From: an uncultured Opitutia bacterium
Lineage (GTDB): Bacteria; Verrucomicrobiota; Verrucomicrobiia; Opitutales; Puniceicoccaceae
Direction of reading: 5' to 3'
DNA length: 58,071 bases
Assembly (NCBI GenBank): GCA_913056175.1
Contig: CAJXLM010000014.1
Coordinates: 1 to 58,071, forward strand
Made by a program: the position numbers and the translations under genes. The notes under the pieces were generated by a model that saw nothing but the letters and a program-made list of their open reading frames with translations, ran no database searches and had not been told where the DNA came from. Positions within the stretch are counted from its first letter, which is position 1; every line of letters starts with the position of its first letter. This document shows positions 1-58,071 of this stretch, one piece after another.

Positions 1-1
1 C

Positions 2-262
2 CCGGTGGACGACCTGGTCCATGCCCTGCTGGCGATGGTCCCCTACCCGAGGGCCCCGTTCGACAAGGCGGCCGGGCCCCGCCTCTGGCCGGACTGGGTG
101 GAGCAGCTCAGCCGGCCGGTCATCGTGGGCAGTGACGAGTTTGTCGCCTACCACAGCCGCCGCTGGCGTGGCTACGACTCCTCCGTGCCCCTGCGCGAGC
201 TCGCCTCGGAGGCTCCCCTGCGCGTCGCCCGCCCCTTCCGGCGAAGACGCACCGGGTCGTAG
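2..262 (+). CDS. 3' fragment of a RAYT-like (REP-associated, IS200-like) transposase
   Basis: The reading frame is open from the window edge, so the N-terminus and any catalytic HUH and tyrosine residues lie outside. The visible 86 residues contain an IVGSDEFV segment and end in a basic R-rich tail. That matches the way C-termini of RAYT-type proteins look, where a short ...LGS..FV... motif follows the catalytic core. A close relative (EQL.R..IVGS.EFVA.H..RRWRGYDSSVPLR) lies at the opposite end of the window on the other strand. The family name is an inference from the C-terminus alone. It could be another multicopy protein of this genome. Confidence 0.45.
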   Translation, partial: PVDDLVHALLAMVPYPRAPFDKAAGPRLWPDWVEQLSRPVIVGSDEFVAYHSRRWRGYDSSVPLRELASEAPLRVARPFRRRRTGS

Positions 263-584
263 CGCGATCCGTCGCCCTCCCGACCCGCCCTCCGCTTCCC
301 CGCTTTTCCTCCCCAACGCCCGGACCCTCCCCGGTCCAGCCAGACCTTGCCCTCCCGATCAGCCCTTAGCGTGCAACCCCTCCCCGCAGGCCTTCGCGCG
401 GGGCCGACAGCCCGCAAAGAGCCCTTCGCTCGCCTGTTCCGCCTCTTCCCCGCCCTTCCGGATCCCGCCCCGTTGCCCCCATCACCCGCCCATCCTCTAG
501 TTGAACGGACCCAACCGGTTTCTCGGCTTTATCGCCAATACAAAGCTACGTCCCTTTTAGGGCCACTATTGATGAGGAGGGCCT
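263..584. other. Non-coding gap with an AT-richer patch
   Basis: No convincing gene is visible between the RAYT-like fragment and the 3' end of ligA. Bases 263-495 are pyrimidine-rich and GC-rich, and the ORFs there have shadow-like composition. From about 497 to 590 the sequence becomes clearly poorer in G+C than anything nearby. It contains a weak CCCT/AGGG inverted repeat around 557-567. No T-tract terminator or tRNA is seen. Confidence 0.5.
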
Positions 585-4516
<3,932 letters not shown>

Positions 4517-4564
4517 GGCCGTGGGGGAAGGGCGGGAGGTCGCACCGGTCCAACCGGACCCCCG

Positions 4565-5338
4565 TCAAACGGAGAGCCGGAGGCCGTCGTAGGCGAGCTG
4601 GACTCCCGGAGGGAGTTCCGCGTCGACGGTGGCGTGATCGACAGAGGCGGTCATGTGGGTGAGAAAAGTCTGCCGGGCGCGCAGTTGCCGGGCGGTCTCC
4701 ACTGCCTGGTCAATGGTCATGTGGGAAGGATGGGGCCTCCGGCGGAGCCCGTCGAGGACCAGCACATCGGCCTCCTCGGCGAGACGGGCCGCCTCTGGCG
4801 GAACCCCCGAGCAATCGGTGTAGTAGGCGATTTTCCGGCCGGCCTCCTCGAAGACCAGCCCGAGCACCTCGATCGGCTGGTGGGGCAAGAGGGTAGCGCG
4901 AATGGTACCGCCCTCGACCGGGAGGACCTCGGGCATCGGTCGTACATCGAAGGCCGGATAGCCCCGGGAGGCTGGCCGGCCGCCGAGCGCGTAGGGGAAA
5001 ACGGCCCGCACCCGATCCCGACCCTCCTCCGTGGAGTAGACCGGCAGGGCCTCCCCGCCGCGTTGGTCACAGAACCGGCGGAGGTCATCCATCCCGAGAA
5101 TGTGGTCCGCATGGCCGTGGGTGAGGATGAAGAGGTCCACCGCGGTGATTCCGTTGCGGATGCATTGGAGCCGGAGTTCCTGGGCCGCGTCGACCTGGAC
5201 ACGGGCCTTCCCCACGGTCACGTGGACCGAGCAGCGCGTCCGCCAGTTGCGTTCGTCCCGCAAGTCGCAGAGACCGTCCGGTTGCGCGATCATGGGAACT
5301 CCCTGCGAAGTGCCCGTACCCAGAAAAACCAGCTCCAT
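4565..5338 (-). CDS. PhnP-like metallo-beta-lactamase-fold phosphodiesterase
   Basis: A 257-residue cytoplasmic protein. It starts with the MBL strand MELVFLGTGTSQGVP and carries the metal-binding motif HGHADH (H74, H76, D78, H79). Further conserved positions are VLLPHQPIEV-like and YYTDCSG-like stretches and a late THMTASVDHA histidine site. The GTGTSQGVP start and overall length fit the PhnP / cyclic-phosphodiesterase branch. No phosphonate genes are nearby, so a general phosphodiester substrate is more likely than C-P lyase work. It sits between a secreted protein gene and the antiporter on the same strand. Confidence 0.82.
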   Translation of the reverse strand: MELVFLGTGTSQGVPMIAQPDGLCDLRDERNWRTRCSVHVTVGKARVQVDAAQELRLQCIRNGITAVDLFILTHGHADHILGMDDLRRFCDQRGGEALPVYSTEEGRDRVRAVFPYALGGRPASRGYPAFDVRPMPEVLPVEGGTIRATLLPHQPIEVLGLVFEEAGRKIAYYTDCSGVPPEAARLAEEADVLVLDGLRRRPHPSHMTIDQAVETARQLRARQTFLTHMTASVDHATVDAELPPGVQLAYDGLRLSV

Positions 5339-5383
5339 GCCCGGAGCAAGAAGCAGGAAACCTGCCCGTGCAACCGCGCACGC

Positions 5384-6292
5384 TCAGGGTGCGGATTCCC
5401 TCCCGCCGGGCGGGTCCAGCTCTCGCCACTGCCCGAGGACCACGCAATTGTAGAGAATCCTGCCCGCACGGTCGCGGGTGAGGAAGGCATTGCTACCGGG
5501 CACCTCGGCGAGCGAGACGAGGACCTGGTGGCGGAGGTCGTAGGTCTGGAAATGAACCCGGTGGCTTTCCCAGGCGACTGGATTGCTCAGGTCGGCGTCG
5601 GACTCGAACCTGAAGACGACCTCCGCCTCCTCCCAGTACACCCAGAGATCATTCCCGACCGGTGAGAGCGGAGCCACGTGCACCTCGACCGGGAAGTCCT
5701 CCGGATCGACCCGCGAGCGGAGGTCCCGGGTGGGATCGGCGAGGGCTTCCGCCACCGCCTCGGCCATGTAGGTGGAGATAATGGCATCGGGATACTCGCG
5801 GTGGGAGCGCTTCCAGAGGAGATAGTCCATGAGCGCACCGAGGTGAAGCCGGTAGGCCGACCAGTCCCCTTCCTCGATCGGTCCCCGGCGATGCACCTCG
5901 AGGACATGGAAGTGTTCATTGCGGATCCGCAAACCCAGTTCCGGGATCTCGTAGTCCGCCTTCTTGAGGACGACTTCGGTGCGCAGCGCGGGGATGTAGA
6001 GCTCGAGAAAGCGACTGCGGTCCCCCCTGTCCGCGGTCGAGGCAACTTCCCGCCACCAGAGTCGCATCTCTTCCCTCGCTTTGAGCGGCCGGACGTCCAC
6101 CTCGTCCCAGTACCAGCGGTAGAGGTACTGGAAAACCTCGTAGAGAGTCCGCTCGCCCGCCAGCCAATCGAGTGGCTTCATGGCCGGCGGTCCCCCCGAT
6201 CGGCTGTCCATGGCGGTCCCTACGGTGGCAAGGCCGAAGAGCAAACCGGGGAGAAGGGCTCGGGCCGAGCGGAACCACGACCTCATCTTCAC
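5384..6292 (-). CDS. Secreted protein of unknown function
   Basis: A 302-residue protein that I do not recognise. Residues 1-27 form a signal peptide (MKMRSWFRSARALLPGLLFGLATVGTAMD), so it is probably exported. The mature part is rich in Trp, Tyr, Arg and Glu, with an FQYLYRWYWDEVD stretch near the start and no cysteine pairs or known catalytic motif. Its start overlaps the stop of the upstream gene by 4 bases (6289-6292), so the two secreted proteins are probably made together and may act together. No paralogue is seen in the window. Confidence 0.75.
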   Translation of the reverse strand: MKMRSWFRSARALLPGLLFGLATVGTAMDSRSGGPPAMKPLDWLAGERTLYEVFQYLYRWYWDEVDVRPLKAREEMRLWWREVASTADRGDRSRFLELYIPALRTEVVLKKADYEIPELGLRIRNEHFHVLEVHRRGPIEEGDWSAYRLHLGALMDYLLWKRSHREYPDAIISTYMAEAVAEALADPTRDLRSRVDPEDFPVEVHVAPLSPVGNDLWVYWEEAEVVFRFESDADLSNPVAWESHRVHFQTYDLRHQVLVSLAEVPGSNAFLTRDRAGRILYNCVVLGQWRELDPPGGRESAP

Positions 6293-6981
6293 GGCTGGAG
6301 GAGGGTAAAGAACCGATTGCCACCGAGGGAACCGTGCCGTCCATCCGGAATCCGCACGAAGGCACCGCCCGGATGGTAGTAGTGCTCATCCGTCATCCAC
6401 GAGAAAGCCCGGCCCGTCACGGGCCGTTCCCGGATCCGGCGGAGGGTCCGGAAACGATCCTCGGAGGGAGGCTCCCCGCCGAGGCTCCATCGAGCCAGGT
6501 CCCGACCGTGCTCGAGCAGTCGGGCAAACCGCCCCGGCTGGCCCTGGCCGGCAATGGACTGCAGGTAGCGCAGCCGTTCCTCCACCCGTGGCACCGTGCG
6601 CAATCGACCCTGCCCGTCCCGGTAGAAGCCATCGATCTGCCCATGGACTCCTCCGGCGGTGATGACATCGAGCAGGTCCCGGGACCTCACCGCAGCGACC
6701 TGCGGCTGCGAATAGCCAGGAGGCACATGGGAGAGGCGGGAAAGGAGCACCCAGGCGACCTGTTCCATGGCCGCCTTCGAGTCCGCCTCGCTCCGGTAAC
6801 CCTTCTCTCCCGGGAAGGGAACCTCGTTGATCAGGAGGCGGGCCACGAAACCTTGCGGGTCCTGTGGGCCGGGCATTTCCACGGCTCCGGTGAGAGCGGC
6901 CCCGAGGACGAGGCCCGCGAGCACACTCCAGCGTTGCCTCCACACCTTCTTCACAGCGCGACAGCATGGTACAGCCCGCAA
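6289..6981 (-). CDS. Secreted protein, possibly a SleB-like cell-wall hydrolase
   Basis: A 230-residue exported protein; the listed start gives a 30-residue leader, and an in-frame GTG nine codons later (VKKVWRQRW) gives a more typical signal peptide. The mature start FVARLLINEVPFPGE followed by AMEQVAWVLLSRL resembles the Glu motif and AWVVLNR helix of SleB/CwlJ-type hydrolases (Hydrolase_2). The C-terminal DEHYYHPGGAFVRI stretch could fit the late HYF-type motif. The similarity is by eye only and the name is tentative. The gene is coupled to the downstream secreted protein and diverges from the TPR-like gene at 7075. Confidence 0.6.
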   Translation of the reverse strand: MRAVPCCRAVKKVWRQRWSVLAGLVLGAALTGAVEMPGPQDPQGFVARLLINEVPFPGEKGYRSEADSKAAMEQVAWVLLSRLSHVPPGYSQPQVAAVRSRDLLDVITAGGVHGQIDGFYRDGQGRLRTVPRVEERLRYLQSIAGQGQPGRFARLLEHGRDLARWSLGGEPPSEDRFRTLRRIRERPVTGRAFSWMTDEHYYHPGGAFVRIPDGRHGSLGGNRFFTLLQP

Positions 6982-7074
6982 TTTCCCGCAATCCCGGACT
7001 CGGGATTCCGGGGCCGTCCCGGCCAGATCCTCATTGCCAGCGCGCAGACAGTCGACTTGTCTTTCCCCTTTTCA

Positions 7075-7779
7075 ATGAAGGACGACTCGAGCGGAGACAC
7101 CTCGCCCACCCCACCCCCGACCGGAACCCATGACCCCGAGGGGGCCCTGCACGATCCCCTCTACCAGTGGTGGCAGCGCTACGGGGGCGCACTCATCGCG
7201 GCGGCCGTCCTCGTTCTTGCCGGGACCGGCCTGTACTTCGGCGTCCAGGCCTACCGCGGCCAGCAGGAAACCCGGCGGGAGGCCGCCTACCTGACGGCGC
7301 TGAACAGCGGGGAACTCGCCACCTTTGCCGAGGAAAACCGCCGGCACGCCATCGGCGGCCTGGCCGCACTCGAGGTCGGCCAGGAACGCTACGCCGAAGG
7401 CAACTGGGGGGAGGCCGTCCGCTTCCTCGCGCTCGCCGCCGACGCGCTGGAGGATCACCCTGTCCAGGAAAAGGCGCGCCTCGACCTGGCCGTGGCCCAG
7501 TATCGTGCCGGGGAAACCGCGAAGGCGGAGACCCTCCTCTCCGCCATGGCCGACGAGGAGGGCCTCTACCCGGCGACCCGGGCGGAAGCCCTCTACCTCC
7601 TCGCCATCCAGCAGTGGTCGGAGGGCCGGACCGACGCGCTCACGGAAACGGAGCAGCGCCTCGAGGAGATCGATCGCCAGGGCGAGTGGCTGCGCTCCCT
7701 GCGCTCCCTCGTCGACACCGTCGTTCCCCCCGCGCCAGCCCCCTCAGCGGCCACCGGATCATCGTCGGGGGACGACTGA
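7075..7779 (+). CDS. Membrane-anchored TPR-like protein (YfgM/TPR_21 type)
   Basis: A 234-residue protein. I start it at the ATG at 7075, because upstream codons in the same frame are shadow coding over the divergent gene. A short cytoplasmic N-terminus ends in WWQRYGGALIAAAVLVLAGTGLYFG, one membrane helix. It is followed by alanine-rich helical repeats (EEGLYPATRAEALYLLAIQQ and similar) typical of TPR_21 proteins such as YfgM, which associate with the Sec translocon and periplasmic chaperones. The tail is Pro/Ala-rich. It is the only plus-strand gene between two minus-strand runs. Confidence 0.75.
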   Translation: MKDDSSGDTSPTPPPTGTHDPEGALHDPLYQWWQRYGGALIAAAVLVLAGTGLYFGVQAYRGQQETRREAAYLTALNSGELATFAEENRRHAIGGLAALEVGQERYAEGNWGEAVRFLALAADALEDHPVQEKARLDLAVAQYRAGETAKAETLLSAMADEEGLYPATRAEALYLLAIQQWSEGRTDALTETEQRLEEIDRQGEWLRSLRSLVDTVVPPAPAPSAATGSSSGDD

Positions 7780-7824
7780 GCTTTCCCCCTAGAGGCCGCC
7801 TCCCCCTCACACGCTGCCTCCCCT

Positions 7825-9102
7825 TCAGAGGCCGATGGAATTCCCGACCTGGAAGATACTGGTCACCACGGCCAGGGCGACCATCGCCACGAAGAGGAAG
7901 GCCCCACCGATCGCGCATCCGGAGACCCCGAGCGTCAGTCGGCGGAGGCGCTCGGACAGCGAGTCGCGGTAGTCGTTGCGCAGGTTCGCAAAGCCCTCGG
8001 CCAACTCCCCGGTTTCCTCCCCCACCTTGAGGAGGTCCGCCGCCGTCGGATGCAGCACATCGTGCTGGCGGAGGGAAACCGCCACATAGGCACCCTCGTT
8101 GATTTCCTGGCGGACTTCCTCGAAACGGCGTTGCAACTCCCGGTTGCGGAGGGACTGCCGGGTGAGGAGAAAGGCCTCGGAGGCATGGATCCCGCTGCCG
8201 AGGAGGAGCGAGAGCAGGCTGCAGACCCGAAACACCTCCGCGTCCTTCACCATCCCCCCGACCAGGGGGAGCCGCAGGATCCAGCGATCCAGGCGCGCCG
8301 CGCCCCCCTCCCTGCGTTTCATCCAGGCGGCCCCGAGCCCCGCCAGCACCAGGAGGGTCCCCAACAGCGGGGCGGCCAGCAAGAGGAGGTTCGAGGCGCC
8401 GAGGAGGAAAGTGGCCATCGGGGACAGGCCGGAGCCGAGACCCTCGACCGTGCTGCGCACCTGCGGCATGAGGAAAAAAAGGAGGAACGCGGCGACGAGC
8501 ACGGCCATGAGGAAGAGGAAGCCCGGGTAGAGCAAACTGCCCACCAGTTTCTTCCGCACGGCGCGGGCCTCCGCCCGTTGCTCGACCAGCTCGGCGAGGA
8601 TCGGGGGCAGGTTGCCCGTCTGCTCGCCGATTTCGATCACCGCATTCATGGTCTCGCGACGCGCGCTGGGGGCCGCCTCCCGGAGCGCCCCGCCGAGGGT
8701 GGCCCCGTCGCTGAGGCGGGCCCATACCTTTTCCGCGAGCGCGCGCACGGGGGCGGAAGCGGCCCGATCCCGCAACTGGCGGACGGCATCGCCGATGGTC
8801 ATGCCCCCCTTGAGGAGTCCGAGGAGGATGCGCAGGAACTCATCGACCTCCCGCTCGCGCGGCACTCCCCTCGCCCCCACCGCCCTTCTCGCCGGCGGGG
8901 CTGCACCATGCCCACCCGCCCGTTCCCGCGGCGGCCGTTGGCGGGCCTCGGACGGCTGGCCGAGGGGGACCTCCGCAAGGGAGACGGGCGTCAACCCCTG
9001 GGAGCGCAGCCGCCGCAGCGCCTGGGCCCGGCTGGGAAGGTCGAGGCGACCGGACACCGATTGCCCGGACCGGTCGCGGGCCATGTAGTGGTAGGAGGCC
9101 AC
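7825..9102 (-). CDS. gspF: Type II secretion inner-membrane platform protein GspF
   Basis: A 425-residue protein with the standard GspF/PilC layout. It has an N-terminal MASYHYMARDRSGQ start, a Pro/Arg-rich linker (about 45-85), then two T2SSF helical domains with three membrane helices at about 180-205, 225-250 and the C-terminus (LGVSGCAIGGAFLFVAMVAL). GspF contacts the GspE ATPase and the pseudopilus base. It is the last gene of the secretion operon, 9 bases downstream of gspE. The long low-complexity linker is the only unusual part. Confidence 0.93.
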   Translation of the reverse strand: MASYHYMARDRSGQSVSGRLDLPSRAQALRRLRSQGLTPVSLAEVPLGQPSEARQRPPRERAGGHGAAPPARRAVGARGVPREREVDEFLRILLGLLKGGMTIGDAVRQLRDRAASAPVRALAEKVWARLSDGATLGGALREAAPSARRETMNAVIEIGEQTGNLPPILAELVEQRAEARAVRKKLVGSLLYPGFLFLMAVLVAAFLLFFLMPQVRSTVEGLGSGLSPMATFLLGASNLLLLAAPLLGTLLVLAGLGAAWMKRREGGAARLDRWILRLPLVGGMVKDAEVFRVCSLLSLLLGSGIHASEAFLLTRQSLRNRELQRRFEEVRQEINEGAYVAVSLRQHDVLHPTAADLLKVGEETGELAEGFANLRNDYRDSLSERLRRLTLGVSGCAIGGAFLFVAMVALAVVTSIFQVGNSIGL

Positions 9103-9111
9103 CGGACCCCC

Positions 9112-10860
9112 TCAGACCTCCCCGCCCCGTTCCGCCGCGGCGAGGGATTCGAAGCCCTCCTCCTCACCGACCCGGATATGGCGGAGGACCTCCTCCGGCG
9201 AGGACACCCCGGCGACGAGCAGCTCCCATGCACTTTCCTGGAGGGTGCGCATGCCGTCGGCCCGCGCCGCCTCCCGGATCCGCCGGGCCGAGGCCCGCTC
9301 GAGGATCAGGTCGTGGGCCGTGCGCTGCACCTGGAGGAGCTCGAACACCCCCACCCTTCCCCGGAAACCACTGCCCCGGCAATGGCTGCAACCAACCGGG
9401 TGGTGGAATCGCAGGGACGGCCCGGCGCCCTCCTCCACGGGCAGGTCGAGCATCCGGCGGAGGGACATGACCTCCTCCGGGGAGGCCTCCCGGGGACGCG
9501 CGCACCGTTCGCAGAGCCGACGGATCAGGCGCTGCGCGATGACCAGCTCGACCGAAGAGGCGATCAGGAAGGGCTCGATCTCCATGTCGATGAGCCGCGT
9601 AAGCGCCCCGGGAGCGTCGTTGGTGTGGAGGGTGGAGAGGACCAGGTGGCCCGTGAGGGAGGCCCGGATGGAGATCTCGGCCGTGTCGCGGTCCCGGATC
9701 TCCCCGACCATGATGATGTCCGGATCCTGGCGGAGGATATGGCGGAGGGAGCGGGCGAAGGTGAGCCCGAGGTCCTCCCGGATCTGGGTCTGGTTCACCC
9801 CGGGCACCTCGTACTCCACCGGATCCTCCACCGTGACGATCCGCTTGCTGGGGCCGTGCACCAGCCGGAGGAAGGCGTTCAGGGAGGTCGATTTCCCGGA
9901 ACCGGTCGGGCCGGTCACCAGGATGATCCCGTTCGGCCGCTGGAGGGTCTCCCCGATGATCCGCTTTTCGAAGTCCCGCAGGCCGAGGTCATCGACCGTG
10001 AAGGCCTGGCTCTTCTGGTTGAGAAGGCGCAGGCTGATGCTCTCCCCGTACAGGGTGGGAAAGGTGGAGATCCGGATGTCCACATCGTCCCGGCCCCAGC
10101 GAAAGGAGATCCGGCCGTCCTGCGGGCGGCGGCGCTCGGAGATGTTGAGGTGGGCCATGATCTTGATGCGGGAGATGATGGCGGCCTGAAAGGTCCGCAG
10201 GTTTTCCGGGACCGCCACGGCGCTGAGGTCCCCGTCGATCCGGTAGCGGATGGCCAGGCTTTCCCTCTGCGGCTCGAAGTGGATGTCCGTTGCCCGCGAC
10301 TCCAGGGCCTGGCGGATCACCTCGTTGACGAAACGGATGATGGCGGCGTCCTCATCCTCGTCCTCGGCTTCCTCCTCGAGACCGGAGGCCAGCATTTCGT
10401 GCCCCTCCAGGCTGGCGGAGCCGACCCCGAAACGCGCCGTGATCCAGTCGGTCACCTTTTCCGGGGATGCCAGGAAGACCTCCGGCCAGGCACCCGTCAT
10501 CGCATGGATCCACCGGATTTCCAGCGGCTGGAGGGGCCAGATCGTCGCCAACGGCAGCCGGCCACCGGAAGCCTCCGGCAGGACCGGAAGCACCTGCAGG
10601 CTGTGGAGCAGGCGGGACGGAAAGCCCTCCAGCCGTTCCTCGTCCGGCCGGACCTCCTCGAGGACGGGCAACCCGGTCACCGCGGCCAGCCGGGCACTGA
10701 CCCCCGCCTCCGCAAGGTTCAGGTGGCGGGCCAGCCAGCGGACGCGACCGGGGCGATCCGCGCCGTACCACTCCTCGTCCGGACTCACTCCCAGCCGGCC
10801 GAGGATCTCCTCGTCCCGGAGGGGCGGATGCACTGCGCTCCGTGGTGGCTCCATCCTCAT
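9112..10860 (-). CDS. gspE: Type II secretion / pilus assembly ATPase GspE
   Basis: A 582-residue ATPase that powers pseudopilus assembly. It has an N-terminal T2SSE-N domain, an acidic linker near residues 165-175 (EEEAEDEDEDAA), the Walker A motif GPTGSGKS at 317-324, and the Asp-box and Walker B region ending VGEIRDRDTA. The zinc-binding tetracysteine region (CERC ... CSHC) follows, typical of GspE/PilB. The start ATG overlaps the stop of the gspC-like gene by 4 bases. Confidence 0.95.
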   Translation of the reverse strand: MRMEPPRSAVHPPLRDEEILGRLGVSPDEEWYGADRPGRVRWLARHLNLAEAGVSARLAAVTGLPVLEEVRPDEERLEGFPSRLLHSLQVLPVLPEASGGRLPLATIWPLQPLEIRWIHAMTGAWPEVFLASPEKVTDWITARFGVGSASLEGHEMLASGLEEEAEDEDEDAAIIRFVNEVIRQALESRATDIHFEPQRESLAIRYRIDGDLSAVAVPENLRTFQAAIISRIKIMAHLNISERRRPQDGRISFRWGRDDVDIRISTFPTLYGESISLRLLNQKSQAFTVDDLGLRDFEKRIIGETLQRPNGIILVTGPTGSGKSTSLNAFLRLVHGPSKRIVTVEDPVEYEVPGVNQTQIREDLGLTFARSLRHILRQDPDIIMVGEIRDRDTAEISIRASLTGHLVLSTLHTNDAPGALTRLIDMEIEPFLIASSVELVIAQRLIRRLCERCARPREASPEEVMSLRRMLDLPVEEGAGPSLRFHHPVGCSHCRGSGFRGRVGVFELLQVQRTAHDLILERASARRIREAARADGMRTLQESAWELLVAGVSSPEEVLRHIRVGEEEGFESLAAAERGGEV

Positions 10861-11390
10861 CCCTGGGCCGGTTGGATCACCCGTCGGCGCACCGGCACGT
10901 TCGGCCGCTCGGCGGGCTGCCCGGGATCCGGGCGGTCCCCCCCCGCGTTGGGCGGGACGGGAAAAGTGCCGGGAGGATTGGGGGAGGAAGCCGGGGGAAT
11001 CGGGATCACCCTCGGCTTCTTCAGGGGAATGACCTCCGTCCCGTTCACGGTTTCGACGACCGCTACCATGGCGTCTTCATCGAAGCGGAGGAAACGCAGG
11101 TTCTCCCCCTCCCACGATTCACCGGTGCGCAGCCAGCGTCCCCGCCTCTGTCCCTGGGGTCGGAGGGAGATCCGCAGGACCCCATCGTGGGTGGTCACCC
11201 CGGTGAGCGCGAAGCGGGAGGCGGCGGGTGGTGCCCGCTCCGGCTGGGGAGTGGGGGCCGCCGGGGAGCTCCGGTATCCCGGCGGAAGAAAGGGGGAGTC
11301 CTGCACGAGGCTCTCGAGGGGGCCCACCGGGGCCGCCGGGAGAAGGGAGGCGGTGAGGCTGGCCACCAGGATCGTCCGGAGGGGGATCAT
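10857..11390 (-). CDS. GspC-like inner-membrane secretion protein
   Basis: A 177-residue protein. I use the ATG at 11390, one base after the gspD stop; upstream in-frame codons overlap gspD. MIPLRTILVASLTASLLPAAP is a signal or membrane anchor. Residues about 60-135 (FALTGVTTHDGVLRISL ... LRFLRFDEDAMVAVVE ... IPLKKP) resemble the beta-rich homology region of GspC, which links the inner-membrane platform to the secretin. The tail is proline-rich and there is no PDZ domain. Position between gspD and gspE supports the assignment. Sequence similarity is weak. Confidence 0.65.
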   Translation of the reverse strand: MIPLRTILVASLTASLLPAAPVGPLESLVQDSPFLPPGYRSSPAAPTPQPERAPPAASRFALTGVTTHDGVLRISLRPQGQRRGRWLRTGESWEGENLRFLRFDEDAMVAVVETVNGTEVIPLKKPRVIPIPPASSPNPPGTFPVPPNAGGDRPDPGQPAERPNVPVRRRVIQPAQG

Positions 11391-11391
11391 C

Positions 11392-13512
11392 TCACTCGGC
11401 CGGGGAAGGGTTGTCCGGGACCTCCGCCCCGTTCCCCGGAGCGGAGTCGACCGCATCAATCCGCGGGAGCTCTCCCCCCCCAAAGCGGCCCGTCTCGAAG
11501 TACTGGCGCAAGGCGTCCCGCTGCTCGAGATTTTCCACCTGTTCCTCCGCGTCCGCGCTGGCCGTCTCCGGCGAGAGCATCACGTTCGGCTTGATAAAGA
11601 TGAGCAGTTCGCGGGTCTGGATATCCTCCCCTCGGCGGGTGAAGAGCCAATCGCCGAGCACGGGCAGGTCGCCCAGTAGGGCGATCTTGCTCTCCGTGCG
11701 CCGATTCGTCCGCTCCTGGAGACCGCCGAGGACGATGATCTCGCTGTCGGAGACGCTCACGAAGGACTCCGCCTCCCGCGTCCCGATGATGGGCTGGCCC
11801 TGGAGCTCGGGGTTCTCGGTGTCCGTGATCTCGCGGACGACGTTGTCCACCGTTTGCTTGATCTCCATCTGGATCACCCCGGTATCCGCGATCAGCGGTT
11901 TCACGGTGAGCTCGATCCCGATGTCGCGGTAGTCCACGGAGGTGGTGGTCCCCCCATCCGTGGAACTCGTCGAACCGGTGACGATGGGGCGGCTTTCCGC
12001 CACGATCACCCGGGCTTCGCGGTTGTGGGTGGTCATGACGGTGGGGGCGGAGAGCACGCTCACATCGTTGTTGCTGCGGGCCGTGTTGAAGACGGATTCC
12101 AGGGAGAAATCGGGAAGGGTGAGAGGGCTGAGGACGAACCCGCCGATGTTGAGGGCTTCATTATCCTGGGCGCCGAGGACCAGTTGGTCGCCCCCGGCGC
12201 CCCCCCCGGAACCGGAGGCGCGGTTGTAGTCGGCGCTAAAGGCGTCGATCCCCCTTACCTGGTTCTCGCTGAGGGTCACCTCCACGATGACGACTTCGAT
12301 CCGCACCTGGGCAAGGAGGATGTCGATCCGCTCGATGAGCCGGCCGATCTGCTGGATGTCACTCTCCGTACCGTAGGCGATGACCGCGTTGGCCCGCTCG
12401 TCGGAGACGATGCTGGCGAAGCGGGAGAACTGCATGCGCGCGGCCGTCTCCGCGGCGAGTTCCCCCGCCCTTTCCATGAGGCGGGCGGAGCCGGCCGAAC
12501 CGGCCGCCCCCGTCTCCCCGGAGGAGGCCCCGGCTTCTTCCGGGCCCGACGGCGGGGAATCCACCCCTCCTTCCTCCACCGCAATCTCCTCCTCACTCTG
12601 CTGCTGCGCCTGGACCAACTCGCGGAGGGTGTTCGCCACCTCCTCGGCGACCGCGTGCCGGATGTAGAAGACCTTGCTGGTGGTCAGGGGTTCCACGTCG
12701 ATATCGAACTCGCGCACGAGGCCGGCAATCACCTCCATGCTGTCCGGGTGGGCCACCACGACCAATTGGTTGGAGGGCTCCACCGCGGAGAGGACGGTGT
12801 TTCCCGAAAAATAGCGGCCCAGCGGACCCTCGGAAAGGCTGTTCAGGTTCGCGAGGACCTCGCGCACCGGCAGGTTGCGGATTTGGAAGAAGCGGATCTC
12901 CTCCCGGCGCTCCTGCTTCCTGTCGATCTCCCCGAGAACCCGCTCCACCCGCTGCAGGTTGGTAAGGGAGTCCGCAATGAGCAGCCAGTTCGCCCGCTGC
13001 AGGGTGATCAACCCCGTGCCCCCGAGGAGGGGCTGGACCGCCGCGGTGGCCTCGTCGGCGGAGAGAAAGTCGAGTCGGAAAATCTTCGCAAACACCGCCT
13101 CGGTGGGCCGGAGGTCAAGGGTCGAGCCGACGATGAGCTCGGGCGACTCGGTAAGGACGGTGGAGCTGGGGACCGCTTTGAGGAAACGGTCGGACATCTG
13201 CACGAGGGAGATCCCGTTGAGGCTGAGGAGGCTTTCCAGGGCGATGATGCGATCCTCCCGGCTGAGCGGGCGCTGGGGCAGGAAGGTGATCTGCGCGTTC
13301 GGCAGGGCCTGGGGACGCAGCACGGATTGTCCGGTCAGCCGTTCCAGTTCCTCGAAAACCGCGTCCACATCGGCGTCGACAAACTGGAAGAAGCGCTCCC
13401 CGCCCGCGATGGTAGGGGGTTCCTGGCCCGGGAGGGAGAGGGCGGAAGCGAGGAGCAGGAGACCGGTGGCCAGCTTCCGGGCGGGGCGGATGCGTCTGCG
13501 CCGCGTCTTCAT
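11392..13512 (-). CDS. gspD: Type II secretion secretin GspD
   Basis: A 706-residue outer-membrane secretin that forms the exit pore. It has a signal peptide (LATGLLLLASALSLPGQ), an N0 domain (about 35-115), N1-N3 modules with the VEPSNQLVVVAHPDSM-type repeat, then a low-complexity Ser/Gly/Glu insert (about 300-340, VDSPPSGPEEAGASSGETG) in the N3 domain, and the C-terminal secretin domain with LLGDLPVLGDWLF and ELLIFIKPNVM. The tail is acidic. Its start overlaps gspM by 4 bases. No pilotin gene is recognised nearby. Confidence 0.95.
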   Translation of the reverse strand: MKTRRRRIRPARKLATGLLLLASALSLPGQEPPTIAGGERFFQFVDADVDAVFEELERLTGQSVLRPQALPNAQITFLPQRPLSREDRIIALESLLSLNGISLVQMSDRFLKAVPSSTVLTESPELIVGSTLDLRPTEAVFAKIFRLDFLSADEATAAVQPLLGGTGLITLQRANWLLIADSLTNLQRVERVLGEIDRKQERREEIRFFQIRNLPVREVLANLNSLSEGPLGRYFSGNTVLSAVEPSNQLVVVAHPDSMEVIAGLVREFDIDVEPLTTSKVFYIRHAVAEEVANTLRELVQAQQQSEEEIAVEEGGVDSPPSGPEEAGASSGETGAAGSAGSARLMERAGELAAETAARMQFSRFASIVSDERANAVIAYGTESDIQQIGRLIERIDILLAQVRIEVVIVEVTLSENQVRGIDAFSADYNRASGSGGGAGGDQLVLGAQDNEALNIGGFVLSPLTLPDFSLESVFNTARSNNDVSVLSAPTVMTTHNREARVIVAESRPIVTGSTSSTDGGTTTSVDYRDIGIELTVKPLIADTGVIQMEIKQTVDNVVREITDTENPELQGQPIIGTREAESFVSVSDSEIIVLGGLQERTNRRTESKIALLGDLPVLGDWLFTRRGEDIQTRELLIFIKPNVMLSPETASADAEEQVENLEQRDALRQYFETGRFGGGELPRIDAVDSAPGNGAEVPDNPSPAE

Positions 13513-14066
13513 GGCGCTCGGGCAAGGGAGCCCGTCGAATCGTGAAACTCGAACCCGGTCAGACGGAGATCCGCGTCCAGCCTCGTCGGCTGGCGTTCAT
13601 TCACGGAGAGCACCATTTCCTCAATCGACACCGGACGTCCAGATTCCCGCACCGATCTGGCGAAGTCAATCAGGGGGACCAGGGCGACATCGTCGAAGGA
13701 GAGAACCAGGCCGTGCACGGATACCAGCGACCCCTCCCTTGTCTCCACCGGGTCCATGTCCGGTCGGAGGCCCGCTTCGCGGGAGAGCCGGTCGACGATC
13801 TCGGTGAACTCCGCGACCGTCAGGGACTGGCGGGCCTCGCGGGCAGCGAGGAGCCGGTTGATGCGCGCCTCGATGAGCGGCCCGCGTTCGAGCACTTCCT
13901 CCTGGTAGGCGAGGTCGGCCCGGACCCGGTCCAGATCCTCCCGCAGCGTGACCAGCTGGCGGAAGAGGTGGGACCCATAGAACACCAACAGCGCGGAGAG
14001 CAGCACCGTGGCCAGGAAGCGCTCCCTCCGCCCCAGCCGGAAGAATCTTTCCCGCAGAGAGCTCAT
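13509..14066 (-). CDS. GspM-like inner-membrane protein
   Basis: A 185-residue bitopic protein starting at the ATG at 14066, which overlaps gspL by 4 bases. It has a short cytoplasmic segment (MSSLRERFFRLGRRERF), one membrane helix (LATVLLSALLVFYGSHLF), a coiled-coil region (residues about 40-90) and a small alpha/beta domain with LVLSFDDVALVPLIDFARSV. This is the plan of GspM/PilO, which pairs with GspL. Sequence identity to characterised GspM is not obvious, but order and topology fit. Confidence 0.75.
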   Translation of the reverse strand: MSSLRERFFRLGRRERFLATVLLSALLVFYGSHLFRQLVTLREDLDRVRADLAYQEEVLERGPLIEARINRLLAAREARQSLTVAEFTEIVDRLSREAGLRPDMDPVETREGSLVSVHGLVLSFDDVALVPLIDFARSVRESGRPVSIEEMVLSVNERQPTRLDADLRLTGFEFHDSTGSLARAP

Positions 14067-15196
14067 GCCGGCCCCCCTTGCGGAGGCGTCAGCCGGACCC
14101 GCAGCTCGAATTCGATCCGGCCCTCCCGGGATCGGGAGCGGGGGCGTTCCACCAGCTCCCACTCATTCGCGGCCCCGATCCGCTCGGCGAAATCGTTCAA
14201 GGGGCGGATGGCCGAGGTTCGCCCCTCGATGAGGAACTCTCCCGGCTGGGAGAACTCCACCTGGAGGAACTGGATTTGCTCCGGCCGGAGAAGATTGAGT
14301 TCGCCGAGGGAGCGGAACAGGGACGGCTGCTGGCCCCCGAGGTCCCGCAGCCGTTGCACCAGCCCGGCCCGTTCCTCGATAGCAGCCACCCGATCCGCCT
14401 GGGCAGCCGCTTCCTCCCTCTTCTGGCGGAGGGAGAAGGCGAGAAAGCCGAGCCAGCCCTGGACCAACAGGGCGAGCACCAGAAGGGCGGCGGCCCCCCG
14501 CATCCAGTGCCAAACCCGTTCATCCGAGCGACGCTGCTGCCGAACGGACTCCACGACCGCGGCCGGGCGCAAATCGGCGTTCCAAACGGCGTCAGCGCCG
14601 AGTTCCCAACCGTTCCCGTCCGCCCCTTCCCCCGCCCCCAGGGTGAACCGGACCCGGTCCCGCGAGTCGACCCCCGCCTCACGACACTCCAGGAGCTCCG
14701 GCTGGGCCTCCGTGGGCCCGGCCCAACCGACCATCGAACAGGCTTGCTCCCATTCCTCCGGAAATCCCGGGTCGCCCGGCCGGGAGCGCAACCCGACCAC
14801 CTCCGTGGGCAACCACCCCGTCTCACCATAGAAAAGGAGCGAGGAACCCTCCTCCTCCCAGCCGCAAACACACTGGCCGGCCTCCCGCGTCCCGTCGAGG
14901 AAGGGAAGAAACCCCGGCAGGACGAAGGCATCCTCCCGGGTCTCCGGCAAGGCACCGATCCCGCAGCCGACCACCGCCAGCCTCCCCCCGGCCCGGTCCT
15001 CGAGAAGGCCCGTCGCCAGTTGGTCGACCGGCAGCGGGGCATTCTCCTCAAACTCCAGGCGGAGAGCTTCCCCTGCCTCCTCCGGGCTCAGGCCCTCCCG
15101 CGGGGCTCCGGCGAGATAGATCAAATGGTGGGAGGGTACGTACACCACCCCACCCTTGCCCCCGGAGCCCTCTCGTTTTCCCGCACCTCTCGCCAC
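14063..15196 (-). CDS. GspL/PilM-PilN-like inner-membrane protein
   Basis: A 377-residue protein with a GTG start. The N-terminal cytoplasmic part (about 1-230) has an actin-like character (VVYVPSHHLIYLAGAP, LATGLLEDRAGGRLAVVGCG), as in GspL/PilM. One membrane helix follows (GAAALLVLALLVQGWLGFLAF, about 233-255), then a periplasmic coiled coil and a ferredoxin-like PilN-type domain. This combines the features expected of GspL, which recruits GspE. A 9-base gap separates it from gspK. Confidence 0.75.
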   Translation of the reverse strand: MARGAGKREGSGGKGGVVYVPSHHLIYLAGAPREGLSPEEAGEALRLEFEENAPLPVDQLATGLLEDRAGGRLAVVGCGIGALPETREDAFVLPGFLPFLDGTREAGQCVCGWEEEGSSLLFYGETGWLPTEVVGLRSRPGDPGFPEEWEQACSMVGWAGPTEAQPELLECREAGVDSRDRVRFTLGAGEGADGNGWELGADAVWNADLRPAAVVESVRQQRRSDERVWHWMRGAAALLVLALLVQGWLGFLAFSLRQKREEAAAQADRVAAIEERAGLVQRLRDLGGQQPSLFRSLGELNLLRPEQIQFLQVEFSQPGEFLIEGRTSAIRPLNDFAERIGAANEWELVERPRSRSREGRIEFELRVRLTPPQGGPA

Positions 15197-15205
15197 GGCG
15201 TACCC

Positions 15206-16312
15206 TTAATCGGAGAAGCCCGGGGAGACAAGACCTCCCCCCACTGTCCCCGCCTCCCCGGGAGCCTCCATCTCCGGCTCGATCCCCTCGCGGAACTCGA
15301 CGATCTCCCACTCGCCCCAAGAGGTCGTCCGCTCACCCATGCCCTCGGCTCTCCCGCTTCCCCCACCGTGGGCCGCGGCTCCCTCTTCCCGGGAGCCGGC
15401 ATCCTCCCCTTCCCGGATCCGGACCCACACCTCCTTCCAGAACACCCGCTGCCCCAAAGGTCGGGAAGCGCGGATCCGCCACAGGGAGGTACTCGTTCCC
15501 AACCACGCCGAAGCGGTCTCCCCGGCGGAAGCCGGGAGGGATTCCAGCCATTCCCCCCGGCGGATCCGGTCCCGCTCCCACCACGCCGTCGAAGAGAGGA
15601 TGCCGGCTTCCCGCAGCCATTCCAGGGACGAGGAGGGCATCGTGTTGACATTGCCCCGTTCCCCGTGGCGCAGGGAAAAGATACCCGGGAGCACCCGGGC
15701 CCAGGCGGCGAGTTCGCCCTCCTCCGTCCAGGCCGCTTCCCGCCACTCCGGGAGTTCCCAGAGCTCCGCCCAGGAGCGAAGGGGACGGTTGGGGACCCAC
15801 GGCTCCTCCCGCCCCGGGTTGCGCCGGTTTTCCCGGCCCCGCAGGCGCTGGTCGTCATCGCTGTCCGTCGCATCGAGGTAGACGTCGACCATGGCCGCGA
15901 CCTCTCCCTCCCGCAGCCCGCCCGCCTCGAGGAGATCCCGCATTCGGCGGGGGTCCACCCGCGACCAGCCGATCCGGGCACTCTCGTCGTGGACCATCAC
16001 CTCCACCCCCCGCAGGGCTTCCGGCCATTCCTCGAGGAGGACGGCCGGCTCTCCCCATCCCTGGTCCGGATGGCGCAAGTCGGGCTCCACTTCGCGGAAA
16101 CTCGCCAGCACGGCCACCGCCGCCTCGAGGGCCCCGGAGAGTTGGTCCGAGACCTCACTGGCCTGTTCCCCCCGGCGCACCTCGGCAAGCGCTCCCCGTT
16201 GCAGGGCGTAGTCGGCGAAACGGGTCACCACCAGCGAGACCGCCACCAATACCCCGAGGACCACCAGGAGGATACTCCCGCGGTGAGCCGGCGGATTCCG
16301 GAGCGTCACCAC
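15206..16312 (-). CDS. GspK-like minor pseudopilin
   Basis: A 368-residue protein with a GTG GTG start overlapping the gspJ stop. The N-terminal hydrophobic helix (RGSILLVVLGVLVAVSLVVTRF) preceded by a short basic leader is that of a pseudopilin, with the Gly-Ser-Ile substitution often seen in GspK. The large size and the repeated GLREGEVAAMVDVYLDATD-type helical segment with a nearby NVNTM motif are typical of GspK, which caps the pseudopilus tip. The end is Gly/Glu-rich. Confidence 0.82.
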   Translation of the reverse strand: MVTLRNPPAHRGSILLVVLGVLVAVSLVVTRFADYALQRGALAEVRRGEQASEVSDQLSGALEAAVAVLASFREVEPDLRHPDQGWGEPAVLLEEWPEALRGVEVMVHDESARIGWSRVDPRRMRDLLEAGGLREGEVAAMVDVYLDATDSDDDQRLRGRENRRNPGREEPWVPNRPLRSWAELWELPEWREAAWTEEGELAAWARVLPGIFSLRHGERGNVNTMPSSSLEWLREAGILSSTAWWERDRIRRGEWLESLPASAGETASAWLGTSTSLWRIRASRPLGQRVFWKEVWVRIREGEDAGSREEGAAAHGGGSGRAEGMGERTTSWGEWEIVEFREGIEPEMEAPGEAGTVGGGLVSPGFSD

Positions 16313-16923
16313 AACACCTCATCCCCCGTTGCGGAGGCGGGCAGGAAGAACCAGGCCTCCTCGTCCCGGTCCTCCCACCGCACCCCGACCAGCGCCGGCA
16401 GGCTGTCCCTCCCCCGGGCCCACTCCCCGAGTTCCCCCTCCTCCTCCCAACGGTTCCCCTCTCGCCGCCAGTAGAACAGCTCCACCGGCTCCTCCACCAG
16501 AGCGATGGCGTCCTCGTCGCGGAAGCGTTCCCCCTCCTCCCCGACCAGCGGGAGCAGGCGAAGCCCCTCGTCGTCCCCGACGAGTCCGTAGGTCTCCGTC
16601 CGGTAACGATCGCGAAGCGGTGCCACCAGCGGGCTTTCCCGCACCGGGAAGACAACGGCCTCCCCCGCACCGCGCCGGGGCACCTCCTCCAGCTCGACTT
16701 CCGCGGCATCCGCTCCCTGCAGGTGATACCGCAGGAAGTGGAGGCGGCGGAACTCCCCATCGGCCCGCAGGTCGCCCGTCCGGGCCCCCTCCCAGGCCTG
16801 CAGCACCCCGAGGAGCAGCTGGAGGGCGGCCCCGAAGACAATCGCGGACAGCCCGAGGGCGAGCAGCACCTCGAGCAGAGTGAGCCCGTGGGGACCCTTC
16901 CGCCCCGGATGGGAGAGATTCAC
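16306..16923 (-). CDS. GspJ-like minor pseudopilin
   Basis: A 205-residue protein. The GTG at 16923, two bases after the gspI stop, gives a short leader VNLSHPGRKGPHG followed by the prepilin helix LTLLEVLLALGLSA, with Gly at the cleavage site and Glu at +5. The rest is beta-rich and ends with LVGVRWEDRDEEAWFFLP. Length and position between I and K point to GspJ. The longer reading frame upstream is a shadow of gspI. Confidence 0.82.
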   Translation of the reverse strand: MNLSHPGRKGPHGLTLLEVLLALGLSAIVFGAALQLLLGVLQAWEGARTGDLRADGEFRRLHFLRYHLQGADAAEVELEEVPRRGAGEAVVFPVRESPLVAPLRDRYRTETYGLVGDDEGLRLLPLVGEEGERFRDEDAIALVEEPVELFYWRREGNRWEEEGELGEWARGRDSLPALVGVRWEDRDEEAWFFLPASATGDEVLW

Positions 16924-16925
16924 CT

Positions 16926-17432
16926 TCAGGGCTGTCTCTCCCAACGCTGGTCCTCGAGATGATCCTCGATCGCCCGACGGGCCCTTTCCTGGAGGGGGTC
17001 GCGGTCCACGGGATCGGACCACTCCGGACGGTAGAGGTACAGGTTCCGCTCCCCCGCCTCCCGGTCCGCCTCCCAATCCAGAGTCACCGCAAAGAGGTCC
17101 GGGATCCCGGTGGTCTCCGTCTCGGCGGACCACTCCAGGCGGAGCCGATCCGGTAGGTCCAGCCTCCCTCCGTCCTCGGCCTCCTCCCGGGAGTCGCTCT
17201 GGAGGAGCGCCCGGGTGGCCAGGCTCTGCAGCGGGGGCCGCCCCCCCACGTCCCGGCTGCGCTCGAGGACCCCGAGGGCGGAGCGCACCGTCTGGCCCAC
17301 GGCGACCGCGGCCAGCGCGAGGAGAACGACCGCGAGGAGAACCTCGGGAAGGGAAAAACCCCCCGGCGAGACCCTAGGCGAGACCCTCGTCGAGGGAGGC
17401 TTCCGCTTGCTGGATCCGCTCTTCGGCTTCAT
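16926..17432 (-). CDS. GspI-like minor pseudopilin
   Basis: A 168-residue protein with a class III signal. The basic leader (MKPKSGSSKRKPPSTR...) ends in GG, and the helix FSLPEVLLAVVLLALAAVAVG follows with Glu at +5. I chose the ATG at 17432 because no later start precedes the prepilin motif; this gives a 59-base overlap with the coiled-coil gene upstream. The short beta-rich domain matches GspI or GspH-type minor pseudopilins. Confidence 0.78.
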   Translation of the reverse strand: MKPKSGSSKRKPPSTRVSPRVSPGGFSLPEVLLAVVLLALAAVAVGQTVRSALGVLERSRDVGGRPPLQSLATRALLQSDSREEAEDGGRLDLPDRLRLEWSAETETTGIPDLFAVTLDWEADREAGERNLYLYRPEWSDPVDRDPLQERARRAIEDHLEDQRWERQP

Positions 17433-17748
17433 CAAAGCGCCGGGTGATCCGGGCCTGGAATTCCTCGAGGGAGGCCTGGCTGTCCGGCGAGAATTCAGTG
17501 ATCTCGTGGGAGATCGCGGAAAGCTCTTCCTCCAGACGGGGGAGATCCTCACTCACCTCATGGGGGCTCTCCTTCCCGGCGACCATCATGGACTCGCTCT
17601 TCACCCGGCCCAGCCGATTGGCGAGGAGGGCCCGCCGGGTGTGCAGCTCGCCCATGACCGCCACCTTGTTCTTGAAGAGCTCCTGCTCGGAGGCGCGGGC
17701 GTCGAGATTCTCCTCAATCTCCTTTTGGTTCGATGGGTCCGGTTCCAT
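17374..17748 (-). CDS. Small acidic coiled-coil protein
   Basis: A 124-residue soluble protein with no signal peptide and an Ala/Glu-rich helical composition throughout (IEENLDARASEQELFKNK, then SLEEFQARITRRFDEAEERI), predicted by eye to be coiled coil. It matches no family I know. It lies between the RodZ-like gene (7 bases upstream) and gspI, with which it overlaps, so it is most likely cotranscribed with the secretion genes. It may be an assembly factor or a regulator of the operon; nothing in the sequence decides this. Confidence 0.7.
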   Translation of the reverse strand: MEPDPSNQKEIEENLDARASEQELFKNKVAVMGELHTRRALLANRLGRVKSESMMVAGKESPHEVSEDLPRLEEELSAISHEITEFSPDSQASLEEFQARITRRFDEAEERIQQAEASLDEGLA

Positions 17749-17755
17749 AGCCTTG

Positions 17756-18715
17756 CTACTCGATGCGAATCTTGCCCGGGCCGCTGCGGCTGGGCGCGAG
17801 AATTTCTCCACCACGGTCCACCTCGAGGTTCTCCCCCTGGGTGAACAGGATGAGGGCCTCCCCGCCGACCTCCACGGTTTCGCTGGCCCCGGGCTCGAGG
17901 GAAGTGCGCAGGAGCACCTCGCCACTGGCCGCGTCGTTCACCCGTACCCAGGTGGGCCCGCTCGTGGCCCGCAAGGTGAGGGTGCCGCCCGCCGCTGCCG
18001 GTGCCGCGGGAGCCGCCGGCGCGGTGGCCGCCGGGGAATCGTCCGTGGCCACCACCGCGGTCTCCGTTCCCCCGCTGTCGGCCGGAGCCCCCGTGAACAC
18101 TTTGACGAGGGCGAAGAGCAGGATGATCGCCACGGTCACCGATCCAATGATCGCGACCACCTTGAGGTAGAATCCGCGATCCGGCCCCGCCGGACGGTCC
18201 CACTCCTCTTCCTCCTCCCAGTCGGCGGCGTCCGACCGTCCGCCGAGCCGGGCCCACTGGGGCAGCCGGAGGCGGGGACCCCCCGCGGACGGCATTGCTT
18301 CCTCCTCCGCCTCCGCGCCGGCGTCGTCCGGGCCCGGGGACGGCGGGAGAGAGCGGGAGCGGCGCCGCTGGGCCGCCGTCAGCTCCTTGTTGCGGCGGGT
18401 GCCGAGATCCAGATGCCCGAAGGAGACCCGAGCGTCCTCTGAGGACGAGGACCCGGGCGAGCGCCCCTGGTGGAGAAGGGCCTGCACCTCCCCGACGACT
18501 TCCTCGGCATCCTCGCCGAGGTAGTTCGCGTAAATCTTCGCGAATCCGCGCTGGTAGATCACCGGTAGCGGGATGTCGAAGTCCCCCTCCTCAAAGCGGG
18601 CCAGGTACTCGGTCCGGATCTTGGTGGCTTCCCCCGCCTCCCGGAGGGAAACGCCCTTGCGCTTGCGGGCGTCCTCCAGGCGGGCGCCGAGGGACCTGTG
18701 TACGGGCGGCGGCAT
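17756..18715 (-). CDS. RodZ-like helix-turn-helix membrane protein
   Basis: A 319-residue protein starting at the ATG at 18715. Residues about 8-75 form an HTH_25/Xre-like domain (LGARLEDARKRKGVSLREAG ... IYQRGFAKIYANYLG). A charged linker leads to one membrane helix (VVAIIGSVTVAIILLFALVKVF, about 175-200), a Pro/Ala-rich periplasmic spacer, and a DUF4115-like C-terminal domain (LRATSGPTWVRVNDAASGEV). This is the RodZ plan, which in rods links MreB to the wall machinery. Heading the secretion operon is unusual, so a regulatory or positioning role there is possible. Confidence 0.82.
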   Translation of the reverse strand: MPPPVHRSLGARLEDARKRKGVSLREAGEATKIRTEYLARFEEGDFDIPLPVIYQRGFAKIYANYLGEDAEEVVGEVQALLHQGRSPGSSSSEDARVSFGHLDLGTRRNKELTAAQRRRSRSLPPSPGPDDAGAEAEEEAMPSAGGPRLRLPQWARLGGRSDAADWEEEEEWDRPAGPDRGFYLKVVAIIGSVTVAIILLFALVKVFTGAPADSGGTETAVVATDDSPAATAPAAPAAPAAAGGTLTLRATSGPTWVRVNDAASGEVLLRTSLEPGASETVEVGGEALILFTQGENLEVDRGGEILAPSRSGPGKIRIE

Positions 18716-18805
18716 GTCGGCGAACGATGGGGCAGGCTCCGCCGGAGGGCAACCCCCGAGCTGCCCGCGGGAGCATTCCCCGCAGGCCGCGGGCGGAGCC
18801 CGGCG

Positions 18806-18834
18806 TTGACTCCCGGGCTCGACTGCCGTGATCT
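18806..18834 (+). promoter_or_regulatory. Possible purL promoter
   Basis: TTGACT (18806-18811) is followed after 17 bases by TGATCT (18829-18834). The -35 box is good and the -10 box is weak. If real, transcription begins just before the ATG at 18843, giving an almost leaderless purL mRNA. It lies in the divergent region between the RodZ-like gene and purL. Confidence 0.3.
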
Positions 18835-18842
18835 CTGGAGCG

Positions 18843-21275
18843 ATGGCCCCCCCTCCCGCCTCCCTCGATTGCAACGCGGTGCCGCGGGAGGAGCTGGGCA
18901 CCCTCCTGCAGGAGCACCACCTCTCGGTGACCCCCGGGGAAGCCCTCCACATCCAGAACGGGATCCTCGGGCGACCGCCAACCCTCGCCGAGCTTGTCCT
19001 CTGGTCCATCCAGGGCTCCGAGCACTGCTCCTACAAGAGCACCCGCTCCCTTCTCCGCCAGTTCCAGACCGAGGGTCCCGGCGTCCTCCTCGGCCCCTCC
19101 GAGGACGCCGGCATCGTGGAACTCGCCCGGGACCACGAGGGCCGCCGCTACGGACTCGCCCTCAGCCACGAATCGCACAACCACCCCTCCCAGGTGGTTC
19201 CCTATGAGGGGGCTGCCACCGGAGTGGGGGGCAATGTGCGCGACGTCTGCTGCATGGGGGCGAAGGTCGTGGCGGTGGCCGACGGGCTCCGCTTCGGCCC
19301 CCCCGCCGATCCGCATACCCGCTGGATCGCGGAGGGCGTGGTCGCCGGTATCGGCGGATACGGCAACCCCCTCGGTATTCCCAACCTCGCCGGCGACGTC
19401 TTCTTCGACGACGGCTACCGCGAGAACTGCCTGGTCACCGTGGTGACCCTCGGGGCCATCGCGGCGGACGGCATCCTGCACTCCCATGCCCCGCCGGGAG
19501 CGGACGGCCACGCCCTTGTCCTCGTGGGCAAGCCCACCGACAACAGCGGGTTCGGCGGGGCCAGCTTCGCCTCCGGCACCCTCGAGGAGGAGGACCGCGA
19601 GGCCAACAAGGGCGCCGTCCAGGAACCGAACGCCTTCCTCGAGCGGCACCTCCTCCAGGCCACCTACGCCCTCGTCGCCCGCCTCCGCGCCGAGAGCAAG
19701 ATGGCCCGCTTCGGTTTCAAGGACCTCGGGGCCGGCGGCATCGCTTGTGCCAGCGTGGAGCTGGCGGACAGTGGCGGCTACGGCGCGGAGGTCGAACTGG
19801 ACCGGGTGCCCCTCGCCGCCGAGGGCTTCCCCCCGCATGTCGTCCTCTGCTCGGAGACCCAGGAGCGCTTCCTCTGGGTGGTGCCCCCGGAGGAGGTCGA
19901 CGCGGTCCTCACCCACTACAACGAGACCCACGCCCTCCCCGAGGTTTCCGCCGGGGCCCGCGCCGCGGTCATCGGCCACATCCGCGAGGGCGGGCGGTAC
20001 CGGGTCACCCATCGCGGGGAGACCCTCGTGGACGCTCCCGCCAAGGCGGTCACCGAGGGACTCACCTGCGAGCGCCCCTATGTACTCCCCCCCGTCCCCG
20101 GCGGGAGCCCGGCCGCGGAGGAACCCGACCTGTCCGCGCTCGGCGACCCCACCACCCTCCTCCTCCGCCTCCTCGCCCACGAGAACATCGCCTCCCGGGA
20201 GTGTATCTACGAGCGCTACGACAAGAATGTCCAGGGACGCACCGTGGTGGAAGCCGGCGCAGCCGACGCCGGGGTGTGCCGCCCCTTTGCCGAGCCGGAC
20301 TGGCCGGAGGAAATCCGCGCGACCGGGGCCGCCCTCAGCCTCGACCAGAACCCGCGCTACAACCGGATGGACCCCCGCCTCGGAGCGGCCTGGGCCGTTG
20401 TGGAAGCCTACCGCAACGTCGTTGCCGTGGGCGCCCGGCCCGTCGCCCTCACCGATTGCCTCTGCTACGGCAACCCGGAGATCCCCCTCCAGATGGGCCA
20501 GTTCGTGGCCGGGGTGGCCGGTCTCGCCGAGGCCGCCGCCGCGCTGCCTCCACCGGACCACCCGGGCCATCCCCTCCCGATTGTCGCCGGCAACGTTTCG
20601 CTCTACAACGAATCCGGTGGACGCTCCATTCCGCCGAGCCCGATGGTCGCCTGCGTCGGTCGGCTGCCCGAGGCCGACCGGGCCGTGGGCCTCGCCGTAC
20701 CCGCCGGCCCCCACCAGCTCTTCCTGCTCGGCGCCCCCCCCACCACCCTCGCCGGTTCCCTCGCCGCGGAGGTGGGCACGGGCACCGCCGCCGGTCCCCT
20801 GCCCCTTCCCGACTACCGGGCGATCGCCGCCGAGGCCGCTGCGGTGATCGCGGCGGTCGAGGCCGGCGATCTCGCCGCCGTCCACGACCTCTCCGACGGA
20901 GGCCTCGCCGTCGCCCTTGCGGAAATCGCCATCGCCAGCGGGCGGGGGCTCGCGGTCGAGAGCGACCTCCTCGCCCGCCTCGGCGAGCCCGCGCCGGCTC
21001 TCTTCGGGGAATTCGGGGGCTTTCTCGTGGCGGCTTCCCCCGAGCGCGCCGGCGACCTGCAGGCGACCTGCGAGCGGCACGCGGTCCCCCTCCACGCGCT
21101 CGGATCGATGCGGGAGGATCACGACTTCCGGATCGGCGACCTCCTCCGGGCCGACCTCCCCCACCTCCACCACAGCTGGGCGAACGGGCTCCGCGAGAGG
21201 CTCGGGATGCCCCCGGTGCCGGTCGCCACGGAACCCGCTCCCGCCCCGGCCTATTCTCCCACCCCTTCCCCATGA
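18843..21275 (+). CDS. purL: Phosphoribosylformylglycinamidine synthase, small-type PurL
   Basis: PurL uses glutamine-derived ammonia and ATP to convert FGAR to FGAM. At 810 residues it is the small type (about 740 usual), lacking the N-terminal PurS-like and C-terminal glutaminase domains of the 1300-residue form. Motifs include SEHCSYKST, LSHESHNHPS, GGNVRD and the second-half KDLGAGGIACASVE. I prefer the ATG at 18843 over the GTG at 18828, although neither has a good ribosome site. The stop overlaps the purM start by 4 bases. This form needs PurS and PurQ as partners. Confidence 0.95.
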   Translation: MAPPPASLDCNAVPREELGTLLQEHHLSVTPGEALHIQNGILGRPPTLAELVLWSIQGSEHCSYKSTRSLLRQFQTEGPGVLLGPSEDAGIVELARDHEGRRYGLALSHESHNHPSQVVPYEGAATGVGGNVRDVCCMGAKVVAVADGLRFGPPADPHTRWIAEGVVAGIGGYGNPLGIPNLAGDVFFDDGYRENCLVTVVTLGAIAADGILHSHAPPGADGHALVLVGKPTDNSGFGGASFASGTLEEEDREANKGAVQEPNAFLERHLLQATYALVARLRAESKMARFGFKDLGAGGIACASVELADSGGYGAEVELDRVPLAAEGFPPHVVLCSETQERFLWVVPPEEVDAVLTHYNETHALPEVSAGARAAVIGHIREGGRYRVTHRGETLVDAPAKAVTEGLTCERPYVLPPVPGGSPAAEEPDLSALGDPTTLLLRLLAHENIASRECIYERYDKNVQGRTVVEAGAADAGVCRPFAEPDWPEEIRATGAALSLDQNPRYNRMDPRLGAAWAVVEAYRNVVAVGARPVALTDCLCYGNPEIPLQMGQFVAGVAGLAEAAAALPPPDHPGHPLPIVAGNVSLYNESGGRSIPPSPMVACVGRLPEADRAVGLAVPAGPHQLFLLGAPPTTLAGSLAAEVGTGTAAGPLPLPDYRAIAAEAAAVIAAVEAGDLAAVHDLSDGGLAVALAEIAIASGRGLAVESDLLARLGEPAPALFGEFGGFLVAASPERAGDLQATCERHAVPLHALGSMREDHDFRIGDLLRADLPHLHHSWANGLRERLGMPPVPVATEPAPAPAYSPTPSP

Positions 21276-22321
21276 GTGCAGCCGACTACCAATCCGCCGG
21301 TGTGGACATCGCGGCCGGCGACGAGACCGTCCGCCGGATCGCTCCGCTCGCCCGCTCCACTTTCGACGACACCGTCCTCGCCGGGATCGGATCCTTCGGG
21401 TCCTTCGTCGACCTCGGCCCCGTCCTCCGCGAGTACCGCCACCCCGTGCTCGTGCAGAGCATCGACGGGGTGGGGACGAAGGTGGCCGTGGCCCGGCGGG
21501 CCGGCTCCTTCCACGGCATCGGCCGGGATGTGGTCTCGGCGACGGTCAACGACATCCTCGTCCACGGGGCGCGTCCGCTCACCTTTCTCGACTACCTCGC
21601 CACCGAGCGCCTCGACCCCGCCATCGCCGAGGAGATCGTCGCGGGGATGGCCGCGAATTGCCGGGAGAACCATCTCCCCCTCGTGGGCGGGGAAACCGCG
21701 GAAATGCCCTCCACCTACCGCGAGGGAGAGCACGATGTGGTCGGCTGCGTGACCGGGGTCGTGGAGAGGGACCAAATCGTCAACGGGTCGACCGTCGAGG
21801 TGGGCGACCGCCTTCTCGGCCTTCCCTCCAACGGACTCCACACGAACGGCTACTCCCTCGCCCGGAAGGTCTTCTTCGAGATCGCCGGGCTCGGGGTGGG
21901 CGACCGTCCCGAGGGCCTGGGCGAGACCGTGGGCGCGGCCCTCCTCCGGCCCCACCTCAACTACCGGAAGCCGGTGGAAGCCCTCCTCGCGAGCGGTGCC
22001 GCCGTGCGGGGCATGGCCCACATCACCGGCGGTGGCATCCCCGGCAACCTCGGCCGGATCCTCCCCGCGGGCACCGCCGCCGAGGTCGAGACCGCCTCCT
22101 GGGAGATTCCTCCGGTCTTCCGGGTCCTCGCCGCCCTCGGCGAGGTCGCCCGCCCCGAAATGTTCCGCACCTTCAACATGGGCATCGGGCTCATCGCGGT
22201 GGTGGCTCCCGAGGACGAGGCCCGTGCCCGGGAAGCCCTCAGCGCCGTGGGGTCCGGTGCTCTCCCCATCGGCACCGTCGTGCCCGGGGGCGGAGAGGTC
22301 CACCTCGCCGGACGACCATGA
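21272..22321 (+). CDS. purM: Phosphoribosylformylglycinamidine cyclo-ligase PurM
   Basis: PurM (AIR synthetase) closes FGAM to AIR with ATP. The 349 residues match the family. Motifs include VDIAAGDETV (start), GIGSFGSFVDL, QSIDGVGTKVAVA, the Asn-Asp motif in SATVNDILVHGARPL, VGGETAEMP, and the C-terminal HITGGGIPGNLGRIL. It overlaps purL and purQ by 4 bases each, so the three are probably translated as a coupled unit. Confidence 0.96.
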   Translation: MSAADYQSAGVDIAAGDETVRRIAPLARSTFDDTVLAGIGSFGSFVDLGPVLREYRHPVLVQSIDGVGTKVAVARRAGSFHGIGRDVVSATVNDILVHGARPLTFLDYLATERLDPAIAEEIVAGMAANCRENHLPLVGGETAEMPSTYREGEHDVVGCVTGVVERDQIVNGSTVEVGDRLLGLPSNGLHTNGYSLARKVFFEIAGLGVGDRPEGLGETVGAALLRPHLNYRKPVEALLASGAAVRGMAHITGGGIPGNLGRILPAGTAAEVETASWEIPPVFRVLAALGEVARPEMFRTFNMGIGLIAVVAPEDEARAREALSAVGSGALPIGTVVPGGGEVHLAGRP

Positions 22322-23619
22322 CCGCCCGCGTCGCCCTCCTCCAGTTTCCCGGGAGCAACTGCGAGACGGAGTCGGCCGCGGCCCTCCGCCGGGCCGGGCT
22401 CGAGCCGGTGGACTTTCCGTGGAACCGGGACCCCTCCGAGCTCCGCGACTGCCAGGCCTTCTTCCTCGTGGGCGGATTTTCCTACGAGGACCGCGGGCGG
22501 GCCGGCATCCTCGCCTCCCTCGACCCGATCGTCGAGGCCCTCGCCGCCGAGGCCGCCCGCGGCAAACCGGTCCTCGGCATCTGCAACGGGGCTCAGGTGC
22601 TCGTGGAGAGTGGGCTGGTCCCCGGCCTCGCCGGGCGCCGCCCCGGGATCGGGCTCGCCCCCAACCGCCGCTCGGCCGGCGGGCGCTTCCTCGGGGCGGG
22701 ATTCTACAACGGTTGGTGCCACCTCCGCGTGCCCGCGGACAGCCTCGCCACCCCGTTCACCGGGGGGCTGGCCGGAGGCCCGCCCCTGCGCGTTCCCTAC
22801 GCCCACGCCGAGGGCCGCTTCCTCCTCGCGCCCGGCCTGCGCGAGGAGATCGAGGAGCGCGGGCTCGGGGTGTTCCGCTACTGCGATGCCGCCGGCCACC
22901 TCGCGCCGGACGCCCCCACCAACCCGAACGGGAGCACCGCCAACCTCGCCGGCCTCACCGATCCGACCGGCCGAATCCTCGCGCTCATGCCGCACCCCGA
23001 ACGGGTCCCGGCCGGGGATCCCCTCTTCGCCTCGCTCGCCCGCTTCCTCGCGGGCGAATCTTCGAATCCCCCACCCGCGCCGCCTCCCCTCCGGACCGAG
23101 GTCCCCGCGGCCACCGTGCCCGCGGGGACCCTCGCCCCGGATCTCGCCCGCTTGCCGATCTCCACGATCATTACGGACAACGCGGCCGTCTCCGTGGAAA
23201 ACACCCTCCGCCACCTCGGATTCTCCGCCTCGGTGGAGCGCCGCCTCCTTTGGGAGATGCCCCGGGAAGGATTGCCGGAGGACGCGGTCGAGCAGCTCAC
23301 CCGGACCGGGGAGCTCTTCAACCCGAACAAGGAACGGATCGACCGGCGTCCGCCCGGGCCGGAGGAGACCACCGCCCTCCTTCGCGTGCGACCCCGCGAG
23401 GACCTCCGGGGGCCGGCCACCCTCTCCGTCCTCCGGGAAAGTTTTCGGTTTTCGTTCCCCCGGGAGTTGCGCGGGTCCCTCCTCTGGATTCTCCATTTCC
23501 CCTCGGCGGAGGCCCGCGCGGCCGAGTGGCCCCGGCTCCGCTCCCATCCGGTCTTCCACAATCCTGTGGCCGAGGAAGCGGAGGACCTCTCCTCGCTCAC
23601 GTCCCATGAGATCCTCTGA
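22318..23619 (+). CDS. purQ: FGAM synthase glutaminase PurQ with extra C-terminal PurS-like region
   Basis: The first 250 residues are PurQ, a class I glutaminase that feeds ammonia to PurL, with the nucleophile C89 in GICNGAQ and the H226/E228 pair in MPHPERV. The family normally ends near 230-260 residues. Here a Pro-rich linker (about 250-275) leads to about 160 more residues. Part of this, VENTLRHLGFSASVERRLLW ... LFNPNKERID, has the order and spacing of PurS (an N-x-L-x-x-LG strand-helix and a late NP-x-hydrophobic motif). The last part ends with a second VFHNPVAEE motif. No separate purS is present between purL and purC, so fusion is plausible. It overlaps purC by 14 bases. Confidence 0.9.
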   Translation: MTARVALLQFPGSNCETESAAALRRAGLEPVDFPWNRDPSELRDCQAFFLVGGFSYEDRGRAGILASLDPIVEALAAEAARGKPVLGICNGAQVLVESGLVPGLAGRRPGIGLAPNRRSAGGRFLGAGFYNGWCHLRVPADSLATPFTGGLAGGPPLRVPYAHAEGRFLLAPGLREEIEERGLGVFRYCDAAGHLAPDAPTNPNGSTANLAGLTDPTGRILALMPHPERVPAGDPLFASLARFLAGESSNPPPAPPPLRTEVPAATVPAGTLAPDLARLPISTIITDNAAVSVENTLRHLGFSASVERRLLWEMPREGLPEDAVEQLTRTGELFNPNKERIDRRPPGPEETTALLRVRPREDLRGPATLSVLRESFRFSFPRELRGSLLWILHFPSAEARAAEWPRLRSHPVFHNPVAEEAEDLSSLTSHEIL

Positions 23620-24589
23620 CCTCCTCCACCACGAGCGCGAACTCCTCTCCTCGGTCGTCGCGGAGACCCACTGCGGGCGCAACCGGCGGGCCGGCAAGGT
23701 GCGCGACCTCTACGCCCGGGCCGGCCGGGTCGGCCTCGTCTCCACCGACCGGCTGAGCGCCTTCGACCGCGCCATCACCACGGTCCCCCTGAAGGGGAGG
23801 ATCCTCAACCTGCTCAGCGAGTGGTGGTTCGCCCAGACCCGCGACATCGTCCCGAATGCGGTCCTCGCGGCACCCCATCCCCAGCTCACCGTCATGCGGG
23901 AATGCCGCCCCCTGCCCCTCGAGTTCGTGGTGCGTGGCTACCTGACCGGATCGACGAGCACCTCGTTGTGGACGCGCTACCGGGCCGGCGAGCGGGACTT
24001 CGAGGGCCACTCCCTCCCGGACGATCTCCGCAAGAACGATCGCCTCCCCCAACCGCTGCTCACCCCGACGACCAAGGGTTCCCTCCACGACGAGTCCATC
24101 ACCGGGGCGCAGGCCGTCGACCGCGGCCTGCTCTCCGCCCCCGAGTGGGAGCGGGCCAGTGCCGCCGCGCTGGCTCTCTTCCAGAGGGGCACGGAGATCG
24201 CCCGTCGGGCCGGCTTTGTCCTCGCCGACACCAAGTACGAGTTCGGGGTGGACGAAGGGGGAACGGTCGTGCTCCTCGACGAGGTGCACACCCCGGACTC
24301 CAGCCGCTTCTGGAAGGCGGAGTCCCTCCCCGGCCGACTCGCCCGCGGGGAGGAACCGGAGAGCGCCGACAAGGAGTACCTCCGGCTCTGGTACGCGGAC
24401 CGGTGCGACCCCTATCACGACGAGGAACTCCCGGAGGCTCCCGACGAGCTCCGCCTCGAGCTGACCCGACGCTACCTCCACCTCTACGAGGAGATCACGG
24501 GCGGGCACGAGATTCCCTTCTCCGTGGACGAGGACCCCCCGCACGACCTACGGGCGGTCCTTGCCGAGTGGGACCTGCTCGAGGAGTAG
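23606..24589 (+). CDS. purC: Phosphoribosylaminoimidazole-succinocarboxamide synthase PurC
   Basis: PurC (SAICAR synthetase) joins CAIR to aspartate using ATP. The 327-residue length is longer than the ~240-residue E. coli form and matches the larger type with extra segments. Motifs include GKVRDLY, DRLSAFDRA, RGYLTGS, TKYEFGVD and DEVHTPDSSRFW. The ATG at 23606 lies 14 bases inside purQ. A strong hairpin follows the stop, and the operon probably ends there. Confidence 0.95.
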   Translation: MRSSDLLHHERELLSSVVAETHCGRNRRAGKVRDLYARAGRVGLVSTDRLSAFDRAITTVPLKGRILNLLSEWWFAQTRDIVPNAVLAAPHPQLTVMRECRPLPLEFVVRGYLTGSTSTSLWTRYRAGERDFEGHSLPDDLRKNDRLPQPLLTPTTKGSLHDESITGAQAVDRGLLSAPEWERASAAALALFQRGTEIARRAGFVLADTKYEFGVDEGGTVVLLDEVHTPDSSRFWKAESLPGRLARGEEPESADKEYLRLWYADRCDPYHDEELPEAPDELRLELTRRYLHLYEEITGGHEIPFSVDEDPPHDLRAVLAEWDLLEE

Positions 24590-24613
24590 ACACAACCCGG
24601 GATGCGGCGGAGC

Positions 24614-24647
24614 CCGCCCGGCGCCCCGGCCCGCGCCCGCCGGGCGG
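24614..24647. terminator. GC-rich hairpin after purC
   Basis: A perfect 10-base inverted repeat (CCGCCCGGCG at 24614-24623, CGCCGGGCGG at 24638-24647) with a 14-base loop lies between convergent purC and the small membrane protein gene. There is no clear T-tract on either strand, so it may be an intrinsic terminator of the GC-rich kind or only a hairpin that protects 3' ends. Confidence 0.45.
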
Positions 24648-24742
24648 CTGGACACCTCCCCCGGGCCCCGGGATCGCGGGAGCCCGCCCACCTCCTCCCC
24701 GGCGCGACCCACGGTCGCCCCTTCGGCCGGGGGAGTGACCGG

Positions 24743-25024
24743 CTAGAGCAGGGCGAAGTGGCCCCAGAGGAAGGCGGTCGCCACCAGCACCGGGAGCAGG
24801 AGGCCGACCATCCAGGCGGTCCGCCCCCACAGGCCGCAGGCGAGAGCCCCGACACAGAACAGGCCGCCCCCGATCGGCATGCCGAGAAGCACCGCGAACC
24901 AGACCCGGTCCCAGAAAGTGAGGCTCTCCCCGAGGGAACCCAGCATCCACGCATGGAAATTCACCGGGGTGAGGACACCGAAGAGGGCGGCCAGCCAGAG
25001 GAGAGCGAAGAGGATCGCGCGCAC
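24743..25024 (-). CDS. Small three-helix membrane protein
   Basis: A 93-residue hydrophobic protein of unknown function. The GTG at 25024 gives VRAILFALLWLAALFGVLTP as the first helix; two more follow (FAVLLGMPIGGGLFCVGALA, WMVGLLLPVLVATAFLWG). Longer in-frame starts upstream would add a charged, low-complexity segment that looks like shadow coding. It lies between purC (convergent) and the DASS symporter (divergent). The start is uncertain and the reading frame could be over-called. Confidence 0.5.
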   Translation of the reverse strand: MRAILFALLWLAALFGVLTPVNFHAWMLGSLGESLTFWDRVWFAVLLGMPIGGGLFCVGALACGLWGRTAWMVGLLLPVLVATAFLWGHFALL

Positions 25025-25243
25025 GGCCCGCCAGCGTTCCCCCGCTCCGCCGGGATTGGCAAGGGTAAGTTCCCGCGGGCCCGACTCCTGCCCCGCCAGG
25101 CTGCCCGCGGGCCGCGCCCCCTCGCGTCCCGTTCTTCCGCGCAATTTTTCGACTTGCCTGTCGATTGAGGGCGACTGATTCTCCGGGTGCCCCTGACCTC
25201 CGCGATTCGCTCTGGGTCCGCGCCCCTCCGGCCCCATTCCCCC

Positions 25244-26710
25244 ATGGATTCCCCCCGCTCCCGTATCGGCCTGTTCCTCGGGCCCGCTACCTTCCTCCTC
25301 GGCTGGTGGCTCGGCCCCCCGGGTGGGCTCAGCGACCCGGAATGGGCAGTGGCCATGACGGCCCTCCTCATGGCGGTCTGGTGGATCAGCGAGGCGCTCC
25401 CCCTCGCGGCCACCGCCCTCGTCCCCATCGTCCTCTTTCCCCTCCTCGGGGTCATCGATGTGGACGATATCACGGAAGCGTACGGGAACGACCTCATCTT
25501 CCTCTTCCTCTCCGGCTTCTTCATCGCGGTGACCATGCAACGGTGGAACCTGCACCGCCGGATCGCCCTGCGCACGATCTACCTCGTCGGCCCCTCGCCC
25601 CGGCGAATCATCCTCGGCTTCATGCTGGCCACGGGCGGCCTCTCCATGTGGATCAGCAACACGGCCACCGCCATGATGATGCTGCCCATCGGGCTGGCCG
25701 TACTACGGCAGAGCGAGGACGAGGCGGAGCGGGTGGGGCAGCCGCTGCACCGCGGATTCGGGGTCGCCCTGATGCTGGGCATCGCCTACTCGGCCTCCAT
25801 CGGGGGAATCGCCACCCTCATCGGCACACCCCCCAATGCCGTCCTCGCCGGCCAGGCGGAGGCGCTCTACGGGGTGGAGATCACCTTCGCCCGCTGGATG
25901 CTCTTCGGGCTGCCCCTCTCCGTCGTCTTCCTGTCCCTCGCGTGGGCCTACCTGACCCTCGGGCCGCTCTGCCGCGGGCTGGCCCCCCTCTCCTCCGGGC
26001 GCGCACCCATCCGGGCGGAGATGGAGGCGCTCGGCCCCATGGACACCGCCGAGAAGCGGGTGCTCACGGTCTTTCTCCTCGTGGCCCTGTCCTGGGTCTT
26101 CAGCAGCTTCCTTCCCGCGAGCGTGCTCCCCTTTTTCGGGGATGCCAGCATCGGCATGACCGGGGCCCTCGCCCTCTTCCTCCTGCCCAGCGGCAAGGAG
26201 AAAGGCCAGCGCCTGCTCGACTGGGAGACCGCCGTGCGGGTGCCCTGGGACATCGTCCTCCTCTTCGGGGGCGGCTTTGCCCTCGCCACCGGATTCGCGA
26301 CCACCGGACTCTCCGAGAGCCTCGCCAGCGCCCTCGCGGTGCTCGATGGCACCTCCGTCTTCCTCATCATCGGCGTCTGCATCCTCATCGTCGTCTTCCT
26401 CACCGAGGTCACCTCGAACACCGCCACCTCCACCGTCTTCGTCCCGCTGATGGGAGCCCTCGCCGTGGCCACCAGCTTCAACCCCATCGTGCTCATGGGG
26501 GCGGTCGCGGTGGCCGCTTCCTGCGCCTTCATGCTGCCGGTGGCTACCCCGCCGAACGCCATCGTCTTCGGGAGCCGCGCCCTCACCATCCCGGACATGG
26601 CCAAGGCCGGCCTGCTCCTGAATTTCGTGACGGTGATCCTCGGCACCCTCTTCGTCTACTTCTTCCTGCCCCTTGCCCTCGGGCTGGAGGTGGGGGCGAC
26701 CTTCAAATAG
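25244..26710 (+). CDS. DASS/SLC13-type carboxylate:Na+ symporter
   Basis: A 488-residue inner-membrane protein that probably imports dicarboxylates, citrate-like acids, sulfate or phosphate with Na+. It has both SNT signature motifs of the family (WISNTATAMMMLPI and TSNTATSTVFVPL), preceded by hairpin-like helices, and an inverted-repeat plan of about 11-13 helices. I chose the ATG at 25244 (MDSPRSRIGLFL); an upstream GTG at 25187 adds 19 residues. Substrate specificity cannot be told from sequence alone. Confidence 0.9.
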   Translation: MDSPRSRIGLFLGPATFLLGWWLGPPGGLSDPEWAVAMTALLMAVWWISEALPLAATALVPIVLFPLLGVIDVDDITEAYGNDLIFLFLSGFFIAVTMQRWNLHRRIALRTIYLVGPSPRRIILGFMLATGGLSMWISNTATAMMMLPIGLAVLRQSEDEAERVGQPLHRGFGVALMLGIAYSASIGGIATLIGTPPNAVLAGQAEALYGVEITFARWMLFGLPLSVVFLSLAWAYLTLGPLCRGLAPLSSGRAPIRAEMEALGPMDTAEKRVLTVFLLVALSWVFSSFLPASVLPFFGDASIGMTGALALFLLPSGKEKGQRLLDWETAVRVPWDIVLLFGGGFALATGFATTGLSESLASALAVLDGTSVFLIIGVCILIVVFLTEVTSNTATSTVFVPLMGALAVATSFNPIVLMGAVAVAASCAFMLPVATPPNAIVFGSRALTIPDMAKAGLLLNFVTVILGTLFVYFFLPLALGLEVGATFK

Positions 26711-26722
26711 GGCCGCGCTCCC

Positions 26723-29404
26723 TCACCGCCGGGCCGCCCGACGTCGGGTCCACGCCTTTTCCGCCTCCACGGCGAGAAAGAGCAGGAGGGGGAACAGGAG
26801 GATGGCCGGCCAGGAGTCGACGGGGAGCGCGACCGTCCCGAAGAGCCCCTGCAGGGGTGGCGCGTAGGTGAGGAGCAGTTGCAGGCCGACGAGGGCGAGA
26901 CAGGCGTAAAGGACCACGGGGTTCCCGCGGAAGGAGCGCGGGTGCAGGGAGGACCGCCGGAGGAAGCGGGTATTGAAGAGGTAGAGCAGCTCGCTGAAGG
27001 CGATCAGGTTGACCACGGCGGTGCGGGCGGTGGCGGGATCGGCCCCGCCGGCCCTCTCCCAGGCGAAGAGGCCAAAGCAGCCGGTCATGAGCAGGACACT
27101 GACCGTGAGGATGCGGAGGAGCAGGGGTCCGTGCAGGAGGGGCTCCCGCGGATCGCGGGGTGGCCGCCCGAGCACCCCGGCCTCCGCCGGCTCAAAGGCG
27201 AGGGCGAGGGCCAGCGTCACCGTGGTGACGAGGTTGATCCAGAGGGCCTGGACCGCGGTGACCGGCAGGGTCGTACCGAGGAGGATGGCGGCGAGGAGGA
27301 GCCCGGCCTCCCCCACACTCGTGGGCAGGATGAAGAGGAGCGATTTCCGGATGTTGTCGAAGACTGCCCGGCCCTGCCGGACCGCGCCGACGATGGTCGC
27401 GAAGTTGTCATCGGTGAGCACCATCTCGGCGGCTTCCCGGGCCGCATCGGTGCCCCGGTCTCCCATGGCCACCCCGATATCGGCCGCCTTCAGGGCAGGG
27501 GCGTCGTTGACCCCGTCGCCGGTCATCGCCACCAGCTGGCCCTCCTCCCGGAGGGCCCGCACCAGGCGCAGCTTGTGCTCGGGGGCGGCCCGGGCGACGA
27601 CCGAGAGGGAGGGGAGACGGTCCCGGAGGGCCTCGTCGTCGAGCGTGGCGAGCTCCTTGCCTGTGAGCACCTCCCCCTCGGAGAGGCCGACCTGCCGCCC
27701 GATCGCCGCCGCGGTGGTCGCGTGGTCCCCGGTGATGAGGACGGTGCGGATGCCGGCCCGCCGGCAATCCGCCACTGCCTCCGGGACCCCCTCGCGGGGC
27801 GGGTCGACGATCCCGACCATGCCGAGGAGGACGAGATCCGCGGGGGGGCGATCCCCGCCGAGGGGATCCTCGTCCGCCCCGGTCCTCTTTTCCGCGAGCG
27901 CCAGCACCCGCTGGCCTTCGCCGGCGATCGCCTCGATGCGCTCCCGCCATGCCTCCGGCTGCAGGGGCGCACCACCCGCCTCGCCCGCACAGAGCTCGAG
28001 AATCCGCTCCGGGGCCCCCTTCAGGCAGAGCAGGGCACCGCCGCGCTCCTCGTCCGCGTGGCGGGTGGCCATGAACTGGCGACCGGCGTCAAAAGGAAGG
28101 GTGCTGGTGCGGGGAAAGGATGCCTCCCCGGCCGCCCGGTCGAGGCCGGCCTTTCCCGCCAGGGCGAGCAGAGCGCCCTCGGTGGGATCCCCTTCCACCG
28201 ACCACTCCCCGGCCTCCTCCCTCAGGCGCGCCTCGTTGCAGAGGACGCCGCAGCGGGCGAGGACGCGCAGGGCCTCCGCGCTCTCCGCGGAGAGCGCCGC
28301 TCCCTCCGGTTCCTCCGAGAGGTCGCCCTCCGGTGCGTAGCCGACCCCCTCCACCCGCACGCGGATCCCGCCCGGGAGGAGGACGCTGGCCACGGTCATC
28401 TCGTTGCGGGTGAGGGTTCCCGTCTTGTCGGTACCGATCACGCTCACCGAGCCGAGAGTCTCCACCGCGGGCAGGCGCCGGAGAATGGCCCGCTGCCGGG
28501 CCATCACCCGCATGCCGATGGCCAGGGTGATCGTGACGATCGCCGGCATTCCTTCGGGGATGGCCGCCACCGCCAGGGCCACCACCGCGAGGAAGACTTC
28601 CACCAGTTCCATCCCGGAGACCAGCCAACCCCAGAGAAAGGCGAGCAGGCCCACCGCCACGATGATCGCACTGACCCGGCGGGCGAAGGAGTCGAGCCGG
28701 CGGGTGAGGGGCGTGCGCAGGTTTTCCACTCCGGCGACAAGCGCGCCCACCCGGCCGATCTCGGTGGACGCGCCCGTGGCCACCACCACCCCGGCCCCCT
28801 GCCCCCCGGCCACCGTGGTCCCGGAGTAGGCCATCCCGGTGCGCTCGGCGAGGGGCGTGTCCACGGGGACAGCGTCCGTGGCCTTGTCGACGGGCACCGA
28901 CTCGCCGGTGAGAACGGCCTCGGCCACGCGGAGGCCGTCCGCCCGGGTGAGGCGCAGGTCCGCGGGCACGCGGTCCCCCGCCTCGAGGAGGACGAGGTCT
29001 CCCGGGACCAGCTCGCGGGCGTCGATGGTCTGCCGGGATCCGTCGCGCACGACCACGGCTCGGGGAGCCAGCAAGCCCCGGACCGCCTCGAGGGCCCGCT
29101 CCGCCCGGCCTTCCTGGAAAAACCCGATGGCGGCATTGATGAGGACCACCCCGAGGATAACGACCGCGTCCAGCCAGTGCCCGATCCAGAGGGTGGTGGC
29201 ACCCGCAGCGAGGAGGAGGTAGATCAGGGGGTTGTGAAACTGCCGGGCCAGCCGGCGGAGCACGCCCGGGCGGCGGGCGGCGGGCAACGCGTTCGGCCCG
29301 TGCCGCTCCCGGCGGACGGCCACCTCCTTCCCGGACAACCCCTCCCGTGTCGAGGTCTCCTCCGCGGCGACGACCTGCCGCCAGTCCTTCCGGTGCGCCT
29401 CCAT
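26723..29404 (-). CDS. P2-type cation-transporting ATPase (Ca2+ ATPase-like)
   Basis: An 893-residue pump. It has an N-terminal cation ATPase domain (to about 80), an A domain with TGES in LTGESVPVDK, a P domain with the phosphorylated aspartate D326 in DKTGTLT, an N-domain, a hinge MTGDGVNDAPALKAADIGVA and six C-terminal helices. The PEGMPA motif replaces the usual PEGLP region of P-type ATPases. It resembles the Ca2+/Mn2+ P2A or fungal/bacterial PMR-like group and probably exports a divalent cation. Helix M6 ion ligands include the NLVTTVTLALALAFEPAE stretch. It is the last gene of the minus-strand run. Confidence 0.92.
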   Translation of the reverse strand: MEAHRKDWRQVVAAEETSTREGLSGKEVAVRRERHGPNALPAARRPGVLRRLARQFHNPLIYLLLAAGATTLWIGHWLDAVVILGVVLINAAIGFFQEGRAERALEAVRGLLAPRAVVVRDGSRQTIDARELVPGDLVLLEAGDRVPADLRLTRADGLRVAEAVLTGESVPVDKATDAVPVDTPLAERTGMAYSGTTVAGGQGAGVVVATGASTEIGRVGALVAGVENLRTPLTRRLDSFARRVSAIIVAVGLLAFLWGWLVSGMELVEVFLAVVALAVAAIPEGMPAIVTITLAIGMRVMARQRAILRRLPAVETLGSVSVIGTDKTGTLTRNEMTVASVLLPGGIRVRVEGVGYAPEGDLSEEPEGAALSAESAEALRVLARCGVLCNEARLREEAGEWSVEGDPTEGALLALAGKAGLDRAAGEASFPRTSTLPFDAGRQFMATRHADEERGGALLCLKGAPERILELCAGEAGGAPLQPEAWRERIEAIAGEGQRVLALAEKRTGADEDPLGGDRPPADLVLLGMVGIVDPPREGVPEAVADCRRAGIRTVLITGDHATTAAAIGRQVGLSEGEVLTGKELATLDDEALRDRLPSLSVVARAAPEHKLRLVRALREEGQLVAMTGDGVNDAPALKAADIGVAMGDRGTDAAREAAEMVLTDDNFATIVGAVRQGRAVFDNIRKSLLFILPTSVGEAGLLLAAILLGTTLPVTAVQALWINLVTTVTLALALAFEPAEAGVLGRPPRDPREPLLHGPLLLRILTVSVLLMTGCFGLFAWERAGGADPATARTAVVNLIAFSELLYLFNTRFLRRSSLHPRSFRGNPVVLYACLALVGLQLLLTYAPPLQGLFGTVALPVDSWPAILLFPLLLFLAVEAEKAWTRRRAARR

Positions 29405-29449
29405 CGTTGACAGCCTAGCGGGGAGCGTCCCGGCGGTCGAACGCCCGTC

Positions 29450-30496
29450 CTACCCTTCGCCCCCCTCTTCCTCCTCCACCGGCCGGTGCAGGTCGACCGG
29501 CTGGCTGGAGAGTCCCCATTCCTCCCGGAGGTACCGGCTGACCGTCCCGGTGAACCCGTGCAGGGTGCCGACGTGGGAGGCCCCGCTCTCCGCCACGCTC
29601 CGCAGGAGGTCCGGCCAGTCGACGTGGTCGGAGAGGAGGAACCCGCGGTCGAGCCCGCGCCGCCGCCGATGGCCCCGCAACCGGGTCCAGCCGGAGGCAA
29701 AGCCGAGGGAGGTCGGCTCGAACTTCCGCAACCAGGGGGAGCCGAGCACCGAACCGGGGGCGAGGAGGAGGCCCCGCCCCCGGAACTCGGCGCGGTTCGC
29801 CTCCGTCACCTTCGTATGGGGCGCCAGCTCCACGCCGGCCGCCTCGTAGTGCGGGTTGAGCCGGGCAATGCTCCCGTGCACGCCGATCGGGCCTGTGGCC
29901 GGATCGAGCCCGGCGAGGATCCGCTGGGCCTTCCCGAGGGCGTAGGCGAGGAGTACGGAGGTCACCCCGGCCGCCTGGTTCTCCCGCCACCACTCGTGGA
30001 TTTCCGCAAAGATGGTGGACGGATCCGGCCAGCGGTAGACCGGGAGCCCGAAGGTGCACTCGGTGAAGAAGGCGTCGCAGCGCACGGGCTCGAATTCCGC
30101 ACAGGTCGGATCCGGCTGGCGCTTGTAATCGCCGGTGACCACGCACCGGTAGCCGTCCTTCTCGAGGAGGACTTGGGCCGATCCGAGGAGGTGGCCGGCC
30201 GGGTGGAAGGAGACACGCACGTTCCCGACACGGCGGGTCTCGCCGTAGGGGAGGCCCTCGAGCACGCTTCCCTCGCGGCCGACGCGTTCCCCCAGGACTC
30301 CCAGCCCGGGCTCGGCACAGAGGTAGGTACGGCTCCCCCAGCGGGCGTGGTCGGCATGGGCATGGGTGACCACCGCCCGCTCCACGCCGCGCAGGGGATC
30401 GACGAAGAAATCGCCGGGCGGGCAGTAGAGGCCCTCCGGGCGGCGGACGAGCAGTCCGCCAGAGTCGAGGGGAAGGGCGCGGGAAGACGGTGGCAT
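29450..30496 (-). CDS. Ligase-associated DNA exonuclease (metallo-beta-lactamase / beta-CASP)
   Basis: A 348-residue protein of the LEDxo type. It has the MBL motif THAHADHA (H45, H47, D49, H50), a HPAGHLLGSAQVLLE strand, VVTGDYKRQPDPTCAEFEPV, ECTFGLPVYRWPDPS, and a C-terminal LLSDHVDWPDLLRSV motif. These are the features of the family annotated as ligase-associated exonuclease or mRNA 3'-end processing factor. In many genomes it sits beside an ATP-dependent DNA ligase and a helicase; here the neighbours are bamA-like and a P-type ATPase, and the only ligase in the window is NAD-dependent ligA, 27 kb away. Confidence 0.87.
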   Translation of the reverse strand: MPPSSRALPLDSGGLLVRRPEGLYCPPGDFFVDPLRGVERAVVTHAHADHARWGSRTYLCAEPGLGVLGERVGREGSVLEGLPYGETRRVGNVRVSFHPAGHLLGSAQVLLEKDGYRCVVTGDYKRQPDPTCAEFEPVRCDAFFTECTFGLPVYRWPDPSTIFAEIHEWWRENQAAGVTSVLLAYALGKAQRILAGLDPATGPIGVHGSIARLNPHYEAAGVELAPHTKVTEANRAEFRGRGLLLAPGSVLGSPWLRKFEPTSLGFASGWTRLRGHRRRRGLDRGFLLSDHVDWPDLLRSVAESGASHVGTLHGFTGTVSRYLREEWGLSSQPVDLHRPVEEEEGGEG

Positions 30497-30525
30497 GGCG
30501 GGAGGCAGGGTGGATCGCCCATCCC

Positions 30526-32643
30526 TTAGAAGGGGAAACCGAAGGCAAAGTGCAGGGTGCCCGCGGGGGAGCGGGGCGGCCGGTTCAGGTTGCGCCCGTA
30601 CTCGATCCGGATCGGACCGACCGGCGAGCGGAGACTGATCCCGGCACCCGCGGAATTGAAGAATTCCCCGTCGGCGAAAGTATGGCCGTTCACCGACATG
30701 ACCGCGGCGTCGTAGAAGGCGACAAGGGAGAACGCCTGGAAGATGCGGAGCTCCGCCTCGAGGTTGCCGAGGGTGTAGGACTGGGCCCCGATCCGCTCGC
30801 CGGAGGAATCCACGGGTGAAGCCTCCCCTTCCTGGTAACCGCGGAGGGTGTTGCTGCCCCCGAGGAAGAAGCGCTCGCTGAACGGAATGTTCTCGTCGGT
30901 CTTCTGCCAGGAAAAGATGCCGCCGTAGCGGAGCCGGGAGTGGAGGATGAGGGAGGGAACGAGGGGGATGTGGTAGGAGCCACCGACCTCGACCTTCTCG
31001 AAGTCGACATTCCCCCCGAAGAGCCGGGAGGCGGTCTTGGACCGCACCGCGGCCCGGTAGCCGCGGGTGGGAAAGAGGGAGTTGTTCAGCCGGCTGAGAG
31101 TGGCGCTCCCCTGGAGGCTGGCCACCACGGCGCTGTCCCGGGAGCGGAAGGTGACGCTGTTGTCACGGAAGGTCCGCTGGCTCTGGAAACCGTAGCGAAG
31201 GTCAAGGGTCAGGCCGGGAACCGCGGGCGGACTCAGGGTGGAGCCGAGGGTGATCCCGGCCTCGTCGCGCTCGTACCCGATCTCGTCGCGGTAGAGGTAC
31301 TCTCCCTGGCCCACCAGGGTGATGTCGGTCCCGGCGAACTGCGGGATGGCGTAGAGAGCGCGAACCTGGCTGGACTTCAGGCTTTGCTTGGCGTTCAGGT
31401 TGATCCGGTGGGCGCGGTGGAAGGGATTGTTGCGCTCCCACCGCAGCCCCACCCGGGCCATCTCGTAGCTGCCCCAACCGACCATGCCGGTGAGTTTCTC
31501 CCGCATACCCGCCGGAAGGGTGTAGGTCACCTCCCGAGCCCCCTGTTCGTCCGGCTTCCCGTAGGCGACATCGACCTCCCGGAAGACCCCGAGTCCCATG
31601 AGCTTGCGGCGGCCCTCGGCCACCTCGATGGGGTTGAGGAGCTCGCCGGGCTCGAGGCCGGCCTGGCGGAGGAGAATCCGCCGCTTCACACCGGGATCCC
31701 CGGCAAAGGCCACCCCGGCAATGGTCGCCTGCGCGCCGCGATCGACCTCAAAACGATAGTCGCGCACGACCACTCCGGCCGTCGTCTTTTTCCGGTCGGT
31801 CACCTCACTGCGGACGGTGGTGTCCGGATAACCGCGGCGGTAGGCCTCGTTGAGGAGCTGCTGGCGGAAGTCCTGCAACCAGTCGTCGGAGTCCACCTGG
31901 TCGTCCTCCACCTCTTCGGTGGTCGTCGTCTTGCCGTCCTTCGACTCCCGCACCACCTCCACCTTCCCGACCCGGAAGAGCGGACCCTGGTCCACGGTGA
32001 GGGTCACCCGGACGGCCCCGGTCTGGCGGTCGATGTCGACCTCGCGGTCGCCGGCCGACGCTTCGGCGTAGCCCTTCTGCTGGAGGGTGCGCAGGAGGTT
32101 GCTGATGCGCTGCTCGAGGTTGCGCGGGGTGAAGCGGCGGTCTTTCTTCCGGGTGAAGAGGGCCGAGGAGGCGAGGAAGAAGCTCTCCGCCTCCTTGGCG
32201 GAGAGTGCGGTCACGCCCTTCACCTCCACGCTCTCGTAGAAGTAGAGAACCCGCGGGTCCACCTCGAAGACCACGCTCTCCGCCTGGAAACCGGGCGGCA
32301 GGACCACTTGGTAGGGGTGGGTCCAGTCGTAGGAGGCGGGGCCTTCCTTCGTCTGCAGGTCCGCGGTGATGCGGGGCCGCTGGTAGCCGAGGCTCTTGAC
32401 CTGCTCGAGGAGGATGAAGGCGGAATCCTCGAGGACGGCGGCATCCAGTTCGACCGGTTCCTTCGCCGCGAAATCGTTGAGGAAGGCGAGCCGTTCCTGG
32501 AGCTGGCGGTCCCGGAGGAAGCCCATGCCCCGGACCTTGAGATTGTCCTGGGCGAGGAGGCCGGCCGGGACGGCGAGCAGGGCGGCGAGGAGAAAGGCGA
32601 ACGCGCCCGCACCAGTGGAGCGGCGGCGGAACCTATTTCTCAT
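30526..32643 (-). CDS. BamA/TamA-type outer-membrane barrel assembly protein
   Basis: A 705-residue outer-membrane protein. A signal peptide (FAFLLAALLAVPAGLLAQ) leads to several POTRA-like repeats to about residue 370 (visible ends such as RISNLLRTLQQKGYAEAS and EGRRKLMGLGVFREVDVAY). A 16-strand barrel follows, with the conserved FFLGGSNTLRGYQEG motif and a terminal beta signal LHFAFGFPF. It probably folds or inserts barrels. Its gene starts 11 bases inside tamB-like, so the pair resembles TamA/TamB. Whether it is the main BamA or the TamA paralogue cannot be decided here. Confidence 0.9.
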   Translation of the reverse strand: MRNRFRRRSTGAGAFAFLLAALLAVPAGLLAQDNLKVRGMGFLRDRQLQERLAFLNDFAAKEPVELDAAVLEDSAFILLEQVKSLGYQRPRITADLQTKEGPASYDWTHPYQVVLPPGFQAESVVFEVDPRVLYFYESVEVKGVTALSAKEAESFFLASSALFTRKKDRRFTPRNLEQRISNLLRTLQQKGYAEASAGDREVDIDRQTGAVRVTLTVDQGPLFRVGKVEVVRESKDGKTTTTEEVEDDQVDSDDWLQDFRQQLLNEAYRRGYPDTTVRSEVTDRKKTTAGVVVRDYRFEVDRGAQATIAGVAFAGDPGVKRRILLRQAGLEPGELLNPIEVAEGRRKLMGLGVFREVDVAYGKPDEQGAREVTYTLPAGMREKLTGMVGWGSYEMARVGLRWERNNPFHRAHRINLNAKQSLKSSQVRALYAIPQFAGTDITLVGQGEYLYRDEIGYERDEAGITLGSTLSPPAVPGLTLDLRYGFQSQRTFRDNSVTFRSRDSAVVASLQGSATLSRLNNSLFPTRGYRAAVRSKTASRLFGGNVDFEKVEVGGSYHIPLVPSLILHSRLRYGGIFSWQKTDENIPFSERFFLGGSNTLRGYQEGEASPVDSSGERIGAQSYTLGNLEAELRIFQAFSLVAFYDAAVMSVNGHTFADGEFFNSAGAGISLRSPVGPIRIEYGRNLNRPPRSPAGTLHFAFGFPF

Positions 32644-35600
32644 AGAGGAGCCGCCGCAGGTTGAGGTTGTAGTTGTCGTAGATGTCGTACTCGCCCTCCA
32701 GGGACCATCGCCGGTTCAAGCGGTAGATCACCTCGACGGTGGAGCGGCCGCTCTCGCTGACATCCTCCCCCAGCTCGACCGTCAGCCGGTCCGAGTCCCC
32801 ATCGACCCCCGCGAAGATCCGGCCGAGGTAGAGCCCGAGCGCCTGGGCTCCCCCACCCCCCTCCGTGCTCCCGGTGGTGAGGATGCGGAGGATGTCCGCG
32901 TTGGACATCGAGGGCGTCGAGCCGAAGGTGACCTGGGGGCTTTGCGCGGAACCGGTGAGTTTCATGCTGACGATCGTCGACTGCGACCGTCCGATGGCAC
33001 TGGCCTCGAGAATGAGGGTATGCGGGCTCTGCGGGAAGAGGAAGGCCTCGGCCGACTCGATCCGCAGGTTCATCCCGGGGAAGCGCAGGGTCCCCTCGCG
33101 GGTGCGGACCGAGCCGAGGAGGAGGGGTTCGCCGAGAGTGCCCTCGAGGCGGAGGTTGGCGGAGAGGCTGGTGGAGAGGACGGAGCTGCGCACCCGCAGG
33201 AAGTCGTCGCCGGTGAGGCGAATCTGGAGTTCCCAGTCGGCAAAGGGCTTGGCCTCCACGGAGAAGTAGGGGGGGCGGGCCGACGGACCACCGCGGACGT
33301 TGGGGGAGAAGGGATCGATTTCCAGGAGGAAGGTGCTGTTCTGGAAATCGAGCTCCCCGGTCAGGCGGGTGGGCTTGGCCCCGCCGGGATTCTCCAGCTG
33401 CAGGTCGAGGTCCGACCGGATGACCAGATTGGGGGTGCGGGCCACCGGCACGTCCTTGCCCCGCAGTCGGATCTGGTAGGAAGGGTCTTCGAGGTCGGTG
33501 GTGTCGAGGGTCCCGGTGAGTTCGAGGCCTCCACCACCCGTCGCGCCGGTCATCTTCTCGAGCAGGACACGGCGGCCGTCGAGCCGCAGGTCCGCGTCGA
33601 TGGCGTCAATCGCCGGGGTCGCCGAAGTGGGACGCAGCCCGAAATTGCGCGCCCGCAGCTCGCCGCCCAACTGGAGACCCTCCTTTAGGCGAATCGTCCC
33701 GGTCAGGGTGCCCGTGGAGCGAAAGATCCCAGGCAGGCGGCCTTCCCAGTTCTTGACGGTCCAGTCCTTCAGCCGCACCTCCGCGGTGAGCTTGTCCAGC
33801 CATTCCCCGGACTTTGGCCGCTTGCCCTCCAGCCACGGGTAGACGGAATCGTAGGGCAGGGAGGCCTGACCCCGCAGGAGGGAATCGCGGAGCTCCACCT
33901 CCGCCTGGGTCAGGGAGACGCGCTCGGAATCGGCGGACAGGGAGAGGTCGATCCGGCGGATCCGCGGCAACTGGCCGTTCGCCCACTTTTCCGGCCACTG
34001 CAGCTGCTCGGCGTGGACGGAGAGCGTCGCCTTGGGGGAGCTGAGGGTACCCCCGAGCTGGAGGGCAAGGCTGAGGTCACCGAGGTCGACTCCCGTTTCC
34101 TGTTGGAGCCATTGGGCCGCTTGCGGACCCCACTGGTTTTTCAGGGAAAGATCCACTTTCTCGCCGGGGAGCAGGCGCAGGAGGGGGATGGGACCGGGCG
34201 CGGACGATTCCAGCCGGGCCGCCGCGGTATCCTCTCCCCCGGCGCTGTCCGGTGCGTTCTTGTAGGGATGGTCGAGCGAGCCGGTGGCAACCAACAGGGG
34301 AAGATTTCCCTGACCGGTGAGAAGCGGGAGATCGCCGTAATCGACGGCGAGGTTGCCGATGCGCAACCCGCTCGAGTCCCCCTCGGCCTGCCACTTGGCC
34401 CGCAGGGAGGGCGATTTACCCGGAGGCGTCCAGGTGACATCCCCCGAAGTCTCCACTTCGAGGAGGGGCAGGAAATCGTTCACCCGCAGGGAGAGTTCCG
34501 CCACCTCCACGACGGGCAGCGGATCGTTCGAGGCGAACCAACCGGCGAGGCTGGCGGACTGCAGCCCGGCGGCCTGGACGAGAGCCCCCTGCGGAGGCTT
34601 CCAGTAGCCGGCGAGGGAACGACCCTCCCCGGCGAGGGCAAAGGTCTCCACAAGCAGACCCTTCCACGGCCAGTTGGCGCGCTCCGCCGGGTCGAGCTCC
34701 ACGCGGACGGGATCCTCCAGGCGCAGGAAGTCCTTCCCCTGCCGGGTCCACTTTGCCGAGGCCAACCGGAGACGCCAGGGCCCGGTTTCCTCCACGGTGG
34801 GGGAATCCACCGCGAGGGAGAGGGTGTCCCCGGGAGCTTCCGCTTTCGCGGAGGCGGAGAGCTCCCGGGCTCCCTGCCCGCTCCACTGGAGGGAGAGGGC
34901 CAGAGGGGCCAGGGGAGCCAGGCGGAACCCGGTCGTGCGGAGGGTTCCCTCGTGGCGGGGCTCTGTCCAGGGGCCGGTCGCCTGCAGGGAAACCTGCACC
35001 GGCTTCCCCACGCCCGGAACGGTGCCGAGCCAGGCGCGCAAGTCCTCCGGCTGGAACTCCCCCTTTCCACGGAGGTCGAGCGTCCGGGCGGAGACATCCG
35101 CGCTGCCCCCCAGGCGGAGTTGGCTCTTCCCGGGCGCCCGCAACTCGAGCTGGCTTACCTCCACCCGTGGATACTCCCAGCGGCCCTTGAGCGAAAGCTG
35201 GCCGAGGGTCCGGGATTCGTAGGCGAGGTCGCTGCCTTCCGCCGAGAACTGCACGGGCAGGAGGGGATCGCCCTGCGCCTCGGCAGTGAGGGCAAACCGC
35301 AGGGTTCCCGAGGCGTCGAGATAGTCCTGTTCACCGAGGTCCGCCGACCCGGTCAATCGAAAGGGACGCTCCGCCTCGAGGAGGGCAAGGTCCAGCTGGA
35401 CGGACTGGTCGAGCTTGACCTCCGCCCAGTCCGCGGCGACCTGCAATTGCCGGACGGTCAGTTCCGTGCCCGCCCCGCTCACGGAAAGGCTTGCCCGCAG
35501 GGACTCTCCCGCCGGCTTCCCCGCGAGCCGGAGGTCACCGCGGTAGCGCTGCCCGTCCCAGTGGAGGTCCGCATGCTCCAGGCGGAAGGTCCGGACCCAG

Positions 35601-36433
35601 GGAGGAAGGTCGAGCCGGGGGAGGGATGCCGGCACCTGCAGCTGGTCGAGGGTGGCCTCCGCCCGCTCCGGTCGCCAGCTGGCGCCCGACCACGAGGCGA
35701 CCAGGCTTCCCTTGCCCCCTTCCAGCTGGAGGCTCCCGCGGACGGAGGGGACGTGCGGGTTCGGGTCGAAGTCCGCCCGCAGCTCCGCTTTCCATGCCGA
35801 AACCTCCGCCCGCAGGTCCCAGGGACCCTCCGGGGGCAGCTGGAGACGCAGCCGCGCGGCGGGCCAGTCCTGGAAGGAGGCCAGCCGGGTGGTCAGCCCG
35901 GCCTCCTTCCACGACAGCTCCGGCAGGACAAGGGGATCCGCGACACCGGCCGGGAAGAGCCGCCACCGCGTCCCGTTCACGGGCGGCAACCAGCGCTCGG
36001 CCACTCGCAGGGCGTTAACGACCGCCGGGAGAACCTGCCCCGGGCCGGGAATCTCTTCCGGGGAGGTCCCCGGGGAAGTCGGCGACCCGGCGGGTGCCTG
36101 CCGCAGGTGCACATCGAGGCCCTCCACCCGCAGGGCCGGAAGCGTGCCCGATTGGTGCCGCCACCCGGCCCAGGCCCAGCGGAGGGGATCCGGCAGCGAG
36201 ATCTTCTCCGCGCGCACGGCCACCGCGTCGCCGGGCCGGCCATAGTGCACCTTCTCGAGAACCCACGCGCCCTCCGGTCCGCGGCGGGAGTCCTGCAGGG
36301 TCACCCCCCACCGTGGAAGGATTTCCCCGGCCAGGGGGGGCAGCCACCACGACACGGTGCCGACGAGGACAACGAGGACAGCGCCGAGTAGGGCCACCCC
36401 GAGAGCCAGGATCTGGATTCCCCTCTTCACCAT
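32633..36433 (-). CDS. TamB/AsmA-like translocation and assembly module protein
   Basis: A 1266-residue protein with an N-terminal inner-membrane helix (IQILALGVALLGAVLVVLVGTV) and a very long repetitive beta-strand region. The C-terminal DUF490-like domain includes DLRLDGRRVLLEKMTGATGG, GSAQSPQVTFGSTPSMSNAD and GEDVSESGRSTVEVIYRLNR, which are typical of TamB. It spans the periplasm as a hydrophobic groove thought to carry lipids or barrels. The final residues RRLLYEK overlap the barrel gene, so the pair is translated together. Confidence 0.9.
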   Translation of the reverse strand: MVKRGIQILALGVALLGAVLVVLVGTVSWWLPPLAGEILPRWGVTLQDSRRGPEGAWVLEKVHYGRPGDAVAVRAEKISLPDPLRWAWAGWRHQSGTLPALRVEGLDVHLRQAPAGSPTSPGTSPEEIPGPGQVLPAVVNALRVAERWLPPVNGTRWRLFPAGVADPLVLPELSWKEAGLTTRLASFQDWPAARLRLQLPPEGPWDLRAEVSAWKAELRADFDPNPHVPSVRGSLQLEGGKGSLVASWSGASWRPERAEATLDQLQVPASLPRLDLPPWVRTFRLEHADLHWDGQRYRGDLRLAGKPAGESLRASLSVSGAGTELTVRQLQVAADWAEVKLDQSVQLDLALLEAERPFRLTGSADLGEQDYLDASGTLRFALTAEAQGDPLLPVQFSAEGSDLAYESRTLGQLSLKGRWEYPRVEVSQLELRAPGKSQLRLGGSADVSARTLDLRGKGEFQPEDLRAWLGTVPGVGKPVQVSLQATGPWTEPRHEGTLRTTGFRLAPLAPLALSLQWSGQGARELSASAKAEAPGDTLSLAVDSPTVEETGPWRLRLASAKWTRQGKDFLRLEDPVRVELDPAERANWPWKGLLVETFALAGEGRSLAGYWKPPQGALVQAAGLQSASLAGWFASNDPLPVVEVAELSLRVNDFLPLLEVETSGDVTWTPPGKSPSLRAKWQAEGDSSGLRIGNLAVDYGDLPLLTGQGNLPLLVATGSLDHPYKNAPDSAGGEDTAAARLESSAPGPIPLLRLLPGEKVDLSLKNQWGPQAAQWLQQETGVDLGDLSLALQLGGTLSSPKATLSVHAEQLQWPEKWANGQLPRIRRIDLSLSADSERVSLTQAEVELRDSLLRGQASLPYDSVYPWLEGKRPKSGEWLDKLTAEVRLKDWTVKNWEGRLPGIFRSTGTLTGTIRLKEGLQLGGELRARNFGLRPTSATPAIDAIDADLRLDGRRVLLEKMTGATGGGGLELTGTLDTTDLEDPSYQIRLRGKDVPVARTPNLVIRSDLDLQLENPGGAKPTRLTGELDFQNSTFLLEIDPFSPNVRGGPSARPPYFSVEAKPFADWELQIRLTGDDFLRVRSSVLSTSLSANLRLEGTLGEPLLLGSVRTREGTLRFPGMNLRIESAEAFLFPQSPHTLILEASAIGRSQSTIVSMKLTGSAQSPQVTFGSTPSMSNADILRILTTGSTEGGGGAQALGLYLGRIFAGVDGDSDRLTVELGEDVSESGRSTVEVIYRLNRRWSLEGEYDIYDNYNLNLRRLLYEK

Positions 36434-36505
36434 ATGGATCCACCCACCGTGGGGTCGCCCTTCGCCCCACGGCGAGCTTTCTCTGCGGAAGCAACCACTC
36501 CCGCC

Positions 36506-37600
36506 TCAAACACCCTCGCCAGCCTCGTTCGGCGCGAAGGTACCCCCCTTCACGTGGTAGACGGTCCACTCCCGCGCGCCGGGGTGGGCGAGGTCCTCGG
36601 TGCCGGTCGCAAAGACCTGGCAGGACTCGGGCAGCCATTGCCAGAAGGCGCGCCGACGGTCGGGATCCAATTCGCCGAGAACGTCGTCGGCGAGGAGGAG
36701 GGGAGTCCGCCCGGTCCGTTCGGCGAGGTCGCGATGGAGTCCGAGCTTCAGGGCGAGGACAAGGTTGCGCTGCTGGCCGTCCGAGCCGTAGGTCCGCGCG
36801 GCACCCGCCTGCAGGCGGAGCGTCCAGTCATCACGGTGCGGGCCGTGCTGGGTGCTGCGCAGGGCGAGGTCCCGCTCTCGTTGCTCGTCCCACATCGCGA
36901 CGAAATCCTCCTCGGTCCGGGCGGTCGAACCCGGGGTGAAGGCGAGCTCCGGGCCCTCCTCCCGGCCGGCAATCCCCGCAAACACGGAGGCAAGCACGGG
37001 GGCGAGGCGGGCGGTCTCCCGCTCCCGCACCTCGCGGAGCCGGGCTGCCGCCTCCGCGAGGGGGCGGTGGTACGCGCGGAGGAGACCGGGAGCGGAACGG
37101 TCCTTGAGCAGGCGGTTCCGCGCCCGCAGGGCCCGGTGGTAGGCACGGAGGTGCCGGTAGTAGTCGGGGTGGGTGGTCGAGAAGTGGAGGTCGAGGAGTC
37201 GACGCCGCTCCGCCGGGCTGCCCCGCACGAGGGAAAGGTCCGCCTGGGCCAGCACCACCGAGGGGAAACGGGCCAACCAGTCGGAGAGCCGCTCCACCGG
37301 TTCGCCGTCGAGAAGGATACGCCGCCCCTCTCCCGGCTGGAACTCGAAGAGGACCTCGTGGGTCACCCCGTCCACCTCCGCCCGGTAGAAGATCCGGGCC
37401 TGGCGGCTCCCTTGGCGGATCAGGGGCCGCAACTGGGGCGACCGAAAGGAGCGGAAGGCATGGAGGAGGCCGATCGCCTCGAGGAGGTTCGACTTCCCCT
37501 GCCCGTTCGCGCCCCGCAGGAAGACGCCCCCGGTGGGAAAGGCCAGCCGGGCGGAAGCGATGTTCCGGAAGTCCTCAAGGTGGCAGGCTCGCAGCCTCAT
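36506..37600 (-). CDS. recF: DNA replication and repair protein RecF
   Basis: RecF is an ABC-type ATPase that loads RecA at gaps together with RecO and RecR. The 364-residue length is normal. Motifs are MRLRACHLEDFRNIA, Walker A GANGQGKSN (K36), a middle signature region (LVRGSPAERRRLLD), and Walker B LLLADDVLGELDPDRR. It lies outside the usual dnaA-dnaN context. Its start overlaps the LysM gene's stop by 4 bases. A RecO-like gene lies 3.4 kb upstream in its reading direction at 41016-41654. Confidence 0.95.
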   Translation of the reverse strand: MRLRACHLEDFRNIASARLAFPTGGVFLRGANGQGKSNLLEAIGLLHAFRSFRSPQLRPLIRQGSRQARIFYRAEVDGVTHEVLFEFQPGEGRRILLDGEPVERLSDWLARFPSVVLAQADLSLVRGSPAERRRLLDLHFSTTHPDYYRHLRAYHRALRARNRLLKDRSAPGLLRAYHRPLAEAAARLREVRERETARLAPVLASVFAGIAGREEGPELAFTPGSTARTEEDFVAMWDEQRERDLALRSTQHGPHRDDWTLRLQAGAARTYGSDGQQRNLVLALKLGLHRDLAERTGRTPLLLADDVLGELDPDRRRAFWQWLPESCQVFATGTEDLAHPGAREWTVYHVKGGTFAPNEAGEGV

Positions 37601-38376
37601 GGAGGCGGGAGCCGGAGCTCCTGGCCGACCCGGAGGTCGTCCGGGCTGCGCAGCAAGTCGCGGTTCGCATCAAAGATTCGTTCCCAGAGCGCCGGGTTCC
37701 CGTAAGCCCGGCGGGCGATCGAGTTCAGGGTGTCGCCCGGCCGGACCACATAGCTCCCGGGCGAGGGTTCCGGGGAGGGCGGGCCTTCCGCCCGCCCGCC
37801 CCCGGTCGTCGCAGCGGTGTTTCCCCCGTTGCCGCCGGCGGCCGCCCGGGCCGACTCCCACTGCTCCCGCAGGCGGCGGTTGGCCCCGCGAAGCTCGCGG
37901 ATCTCGCGCTCGAGCCGCTGGTTCTCCACCTCCAGCCGCTCCGCGTGCCGGAGGATCTCGTCCTGCTCTTCCGGCGGCCGGAAGGGTTGCCCCGGCAGGG
38001 AGCGCGCGAACTCCTTGCGGGCGGTGTCGACGAGCTTCTCCACCTGCGGGGACTGGCGGGCCTCCGGCCGGAGCTCGAGGAATCGCTGGAAATGATAGAT
38101 CGCCAGAACGGGTTGGTCGAACTCCTCAAGGTAGAGCAACCCCACCTCGAGGTGCGATTCGGGAGCCTCACTCCGCTCGTCGATCACCCGCAGGAAGGAG
38201 AGGAGGGCCTTTTCCTCCTCACCCCGCCGGAGGAGATCCTTGCCTCGCTGATACTCCGGCTCGTCGGTCTCCCGCAGGGCCGGACCTCCGCCCCCGCCAC
38301 AACCGGAGAGGACCAGGAGGACTAAAAGAGGGAGCGTGAAGCGCCAGGACGAGGTGAGTCCACGACGGCCCGGCAC
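37597..38376 (-). CDS. LysM-domain lipoprotein
   Basis: A 259-residue exported protein. The GTG at 38376 gives VPGRRGLTSSWRFTLPLLVLLVLSGC, with a lipobox LSGC. Two further in-frame GTG codons lie upstream at 38409 and 38418. A helical, TPR-like region follows (EYQRGKDLLRRGEEEKALLSFL), then a coiled coil (RLEVENQRLEREIRELRGAN) and a C-terminal LysM domain YVVRPGDTLNSIARRAYGNP. It should bind peptidoglycan from a membrane anchor. Its stop overlaps recF by 4 bases; 53 bases separate it from rpsI. Confidence 0.8.
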   Translation of the reverse strand: MPGRRGLTSSWRFTLPLLVLLVLSGCGGGGGPALRETDEPEYQRGKDLLRRGEEEKALLSFLRVIDERSEAPESHLEVGLLYLEEFDQPVLAIYHFQRFLELRPEARQSPQVEKLVDTARKEFARSLPGQPFRPPEEQDEILRHAERLEVENQRLEREIRELRGANRRLREQWESARAAAGGNGGNTAATTGGGRAEGPPSPEPSPGSYVVRPGDTLNSIARRAYGNPALWERIFDANRDLLRSPDDLRVGQELRLPPP

Positions 38377-38429
38377 GGGGAGCGGAAAGCGGGCGGCAGC
38401 TCCGCACACCCTGTCCACGGGAACGGCCC

Positions 38430-38825
38430 CTACCGCTTGGAGAACTGGAACTTCTTCCGAGCGCCCGGCTGACCAGTCTTCTTCCGTTCCTTCTCGCGGG
38501 GATCCCGCTTGAGGAGACCTTCCTTTTTCAGCGGGGCCCGCAGCTCGGCGTCCTGCTTCTGCAGGGCCCGGGAAATCCCCAGGGAGAGGGCCCCGGCCTG
38601 ACCGCTGATCCCGCCGCCGGCAATCCGCGCCTCGACATTCCAATTTTCCTCCTGGGCAATCGTCCGCAACGGGGCGAGCGCGTCCTTCCGCGTCTGCTCC
38701 GTCACGAAGTACTCGCGCACGGGACGGCCGTTCACGGTGATCTCACCGCTGCCCGGGCTCAGGCGGACCCGGGCGGTCGCCCGCTTGCGTCGTCCAGTAC
38801 CAAGAAATTGCTGTGCTTCGCTCAT
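38430..38825 (-). CDS. rpsI: 30S ribosomal protein S9
   Basis: 131 residues with the S9 core GTGRRKRATARVRLSPGSG, the loop GGGISGQAGAL and the basic C-terminal tail KKFQFSKR. The tail reaches the P-site tRNA in the 30S subunit. It follows rplM by 24 bases, the usual rplM-rpsI pair. Confidence 0.98.
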   Translation of the reverse strand: MSEAQQFLGTGRRKRATARVRLSPGSGEITVNGRPVREYFVTEQTRKDALAPLRTIAQEENWNVEARIAGGGISGQAGALSLGISRALQKQDAELRAPLKKEGLLKRDPREKERKKTGQPGARKKFQFSKR

Positions 38826-38849
38826 GGGAATTTTCCGGCAGGGAAGGGA

Positions 38850-39284
38850 TCAGGAAACGGGCAGCGGGGAAGGCTGCTGGGCCTCGTGGGGATGGTCCGG
38901 CCCGGCGTAGACCTTCAGCTTCGTCAGCATCTGGCGGGCCAGCTTGTTCTTCGGGAGCATTCCCCGCACGGCATTCTGCACGAGGAACTCCGGCTTTTTC
39001 GCCCGGAAATCCGCGACATTGCGGTAGTATTCGTTCCCCATCCAGCCGGTGTAGAACATGTAGTGTTTCTGCTCCTCCTTGCGGCCGGTCAGCTTCACCT
39101 TCTCGGCGTTGGTCACGATCACGTAGTCGCCGGTGTCGAGGTGGGGCGTGTAGGTCGGCTTGTGGCGCCCGCGCAGCACGTCGGCAATCCGCACGGCGAG
39201 GCGCCCGAGGGTCTCGCCCTCCGCATCCACCACGTGCCACTGCCGATCGATCTCGGAAACGCTGGGAAGAGTCGTCTTGTTCAT
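38850..39284 (-). CDS. rplM: 50S ribosomal protein L13
   Basis: 144 residues with the L13 features WHVVDAEGETLGRLAVRIADVLRG, the VTNAEKVKLTG motif and AVRGMLPKNKLARQM. L13 is an early-assembly protein of the 50S subunit. A promoter-like site lies just upstream, and rpsI follows. Confidence 0.98.
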   Translation of the reverse strand: MNKTTLPSVSEIDRQWHVVDAEGETLGRLAVRIADVLRGRHKPTYTPHLDTGDYVIVTNAEKVKLTGRKEEQKHYMFYTGWMGNEYYRNVADFRAKKPEFLVQNAVRGMLPKNKLARQMLTKLKVYAGPDHPHEAQQPSPLPVS

Positions 39285-39296
39285 GGAAAACCGTCA

Positions 39297-39324
39297 ATTC
39301 AACCCGCGCCGTTCTCCCTGTCAA
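39297..39324 (-). promoter_or_regulatory. Promoter of rplM-rpsI
   Basis: Read on the minus strand, a consensus TTGACA (39324-39319) is followed after 16 bases by TTGAAT (39302-39297). The -35 box overlaps the stop codon of the upstream glycosyltransferase. Transcription would begin only a few bases before the rplM ATG at 39284. Confidence 0.5.
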
Positions 39325-40514
39325 TCCGTTTTGGGGTCCTCCGGGGTGCCGAGAGCCGACGCGACGGCCTCCCGCCAGGTCCACGCCCGCGCCCGCGCCC
39401 GGCCGGCCGCGCCGAGACGGGTCCTCTCCTCCGGGTCCCGGAGGAGCCGCTCGATGGCGCCGGCCAGCGCGCAGGGATCCCCGAGGGGCACGAGCAGGCC
39501 GGTCTCGCCCTCGGCGATCGCCTCCGCCACACCCCCGTTCCGGGTCCCCAGCACGGGGAGGCCGTATCGACCGGCTTCGAGGTAGACGAGGCCGAAGCCC
39601 TCCAGGCTTCGGCCATAGGGCTGGGAGGCGAGCACGAAGAGGTCGGCCGCCCGGTAGGCTTCCTCCAGCTCCGCCGCGCCGAGGGGACCGCTCCAGACCA
39701 CGGGAAAATCGGCCGCCCGGATGTCCCGGCGGAGCCGCCGCGCATAGCCCGGATGCACGGCAGGTCCCACGAGGTGGTAGCGCACCCCCGCGCGCGTCCG
39801 CTCCGGCAAGGCCCGCAGGGCCGCGAGGACCTCCCGCTGGCCCTTCCGGGGATGGACGCGCCCCACGGTAAGGACGGTGAGCCGGTCGGGGGGAGCCGGG
39901 GAGGGGGACCGTTCCTCCCGAGGGTGCGCCGCGAGGACTCCGCTCGCCGCTCCGGGCACCACCCGGCACTCCGTGGGGAGTCCGGGCAGGCGCTCCGCAA
40001 GGAGCTTCCGGTTGGCGGCGGAGAGAACCACGACGAGGGCCGCGCCCTCGAGGAAGGCGCGCAATCGATCCCGCCGGCGACGGCCCGAGGTGAGCCGGAG
40101 GATTTCCGAGCCGTGCAGGAGAACGACCGGGCGACGGCTGGCCGCCGGGGGCAGGTCCGCCGCTGGAGCATCCAGCAAGGCGCGCAGGGCACCGGGCTCG
40201 GAGACGATCCAGCGCTCCCCCGACCGGGGTGGGCGTGCCCGCAGGTACCGGAGCAGGGCCCGGCGGGCCCCGCGGTCCTGGCGCCCCCGATGGCCCATGC
40301 GAACCACCGGGTAGGGTTCCCCGCGGTCCGCCGGGTCCGTCTCCCCCGCCGCGAGGACTTCCACCCCCCAGCCGAGTTCGACGGCCGCCCGGGCCCACTC
40401 CCGGGTGACGGTGCCCGCTCCCCCGTGGGCCGGGGGGAATTCGTGGGTCACGAAAAGGAGGCGCCGTACCCGGCCCTCCGGACCGGTCGGCCCCACGGAT
40501 GCGGACTCGCTCAT
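39321..40514 (-). CDS. Family 4 glycosyltransferase (GT-B)
   Basis: A 397-residue cytoplasmic GT4-type enzyme. The N-domain begins LLFVTHEFPPAHGGAGTVTRE and the C-domain has VLTVGRVHPRKGQREVLAA, followed by EEAYRAADLFVLASQPYGRSLEGFGLVYLEA (the E-x7-E motif of retaining transferases). It transfers a sugar from a nucleotide donor to an unknown acceptor, perhaps a glycolipid or surface polysaccharide. No polymer cluster surrounds it; the gene sits directly upstream of rplM. Confidence 0.9.
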   Translation of the reverse strand: MSESASVGPTGPEGRVRRLLFVTHEFPPAHGGAGTVTREWARAAVELGWGVEVLAAGETDPADRGEPYPVVRMGHRGRQDRGARRALLRYLRARPPRSGERWIVSEPGALRALLDAPAADLPPAASRRPVVLLHGSEILRLTSGRRRRDRLRAFLEGAALVVVLSAANRKLLAERLPGLPTECRVVPGAASGVLAAHPREERSPSPAPPDRLTVLTVGRVHPRKGQREVLAALRALPERTRAGVRYHLVGPAVHPGYARRLRRDIRAADFPVVWSGPLGAAELEEAYRAADLFVLASQPYGRSLEGFGLVYLEAGRYGLPVLGTRNGGVAEAIAEGETGLLVPLGDPCALAGAIERLLRDPEERTRLGAAGRARARAWTWREAVASALGTPEDPKTD

Positions 40515-40625
40515 GCAAGCAGCGCCCTAGCCCCGAAACGGGTCCGGCGCGAGGCTAAGCGAGCCCGCCGGCTCGCTTTCCGCTGGTCCCCGGGAAGCGC
40601 AGCTGTCACCCTCAACGGTTTTGCG

Positions 40626-41015
40626 ATGGACCGTTTCCTCCTCAGCCTCACCGCCTTTCTCGGCCTCCTCGGGATCGTCGCCGGTGCTCTCGGGGCCCAC
40701 CCGCCCGAGGGCTGGTTCACTGATGCCGAGGACCTCGCCGCCTGGAACCAGGCCGCCCTCTTCCAGCTCCTCCACGTCCTTGCCATCCTCGCGATCGCGG
40801 GAATCCCGACCCGGAACCTGGGACGACGAAGAAGCGTGGCCCTGCTCTTCCTCGGCGGCATCCTCCTCTTTTCCGGCAGTATTTACGGGCTCGTCCTCGG
40901 CGGTCCCTCCTGGCTGGGACCGGTCACCCCGGTGGGGGGAATCCTCTTCCTCGGCGGTTGGGCCGTCCTTACCTGGCTGCTCGCCCGCGGGCCCGGCCGG
41001 GGAGCGCTCAACTAG
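40626..41015 (+). CDS. DUF423 family membrane protein
   Basis: A 129-residue protein with four hydrophobic helices and the family signature GIVAGALGAH near the start, then a QLLHVLAILAI helix. It is the small inner-membrane family of E. coli YgdD, whose function is not known. Its stop abuts the stop of the convergent recO-like gene with no gap. Confidence 0.88.
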   Translation: MDRFLLSLTAFLGLLGIVAGALGAHPPEGWFTDAEDLAAWNQAALFQLLHVLAILAIAGIPTRNLGRRRSVALLFLGGILLFSGSIYGLVLGGPSWLGPVTPVGGILFLGGWAVLTWLLARGPGRGALN

Positions 41016-41654
41016 TCAACGGGACGACGCCCCGAAACCCGGGCGGGCCGGTACGCGAAACCCCGCCTGAGTGCCCAGCCAGACCTCGAGACGATCGGCG
41101 AGATCCCCCGCCGGAGCGCTCTCCGGCTCGGCGAGCTCCGCGAGGGGCCGAGCCAGCAGGAGGTCGGCCCGTCGCTGATCGCTAGGCGGCAGCCGCACCC
41201 ACCAGTCCTCCCGTACCGGAAGCCCCTGCATCCGGCTCATCCGGAAGAGGGTTTTCAGCCGGGCCGGCTCGGCCGGGTGTCCCGCCGCGACCGCCTCCGC
41301 AAAAGTTTCCAGCAGCTCGACCAGCTCCTCGCTCTCCGGCCAGGGATCCGCGTTCGCCCGAACGAGGGCGGCCACCCGATGGGCCACCTGCATACGCTCG
41401 TAGCTCCGCCCGACGGCCGTGCGCCGACAGCTCAGGTGATACTCCGCGAGGAAGAGCTCCCGCCCGCTCCGGTTCGGTTCGAAGCGCGCGCGGGCGCTGT
41501 CGAGAAAATCGGGACGGGCCGATTTCCGGCTCCGCCGGAGGAGGCCCCGCCGGAGACCCCGCTCGACCCCCAGCCAGTGGAGGAGCCAGAAACGCTCCCC
41601 CCGCTCCTCCACACCGAGTACGATCCCGCGTTCCTCGGGGGTAGGCGAACTCAT
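41016..41654 (-). CDS. RecO-like DNA repair protein
   Basis: A 212-residue protein. The N-terminus (EERGIVLGVEERGERFWLLH) reads like the OB-fold start of RecO. The helical remainder (RVAALVRANADPWPESEELVELLETF) fits its C-terminal domain, but no zinc cysteine cluster is visible, as in many RecO proteins. I use the ATG at 41654; another lies two codons upstream. It may work with RecF. The match is moderate, so the name is provisional. Confidence 0.65.
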   Translation of the reverse strand: MSSPTPEERGIVLGVEERGERFWLLHWLGVERGLRRGLLRRSRKSARPDFLDSARARFEPNRSGRELFLAEYHLSCRRTAVGRSYERMQVAHRVAALVRANADPWPESEELVELLETFAEAVAAGHPAEPARLKTLFRMSRMQGLPVREDWWVRLPPSDQRRADLLLARPLAELAEPESAPAGDLADRLEVWLGTQAGFRVPARPGFGASSR

Positions 41655-41700
41655 GGCCATCGGGACCCTTGCCCCGGGGCTGCCCGGAGAGGAGGGGGAA

Positions 41701-41776
41701 TGGTGGAGCCGATCGGAGTCGAACCGACGACCTCTACAGTGCGATTGTAGCGCTCTTCCAACTGAGCTACGGCCCC
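41701..41776 (-). tRNA. tRNA-Ala (CGC)
   Basis: A complete 76-base cloverleaf with encoded CCA. The acceptor stem pairs GGGGCCG with CGGCTCC and includes the G3:U70 pair that identifies alanine tRNA. The anticodon loop ATCGCAC between CTACA and TGTAG gives anticodon CGC, reading GCG codons, which are common in this GC-rich genome. Confidence 0.95.
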
Positions 41777-41853
41777 AACGTGCAGACGAGGAGCCAACAC
41801 GAGGACCTGCCGCGGGGCAAGGCCAAAGCCTGCCCGGGGACCACCCGGAGGAC

Positions 41854-42690
41854 TCACTCCCACCGGGATCGCCAGACGGCCCGGTGCGCCCCGAGAACGC
41901 GCTCCACCCACGAGGTGACCCCGCCCGTGTCCTCGCCGAGAAGTTCGCCGAGATCGACGGCATGGCTCAGCCACCGGCTGCGGTCGACCTCGTGAGGCTC
42001 GGCGAAGGTAGCGTTCGCGGCCAGCCGTCCGGGCACCGCGAAGTCGTAGCGCTTCCCCCCCTCGATCTGGGAGCGGTATACCTCGATCAACCGGGAAAGG
42101 AGCAACGGCTTGTCATCGACGGCGAAGGAGACCCGGAAGGGGGCGGGAATCCACTCGAGGCCGCCCCACACTTCTCCCCCGTACCACGCCTGCGGGCGGT
42201 CCTCCCCCGGTAGCTCCCGAAGCGCCCGGAGGGTCGCCGCGAAGACGCGGCGGTGGGTGGGGTGGGCATCGAGGGGATGGTGCCCGCAGAGGACAGCGGG
42301 TCGGGTCGCCCGGAGGAGTTCCCGCAGCTGACCGGCAAGGCGGACGAGGCCGGCCTCCTCCCCGAGGGCGGAACTCGCCCCCCCCAATTGGACGACCAGC
42401 GAGTAGCGCCCGATCTCCGCCGCCTTCCGCTGCTCGGCTGCCCGCACCTCGGCGAGGTCCGGCTTCCCGGTCTCCCCCGCGCCGGGGCTGCCTGCCCCGT
42501 CCGTGCAGACGACCCCGGCAAACCAGAAATCCTCCGCATCGTAACAGGTCAGCACGGAGGGGTAGGCGAGAAACTCGAGGTCATCCGGGTGGGCCCCGAT
42601 GCCGAGGTGGGTGGTCCTCCGGGCCGCTTCCTCCCGGGCCCGGCCGTCGGGCACGTACCACTCGCCGGGCAAGGAACTGCCTTCCGCCAC
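41854..42690 (-). CDS. PIG-L / LmbE-type deacetylase
   Basis: A 278-residue zinc-dependent hydrolase. It has the motif GIGAHPDDLEF (H34, D36, D37) and a later HHPLDAHPTHR histidine site, together forming the metal centre. Family members deacetylate N-acetylglucosamine-type substrates such as bacillithiol or mycothiol precursors or lipid-linked sugars. A GTG start at 42690 lies 7 bases after the exonuclease stop. No thiol-synthesis partner genes are seen. Confidence 0.88.
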   Translation of the reverse strand: MAEGSSLPGEWYVPDGRAREEAARRTTHLGIGAHPDDLEFLAYPSVLTCYDAEDFWFAGVVCTDGAGSPGAGETGKPDLAEVRAAEQRKAAEIGRYSLVVQLGGASSALGEEAGLVRLAGQLRELLRATRPAVLCGHHPLDAHPTHRRVFAATLRALRELPGEDRPQAWYGGEVWGGLEWIPAPFRVSFAVDDKPLLLSRLIEVYRSQIEGGKRYDFAVPGRLAANATFAEPHEVDRSRWLSHAVDLGELLGEDTGGVTSWVERVLGAHRAVWRSRWE

Positions 42691-42697
42691 GCCCACC

Positions 42698-43552
42698 CTA
42701 CGGCTCCCGTTGCAGGTGGTCCCACACGGAGAGAAAGCGGCGGAAATGGGTGCCGCCCTCCTGCTCCGCTCCCGCCTCAGCGAGCGCCCGCACCGCCGCC
42801 TGCTCGGCCGCGTAGGCCGCCGGGCTGAGAACCCCGATGAAATGGGCCACTCGCGCCCAGAGAAGATGGGTGGAGAGCGCGTCGCACTCGTTGTAGGCCC
42901 GGATCTCCGCGAGCCGACCCTCCAGCCACAGGGCCACCACGTTCGCCCCGCTCTGGTCGATCTTCCCGGGGATACCCGAACACACCGCCGCTTCGTGAAG
43001 GGTGGGCATCTGCCCGTAGCGCCCGAGGAGTGGGCCGAGATCCACCGAGAACTCGCTCGCCGTGCTGAAATAATCCACGCCCAGCCACGGCTTCTCCGGG
43101 CGCTCCGCGAAACCATGGCTCTCCAGCCCGTGCACCACCGCGCGCTGGACGAGGATGGGCACATCCGCCCGCGAGGAATTGTAGCCGACGAGCTGGGGCC
43201 GGCGACGCCCGACCGCCTCGAGAAAACCCTTCAGGATGTGCGCCTCCTGCTCGCGCCAGTCGAGCTCCGGCCGGGTGGGAAGCGAGATCAGGCGGAGGTG
43301 CGGGGCTTCCCCGTCCCGGCCGGGCGCCTCCCGCAGGACCCCGGCCAGGGTGACCACCCGGCAGAGGATCGTTTTCAAGTACGGGCGCGGGGTCTCCTCG
43401 GTGGCTCCCCCGTGCTCCCACAGCCTCTCCATGGCGGTCGCCCGCTCCCCCGGGGTCTCCACTGGCAGGCCGAAGAGGCGGGCCGCCGACAGCGGATCGG
43501 GAACCCACTCCACGTCGAAGGAGAAAACGAGGGGCTGGACGGTGCGGAACAT
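42698..43552 (-). CDS. PolB-type 3'-5' exonuclease (DEDDy)
   Basis: A 284-residue exonuclease of the DNA_pol_B_exo2 kind. Exo I is FSFDVEW (D13, E15), Exo II the VGYNSSRADVPIL stretch, and Exo III YNECDALSTHLLW with the Tyr-x3-Asp. The protein carries only the nuclease fold and no polymerase. It probably trims DNA in repair. It overlaps neither neighbour but lies within 8 bases of both, so it is probably cotranscribed with the PIG-L gene and the membrane protein upstream. Confidence 0.85.
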   Translation of the reverse strand: MFRTVQPLVFSFDVEWVPDPLSAARLFGLPVETPGERATAMERLWEHGGATEETPRPYLKTILCRVVTLAGVLREAPGRDGEAPHLRLISLPTRPELDWREQEAHILKGFLEAVGRRRPQLVGYNSSRADVPILVQRAVVHGLESHGFAERPEKPWLGVDYFSTASEFSVDLGPLLGRYGQMPTLHEAAVCSGIPGKIDQSGANVVALWLEGRLAEIRAYNECDALSTHLLWARVAHFIGVLSPAAYAAEQAAVRALAEAGAEQEGGTHFRRFLSVWDHLQREP

Positions 43553-43558
43553 GGCCCC

Positions 43559-44569
43559 TCAGGGGTCCGCCGGCTCGTCCGCCGCGGGGAAGGAAGGTGT
43601 GAGGATGAGGTCGTCCCCGGGGTAGAGCCGGATGCGACCGAGATCGGAGGGCACCGCGTCGTCGAGGAGGAGTTCACACTCGGAGGGGTGGTCCAGCGTG
43701 CCCTCCCAGGTCCACTCGCCCACCCCGGTCATGGTGAGGGGCACGCCTCCCGCCGCGGGGAACCCGGGGCCCTCGCCCCGCAGGCAGACCCGCTGGTCCG
43801 GGGGCAGGAAGGCGGACACCCGGAGCCGGGTTGGCAGGGAAAGGTCCTCGGGCTCCGCCGCCCCTTCCCCTGCGGGAGGGGGAGGCTCCCCGGGGGCGGG
43901 CTCCGCCTCGCCCGGTCGGCCGGGCCTGCCCCCCGCGGGAATCCCGGCCGCCGGTGGCTCCGTTCCCGCCGTGGCCAACGGCCCGCCCACGGGGCCGATC
44001 CGCCGCACGAGACGGTACAATTCCTCCTGGCGGGCCTCCAGCCGCCGGAGACGCTCCTCCTGGCGAAGGAACCCGGCCTCCACAAAGGAGCGCGAGGCCT
44101 GGTGGGAACGAAGGACCTCGACCCCCTCGCGGAGGGCCTCCACGTCGACCTTGAGCGCGCCCAGCGGTCCTCCGCCGGAGGGAGCGCCCGGCACCCCCTC
44201 CCGGTCTCCCGCCGGAGGACTCTCGCCCAGGGCTCGCACCTCCCCCCGGAGGGCCGCGATCTCCTCGCCGAGCTCCGACCAACGGATTTCCCCGGCCGCG
44301 GGAGAGGAGGGAGGAACGGACGACCCCGGGGAGCCGGACACCGCCGGACGGCTCCCCTCCCGCGAGCGCGGGAGGGCCTCCCACAGGAAGGGCACGAGGG
44401 CCAGGCCCGTGCCGGCGAGCACGGCGAGGAGGACGAGCAGGAGGGTCCCCGGGGCCCACGGCTCTGGGGAAAGGAACAAGAGGACGGCCCCGAGGGCCCC
44501 CAGCAGTCCCTGGCCGAGAAGGAAGGGTGACTTCGGGAGCGGGCGGGGCTGCGGGAGGGAAGCAGACAT
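43559..44569 (-). CDS. Membrane protein with coiled coil and CBM48/CBM20-like C-terminus
   Basis: A 336-residue protein. Two N-terminal helices (FLLGQGLLGALGAVLLFLS and LLVLLAVLAGTGLALVPFLW) are followed by a Ser/Pro-rich stretch, a coiled coil (about 150-205), a Pro/Gly/Ala linker, and a C-terminal beta domain with VSAFLPPDQRVCLRGEGPGF, TMTGVGEWTWEGTL and ECELLLDD. That order resembles the glycogen-binding beta-sandwich of CBM20/CBM48. I see no enzyme domain and no known family name. Confidence 0.7.
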   Translation of the reverse strand: MSASLPQPRPLPKSPFLLGQGLLGALGAVLLFLSPEPWAPGTLLLVLLAVLAGTGLALVPFLWEALPRSREGSRPAVSGSPGSSVPPSSPAAGEIRWSELGEEIAALRGEVRALGESPPAGDREGVPGAPSGGGPLGALKVDVEALREGVEVLRSHQASRSFVEAGFLRQEERLRRLEARQEELYRLVRRIGPVGGPLATAGTEPPAAGIPAGGRPGRPGEAEPAPGEPPPPAGEGAAEPEDLSLPTRLRVSAFLPPDQRVCLRGEGPGFPAAGGVPLTMTGVGEWTWEGTLDHPSECELLLDDAVPSDLGRIRLYPGDDLILTPSFPAADEPADP

Positions 44570-44675
44570 CCTTCGACTCTCGATATTCCATCGGCAGGCC
44601 CGGAACCGGGCAACCCGAATCGGGCTTCTCGATTGTCCTCCCGGTGGCCGGGGTCCACAGTCCTTCGCCGAGGGG

Positions 44676-45167
44676 ATGCGACGTGCAGCGGGCTTTACCT
44701 TAATCGAGATCCTCCTGGTGGTGGGCGTGCTGGGGATTCTTGCCGGGATCACCTTGGGGATCAGCAGTGGCATCCGGGAACACCGCCGGCAACAACAAGC
44801 GCGCGGGGAGTTGGCCGCCCTCGCCGTGGCCCTCGAGAGCTACCGGGCCGAACACGGCGATTATCCGGTGGCGACGGGAACCGGCGAAAATGGCGGGGAT
44901 GCGGGCACCCTTCTCGCCAGCCTGGCCCCGCCGGAAGGGAGCGGGCCGACCTTCCTCCACCGCGAGCGGTTCGCGCGGGGCCCCGCCGGCGAGACTCTCC
45001 TCGACCCCTGGAAGAACCCCTACGTGTACCGCTACGATCCCGATTGGACGGCGCGTGCCGGCTTTCTCCTCTACAGCCGGGGGCCCGATGGCGACCACGA
45101 GCCTCCCTCTCCCGCCGGCCGCCCCGACCGCTCCGCTCCCGCCAACCTCGACAACCTCTCTCCCTGA
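44676..45167 (+). CDS. GspG-like pseudopilin
   Basis: A 163-residue pseudopilin. The leader MRRAAG is followed by FTLIEILLVVGVLGILAGI, with cleavage at Gly|Phe and Glu at +5. The body has the GspG plan: a LAALAVALESYRAEHGDYPV helix and a C-terminal WKNPYVYRYDP segment, but the usual calcium-site and DLGSDG patterns are altered. It probably forms the pseudopilus shaft for the secretion operon, which has no GspG. Confidence 0.85.
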   Translation: MRRAAGFTLIEILLVVGVLGILAGITLGISSGIREHRRQQQARGELAALAVALESYRAEHGDYPVATGTGENGGDAGTLLASLAPPEGSGPTFLHRERFARGPAGETLLDPWKNPYVYRYDPDWTARAGFLLYSRGPDGDHEPPSPAGRPDRSAPANLDNLSP

Positions 45168-45221
45168 GACAATCCTCTCCCGAGCCCGCGACCCTCCCCC
45201 GCGGGCCCTGCCGTTCCTGCC

Positions 45222-45761
45222 ATGCGCGACCGCCTCCCCCCGCGGCCCAGCCGGGCTTTTCCGCCGGGCCTTTCCCTCGTCGAACTGCTCGTGGTCATCG
45301 CGCTCCTCGGCCTCCTCGCGGGGATTCTCCTGCCCGTGGGCCTCTCCGTTCGGCAGAGCGCCCTCGAGACCAGTACCCGGGCCCGCTTCGCCCAGTACGC
45401 CACCGCGCTGGAGCAGTTTCGCCAGGACTACGGCTACTACCCGGATCTCGGCGGCACCCTCGGCGGCAAGGGAGACCTCTTCCACCGGGTCCTCAGCGGG
45501 AACGGGAGCGAGCGGACCCACAATCCCCGCAACATTCGCTACCACACTTTCGCAGCGGACGAGTTCGATGCGGACGGCCAACTGGTGGACGCCTTCGGCA
45601 ACGGCGACCTCCGCATCGTGGTCGACGGGGACCTCGACGGGAGGCTTCCCGCGGAAAAGTTCGCCGGGATTGCCGTGGAGGAGGATCTCCACCTGCCCGT
45701 GGCCATCTACTCGGTGCCCGGTCCGGGCAACGGGTCCCCGGCCGTCCGTAGCTGGGAATGA
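45222..45761 (+). CDS. Second GspG-like pseudopilin
   Basis: A 179-residue pseudopilin with a longer leader (MRDRLPPRPSRAFPPG) followed by LSLVELLVVIALLGLLAG. A FAQYATALEQFRQDYGYYPD helix links it to the GspG/PilE group. The C-terminal part (RIVVDGDLDGRLPAEKF) is acidic and could hold a metal. It lies 54 bases after the first pseudopilin, so the two are likely one operon and may be related by duplication. Confidence 0.82.
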   Translation: MRDRLPPRPSRAFPPGLSLVELLVVIALLGLLAGILLPVGLSVRQSALETSTRARFAQYATALEQFRQDYGYYPDLGGTLGGKGDLFHRVLSGNGSERTHNPRNIRYHTFAADEFDADGQLVDAFGNGDLRIVVDGDLDGRLPAEKFAGIAVEEDLHLPVAIYSVPGPGNGSPAVRSWE

Positions 45762-45851
45762 GGAAAAGAGAGGAGAACGCGATCGGCGATTGACCCGATT
45801 GCGGGAAAGCGTGAAACCCACCCTTTGGTCCCGCCCGTCCGCGCTGTCGCC

Positions 45852-46361
45852 ATGCCCGCCCGTTCCCGCACCTGCGTCGTCCACCGCTCGACCATCCACA
45901 ACCGCGGCCTCTACGCCCGGCGCGAACTCTCCGCGGGGGAGTACATCGTGGAATACCTCGGCGAGAGGATCACCAAGAAGGAATCGGAACGGCGCGCCCT
46001 CGCCCGCGAGCAGCGCGGCCGGCGCCACGGCACCGCCACCGTCTACATCTTCGAGCTGAACAGCCGCTACGATCTCGACGGGGACTGCGCCGGCAACATC
46101 GCCCGCTTCGCCAACCACAGCTGCGAGCCGAATTGCGAGGCCGTCAACGACCGCGGCCGGATCTGGCTGGTCGCCCGGCGGGCCATCGCCGCCGGAGAGG
46201 AGCTCACCTTCGACTACGGGTTCGGGCTCGATGTGGCCACCGACCATCCCTGTCGCTGCGGGGCTCCCTCCTGCCCGGGCTACATCGTGAACGAGGCCGA
46301 CCGACCGCGCCTGCGCAAGCGGCTGCGCCAGAGGAAGCAGCGGGCCCTCCCCGCCGCATGA
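45852..46361 (+). CDS. SET-domain protein-lysine methyltransferase
   Basis: A 169-residue protein that is almost only a SET domain. It has RGLYARRELSAGEYIVEYLGE, the active-site motif RFANHSCEPN (about 85-94), ELTFDYGF (DY at 121-122) and a post-SET zinc site CRCGAPSC with further cysteine C91. It should transfer a methyl group from S-adenosylmethionine to lysine. Bacterial SET proteins are known in chlamydiae and elsewhere, mostly with unknown targets. I use the ATG at 45852. A TTGACC box lies 60 bases upstream. The stop overlaps the next gene by 4 bases. Confidence 0.92.
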   Translation: MPARSRTCVVHRSTIHNRGLYARRELSAGEYIVEYLGERITKKESERRALAREQRGRRHGTATVYIFELNSRYDLDGDCAGNIARFANHSCEPNCEAVNDRGRIWLVARRAIAAGEELTFDYGFGLDVATDHPCRCGAPSCPGYIVNEADRPRLRKRLRQRKQRALPAA

Positions 46362-47563
46362 CCACCTCCCCCTCCCCGGGCCGCCCCGCCGCACGCCCCG
46401 GCCGGGATCGCGAAAACCGCCGGGTCCTCGTCCTCACCTCGAGCACGGGCGGGGGCCACGACATGCGGGCCCGCGCCCTCCAGGCCTGGAGCCGCACGGG
46501 GGAAGGCCGCCGCTGCGGGCTCCACGTGGAAATCCACCAGACCCTCGAGAACACCCACGGGGTCTACGAGTTCGGGGTGCGGCTCTACAACCGCATCCAG
46601 CAGTTCTGGCCGAAGCTCCACCACCTCTACTTCCACTTCCTCGAGCACGCCGGCCTCCACGATGCCGCCACCAAGATCTGGGGGCGCGACCGCTTCCTCC
46701 GCCGGGTCCGCGATTTCCGGCCGCACCTGCTCGTCAGCACCCACGCCCACCTCAACCACGGCTTCTTTGAGTTGGCCCGCTGGGGCCTGCCCGACCAACC
46801 CCTCCGTACGGTCACCTACTGCGGCGAGCTGGCCGGGGGCTATGGGTTCAGCCGGCACTGGGTCAACCCGCGCGTCGACCTCTTCATGGGAGCCGTCGAG
46901 GAGACCTGCGGGGAAGCCGCCCATCTCGGCGTGCCCGAGGAAAGGCTCTGGAGGGGTGGCTTCCTGCTCCACCCAGACTTCTACGCCGAGGCCGCCCCGG
47001 ACTCCCGGGCTCAGTTGTGCGAGCGCCTCCAGCTCGATCCGGGCCGCTTTCTCCTCGTCCTGAGCACCGGAGCCAACGGGGCCAACAACCACCTGCGCGC
47101 CCTCCGCGCCCTTTGCGCCGCCCGGGTCCACCCCCAGGTCATCGCCCTCTGCGGACGGAGCACGGAAACCGTCACCGCGGTGGAGGAGTGGGGCCGCCGA
47201 CACCCGGAACTCACCGTGCGCGCCCTCCCCTTTGTCGACCAGATGCGCCCGCTCCTCCAATCGGCCGACGCTCTCGTTGCTCGCGCCGGCACCGGCACGA
47301 CCAGCGAGGCCATCCTCACCCGCTGCCCCCTCATCTTCAACGGGATCGGGGGATCCATGCCCCAGGAGGAACTGACCCTGAAGTACGCCCGCAAGTACGG
47401 ATTCGGCCGACGCCTCTCCCGGACCCACCAGCTCCCCGGGATCGTGCGGGAATGGATGACCGATCCGGGCCGCCTCCGCGCCGAGAGCGGGACGATGGCA
47501 CGCATCGCTCCGGATCGCCACCCTCTCATGATCCTCGACCGTCTCGCCTCCCTCGTGCCATGA
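46358..47563 (+). CDS. GT28 glycolipid glycosyltransferase (MGDG/diglucosyldiacylglycerol synthase-like)
   Basis: A 401-residue enzyme. The N-domain begins VLVLTSSTGGGHDMRARALQAW, the signature of monogalactosyldiacylglycerol synthase and UgtP-type processive transferases. Late parts include VARAGTGTTSEAIL, CPLIFNGIGGSMPQEELTL and the sugar-donor site. It should add a hexose to diacylglycerol or a related lipid. It overlaps SET and SCP2-like genes by 4 bases each. Substrate and product are not proved by the sequence. Confidence 0.85.
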   Translation: MTTSPSPGRPAARPGRDRENRRVLVLTSSTGGGHDMRARALQAWSRTGEGRRCGLHVEIHQTLENTHGVYEFGVRLYNRIQQFWPKLHHLYFHFLEHAGLHDAATKIWGRDRFLRRVRDFRPHLLVSTHAHLNHGFFELARWGLPDQPLRTVTYCGELAGGYGFSRHWVNPRVDLFMGAVEETCGEAAHLGVPEERLWRGGFLLHPDFYAEAAPDSRAQLCERLQLDPGRFLLVLSTGANGANNHLRALRALCAARVHPQVIALCGRSTETVTAVEEWGRRHPELTVRALPFVDQMRPLLQSADALVARAGTGTTSEAILTRCPLIFNGIGGSMPQEELTLKYARKYGFGRRLSRTHQLPGIVREWMTDPGRLRAESGTMARIAPDRHPLMILDRLASLVP

Positions 47564-48348
47564 AGAACTTTCCCCGCCGCACCTCGGAGCGGATCGGGGC
47601 CGAGCTCTTTTTCCGCGCGGTCCTGCCTGCCCTCGAGACCTGGGCACGCTTCGACCCACGGGCCCCCTCGCTCCTTCCCCGGTCCCCGCTGCGGGCCACC
47701 TTCGCCACCTCGGGCCGGGGCCCGAGCGCGGACCTCGTCGCCGACCGGGAGGGAATCCGGGTCGAGGCCGCGGGGGACATCCCCGGCCAGCTGAGGATCG
47801 ACCTCGGCCCGGAGTCCGCTGTGGCCGCCATGGTCGGGGGGCGTCGGCCTACCGCCCGCCTTCGGGGGGGGCTCCGCCACCCGCTCCGGCTCCTCCGGCT
47901 GGCCCGAATCTTCCGGCGCTTCCAGCAACTGCTGGAACCACCGGCGCGGCTCCGCGAAGATCCGCAGACCCGGCTCCTCCATGTCCGCCTCGCCCTCCAA
48001 GTGGCCCTCTCCGGGCTCGTCGTGCTCAGCCGGGAGGAACCCTCCCTCCAGCCTGTGCTCGGCGCGGTGAAGGATGGTGTCGTCTTCTTTGCCACGGCCG
48101 ACGGACCCCTGCGCGCCGCCCTCCGCAAGGAGGGGACCCGGCTCGAGCGGGTCGAGGGAGAGGACGCACCGACCACCACGGTTCGCTTTGCCTCCACCCG
48201 GGCCGCCATGCGCATCCTCACCCAGCGCTTCGATCCGACGGTCGCTCTCGCCCAGGGAGAGGTCGAGGTGCGCGGCTACGTGCCCCTCGCCGATGCGGTC
48301 GGGCATGTGCTCGACCGGGTCGCCGACTACCTGCCCCCTCCCCGCTGA
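47560..48348 (+). CDS. SCP2-like sterol/lipid-binding domain protein
   Basis: A 262-residue protein with no signal peptide. The segment TTVRFASTRAAMRILTQRFD followed by VALAQGEVEVRGYVPLADAV resembles the C-terminal half of an SCP2 domain. An earlier ADLVADREGIRVEAAG...LRIDLGPESAVAAMVGG may be its first half, separated by an Arg-rich insert. SCP2 proteins hold lipids. Its overlap with the glycolipid transferase suggests it binds the lipid substrate or product. The family call is moderate. Confidence 0.6.
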   Translation: MKNFPRRTSERIGAELFFRAVLPALETWARFDPRAPSLLPRSPLRATFATSGRGPSADLVADREGIRVEAAGDIPGQLRIDLGPESAVAAMVGGRRPTARLRGGLRHPLRLLRLARIFRRFQQLLEPPARLREDPQTRLLHVRLALQVALSGLVVLSREEPSLQPVLGAVKDGVVFFATADGPLRAALRKEGTRLERVEGEDAPTTTVRFASTRAAMRILTQRFDPTVALAQGEVEVRGYVPLADAVGHVLDRVADYLPPPR

Positions 48349-48412
48349 GGGGCCCGTGCGGAAATTTTTGCTTGCACCAAGAGGGCTTCGGGGATTGCCT
48401 CGCACCTTGTGA

Positions 48413-48489
48413 TGCAGGGTGGAGCAGCCAGGTAGCTCGTCAGGCTCATAACCTGAAGGCCGCCAGTTCAAATCTGGCCCCTGCACCCA
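48413..48489 (+). tRNA. tRNA-Met (CAT), probably initiator
   Basis: A complete 77-base cloverleaf with encoded CCA and anticodon loop CTCATAA. The D arm (GAGCAGCCAGGTAGCTC) and the TTCAAAT T loop are those of initiator tRNA. The anticodon stem TCAGG/CCTGA has only two of the three G:C pairs typical of initiators, and position 1 is T pairing with A72, with C at the discriminator. So the initiator call is likely but not certain. Confidence 0.85.
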
Positions 48490-48573
48490 CACTTCCCGGT
48501 CAATTTGGCATCCGTTCCGGGTGATCTTCTGGAAAATGCGTTGGAAAGCCGGGCCATTCCTCGCCTCGGGCGG

Positions 48574-48599
48574 AACCTGGCCCGACGGTTCCCCAGGTT
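48574..48599. other. Hairpin in the SulP leader
   Basis: AACCTGG (48574-48580) and CCAGGTT (48593-48599) form a 7-base stem with a 12-base loop, upstream of the SulP gene and downstream of tRNA-Met. No T-tract follows. It may be a terminator for the tRNA transcript or a leader structure, or chance. Confidence 0.25.
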
Positions 48600-48649
48600 G
48601 TTCCCTGTATTGGGATTGAGTCGGGGACTTCGCGACCAATGCTGCCGCT

Positions 48650-50482
48650 ATGAGCAGCCGAAGCTTCGGCCATCACCTCCGTAGGGGGCTCCAGCGATCG
48701 GCCCGGGGGGTTCCCATCGATCCCTTCCCCTTGCGGCGCACCCTGCGCCACTACTCCCGAGGTCGCTTCGGCGGCGACCTGCGCGGGGCCATCAATGTCG
48801 CCCTGCTCGCCTTCCCCCAGGCCATGGCCTACGCCCTCATCGCCGGACTACCGGTCTCCTACGGGATCTTCGGGGCGACCGTGGCCGCCTTCGTCGCCCC
48901 GCTGTTCGCCCGCGGCCCCTACATTTCGGTCGGGCCCACCAACGCCACCGCCGTCCTCCTGCTCAGTTCCTTTGCGGGCACCTCCATCGCCAGCGACGAA
49001 CGGCTTGCCTACCTGCCGCTCCTGCTGGGACTCGCCGGTATTTTCCTCTTGCTGGGAGCGCTTGTCCGGGCCGCCGCCTTCATCCAGTTCGTCTCCCGGA
49101 CGGTCATCACCGGCTACATCACCGCGGCCGCCTGCCTGATCATCCTCAACCAGGTCCACAACGTCCTCGGCTTCCCCTTCTCCGAGGGGCGCGTGCCGGA
49201 CTCCTTCCTCTCCTCGCTGATCTTTACCGTGCAGGACCTCACCCGTACAGAGGGGCGGGCCGTCCTCGTGAGCGGGCTCACCCTCGGCCTCTACCTGCTT
49301 CTCCGCCACCTCGCCCCCCGCCTGCCCACAGTGGCGATCACCCTGGTGCTCGCGAGCGCCCTCGCCGCCGGGCTCAGCGCCCTCGGCCTGGAGGGTCTCC
49401 GCTACCTCGACCCGGTCCGCCTCCAGGACTGGCAGCTCACCCTTCCCCCGCTCGACTTCGCGGCCACCGGCGAGCTGGTCGGCCCGGCCCTCGCCCTCGC
49501 CCTGCTCTGCATCATGGAGGGCAGTTCCATCGGCAAGTCCCTTGCCGCCCGCACGGGCCACCGCCTGGACAGCAACCAGGAGATGTTCAGCCTCGGCGCC
49601 GCCAACCTCGCCTGTGGAGCCCTCGGCGGGATGCCCGCCTCCGGCTCCCTCCTCCGCAGCAAGCTGAACATGGACAGTGGGGCGCGCACCCCCATGGCCT
49701 CCGTCCTCGCGGGTGGCCTGCTTCTCCTCGGTGCCCTCCTCCTCGGCCCGCTGGTCCGCTTCGTCCCGCAGGCCACGCTGGGCGTCCTCATCCTGGTGAT
49801 CGGGTTCTCGCTCTTCAACCGGCACGTCATCCGGCTGGTGACCCACGCCACGGGAGCCGACGCCGCCGTCTTCCTGCTCACGGTGGCGGTCGGCCTGCTC
49901 CTCGGGCTGGACACCGCCATCTATGCCGGGGTGGGCCTCTCCGTTCTGCTCTTCCTTCGCCAGGCGGCCCGGCCGGAGCTGGTCGAGTACCAGTTCACCG
50001 AGGAGGGACAGCTCGCCGAGATGCCGGCCGAGGGCGAGCGCGCCATGCCGGAGGTCTCCATCGTCCATGTGGAGGGCAACCTCTTCTTCGGGGCGGCCGA
50101 CCTCTTCCGCGACCAGATGCGCCGGGTCTTCGAGGACAACAACCTGAAGGTGGTCGTCCTCCGCATGCGCAACGCCCGCCACCTCGACGCCTCCAGCGTG
50201 CTCGCCCTCGATGAGCTGATCACCTTCATGCGGGAACAGGACCGCCACCTGGTGATCAGCGGCATCCGCAAGGACACCTTCCGCGTTTTCCGCGACTCCG
50301 GGCTGCTCGAGCGAATCGGGAGGGAGAACATCTTTCCGGAGTCGACCCGCAACCCCACCCTCGCCACCGCCAACGCCATGCGGAGGGCCCAGGAAATCCT
50401 CGGGGTCGAGGAGGCCAACATCACGATCTATACCTCCAACAATCGTGCGGAGGGCCACACGGGAGGAGGGGGCCCCCCTTGA
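48650..50482 (+). CDS. SulP-family anion transporter with STAS domain
   Basis: A 610-residue transporter. The membrane part (about 40-420) has the SulP signatures AFPQAMAYALIAGLPVSYGIFG, FVAPLFARGPYISVGPTNAT and about 12-14 helices. A C-terminal STAS domain (about 465-560) includes VVLRMRNARHLDASSVLALDEL. Substrate may be sulfate, bicarbonate or another oxyanion. The N-terminal 40 residues are basic and probably cytoplasmic. It ends 6 bases from the convergent secreted-protein gene. Confidence 0.93.
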   Translation: MSSRSFGHHLRRGLQRSARGVPIDPFPLRRTLRHYSRGRFGGDLRGAINVALLAFPQAMAYALIAGLPVSYGIFGATVAAFVAPLFARGPYISVGPTNATAVLLLSSFAGTSIASDERLAYLPLLLGLAGIFLLLGALVRAAAFIQFVSRTVITGYITAAACLIILNQVHNVLGFPFSEGRVPDSFLSSLIFTVQDLTRTEGRAVLVSGLTLGLYLLLRHLAPRLPTVAITLVLASALAAGLSALGLEGLRYLDPVRLQDWQLTLPPLDFAATGELVGPALALALLCIMEGSSIGKSLAARTGHRLDSNQEMFSLGAANLACGALGGMPASGSLLRSKLNMDSGARTPMASVLAGGLLLLGALLLGPLVRFVPQATLGVLILVIGFSLFNRHVIRLVTHATGADAAVFLLTVAVGLLLGLDTAIYAGVGLSVLLFLRQAARPELVEYQFTEEGQLAEMPAEGERAMPEVSIVHVEGNLFFGAADLFRDQMRRVFEDNNLKVVVLRMRNARHLDASSVLALDELITFMREQDRHLVISGIRKDTFRVFRDSGLLERIGRENIFPESTRNPTLATANAMRRAQEILGVEEANITIYTSNNRAEGHTGGGGPP

Positions 50483-50488
50483 GGGGGA

Positions 50489-51277
50489 CTAGACGGGCGG
50501 TGGCAGCGGGAGGTCCGGAAGCAGGGGTGGCTCCTCCGGGCGCCGGTCCGGCTCCGGTGATTCCGGGGGCCCTCGGCGAGGATCCGGCCGACGGGGAGGA
50601 TCGACCGCGTCCGTCGGCTCGATTGCCCAGCGGTAGAAATCCCGGGAGCGGCTCACCTCGACCCCGAACTGGTACCACCGCCCGGATGCGCCCACCGCGA
50701 GTACATCGTACCCGGTGCGAAAACGGGCCACCGGCACGAGGAATTCGAGGATCGCCCCGGTGGCGAGGACGCGCCGCCGACCGAGCAGGTCCACGCCCCA
50801 GGCCCCCGAATCACGGGGGGAGAAGAACGCGTAACGGATGGCCTCGGGCACGAGATTGCGCAGCTGGAGGCGCGCGTGGACAAAGGAGGGACCCACTCCG
50901 CTGAAGTGATCGAAGCGGAGCACGATCCGGCTCCGCCCGCCCCCGGGCACCCGCAGGTCCCGCAGCTCGTAGGCGTTGCGGGCCCGACCCATGGCCAGCA
51001 GGTCGAAGCTCTCCCCGGCGTCCGGGAGGCTCACGAAGAAGCGGGCCGCTTCCCCGCGCGAGAGGACCCCGCGCGAGCCGAGGATGTCCGGGCCCCAGAG
51101 ATCGCTGTCGCCGGGGGAAAAGTACAGGAAGTGCAGATCAAAGCCGGTGCGGTTCTCGACAGTGACCTCGTGGAGCAAGCCGGGAGGGGAGGCCGCCAAC
51201 GGACCCCCCGCGAGAAGGAGGACCCACAGGACGAGCCGCCACCGCCGGGGCCGACGGGAGTGGGTCGGGCGCGTCAA
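50489..51277 (-). CDS. Secreted protein with two copies of a WG-D-L-G domain
   Basis: About 262 residues. The start is uncertain: TTG at 51277 or GTG at 51310. A signal peptide (RRWRLVLWVLLLAGGPLAAS) is followed by two matching repeats: VENRTGFDLHFLYFSPGDSD then LWGPDILGSRGVLSRGE, and LRNLVPEAIRYAFFSPRDSG then AWGVDLLGRRRVLATGA. Each ends with a YD-like strand. Such domains occur in many exported proteins of unknown role. The C-terminus is a Pro/Arg-rich tail. No neighbour gives a clue to function. Confidence 0.68.
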   Translation of the reverse strand: MTRPTHSRRPRRWRLVLWVLLLAGGPLAASPPGLLHEVTVENRTGFDLHFLYFSPGDSDLWGPDILGSRGVLSRGEAARFFVSLPDAGESFDLLAMGRARNAYELRDLRVPGGGRSRIVLRFDHFSGVGPSFVHARLQLRNLVPEAIRYAFFSPRDSGAWGVDLLGRRRVLATGAILEFLVPVARFRTGYDVLAVGASGRWYQFGVEVSRSRDFYRWAIEPTDAVDPPRRPDPRRGPPESPEPDRRPEEPPLLPDLPLPPPV

Positions 51278-51412
51278 CCTCCGGCCGCTGTTTTGTCCCG
51301 CGGGTCTCACCTTCCCCACCCTTTCCCGAGAGCGGGGTACCGCAAGCGGAAACTCCCGCTCCGCCACCGCCTGTCCTTGCCGTCCGCTCCCTGCGGGTCC
51401 AACCTCCCCCCC

Positions 51413-52174
51413 ATGGAGGAAGACAGGGAAATGGGCCCGGCCACCGCGGCGCCAGCCTTCACGCCGGGTCGCGCCTTCCGCGACGCCGGCCTGCTCCTCC
51501 GGGGCCATAGCAGCTTTCTCCTCACCTTCGCCGCCGTGGGCGGCCTCCTCCAGGCTCTCCTCAGCGCCGGCGGGCAGGCTGGAACTCCCTCGGAGGAAGC
51601 CTCCGGCACGCTCACCCTCGTCTGGATTTTCCCGCTGCTCGGCGCCCTCGTCCCCTCCTTTTTCCTCGGCGGTCTGGTGGGGGGACTCCATCGGCTGCAA
51701 CTGGGAGAAGCGGTATCCTGGGGCAGCCTCTTTCGCATGGGTGCCGCCCTCTTTCCGGGAGTGCTCGCAGTGGTCCTGCTCTCCGGATTGGGCATCGGGG
51801 TGGGGATCGTCCTCTTCGTCGTGCCGGGGCTCTACCTCGCCACCCGCTGGCTCGCCGTGCTGCCCGTGGCGGTGATCGAGCGCCCGGGTGTCTTCGCCTC
51901 CTTCCGCCGCAGCGCGCAGCTGGTCCGCGGGCGCGGCTGGGATGTCTTCGCCTTTGTGCTGCTCGGCTTCCTCCTCCTCGTCGCGGTCCAGATCCTTCTC
52001 CTCTTCGCCGGAGGTCTGGTGGTCTCCCTGCTCTCCTCGCTCTTCCCGGGCTTCGAACAGACGGGCGGGCCGCTGCTGCTGGTGACCTTCGCCCATACCG
52101 CGAGCCTCCTCCTCACCGCTCTCCTCCCGGTGGCGGCCTACCACCGGCTGCTGGTCACCGCCGAACCGGTCTAG
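51413..52174 (+). CDS. Multi-helix membrane protein, YciC-like
   Basis: A 253-residue protein with about six hydrophobic helices, including FPGVLAVVLLSGLGIGVGIV and LYLATRWLAVLPVAVIE, and an FRRSAQLVRGRGWDVFAFVL segment. The P-G-hydrophobic-A-x-RW and S-x-x-L-x-x-GR motifs are common in membrane proteins related to YciC and the membrane domain of glycerophosphodiester phosphodiesterases. I cannot assign a function. It diverges from the secreted-protein gene. Confidence 0.75.
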   Translation: MEEDREMGPATAAPAFTPGRAFRDAGLLLRGHSSFLLTFAAVGGLLQALLSAGGQAGTPSEEASGTLTLVWIFPLLGALVPSFFLGGLVGGLHRLQLGEAVSWGSLFRMGAALFPGVLAVVLLSGLGIGVGIVLFVVPGLYLATRWLAVLPVAVIERPGVFASFRRSAQLVRGRGWDVFAFVLLGFLLLVAVQILLLFAGGLVVSLLSSLFPGFEQTGGPLLLVTFAHTASLLLTALLPVAAYHRLLVTAEPV

Positions 52175-52197
52175 GCGGCCCCGCCCTTTCCTCCTCG

Positions 52198-53127
52198 CTA
52201 GCGCCGGCTCCAGATCCTCAGGATCTTCAGGAGGAGCGACTCCACCGCCGCGGGTCCCTGCAGGTTGAGGGCGAGCAGTCCGGCCGTGCGCTCCACCTCC
52301 CGTACCGCCAGGTCCAGCTTGCGGATCCGGTCGGGGTCAAGGGACGCAAGCTCCCCGCCATGGGCCGCCTGCCGCAACTCCTCCTCGACCTCCGCCAGCA
52401 ACTCGGCCCGCAGGCCGCGCTCCACCCCGGCCTCGAAGGCGGCCTTTTCCTCGTCGCTGGGGGGAGGCGCGCCGGGCTCCGGCGGCTCCGCGAGCCGATC
52501 GGCGGTCAGGCGCTCGAGGCATTCCTGGAAGCGTTGCACGAGCCCGTAGAGACGCAGGAGGGTCTCGGCCACCTCCTCTCGGTTCGCCGGTGGGCGGAGG
52601 ATGCGGTCGAGCCACGCCCGGAAGTCCTCCCGCCACTCCCGCCAACCACCCCCCTCCACAGGCGGACTCTCCCCGGGGAAGGAGACCGACAGGCAACGGG
52701 AACGGATCGTCGGGAGGAGATCGTGGGGACGGGTGGTCAGGAGGAAGAGCGTGGTGTCTGCAGGGGGCTCCTCGAGGGTCTTCAGGAAGGCGTTGGCCGC
52801 CGCCTCGTTCATGCGGTCGGCCTCCACGAGGAGAACAGCCTTGTTCCCCCCGGCCGCCCCGGAATGACTCACGGTGCGGATGAGCCCGCGCAGGGCGTCC
52901 ACTCCGATCTGCCGCATCCGGTTCACCGGTCGAATCCGGACGATGTCCGGGTGGGAGGCGCCCCCCGCGGTATCTCCCACGAGGGCGGCCCCCAGCTCCT
53001 CCGCGGAGCGCTCCAGCTCGGAGAGGGAGGGCCCGTGCAGGAGGAGAGCCTGGGCCAGTCGGCCTTGCTCCCAGCTGGCCCGGAGCAGGGTCCGGGGATC
53101 CCGGCCGCCGCTGCTGCCCTCAGTCAC
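52198..53127 (-). CDS. holB: DNA polymerase III delta-prime subunit HolB
   Basis: A 309-residue clamp-loader subunit. The AAA+ part has a LLHGPSLSELERSAEEL P-loop replacement lacking Lys-Thr, then DIVRIRPVNRMRQIGVDALRGL, VLLVEADRMNEAAANAFLKTLEEPP and FLLTTRPHDLLPTIRSRC (SRC motif), as in delta-prime. No zinc cysteine cluster is visible. A GTG at 53127 overlaps the tmk end by 8 bases; tmk-holB is a common gene pair. Confidence 0.92.
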   Translation of the reverse strand: MTEGSSGGRDPRTLLRASWEQGRLAQALLLHGPSLSELERSAEELGAALVGDTAGGASHPDIVRIRPVNRMRQIGVDALRGLIRTVSHSGAAGGNKAVLLVEADRMNEAAANAFLKTLEEPPADTTLFLLTTRPHDLLPTIRSRCLSVSFPGESPPVEGGGWREWREDFRAWLDRILRPPANREEVAETLLRLYGLVQRFQECLERLTADRLAEPPEPGAPPPSDEEKAAFEAGVERGLRAELLAEVEEELRQAAHGGELASLDPDRIRKLDLAVREVERTAGLLALNLQGPAAVESLLLKILRIWSRR

Positions 53128-53779
53128 GCCGGAAATAGCGCTCCTGCATTTCCTCCCAGATCTCATCCTCGATCAGCTCCACGGGCTGCTCGCTGTCGAA
53201 GACGGAGTAACGGTCCGGCAGGTCGTCCGCAAGGAGCAGGTACCCTTCCCGCACCGCCCGGTAGAATTCGATGCTCTCCTCCTCCATGCGGTCGGGCAGG
53301 TCGTTGCCCCGCGCCCGCACCCGCTGCAGGCCAACCTCCGGCGGGAGGTCGAGGATGATCGTCCAGTCCGGCATGAGGGGACCCACCGCGAAGCGGTTGA
53401 TTACGGTGACGGGCTCCTCAGAGAGGCTGCGGGCCACTCCCTGGTAGACGGTGGTCGAGTCGAGATAGCGATCGCAGAGGATGATCCGGCCGGCGTCGAG
53501 GGCCGGCATGATCACCTCCCGGACGAGTTGCGCCCGGGCCGCCGCAAAGAGGAGAAGCTCCGTCTCCGGGGTCATGCCGCGACCGGAGTCGGCGTGCTTC
53601 AGGATGTGCCGGACCTGCTCGCCGATCTCGGTCCCCCCGGGCTCCCGGGTGATCAGGACGTCGTAGCCAGCGTCCTCCAGACGGGCCGAGAGGCACCGGA
53701 TCTGGGTGGTCTTCCCACTGCCCTCCGACCCCTCGAAGGAGATGAGCAGGCCGTTCTTCTGCGGATGTTCTGCACTCAT
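53120..53779 (-). CDS. tmk: Thymidylate kinase
   Basis: Tmk converts dTMP to dTDP. The 219-residue protein has Walker A GSEGSGKT (17-24), the DR motif in ILCDRYLDSTTVYQG, and a LID-like RVRARGNDLPDRMEEE segment. It is coupled with holB downstream and starts 3 bases after the stop of the PfkB-like gene. Confidence 0.96.
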   Translation of the reverse strand: MSAEHPQKNGLLISFEGSEGSGKTTQIRCLSARLEDAGYDVLITREPGGTEIGEQVRHILKHADSGRGMTPETELLLFAAARAQLVREVIMPALDAGRIILCDRYLDSTTVYQGVARSLSEEPVTVINRFAVGPLMPDWTIILDLPPEVGLQRVRARGNDLPDRMEEESIEFYRAVREGYLLLADDLPDRYSVFDSEQPVELIEDEIWEEMQERYFRRD

Positions 53780-53782
53780 GGT

Positions 53783-54898
53783 TCAGGAAGTGTGGAGACG
53801 GGCCCCGCCGCCGGATTCCTGCAGCCAGCCCACGGCCTCGTCGAAACCGGGGGGAGCCTTGCCGGCGGCAGCGGCCCCCGCAAAGGCGTAGGCGAGCCAG
53901 AGACTCTCGGCGGCACCGAGTCCGAGCAGACGGCCCACGACAAAACCGGTGCGGGTGGCCGCGGCGGAGAGCGGGGAGGGGGAGAGGGAGGCCTCTCCCT
54001 CGTGCGTCAACTCGATGGTCTCCTCCCGGCCCGCCGCCAGATGGGACGCCGGCCCGTGCACAAGGAGGAGGTCGATCCCGAGCTCGCGCCGGAGGCCCGC
54101 GGCGAGCTCCCCGGGCGCATCCCCCGACGGATCCCTGACCTGCAGCTCCCGCGCGAGCGGCACCAAACCGTCTTCTCCGGTCTCGAGGAAAACGGATCCA
54201 TAGGTGTGAAAGGAGGCGAGGGTGCGCAGGAGGGACCGGCTGGCCGCCCCGCCCGCCCCGCCGGGGAAACCGTCCCAACCGAAGAGGAAGGTGCGGTGCT
54301 CGTTGGGACCGAGGCTGGGATACACGCGCTCGAGAAGCAGGCGGAGGAGACCGGCAAGCCCGGGCAGCCGCCCGAAGCGCAACCAAGCCACGAGGTCGGT
54401 ACGGGAAAAGAGGTCCAGGAACGGGCCTTCCCCAAGGTGACTGAGGAGGGACTCCGGGCGCAGGTCGGGCGACGGTGCCGCCGGGACCAGGTCGAGCCAC
54501 TCCCCGGCGGACACCTCGACCCGGGCACGGAAGGAGGGCGGGCCCAGGGCAATGCCCTCGTACTTTTCCACGAACGGGGCCATTCCCTCCGCCGGCTCTC
54601 CCTCGCCAAACGCTCCACACACCCGCACTCCGAGCCCGGCGGCGGCAAAACTCTCCGCCGCCTCCACGGTGGCCCCGGCCGGCTCCGTCGGTGACCATTC
54701 CCCGGCCACCGACGCCACTCCCTCCGAGGATCGGGGGGCATCCGGAAGGGTCTCTCCGGGGGGGGCGGCCCCCGCCGGATCCCCCGCCCGGCGGAAGGTG
54801 CGGGAAAGGGCCCCCTCCATGCCCACGAGCGCACGGCGCAGGCCCAGCTCCCCCGCCCGGCGCAGCGCGGTCTCCACGGCTTTGTCTCGATCGTTCAC
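53783..54898 (-). CDS. Unknown protein with weak resemblance to PfkB sugar kinases
   Basis: A 371-residue protein with no signal peptide. The late part TRTGFVVGRLLGLGAAESLWLAYAFAGAAAAG resembles the C-terminal helices of PfkB/ribokinase proteins, but the catalytic GAGD motif is missing, and LRTLASFHTYGSVFLETGED could be a Rossmann-like strand. I therefore describe it as a possible degenerate relative. It precedes tmk-holB on the same strand and diverges from exbB. Confidence 0.7.
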   Translation of the reverse strand: MNDRDKAVETALRRAGELGLRRALVGMEGALSRTFRRAGDPAGAAPPGETLPDAPRSSEGVASVAGEWSPTEPAGATVEAAESFAAAGLGVRVCGAFGEGEPAEGMAPFVEKYEGIALGPPSFRARVEVSAGEWLDLVPAAPSPDLRPESLLSHLGEGPFLDLFSRTDLVAWLRFGRLPGLAGLLRLLLERVYPSLGPNEHRTFLFGWDGFPGGAGGAASRSLLRTLASFHTYGSVFLETGEDGLVPLARELQVRDPSGDAPGELAAGLRRELGIDLLLVHGPASHLAAGREETIELTHEGEASLSPSPLSAAATRTGFVVGRLLGLGAAESLWLAYAFAGAAAAGKAPPGFDEAVGWLQESGGGARLHTS

Positions 54899-54979
54899 GC
54901 TACCGCTACCCTTGGTCGCCGCGAATCGGCCGGCAACGCTATTCCCCCACCAGAGGGACTTCCGGGTCCGCTTTTTCGG

Positions 54980-55008
54980 TTGAGTGGAGGATCCGGCTCG
55001 CCTACCCA
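54980..55008 (+). promoter_or_regulatory. Possible exbB promoter
   Basis: TTGAGT (54980-54985) and TACCCA (55003-55008) are 17 bases apart, 15 bases before the exbB ATG. The -35 is good and the -10 poor. It lies in the divergent region between the PfkB-like gene and exbB. Confidence 0.25.
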
Positions 55009-55022
55009 GAACCTTTTCCCGA

Positions 55023-55721
55023 ATGGAGTCCTTTCTCTACCTTGCCGCCAGCTCCGATCCGGGTCTCTTCGAGTACTTCCTCTATTCGAACTGGGCGGGC
55101 CGGATCATCATCCTGATTCTCGCCCTCGGCAGCGTGATTGCCTGGACCGTCATGGTCGCCAAGGCCATTGAGCTGCGCCTGATCCGGGCCGCCAACCTTC
55201 GCTTCGAGAGGAACCTTCGGCGAGGGGAACCACTCCTTCAGCTGGACCTCACCGAGCTGAAGACGAGATCCACGCCCTACGCCACCCTCGCGGTCGCCGC
55301 CATCCAGGCCTATTTCCGCGAGCACGGCGAGGAGGGCCGCACGGAGGCCGCCCCGGGCCGGACGAACCCGGTGGAAACCGCCCTCCAACGGGTCATCGCC
55401 CGCCAAACCTTCGCCTACGAGTCCCGCATGGTCATGCTCGCCTCCATCGTCACGGGCGCTCCCTTCCTCGGATTGCTCGGTACGGTCTGGGGGGTCATGG
55501 ATGCCTTCGGGAGCGTCGCCCTCGCCGGCTCGGCCACCCTCCGGAGCCTCGCGCCGGGCGTCTCGGGCGCCCTCCTCACCACCGTGGCCGGGCTGGTCGT
55601 CGCCATCCCCTCGGTCTTCGGCTACAACTTCCTGCTCACGCGGATTCGCCAACTCACGATGGAGCTGGAGAACTTCGCCAGCTCGGTCGCCGACCGGATC
55701 GAGCTGGAGACTCGCCCCTGA
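55023..55721 (+). CDS. ExbB/TolQ-type proton channel protein
   Basis: A 232-residue inner-membrane protein of the MotA/TolQ/ExbB family. An N-terminal helix (IIILILALGSVIAWTVMVAKAIEL) and the C-terminal pair (MLASIVTGAPFLGLLGTVWGVMDAF and LAPGVSGALLTTVAGLVVAIPSV) give the three-helix plan. It forms the proton channel that, with ExbD, energises a TonB- or TolA-like partner. The ATG at 55023 lies after the weak promoter. exbD follows 3 bases after its stop. Confidence 0.92.
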   Translation: MESFLYLAASSDPGLFEYFLYSNWAGRIIILILALGSVIAWTVMVAKAIELRLIRAANLRFERNLRRGEPLLQLDLTELKTRSTPYATLAVAAIQAYFREHGEEGRTEAAPGRTNPVETALQRVIARQTFAYESRMVMLASIVTGAPFLGLLGTVWGVMDAFGSVALAGSATLRSLAPGVSGALLTTVAGLVVAIPSVFGYNFLLTRIRQLTMELENFASSVADRIELETRP

Positions 55722-55724
55722 CCC

Positions 55725-56132
55725 ATGGATCCCCGTTTCCGTAGCAGGCGATCCCTCGGTGCCATGGCCGAGATCAATATCACCCCGCTGCTCGACATGG
55801 CCTTCGCCCTGCTGATCATCTTCGTGATCACCACACCCCTCCTCGAACAGCCGGTGCCTGTCCAACTGCCGAGCCTCAGCCAGAGCGAGGAAATCGTGCG
55901 GGAAAGCCCCCGGAATCCCACCGAGGTCACCATCGACAGCAACGGGACGGTCTTCCTCGGGGACGAGCCCCTCCGCCGGGACGAGCTGGAGGCCATTCTC
56001 GGCAGCCTTCCCCGGGAGCAGGTGCTCATCGTCCGGGGAGACCGGGAGGTCCCCTACGGAAGAGTCGCCGAGGTGCTCGACCTGATCCGACAGTCCGGAG
56101 TGCAGAGCGTGGTGGTCTCCTACGAACCCTGA
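55725..56132 (+). CDS. ExbD/TolR-type energiser
   Basis: A 135-residue bitopic protein. It begins MDPRFRSRRSLGAMAEINITPLLDM, with the conserved membrane Asp (LLDMAFALLIIFVITTPLL) that carries protons. The periplasmic part is beta-alpha-beta and ends LDLIRQSGVQSVVVSYEP. It acts with the upstream ExbB. Confidence 0.93.
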   Translation: MDPRFRSRRSLGAMAEINITPLLDMAFALLIIFVITTPLLEQPVPVQLPSLSQSEEIVRESPRNPTEVTIDSNGTVFLGDEPLRRDELEAILGSLPREQVLIVRGDREVPYGRVAEVLDLIRQSGVQSVVVSYEP

Positions 56133-56154
56133 TCCCACCCGGCCTGCCCCTCCC

Positions 56155-57009
56155 GTGGCCTCCCTCTACACACGGACCAGCCGCACGGTCCTCCTCGTTC
56201 ACGGGATCCTCCTGCTGCTGGTGGTCGTCGCGGGCTTCCTCCCCTCCTGCCCACGCCGGGAGGATCCTCTCGCCGCCCAGGCACCGCCCCCACCTCCGCC
56301 CCCCACCGACCAACGCGCCCAACTCGAACGGGAACGCTCGGAGCTCGAGGGACTCGAGCGCGACCGCCCTTCCCCCTCCCTCGAGATCAACCCGGAGGCC
56401 CTCCTCCTGCTCCCCCGCAGCTCCCTCCTCGCGGATCGTCCGCTCCCGCCGCCGCCCAAGGCACAGCCGCAGCCGGAACCGGAGCCCGAGCCGGAACCCG
56501 AACCCGAGCCCAAACCGGAGCCAGAGCCAGAACCCGAGCCGCCCCCTCCGGCCGAACGGATCTCCTTCGAGGAGTTCAAGCGCGAGCACGGTGAACCGGA
56601 GCCGACCCGGCGATCCCCCCCGCCCCCGCCCACCGTCGAGGTACCCGACTTCTCCGTCTCGACGGATGCCTTCGCCGGTCTTCTTGCGCCCGCCGAACGC
56701 GCCCATGCCTCCCAACTCGGCGCGGGCCAACAGGCCGCCCTCCTCTCCTTCGCCCGCGCCCTCCGCGCCCGCCTCAACTCCGCCTGGAACCGACCGCCCA
56801 GCCTCGCCAACCGCCCGCTGGAGGCAACCGTACGCTTCCAGGTCGCCCCCGATGGGACCCTCCAGGGCGTCCGGATCACCCGTTCCTCCGGAGTGGCCCT
56901 TTTCGATTCCTCCGTCCGCCAGGCCTTCCGGCAGGTCGGAAAGGTGGACCCACCCCCCGGCCGCCAAGCCAGGCTCTACGAAATCCCCTTCCGCAACCTC
57001 CTCGATTGA
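56155..57009 (+). CDS. TonB/TolA-like energy transducer
   Basis: A 284-residue protein with a GTG start. One membrane helix (VLLVHGILLLLVVVAGFLPSC) is followed by a Pro-rich segment, then a run of Pro-Glu dipeptides (about residues 103-131, interrupted by Lys-Pro) and a C-terminal domain (about 205-284) with FARALRARLNSAWNRPPSLA and VRFQVAPDGTLQGVRITRSSG, typical of TonB/TolA C-termini. It should contact outer-membrane receptors or Pal. Which role applies is not known, since no receptor or tolB/pal gene is nearby. It lies 22 bases after exbD. Confidence 0.87.
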   Translation: MASLYTRTSRTVLLVHGILLLLVVVAGFLPSCPRREDPLAAQAPPPPPPPTDQRAQLERERSELEGLERDRPSPSLEINPEALLLLPRSSLLADRPLPPPPKAQPQPEPEPEPEPEPEPKPEPEPEPEPPPPAERISFEEFKREHGEPEPTRRSPPPPPTVEVPDFSVSTDAFAGLLAPAERAHASQLGAGQQAALLSFARALRARLNSAWNRPPSLANRPLEATVRFQVAPDGTLQGVRITRSSGVALFDSSVRQAFRQVGKVDPPPGRQARLYEIPFRNLLD

Positions 57010-57070
57010 CCCACCTCCCCAGCCTTTGGCCTTGCGAGTCCCCCCACCCTCCCTAGTCTCTCCCTTGGTC

Positions 57071-57144
57071 GGCGCGGTAGCCAAGTGGTAAGGCCGGGGA
57101 CTGCAAATCCTCTATCGGCGGTTCGATTCCGCCCCGCGCCTCCA
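57071..57144 (+). tRNA. tRNA-Cys (GCA)
   Basis: A complete 74-base cloverleaf with encoded CCA. Acceptor stem GGCGCGG/CCGCGCC and anticodon loop CTGCAAA between GGGGA and TCCTC give anticodon GCA. The 237-bp tandem repeats begin about 30 bases downstream. Confidence 0.95.
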
Positions 57145-57174
57145 CCCCCCTCCTCCTCGCTCCCACTAGAGACG

Positions 57175-57858
57175 ATTGGCGATTGCGAGGGACAGACCGT
57201 CCGCATCGCCCTCCCTGCCCGATTGGACCCACCGGACCTGCGGAAGCCTGAGGGGAGGGAGGTGCGGCACTGGACTAGGGCTGGGCCGCGGAAAAGGGTC
57301 GGGAGCCCGTGGAAAACCAGAGGACGATCCTTTCGGGAGCGCTGTGACCGGCCACGGCCCTTCGAAGCGCTCACCCCCAATCCCGACCAATCCTCGGTAC
57401 CACCAGACACATTTGGCCATTGCGAGGGACAGACCGCCCGCATCGCCGTTCTTACCCGATCGGACCCACCGGACCTGCGGAAGCTTGCGGGGAGGGAGGT
57501 GCGGCACTGGACTAGGGCTGGTCCGCACAAAAGGGTCAGGAGCCCGTGGAAAACCAGAGGAGGATCCTTTCGGGAGCGCTGCGACCGGCCACGGCCCTTC
57601 GAAGCGCTCACCACCCATCCCGACCAATCCTCGGTACCACCAGACACATTTGGCCATTGCGAGGGACAGACCGTCCGTATCGCCCTCCCTGCCCGATCGG
57701 ACCCACCGGACCTGCGGAAGCCTGAGGGGAGGGAGGTGCGGCACTGGACTAGCGCTGGGCTGCGGAAGAAGGTCGGAAGCTTGTGGAAAATCAGAGGAGG
57801 ATCCTTTCGGGAGCGCTGTGACCGGCCACGGCCCTTCGGAGCGCTCAACGCCCATCCC
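57175..57858. repeat. Tandem 237-bp repeat, two full copies and one partial
   Basis: Three consecutive copies start at about 57185, 57422 and 57659, exactly 237 bases apart; the last breaks off near 57858. Copies share a GCGAGGGACAGACCG start and differ by scattered substitutions. Within each, GAGCGCT and AGCGCTC form a 7-base inverted repeat (57337-57343 with 57366-57372 in copy 1), with 22 bases between. The period equals 79 codons, so long ORFs stay open on both strands across the array. I regard these ORFs as a consequence of the period and not as genes. The array lies between tRNA-Cys and a RAYT-like gene. Confidence 0.9.
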
Positions 57859-57900
57859 TGCCGAATCAGTGGGTGGTGCTGGAGAGACCGCCGGGAGGCC

Positions 57901-58071
57901 TCAGTGGGGAGGTCTTCGCCTTCGTCGGAGGGGGCGAGCGGTGCAGAGCCGGGCCTTGGCGTCGTCGGCGAGGGTGCGCAGGGGGACGGAGGAGTCGTAG
58001 CCGCGCCAGCGGCGGCAGTGGTGGGCGACGAACTCCTCGCTGCCCACGATCATCCCGCGGTCGAGCTGCTC
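57901..58071 (-). CDS. 3' fragment of a RAYT-like transposase gene
   Basis: The last 56 codons of a protein, running off the right edge on the minus strand. The sequence includes MIVGSEEFVAHHC, RRWRGYDSSVPLR and a basic tail LCTARPLRRRRR. It is closely related to the fragment at 2-262, but not identical, and points the opposite way. The LGS/VGS-EFV and L-C/Y-T-x-R-x-L features resemble the C-terminus of REP-associated tyrosine transposases. The catalytic part is outside the window. Confidence 0.45.
   Translation of the reverse strand, partial: EQLDRGMIVGSEEFVAHHCRRWRGYDSSVPLRTLADDAKARLCTARPLRRRRRPPH

Follow-up and report, generated by a model that had tools for sequence, protein, structure and literature searches.

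What does the surplus of a purQ gene encode when its reading frame continues far beyond the end of PurQ, next to a purL gene that has no purS beside it? FGAM synthase is needed by most cells that make purines, and within it the ammonia from the glutaminase is consumed by the synthetase. The initial annotation of the window (the whole stretch of 58,071 nucleotides analysed here, from an uncultured bacterium of the order Opitutales) had proposed that this purQ carries a fused PurS, and had suggested profile comparison with PurS and structure prediction of the extension as ways of assessing it. Here we describe the gene, the predicted fold and ancestry of its extension, and the distribution of the extension relative to free PurS.

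The extended purQ gene and its neighbours

The features considered, all on the forward strand, are the following:

18828..21275, +, small-type PurL (TIGR01736 612 bits, PF18072 at residues 28-70)
21272..22321, +, PurM, from its translation; ATGA overlap with the extended purQ
22318..23619, +, extended purQ (PurQ plus extension), ORF from ATG 22318 to TGA 23619, 433 aa
22318..23052, +, PurQ body, residues 1-245 (PF13507/TIGR01737, T. maritima PurQ fold, invariant triad residues)
23053..23145, +, variable linker, residues 246-276, weakly conserved and of varying length in the alignment
23149..23343, +, PurS-like repeat 1, residues 278-342 (ITDN.A.SVE..L..G ... GELFN.NKE)
23368..23586, +, PurS-like repeat 2, residues 351-423 (D..G...L..L..RF ... 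THIFHNP)
23606..24589, +, PurC, starting within the end of the extended purQ (14-base overlap)

The gene order is thus purL-purM-extended purQ-purC, with the extended purQ sharing 4 bases with purM and 14 with purC; the start codon of purL is either GTG 18828 or ATG 18843. The run from purL through purM to the extended purQ (or the contig's share of it) is conserved in the relatives whose loci were compared, and in several of them purC likewise follows. The adjoining PurL is of the small type, as initially annotated, and its linker domain begins at residue 28, which leaves no room for an N-terminal PurS lobe. The absence of a separate purS between purL and purC was also confirmed. Upstream, a RodZ-like protein (17759-18742, reverse strand; HTH_25 over its cut-off, RodZ_C just under) adjoins purL divergently, and a plasmid search gave no match.

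The PurQ part of the product is a class I glutaminase. Specifically, PF13507 matched residues 3-230 with 143.9 bits (cut-off 27), and TIGR01737 was the best match over residues 4-230 (176.2 against 177.8; over, at 177.8, in a second search), both matches being confined to this part of the 433 residues. Cys89, His226 and Glu228 are invariant in the alignment, and the catalytic Cys-His-Glu is therefore present. In addition, the body in the full-length model (residues 1-245) superposed on T. maritima PurQ (3d54_D) with Z 24.5 over 203 residues, rmsd 2.0 and 36% identity.

The continuation of the frame to 433 residues, noted initially, was borne out: about 165 residues (approximately 268-433) lie past the PurQ body and linker. 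Across 15 aligned proteins, the extension is 24-46% identical to that of the window and contains 19 invariant columns, with two conserved blocks, ITDNxAxSVExxL...GELFNxNKE and DxxGxxxLxTLxxRF...THIFxNP. The extended PurQ frames of the order measure 428-449 aa with no internal stop (the window's own gene falls in an open frame of 923 when no start limit is set). Since the extension is conserved in 15 proteins, and in open frames of this length within the order, it is not chance read-through. Long spurious frames occur frequently in the window, whose DNA is rich in GC, and this would favour a chance open frame, or a frameshift or misassembly joining purQ to adjacent DNA; nevertheless, the same in-frame join recurs in many Opitutales and Spirochaetota assemblies, two of them single-contig, and the residues conserved throughout the extension already refute an artefact, to which we assign a negligible probability.

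Predicted fold of the extension and its homology to PurS

AlphaFold2 was run on the extension alone with six sequences, and the best model reached a mean pLDDT of 74.6 and a pTM of 0.71; confidence is moderate, the other four models having mean pLDDT values of 49-57. When this model was compared with the PDB by Foldseek, ranks 1 to 14 were all FGAR-AT, the large PurL (E 5e-4 to 1.8e-3), and the first unrelated chain appeared only at E 0.094. VIA-align gave 18 FGAR-AT entries with Z 7.4-8.6 over 127-139 residues, the alignment always falling on the N-terminal domain, end to end and in sequence order. Next in rank were PurS chains, which cover the second half of the extension with Z 3.1-3.9, values that are modest alone. 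The full-length model shows the same elements, and in both models each repeat is built as strand-helix-strand-helix. By the predicted model, a PurS fold is present in the extension (its second half matching PurS and both halves the FGAR-AT N-terminal domain), and two PurS-like lobes in one chain adopt the FGAR-AT N-domain fold. In conclusion, the fold predicted for the extension is that of a PurS dimer in a single chain.

Sequence profiles point in the same direction. With single pairs chosen beforehand, rather than a database search, profile-profile comparison gave P 2.8e-5 for half 2 against a diverse PurS set, P 2.5e-5 for half 1 against half 2, and P 4.4e-4 for half 1 against PurS; the PurS set was wider than the order, the order-only PurS alignment being too shallow. 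The alignment of half 2 with PurS pairs DLRG with DPQG, and HNPVAEE with NTVIED/NPVIED. In a controlled run, half 2 scored 27.4 against PurS (column shuffles 9.5 +/- 1.7; reversed PurS 10.3), half 1 scored 28.3 against half 2 (shuffles 10.2 +/- 1.9) and half 1 scored 22.9 against PurS (shuffles 10.8 +/- 2.5), and the observed score was reached by none of 60 shuffles in each of these three comparisons.

These data revise the initial annotation, which had read the extension as one PurS. The order of motifs on which it relied (VENTLRHLGF...LFNPNKERID) is PurS-like, as proposed, but covers only the first of two tandem repeats, and the HNPVAEE tail that it singled out is the end of the second. A single PurS followed by an unrelated tail could draw on the PurS-like order of the first half and on that half's own profile link to PurS. 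It is, however, very improbable, as the second half is the better PurS match, the two halves match each other, and the fold match covers both.

The relationship is nonetheless a distant one. Pfam and NCBIfam HMMs gave nothing significant on the window's extension, PF02700 included. Among the 15 extended members, PF02700 matched two, below its cut-off (best E 0.061), being the sole Pfam family matched, even at this level, by more than one of them; NF005019, an NCBIfam phosphoribosylformylglycinamidine synthase model, also matched two (best E 0.033). The HMM of the FGAR-AT N-terminal domain, PF18076, did not match the extended purQ and gave only chance matches elsewhere in the host. Because no HMM family reaches its cut-off on the extension, its homology to PurS is regarded as remote, and the extension is not filed under PF02700. 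Medium PurL and clostridial-type large PurL were considered as possible sources of the extension. In profile comparison the former showed no clear link to it (P values of 0.038 and above), and the first lobe of the latter showed a moderate one to half 2 (P 7e-4).

A search of the PDB with an HMM of the whole extension gave S. tokodaii PurS (2zw2) as its best match at E 0.55, to which we give no weight; with the profile of half 2 alone 2zw2 was lost, and chance gamma-crystallin matches appeared with no PurS.

Distribution of the extension and of free PurS

Searching the host genome (2.61 Mb, 84 contigs, 96.5% complete) with PF02700 revealed no PurS, under conditions in which 12 of 14 control genomes were positive. 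The initial annotation would have been contradicted by a separate purS together with an extension lacking a PurS-like fold; instead, no purS was detectable genome-wide and a PurS-like fold is predicted.

Of 52 genomes sampled from the order, host included, 11 carry the extension at E 2e-12 or better. FGAM synthase occurs in this sample in three main forms, namely short PurQ accompanied by free PurS (11 genomes; a twelfth, half complete, has short PurQ and no PurS match), extended PurQ without PurS (11 genomes, none with PurS) and large PurL (15 genomes, frames of 1242-1479 aa). Free PurS thus accompanies 11 of 12 short PurQs versus 0 of 11 extended ones (Fisher P 1e-5, uncorrected for kinship). 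When 372 genomes of the order were considered, 17 had the extension, 60 had PurS and none had both; as this zero overlap alone gives a chance P of only 0.047, the split by PurQ type is the stronger argument.

If large PurLs are divided further, no fewer than four forms can be told apart in the 52 genomes: PurL+PurQ+PurS, PurL with extended PurQ, and two kinds of large PurL, one having a PF18076 N-terminal domain and one of the clostridial type without a PF18076 match. One genome (G033, on a short contig) has a short, very divergent PurQ on a long branch, with neither a PurS match nor the extension, and belongs to the same family as a genome with extended PurQ. In a relative's genome of only about 0.8 Mb, a chance PurS match was seen within a 10,839-aa open frame (G044:C4:32223-32312).

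The split between free PurS and the extension bears on an alternative in which the extension is PurS-like in fold and performs another job, such as regulation or the binding of another pathway enzyme, while a diverged free PurS missed by the HMMs serves the synthase. The HMMs miss the extension itself, so an equally diverged free PurS would be missed too; moreover, free PurS shows no evident equivalent of the invariant ITDN and GELFN.NKE blocks. Against this stand the split in occurrence described above, the retention of the complete two-lobe arrangement used by FGAM synthase, and the position of the gene next to purL and purM. We therefore consider this alternative unlikely, and favour a role of the extension within FGAM synthase.

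The fusion is not peculiar to the host genome. Outside the order, 10 carriers of the extension were found among 81 relatives of a Sphaerochaeta MAG, two of the carriers being cut by contig ends and none having PurS; PurS was also missing from all 17 other relatives tested, and its absence from these carriers consequently adds little. All 20 extended proteins fall into a single clade of the PurQ tree (support 100/99), separate from the order's short PurQs, and the extended PurQs of Spirochaetia/Sphaerochaeta MAGs nest within it together with those of Opitutales. A single clade implies that the extended PurQ originated once and probably crossed from one phylum to another; the data suggest horizontal transfer of the extended PurQ between Opitutales and Spirochaetota, the latter assignment resting on MAG names.

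A putative two-chain FGAM synthase

Known complexes contain two PurS per PurL and PurQ, and are treated as PurSSLQ (PMC3815217). PurS, or the domain that corresponds to it in large PurL, touches both glutaminase and synthetase, and the glutaminase more; for that domain the interface measures 1919 square angstrom with the glutaminase against 1033 with the synthetase (PMC3815217). Homologues without PurS work inefficiently, according to earlier work as related in PMC3815217.

The locus resembles the PurL-PurQ-PurS system of B. subtilis and T. maritima (3d54) in its small PurL, its PurQ glutaminase and its pair of PurS folds. It differs in that PurS is there a free homodimer of about 80-aa subunits, while here two diverged lobes follow PurQ as part of one 433-aa chain, which is not a free subunit. 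The large PurL, or FGAR-AT, of Salmonella and human likewise has two PurS-like lobes per chain, and its domain is the one that the predicted fold matches end to end; in that protein, however, the domain is N-terminal on PurL and the glutaminase is C-terminal, whereas here the lobes lie behind PurQ and escape the PF18076 HMM. A third comparison is offered by the medium PurL (mdPurL) of some archaea, in which about 200 extra N-terminal residues occupy the place of PurS, five of six such proteins being from genomes without purS (PMC3261824). There too a PurS-like part is fused to another subunit, mostly without purS, but on the N-terminus of PurL instead of on PurQ.

All together, these data make it highly probable that the extended purQ encodes a natural PurQ-PurS-PurS fusion, whose covalent PurS dimer bridges glutaminase and small PurL in a two-chain FGAM synthase. 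The PurQ-PurS fusion first proposed was therefore right in kind and incomplete, the added part corresponding to a PurS dimer of remote homology. The extension most likely supplies the PurS2 scaffold of the enzyme. The two repeats would fold together in the manner of the N-terminal domain of large PurL, and would take over the role of PurS in keeping glutaminase and synthetase joined for ammonia transfer. Carried on a linker of about 30 residues, the pair would arrive as a complete scaffold with each glutaminase, and FGAM synthase would here consist of PurL and extended PurQ, instead of PurL, PurQ and two PurS, or of one large PurL. Such a chain may also fix the stoichiometry, as initially suggested, an idea that fits two repeats better than one, given the two copies of PurS for each PurL and PurQ in the known complexes (PMC3815217).

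More tentatively, the two-chain enzyme may have had a single origin and been exchanged between Opitutales and Spirochaetota, its first PurS lobe having gained a conserved interface of its own (ITDN.A.S, GELFN.NKE) that couples or gates ammonia transfer in a manner unlike free PurS; we regard this extended scenario as possible, though doubtful.

A PurQ-PurS-PurS chain would represent a further FGAM synthase assembly besides those already described. The literature searched, most subscription papers falling outside it, contained no published PurQ-PurS fusion, and novelty is accordingly provisional. Such a chain implies that the glutaminase is the proper partner of the PurS pair, in agreement with the larger glutaminase interface (PMC3815217), and provides a system in which PurS function could be tested through simple truncation. 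It would also explain the apparent absence of purS from these genomes, which an annotation pipeline would take to mean that the purine pathway is incomplete.

Finally, some phylum-level relatives have PurL frames, about 990-1050 aa long, whose N-termini match the PurS HMM. These repeats, unlike those of the window, still match that HMM, and show no clear profile link to the window's. Like mdPurL, these frames join a PurS-like part to PurL, and the two kinds taken together come mostly from genomes lacking purS. In several of these relatives the PurS-like repeat occurs twice in tandem (PurS-PurS-PurL). This arrangement is the bacterial equivalent of archaeal mdPurL, and gives another covalent PurS pair of natural origin, attached here to the other partner.

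Follow-up and report, generated by a model that had tools for sequence, protein, structure and literature searches.

The locus raises the question of why a SET-domain protein, a glycosyltransferase (GT) of the GT28 type and an SCP2-like protein are encoded by overlapping genes, and whether the three act as one system or whether two functions share an operon.

Gene order and protein families of the operon

The window, meaning the whole stretch of 58,071 nucleotides analyzed here, comes from a Verrucomicrobiota bacterium of the Opitutia and forms contig C14 of its genome, which comprises 2.6 Mb in a total of 84 contigs. The features of the operon are listed in Table 1. All three open reading frames were on the plus strand and were coupled by two ATGA overlaps, the pattern noted in the preliminary description, and the protein families named there (SET, GT28 and SCP2-like) were supported. 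Two pseudopilin-like genes were located directly 5' of the SET gene (window about 44676-45761), an arrangement shared with loci L017-L019, in 4/4 genomes of the family. A tRNA-Met was located directly 3' of the operon (window 48413-48489).

Table 1. Positions of the operon features within the window.
Feature	Position	Strand	Remarks
SET-domain protein gene	45852..46361	+	169 aa; SET core of the MLL/Set1 type, carrying NHSC, ELTFDY and post-SET CxCxxxxC
ATGA start-stop overlap, SET to GT	46358..46361	+	read from sequence
GT28-type glycosyltransferase gene (MGDG/UgtP/MurG-like)	46358..47563	+	401 aa
ATGA start-stop overlap, GT to SCP2-like	47560..47563	+	read from sequence
Tandem SCP2-like putative lipid-carrier gene	47560..48348	+	262 aa
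N-terminal SCP2-like domain	47593..47934	+	residues about 12-125 of the SCP2-like protein
C-terminal SCP2 domain	47974..48330	+	residues about 139-257 of the SCP2-like protein

The SET-GT-SCP2 trio is a real, conserved operon. A chance arrangement was excluded because the GT gene immediately preceded the SCP2-like gene in all of the first 15 carriers, in most of them with a -4 overlap, and because SET was directly upstream of GT in 12/177 genomes of the order, belonging to five families (f1, f3, f12, f19 and f21). In the gene-order survey the GT-SCP2 adjacency recurred, while the full trio was kept together in one clade only.

The SET domain (PF00856) scored 88.8 bits against a cut-off of 22.4 in a Pfam profile search. 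The catalytic motifs NHSC (residues 88-91) and ELTFDY (residues 117-122) were present, as were the post-SET cysteines noticed earlier (CRCGAPSC, residues 134-141). The closest solved chains were of the Set1/MLL type, and this SET gene was the only one found in the genome. From these features the product is a stand-alone putative protein-lysine methyltransferase, for which we infer both the methylation itself and its target. It resembles Chlamydia NUE and other bacterial SET proteins (PMC2904774, PMC3980110) in being a short bacterial SET-domain protein, and differs from them in being encoded beside lipid genes.

The GT was assigned to GT28 by Glyco_tran_28_C (PF04101), with 31.5 bits against a cut-off of 22, and its best solved relative was the plant MGD1, with a near full-length alignment. 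An alignment of 15 GT sequences contained 68 invariant columns. The earlier assignment to the MGDG/UgtP kind is upheld by these results, although both more specific cut-offs were missed: the MGDG_synth N-domain (PF06925) narrowly, with 23.4 against 25 bits, and the UgtP equivalog (NF010135) by far, with 69.4 against 500 bits. Thus, the GT is like MGDG synthase and the diglucosyl-diacylglycerol synthase UgtP in its C-terminal domain and its alignment to MGD1, but it lies far below equivalog level and is paired with a tandem SCP2. Its relatives differ further from these enzymes in having FumI-like aminotransferase and SPT-like genes nearby.

The SCP2-like protein scored above cut-off with none of the Pfam profiles, and the SCP2 profile itself missed it (12.4 bits against a cut-off of 21.3). 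An AlphaFold2 model of the whole protein was confident (pLDDT 88.5, pTM 0.86), and its C half displayed an SCP2 fold at a Z of about 11, with human SCP2, C domains of alkylsulfatases and UbiJ among the structural matches (Z 9.5-11.5). Since Foldseek with the whole model returned mainly one-domain matches, the N half was modelled separately; it matched SCP2 at Z 9.1, while Foldseek with this half alone reached an E of 0.004 at best and weaker values otherwise. Profile alignment of the N half with the C half ran end to end (hhalign 95%, E 2e-8), which identifies them as homologous. These models make the SCP2-like protein a tandem SCP2: the halves that had been called SCP2-like in the preliminary description both have the predicted lipid-carrier fold, and a lipid-carrier function would be in line with it. 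UbiJ, whose SCP2 domain belongs to the ubiquinone metabolon, is a bacterial example of this fold acting alongside enzymes that modify lipids, and was matched at Z 9.5-10.5; the window protein differs from it by the tandem arrangement of two such domains, by its neighbours and by a Pfam SCP2 score under the cut-off. The tandem SCP2 defines a bacterial family of putative lipid carriers that is missed by Pfam search.

The conserved core

Neighbour clustering detected a class-III aminotransferase gene directly downstream of the SCP2-like gene in 18 loci. In G310 and G341 the GT gene was alone, and SCP2 and aminotransferase genes were located together elsewhere. The window's genome carries its aminotransferase on another contig (C10:30473-31669). 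Among the 177 genomes of the order, 37 had both the SCP2-like protein and the aminotransferase, 137 had neither, and only 2 and 1 had a single one of them (Fisher 1.5e-34, a value that overstates the number of independent cases since the genomes are related). The three exceptions were G376, whose aminotransferase was a truncated fragment at the end of a contig, G343, with SCP2 at a contig start, and G296, a genome 77% complete.

SET followed another distribution. It was present in 97/177 genomes of the order, that is in 24/39 with the SCP2 core and in 73/138 without it (p=0.37), so the two occur independently, and the idea that the module requires SET was rejected. The conserved core is GT28, tandem SCP2 and class-III aminotransferase, not the SET trio. 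The view of the three genes of the operon as one system is not supported in the form given, as GT-SCP2 belongs to a different core. The accompanying remark that no described system was recognized still stands, as a limited literature search found no published description of the set of GT28, tandem SCP2 and FumI-like aminotransferase.

A candidate glycolipid pathway

The best PDB match of the aminotransferase was FumI (6hbs), with 333-336 bits versus 163-177 bits for GSA aminomutase, for a linked copy and for the copy of the window's genome. Among solved class-III aminotransferases FumI obtained 335.6 bits, compared with 176.7 bits for the next best. This aminopentol aminotransferase is thus the closest solved relative of the core enzyme. 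Hydrolysed fumonisin B1 loses its C2 amino group through the action of FumI (PMC2933618), and fumonisins are sphinganine analogues (PMC7711896). While FumI works in fumonisin breakdown, the core aminotransferase instead partners the GT and the lipid carrier, at loci outside the window.

In families f5, f14, f22, f24 and f34 the GT gene was found near genes for an SPT-like alpha-oxoamine synthase, ACP, KAS and SDR, which did not all occur at each locus, and near a GT4 gene. An SPT-like gene was detected in 26/26 GT carriers searched, including the window's genome, a weakly discriminating count as the sample comprised GT carriers only. In the window's genome this gene is on another contig (C27:20993-22147), and the best PDB match of its product was the Sphingobacterium SPT (300 versus 253 for AONS/KBL). 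The core loci thus share with bacterial sphingolipid synthesis (SPT, ACP and ceramide genes) an SPT-like gene in every tested GT carrier, near the GT in several families. They depart from it in the combination of GT28, tandem SCP2 and FumI-like aminotransferase, which we did not find described for that pathway. Two results count against such a pathway. The SPT-like protein of the relative L146 fell under the NCBIfam SPT equivalog cut-off (385 versus 640), and in the family to which the window belongs the genes for the aminotransferase and the SPT-like protein were both away from the operon.

Two other lipid classes have to be weighed. The GT-SCP2 pair could make ordinary glycoglycerolipids in the manner of MGDG synthase or UgtP, with SCP2 carrying diacylglycerol. 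The families and structures that fit the GT best are indeed MGDG synthase and UgtP-type enzymes; yet its score is far under the UgtP equivalog cut-off, and the genes next to its relatives encode SPT-like, ACP, KAS, SDR and FumI-like aminotransferase proteins, which makes this reading rather doubtful. SCP2 proteins are able to bind sterols, and class-III aminotransferases are found in hopanoid synthesis, so the module might alternatively modify hopanoids or sterols, with SCP2 as a sterol-type carrier and the aminotransferase acting as in hopanoid amination. We regard this as highly improbable. The aminotransferase is closest to FumI, and the N-domain of squalene-hopene cyclase had no match in 14/18 carriers searched, the window's genome among them, by which a hopanoid role is largely refuted.

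The likeliest role of GT28, SCP2 and aminotransferase, judged by sequence relationships, would be synthesis or modification of a sphingolipid-type glycolipid, with SCP2 as the lipid carrier. This reading is based on the FumI-like aminotransferase, the GT near SPT-like clusters, the SPT-like gene in all searched carriers and the lack of a hopene cyclase match in most carriers searched. The pathway looks like one that is undescribed so far. GT28 and tandem SCP2 would be two thirds of the lipid module and the FumI-like class-III aminotransferase its third part, and the SPT-like alpha-oxoamine synthase would catalyze the first step of the pathway that the module serves. The SCP2 pair may bind a lipid of the long-chain sphingoid or ceramide-like type and present it to the GT for sugar transfer and to the aminotransferase for amine chemistry on the long-chain base. 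We infer the lipid identity, the enzyme reactions, the carrier function and co-expression alike. Spt-like proteins have been reported in 22 Verrucomicrobiota MAGs (PMC11334938), and the core offers a concrete, testable gene set for sphingolipid-type glycolipid synthesis in this phylum.

Distribution and possible role of the SET protein

The -4 overlap between SET and GT was also found in f19 and f21. Two altered cases were detected, G012 (f10) with one open reading frame between SET and GT, and G356 (f20) with a broken SET frame; in both the SET-GT neighbourhood was retained and no SCP2-like gene or FumI-like aminotransferase was detected. On the GT tree all 14 SET-linked rows fell into one group of 19 rows with moderate support (82/86), and the linkage needed 3 changes. 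The simpler reading of this tree, which is not thereby proven, is one ancient gain followed by two losses (f4 and G005), with the linkage kept in about seven families. The SET tree argued against a single gain, as the linkage needed 6 changes on it, 3 of them forced by starred branches. Because the linkage appears old and was kept in one GT clade, a functional tie between SET and GT is plausible. Most SET orthologs were located elsewhere than beside GT, many of them divergent from parB.

The preliminary description had guessed that the transferase or the lipid carrier is a substrate of the SET enzyme; such a modification would regulate glycolipid synthesis. The adjacency kept in about seven families is in favour of this, and so are the -4 overlaps in three of them, which are consistent with translational coupling. 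The SET-GT pair also persisted in G012 and G356 where the rest of the core was not detected, though with the interruptions described above. The alignments gave the guess no support. Among the 12 SET-linked GTs or SCP2-like proteins no alignment column was lysine throughout, the best reaching 10/12. At the four best columns the window proteins have Q or R, and the single lysine that they do have in a column of this kind is at a position with K in 8/12. The window GT and SCP2-like proteins contain only 4 and 3 lysines, respectively. A conserved methylation site on either partner appears unlikely from these alignments, which still allow a poorly conserved one. Since SET also occurs independently of the SCP2 core, we consider methylation of the two neighbours quite improbable. 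A broader version, in which SET controls the sphingolipid-type glycolipid pathway of GT28, tandem SCP2 and FumI-like aminotransferase by modifying some pathway protein or regulator, seems unlikely as well, if slightly less so; if true, it would tie protein methylation to bacterial membrane glycolipid synthesis.

SET might instead be a chromosome-related lysine methyltransferase that acts on a DNA-associated or Lys-rich substrate or on itself, its place beside GT being an old accident of gene order. In 25/79 stand-alone SET loci, all in one clade, SET was divergently paired with parB, and many genomes had SET without GT. SET proteins carry Lys/Arg-rich tails after the post-SET region, longest in f21, and a Chlamydia SET protein has been described as methylating histones (PMC2904774). 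However, most families of one clade have kept SET linked to GT, a pattern that accident by itself would not favour, and the parB pairing was not seen in the window's order. We take this to be a serious possibility, if somewhat short of even.

The best explanation, to which we give about an even chance, is that the operon joins GT28 and tandem SCP2 of a sphingolipid-type module with a SET methyltransferase whose target is other than its two neighbours. A single event in an ancestor shared by several Opitutia families would have brought SET to its place upstream of GT, where most of them would have kept it, and the most likely substrate of SET would be a protein other than GT or SCP2. The conserved gene next to this bacterial SET protein provides a handle on SET methylation targets in non-pathogenic bacteria.

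Some further features of the SET loci were observed. The open reading frame between SET and GT in G012 (L128:972-1982) was phosphotransferase-like, with matches to macrolide/aminoglycoside phosphotransferases far below cut-off, and the SET gene upstream of GT in G356 was split over two frames (L135:4321-4826). L098 was not counted among the SET-GT links, since its GT match, at 292 bits, is a distant GT28 and is separated from SET by other open reading frames. The SET-parB pairs (L039, L041, L045, L097 and 21 others) had gaps of mostly 85-870 bp and belonged to one Verrucomicrobiota clade. The f21 SET proteins (L129-L132) displayed C-terminal Lys/Ala-rich, histone-H1-like tails of 60-99 residues with 44-50% K+R.
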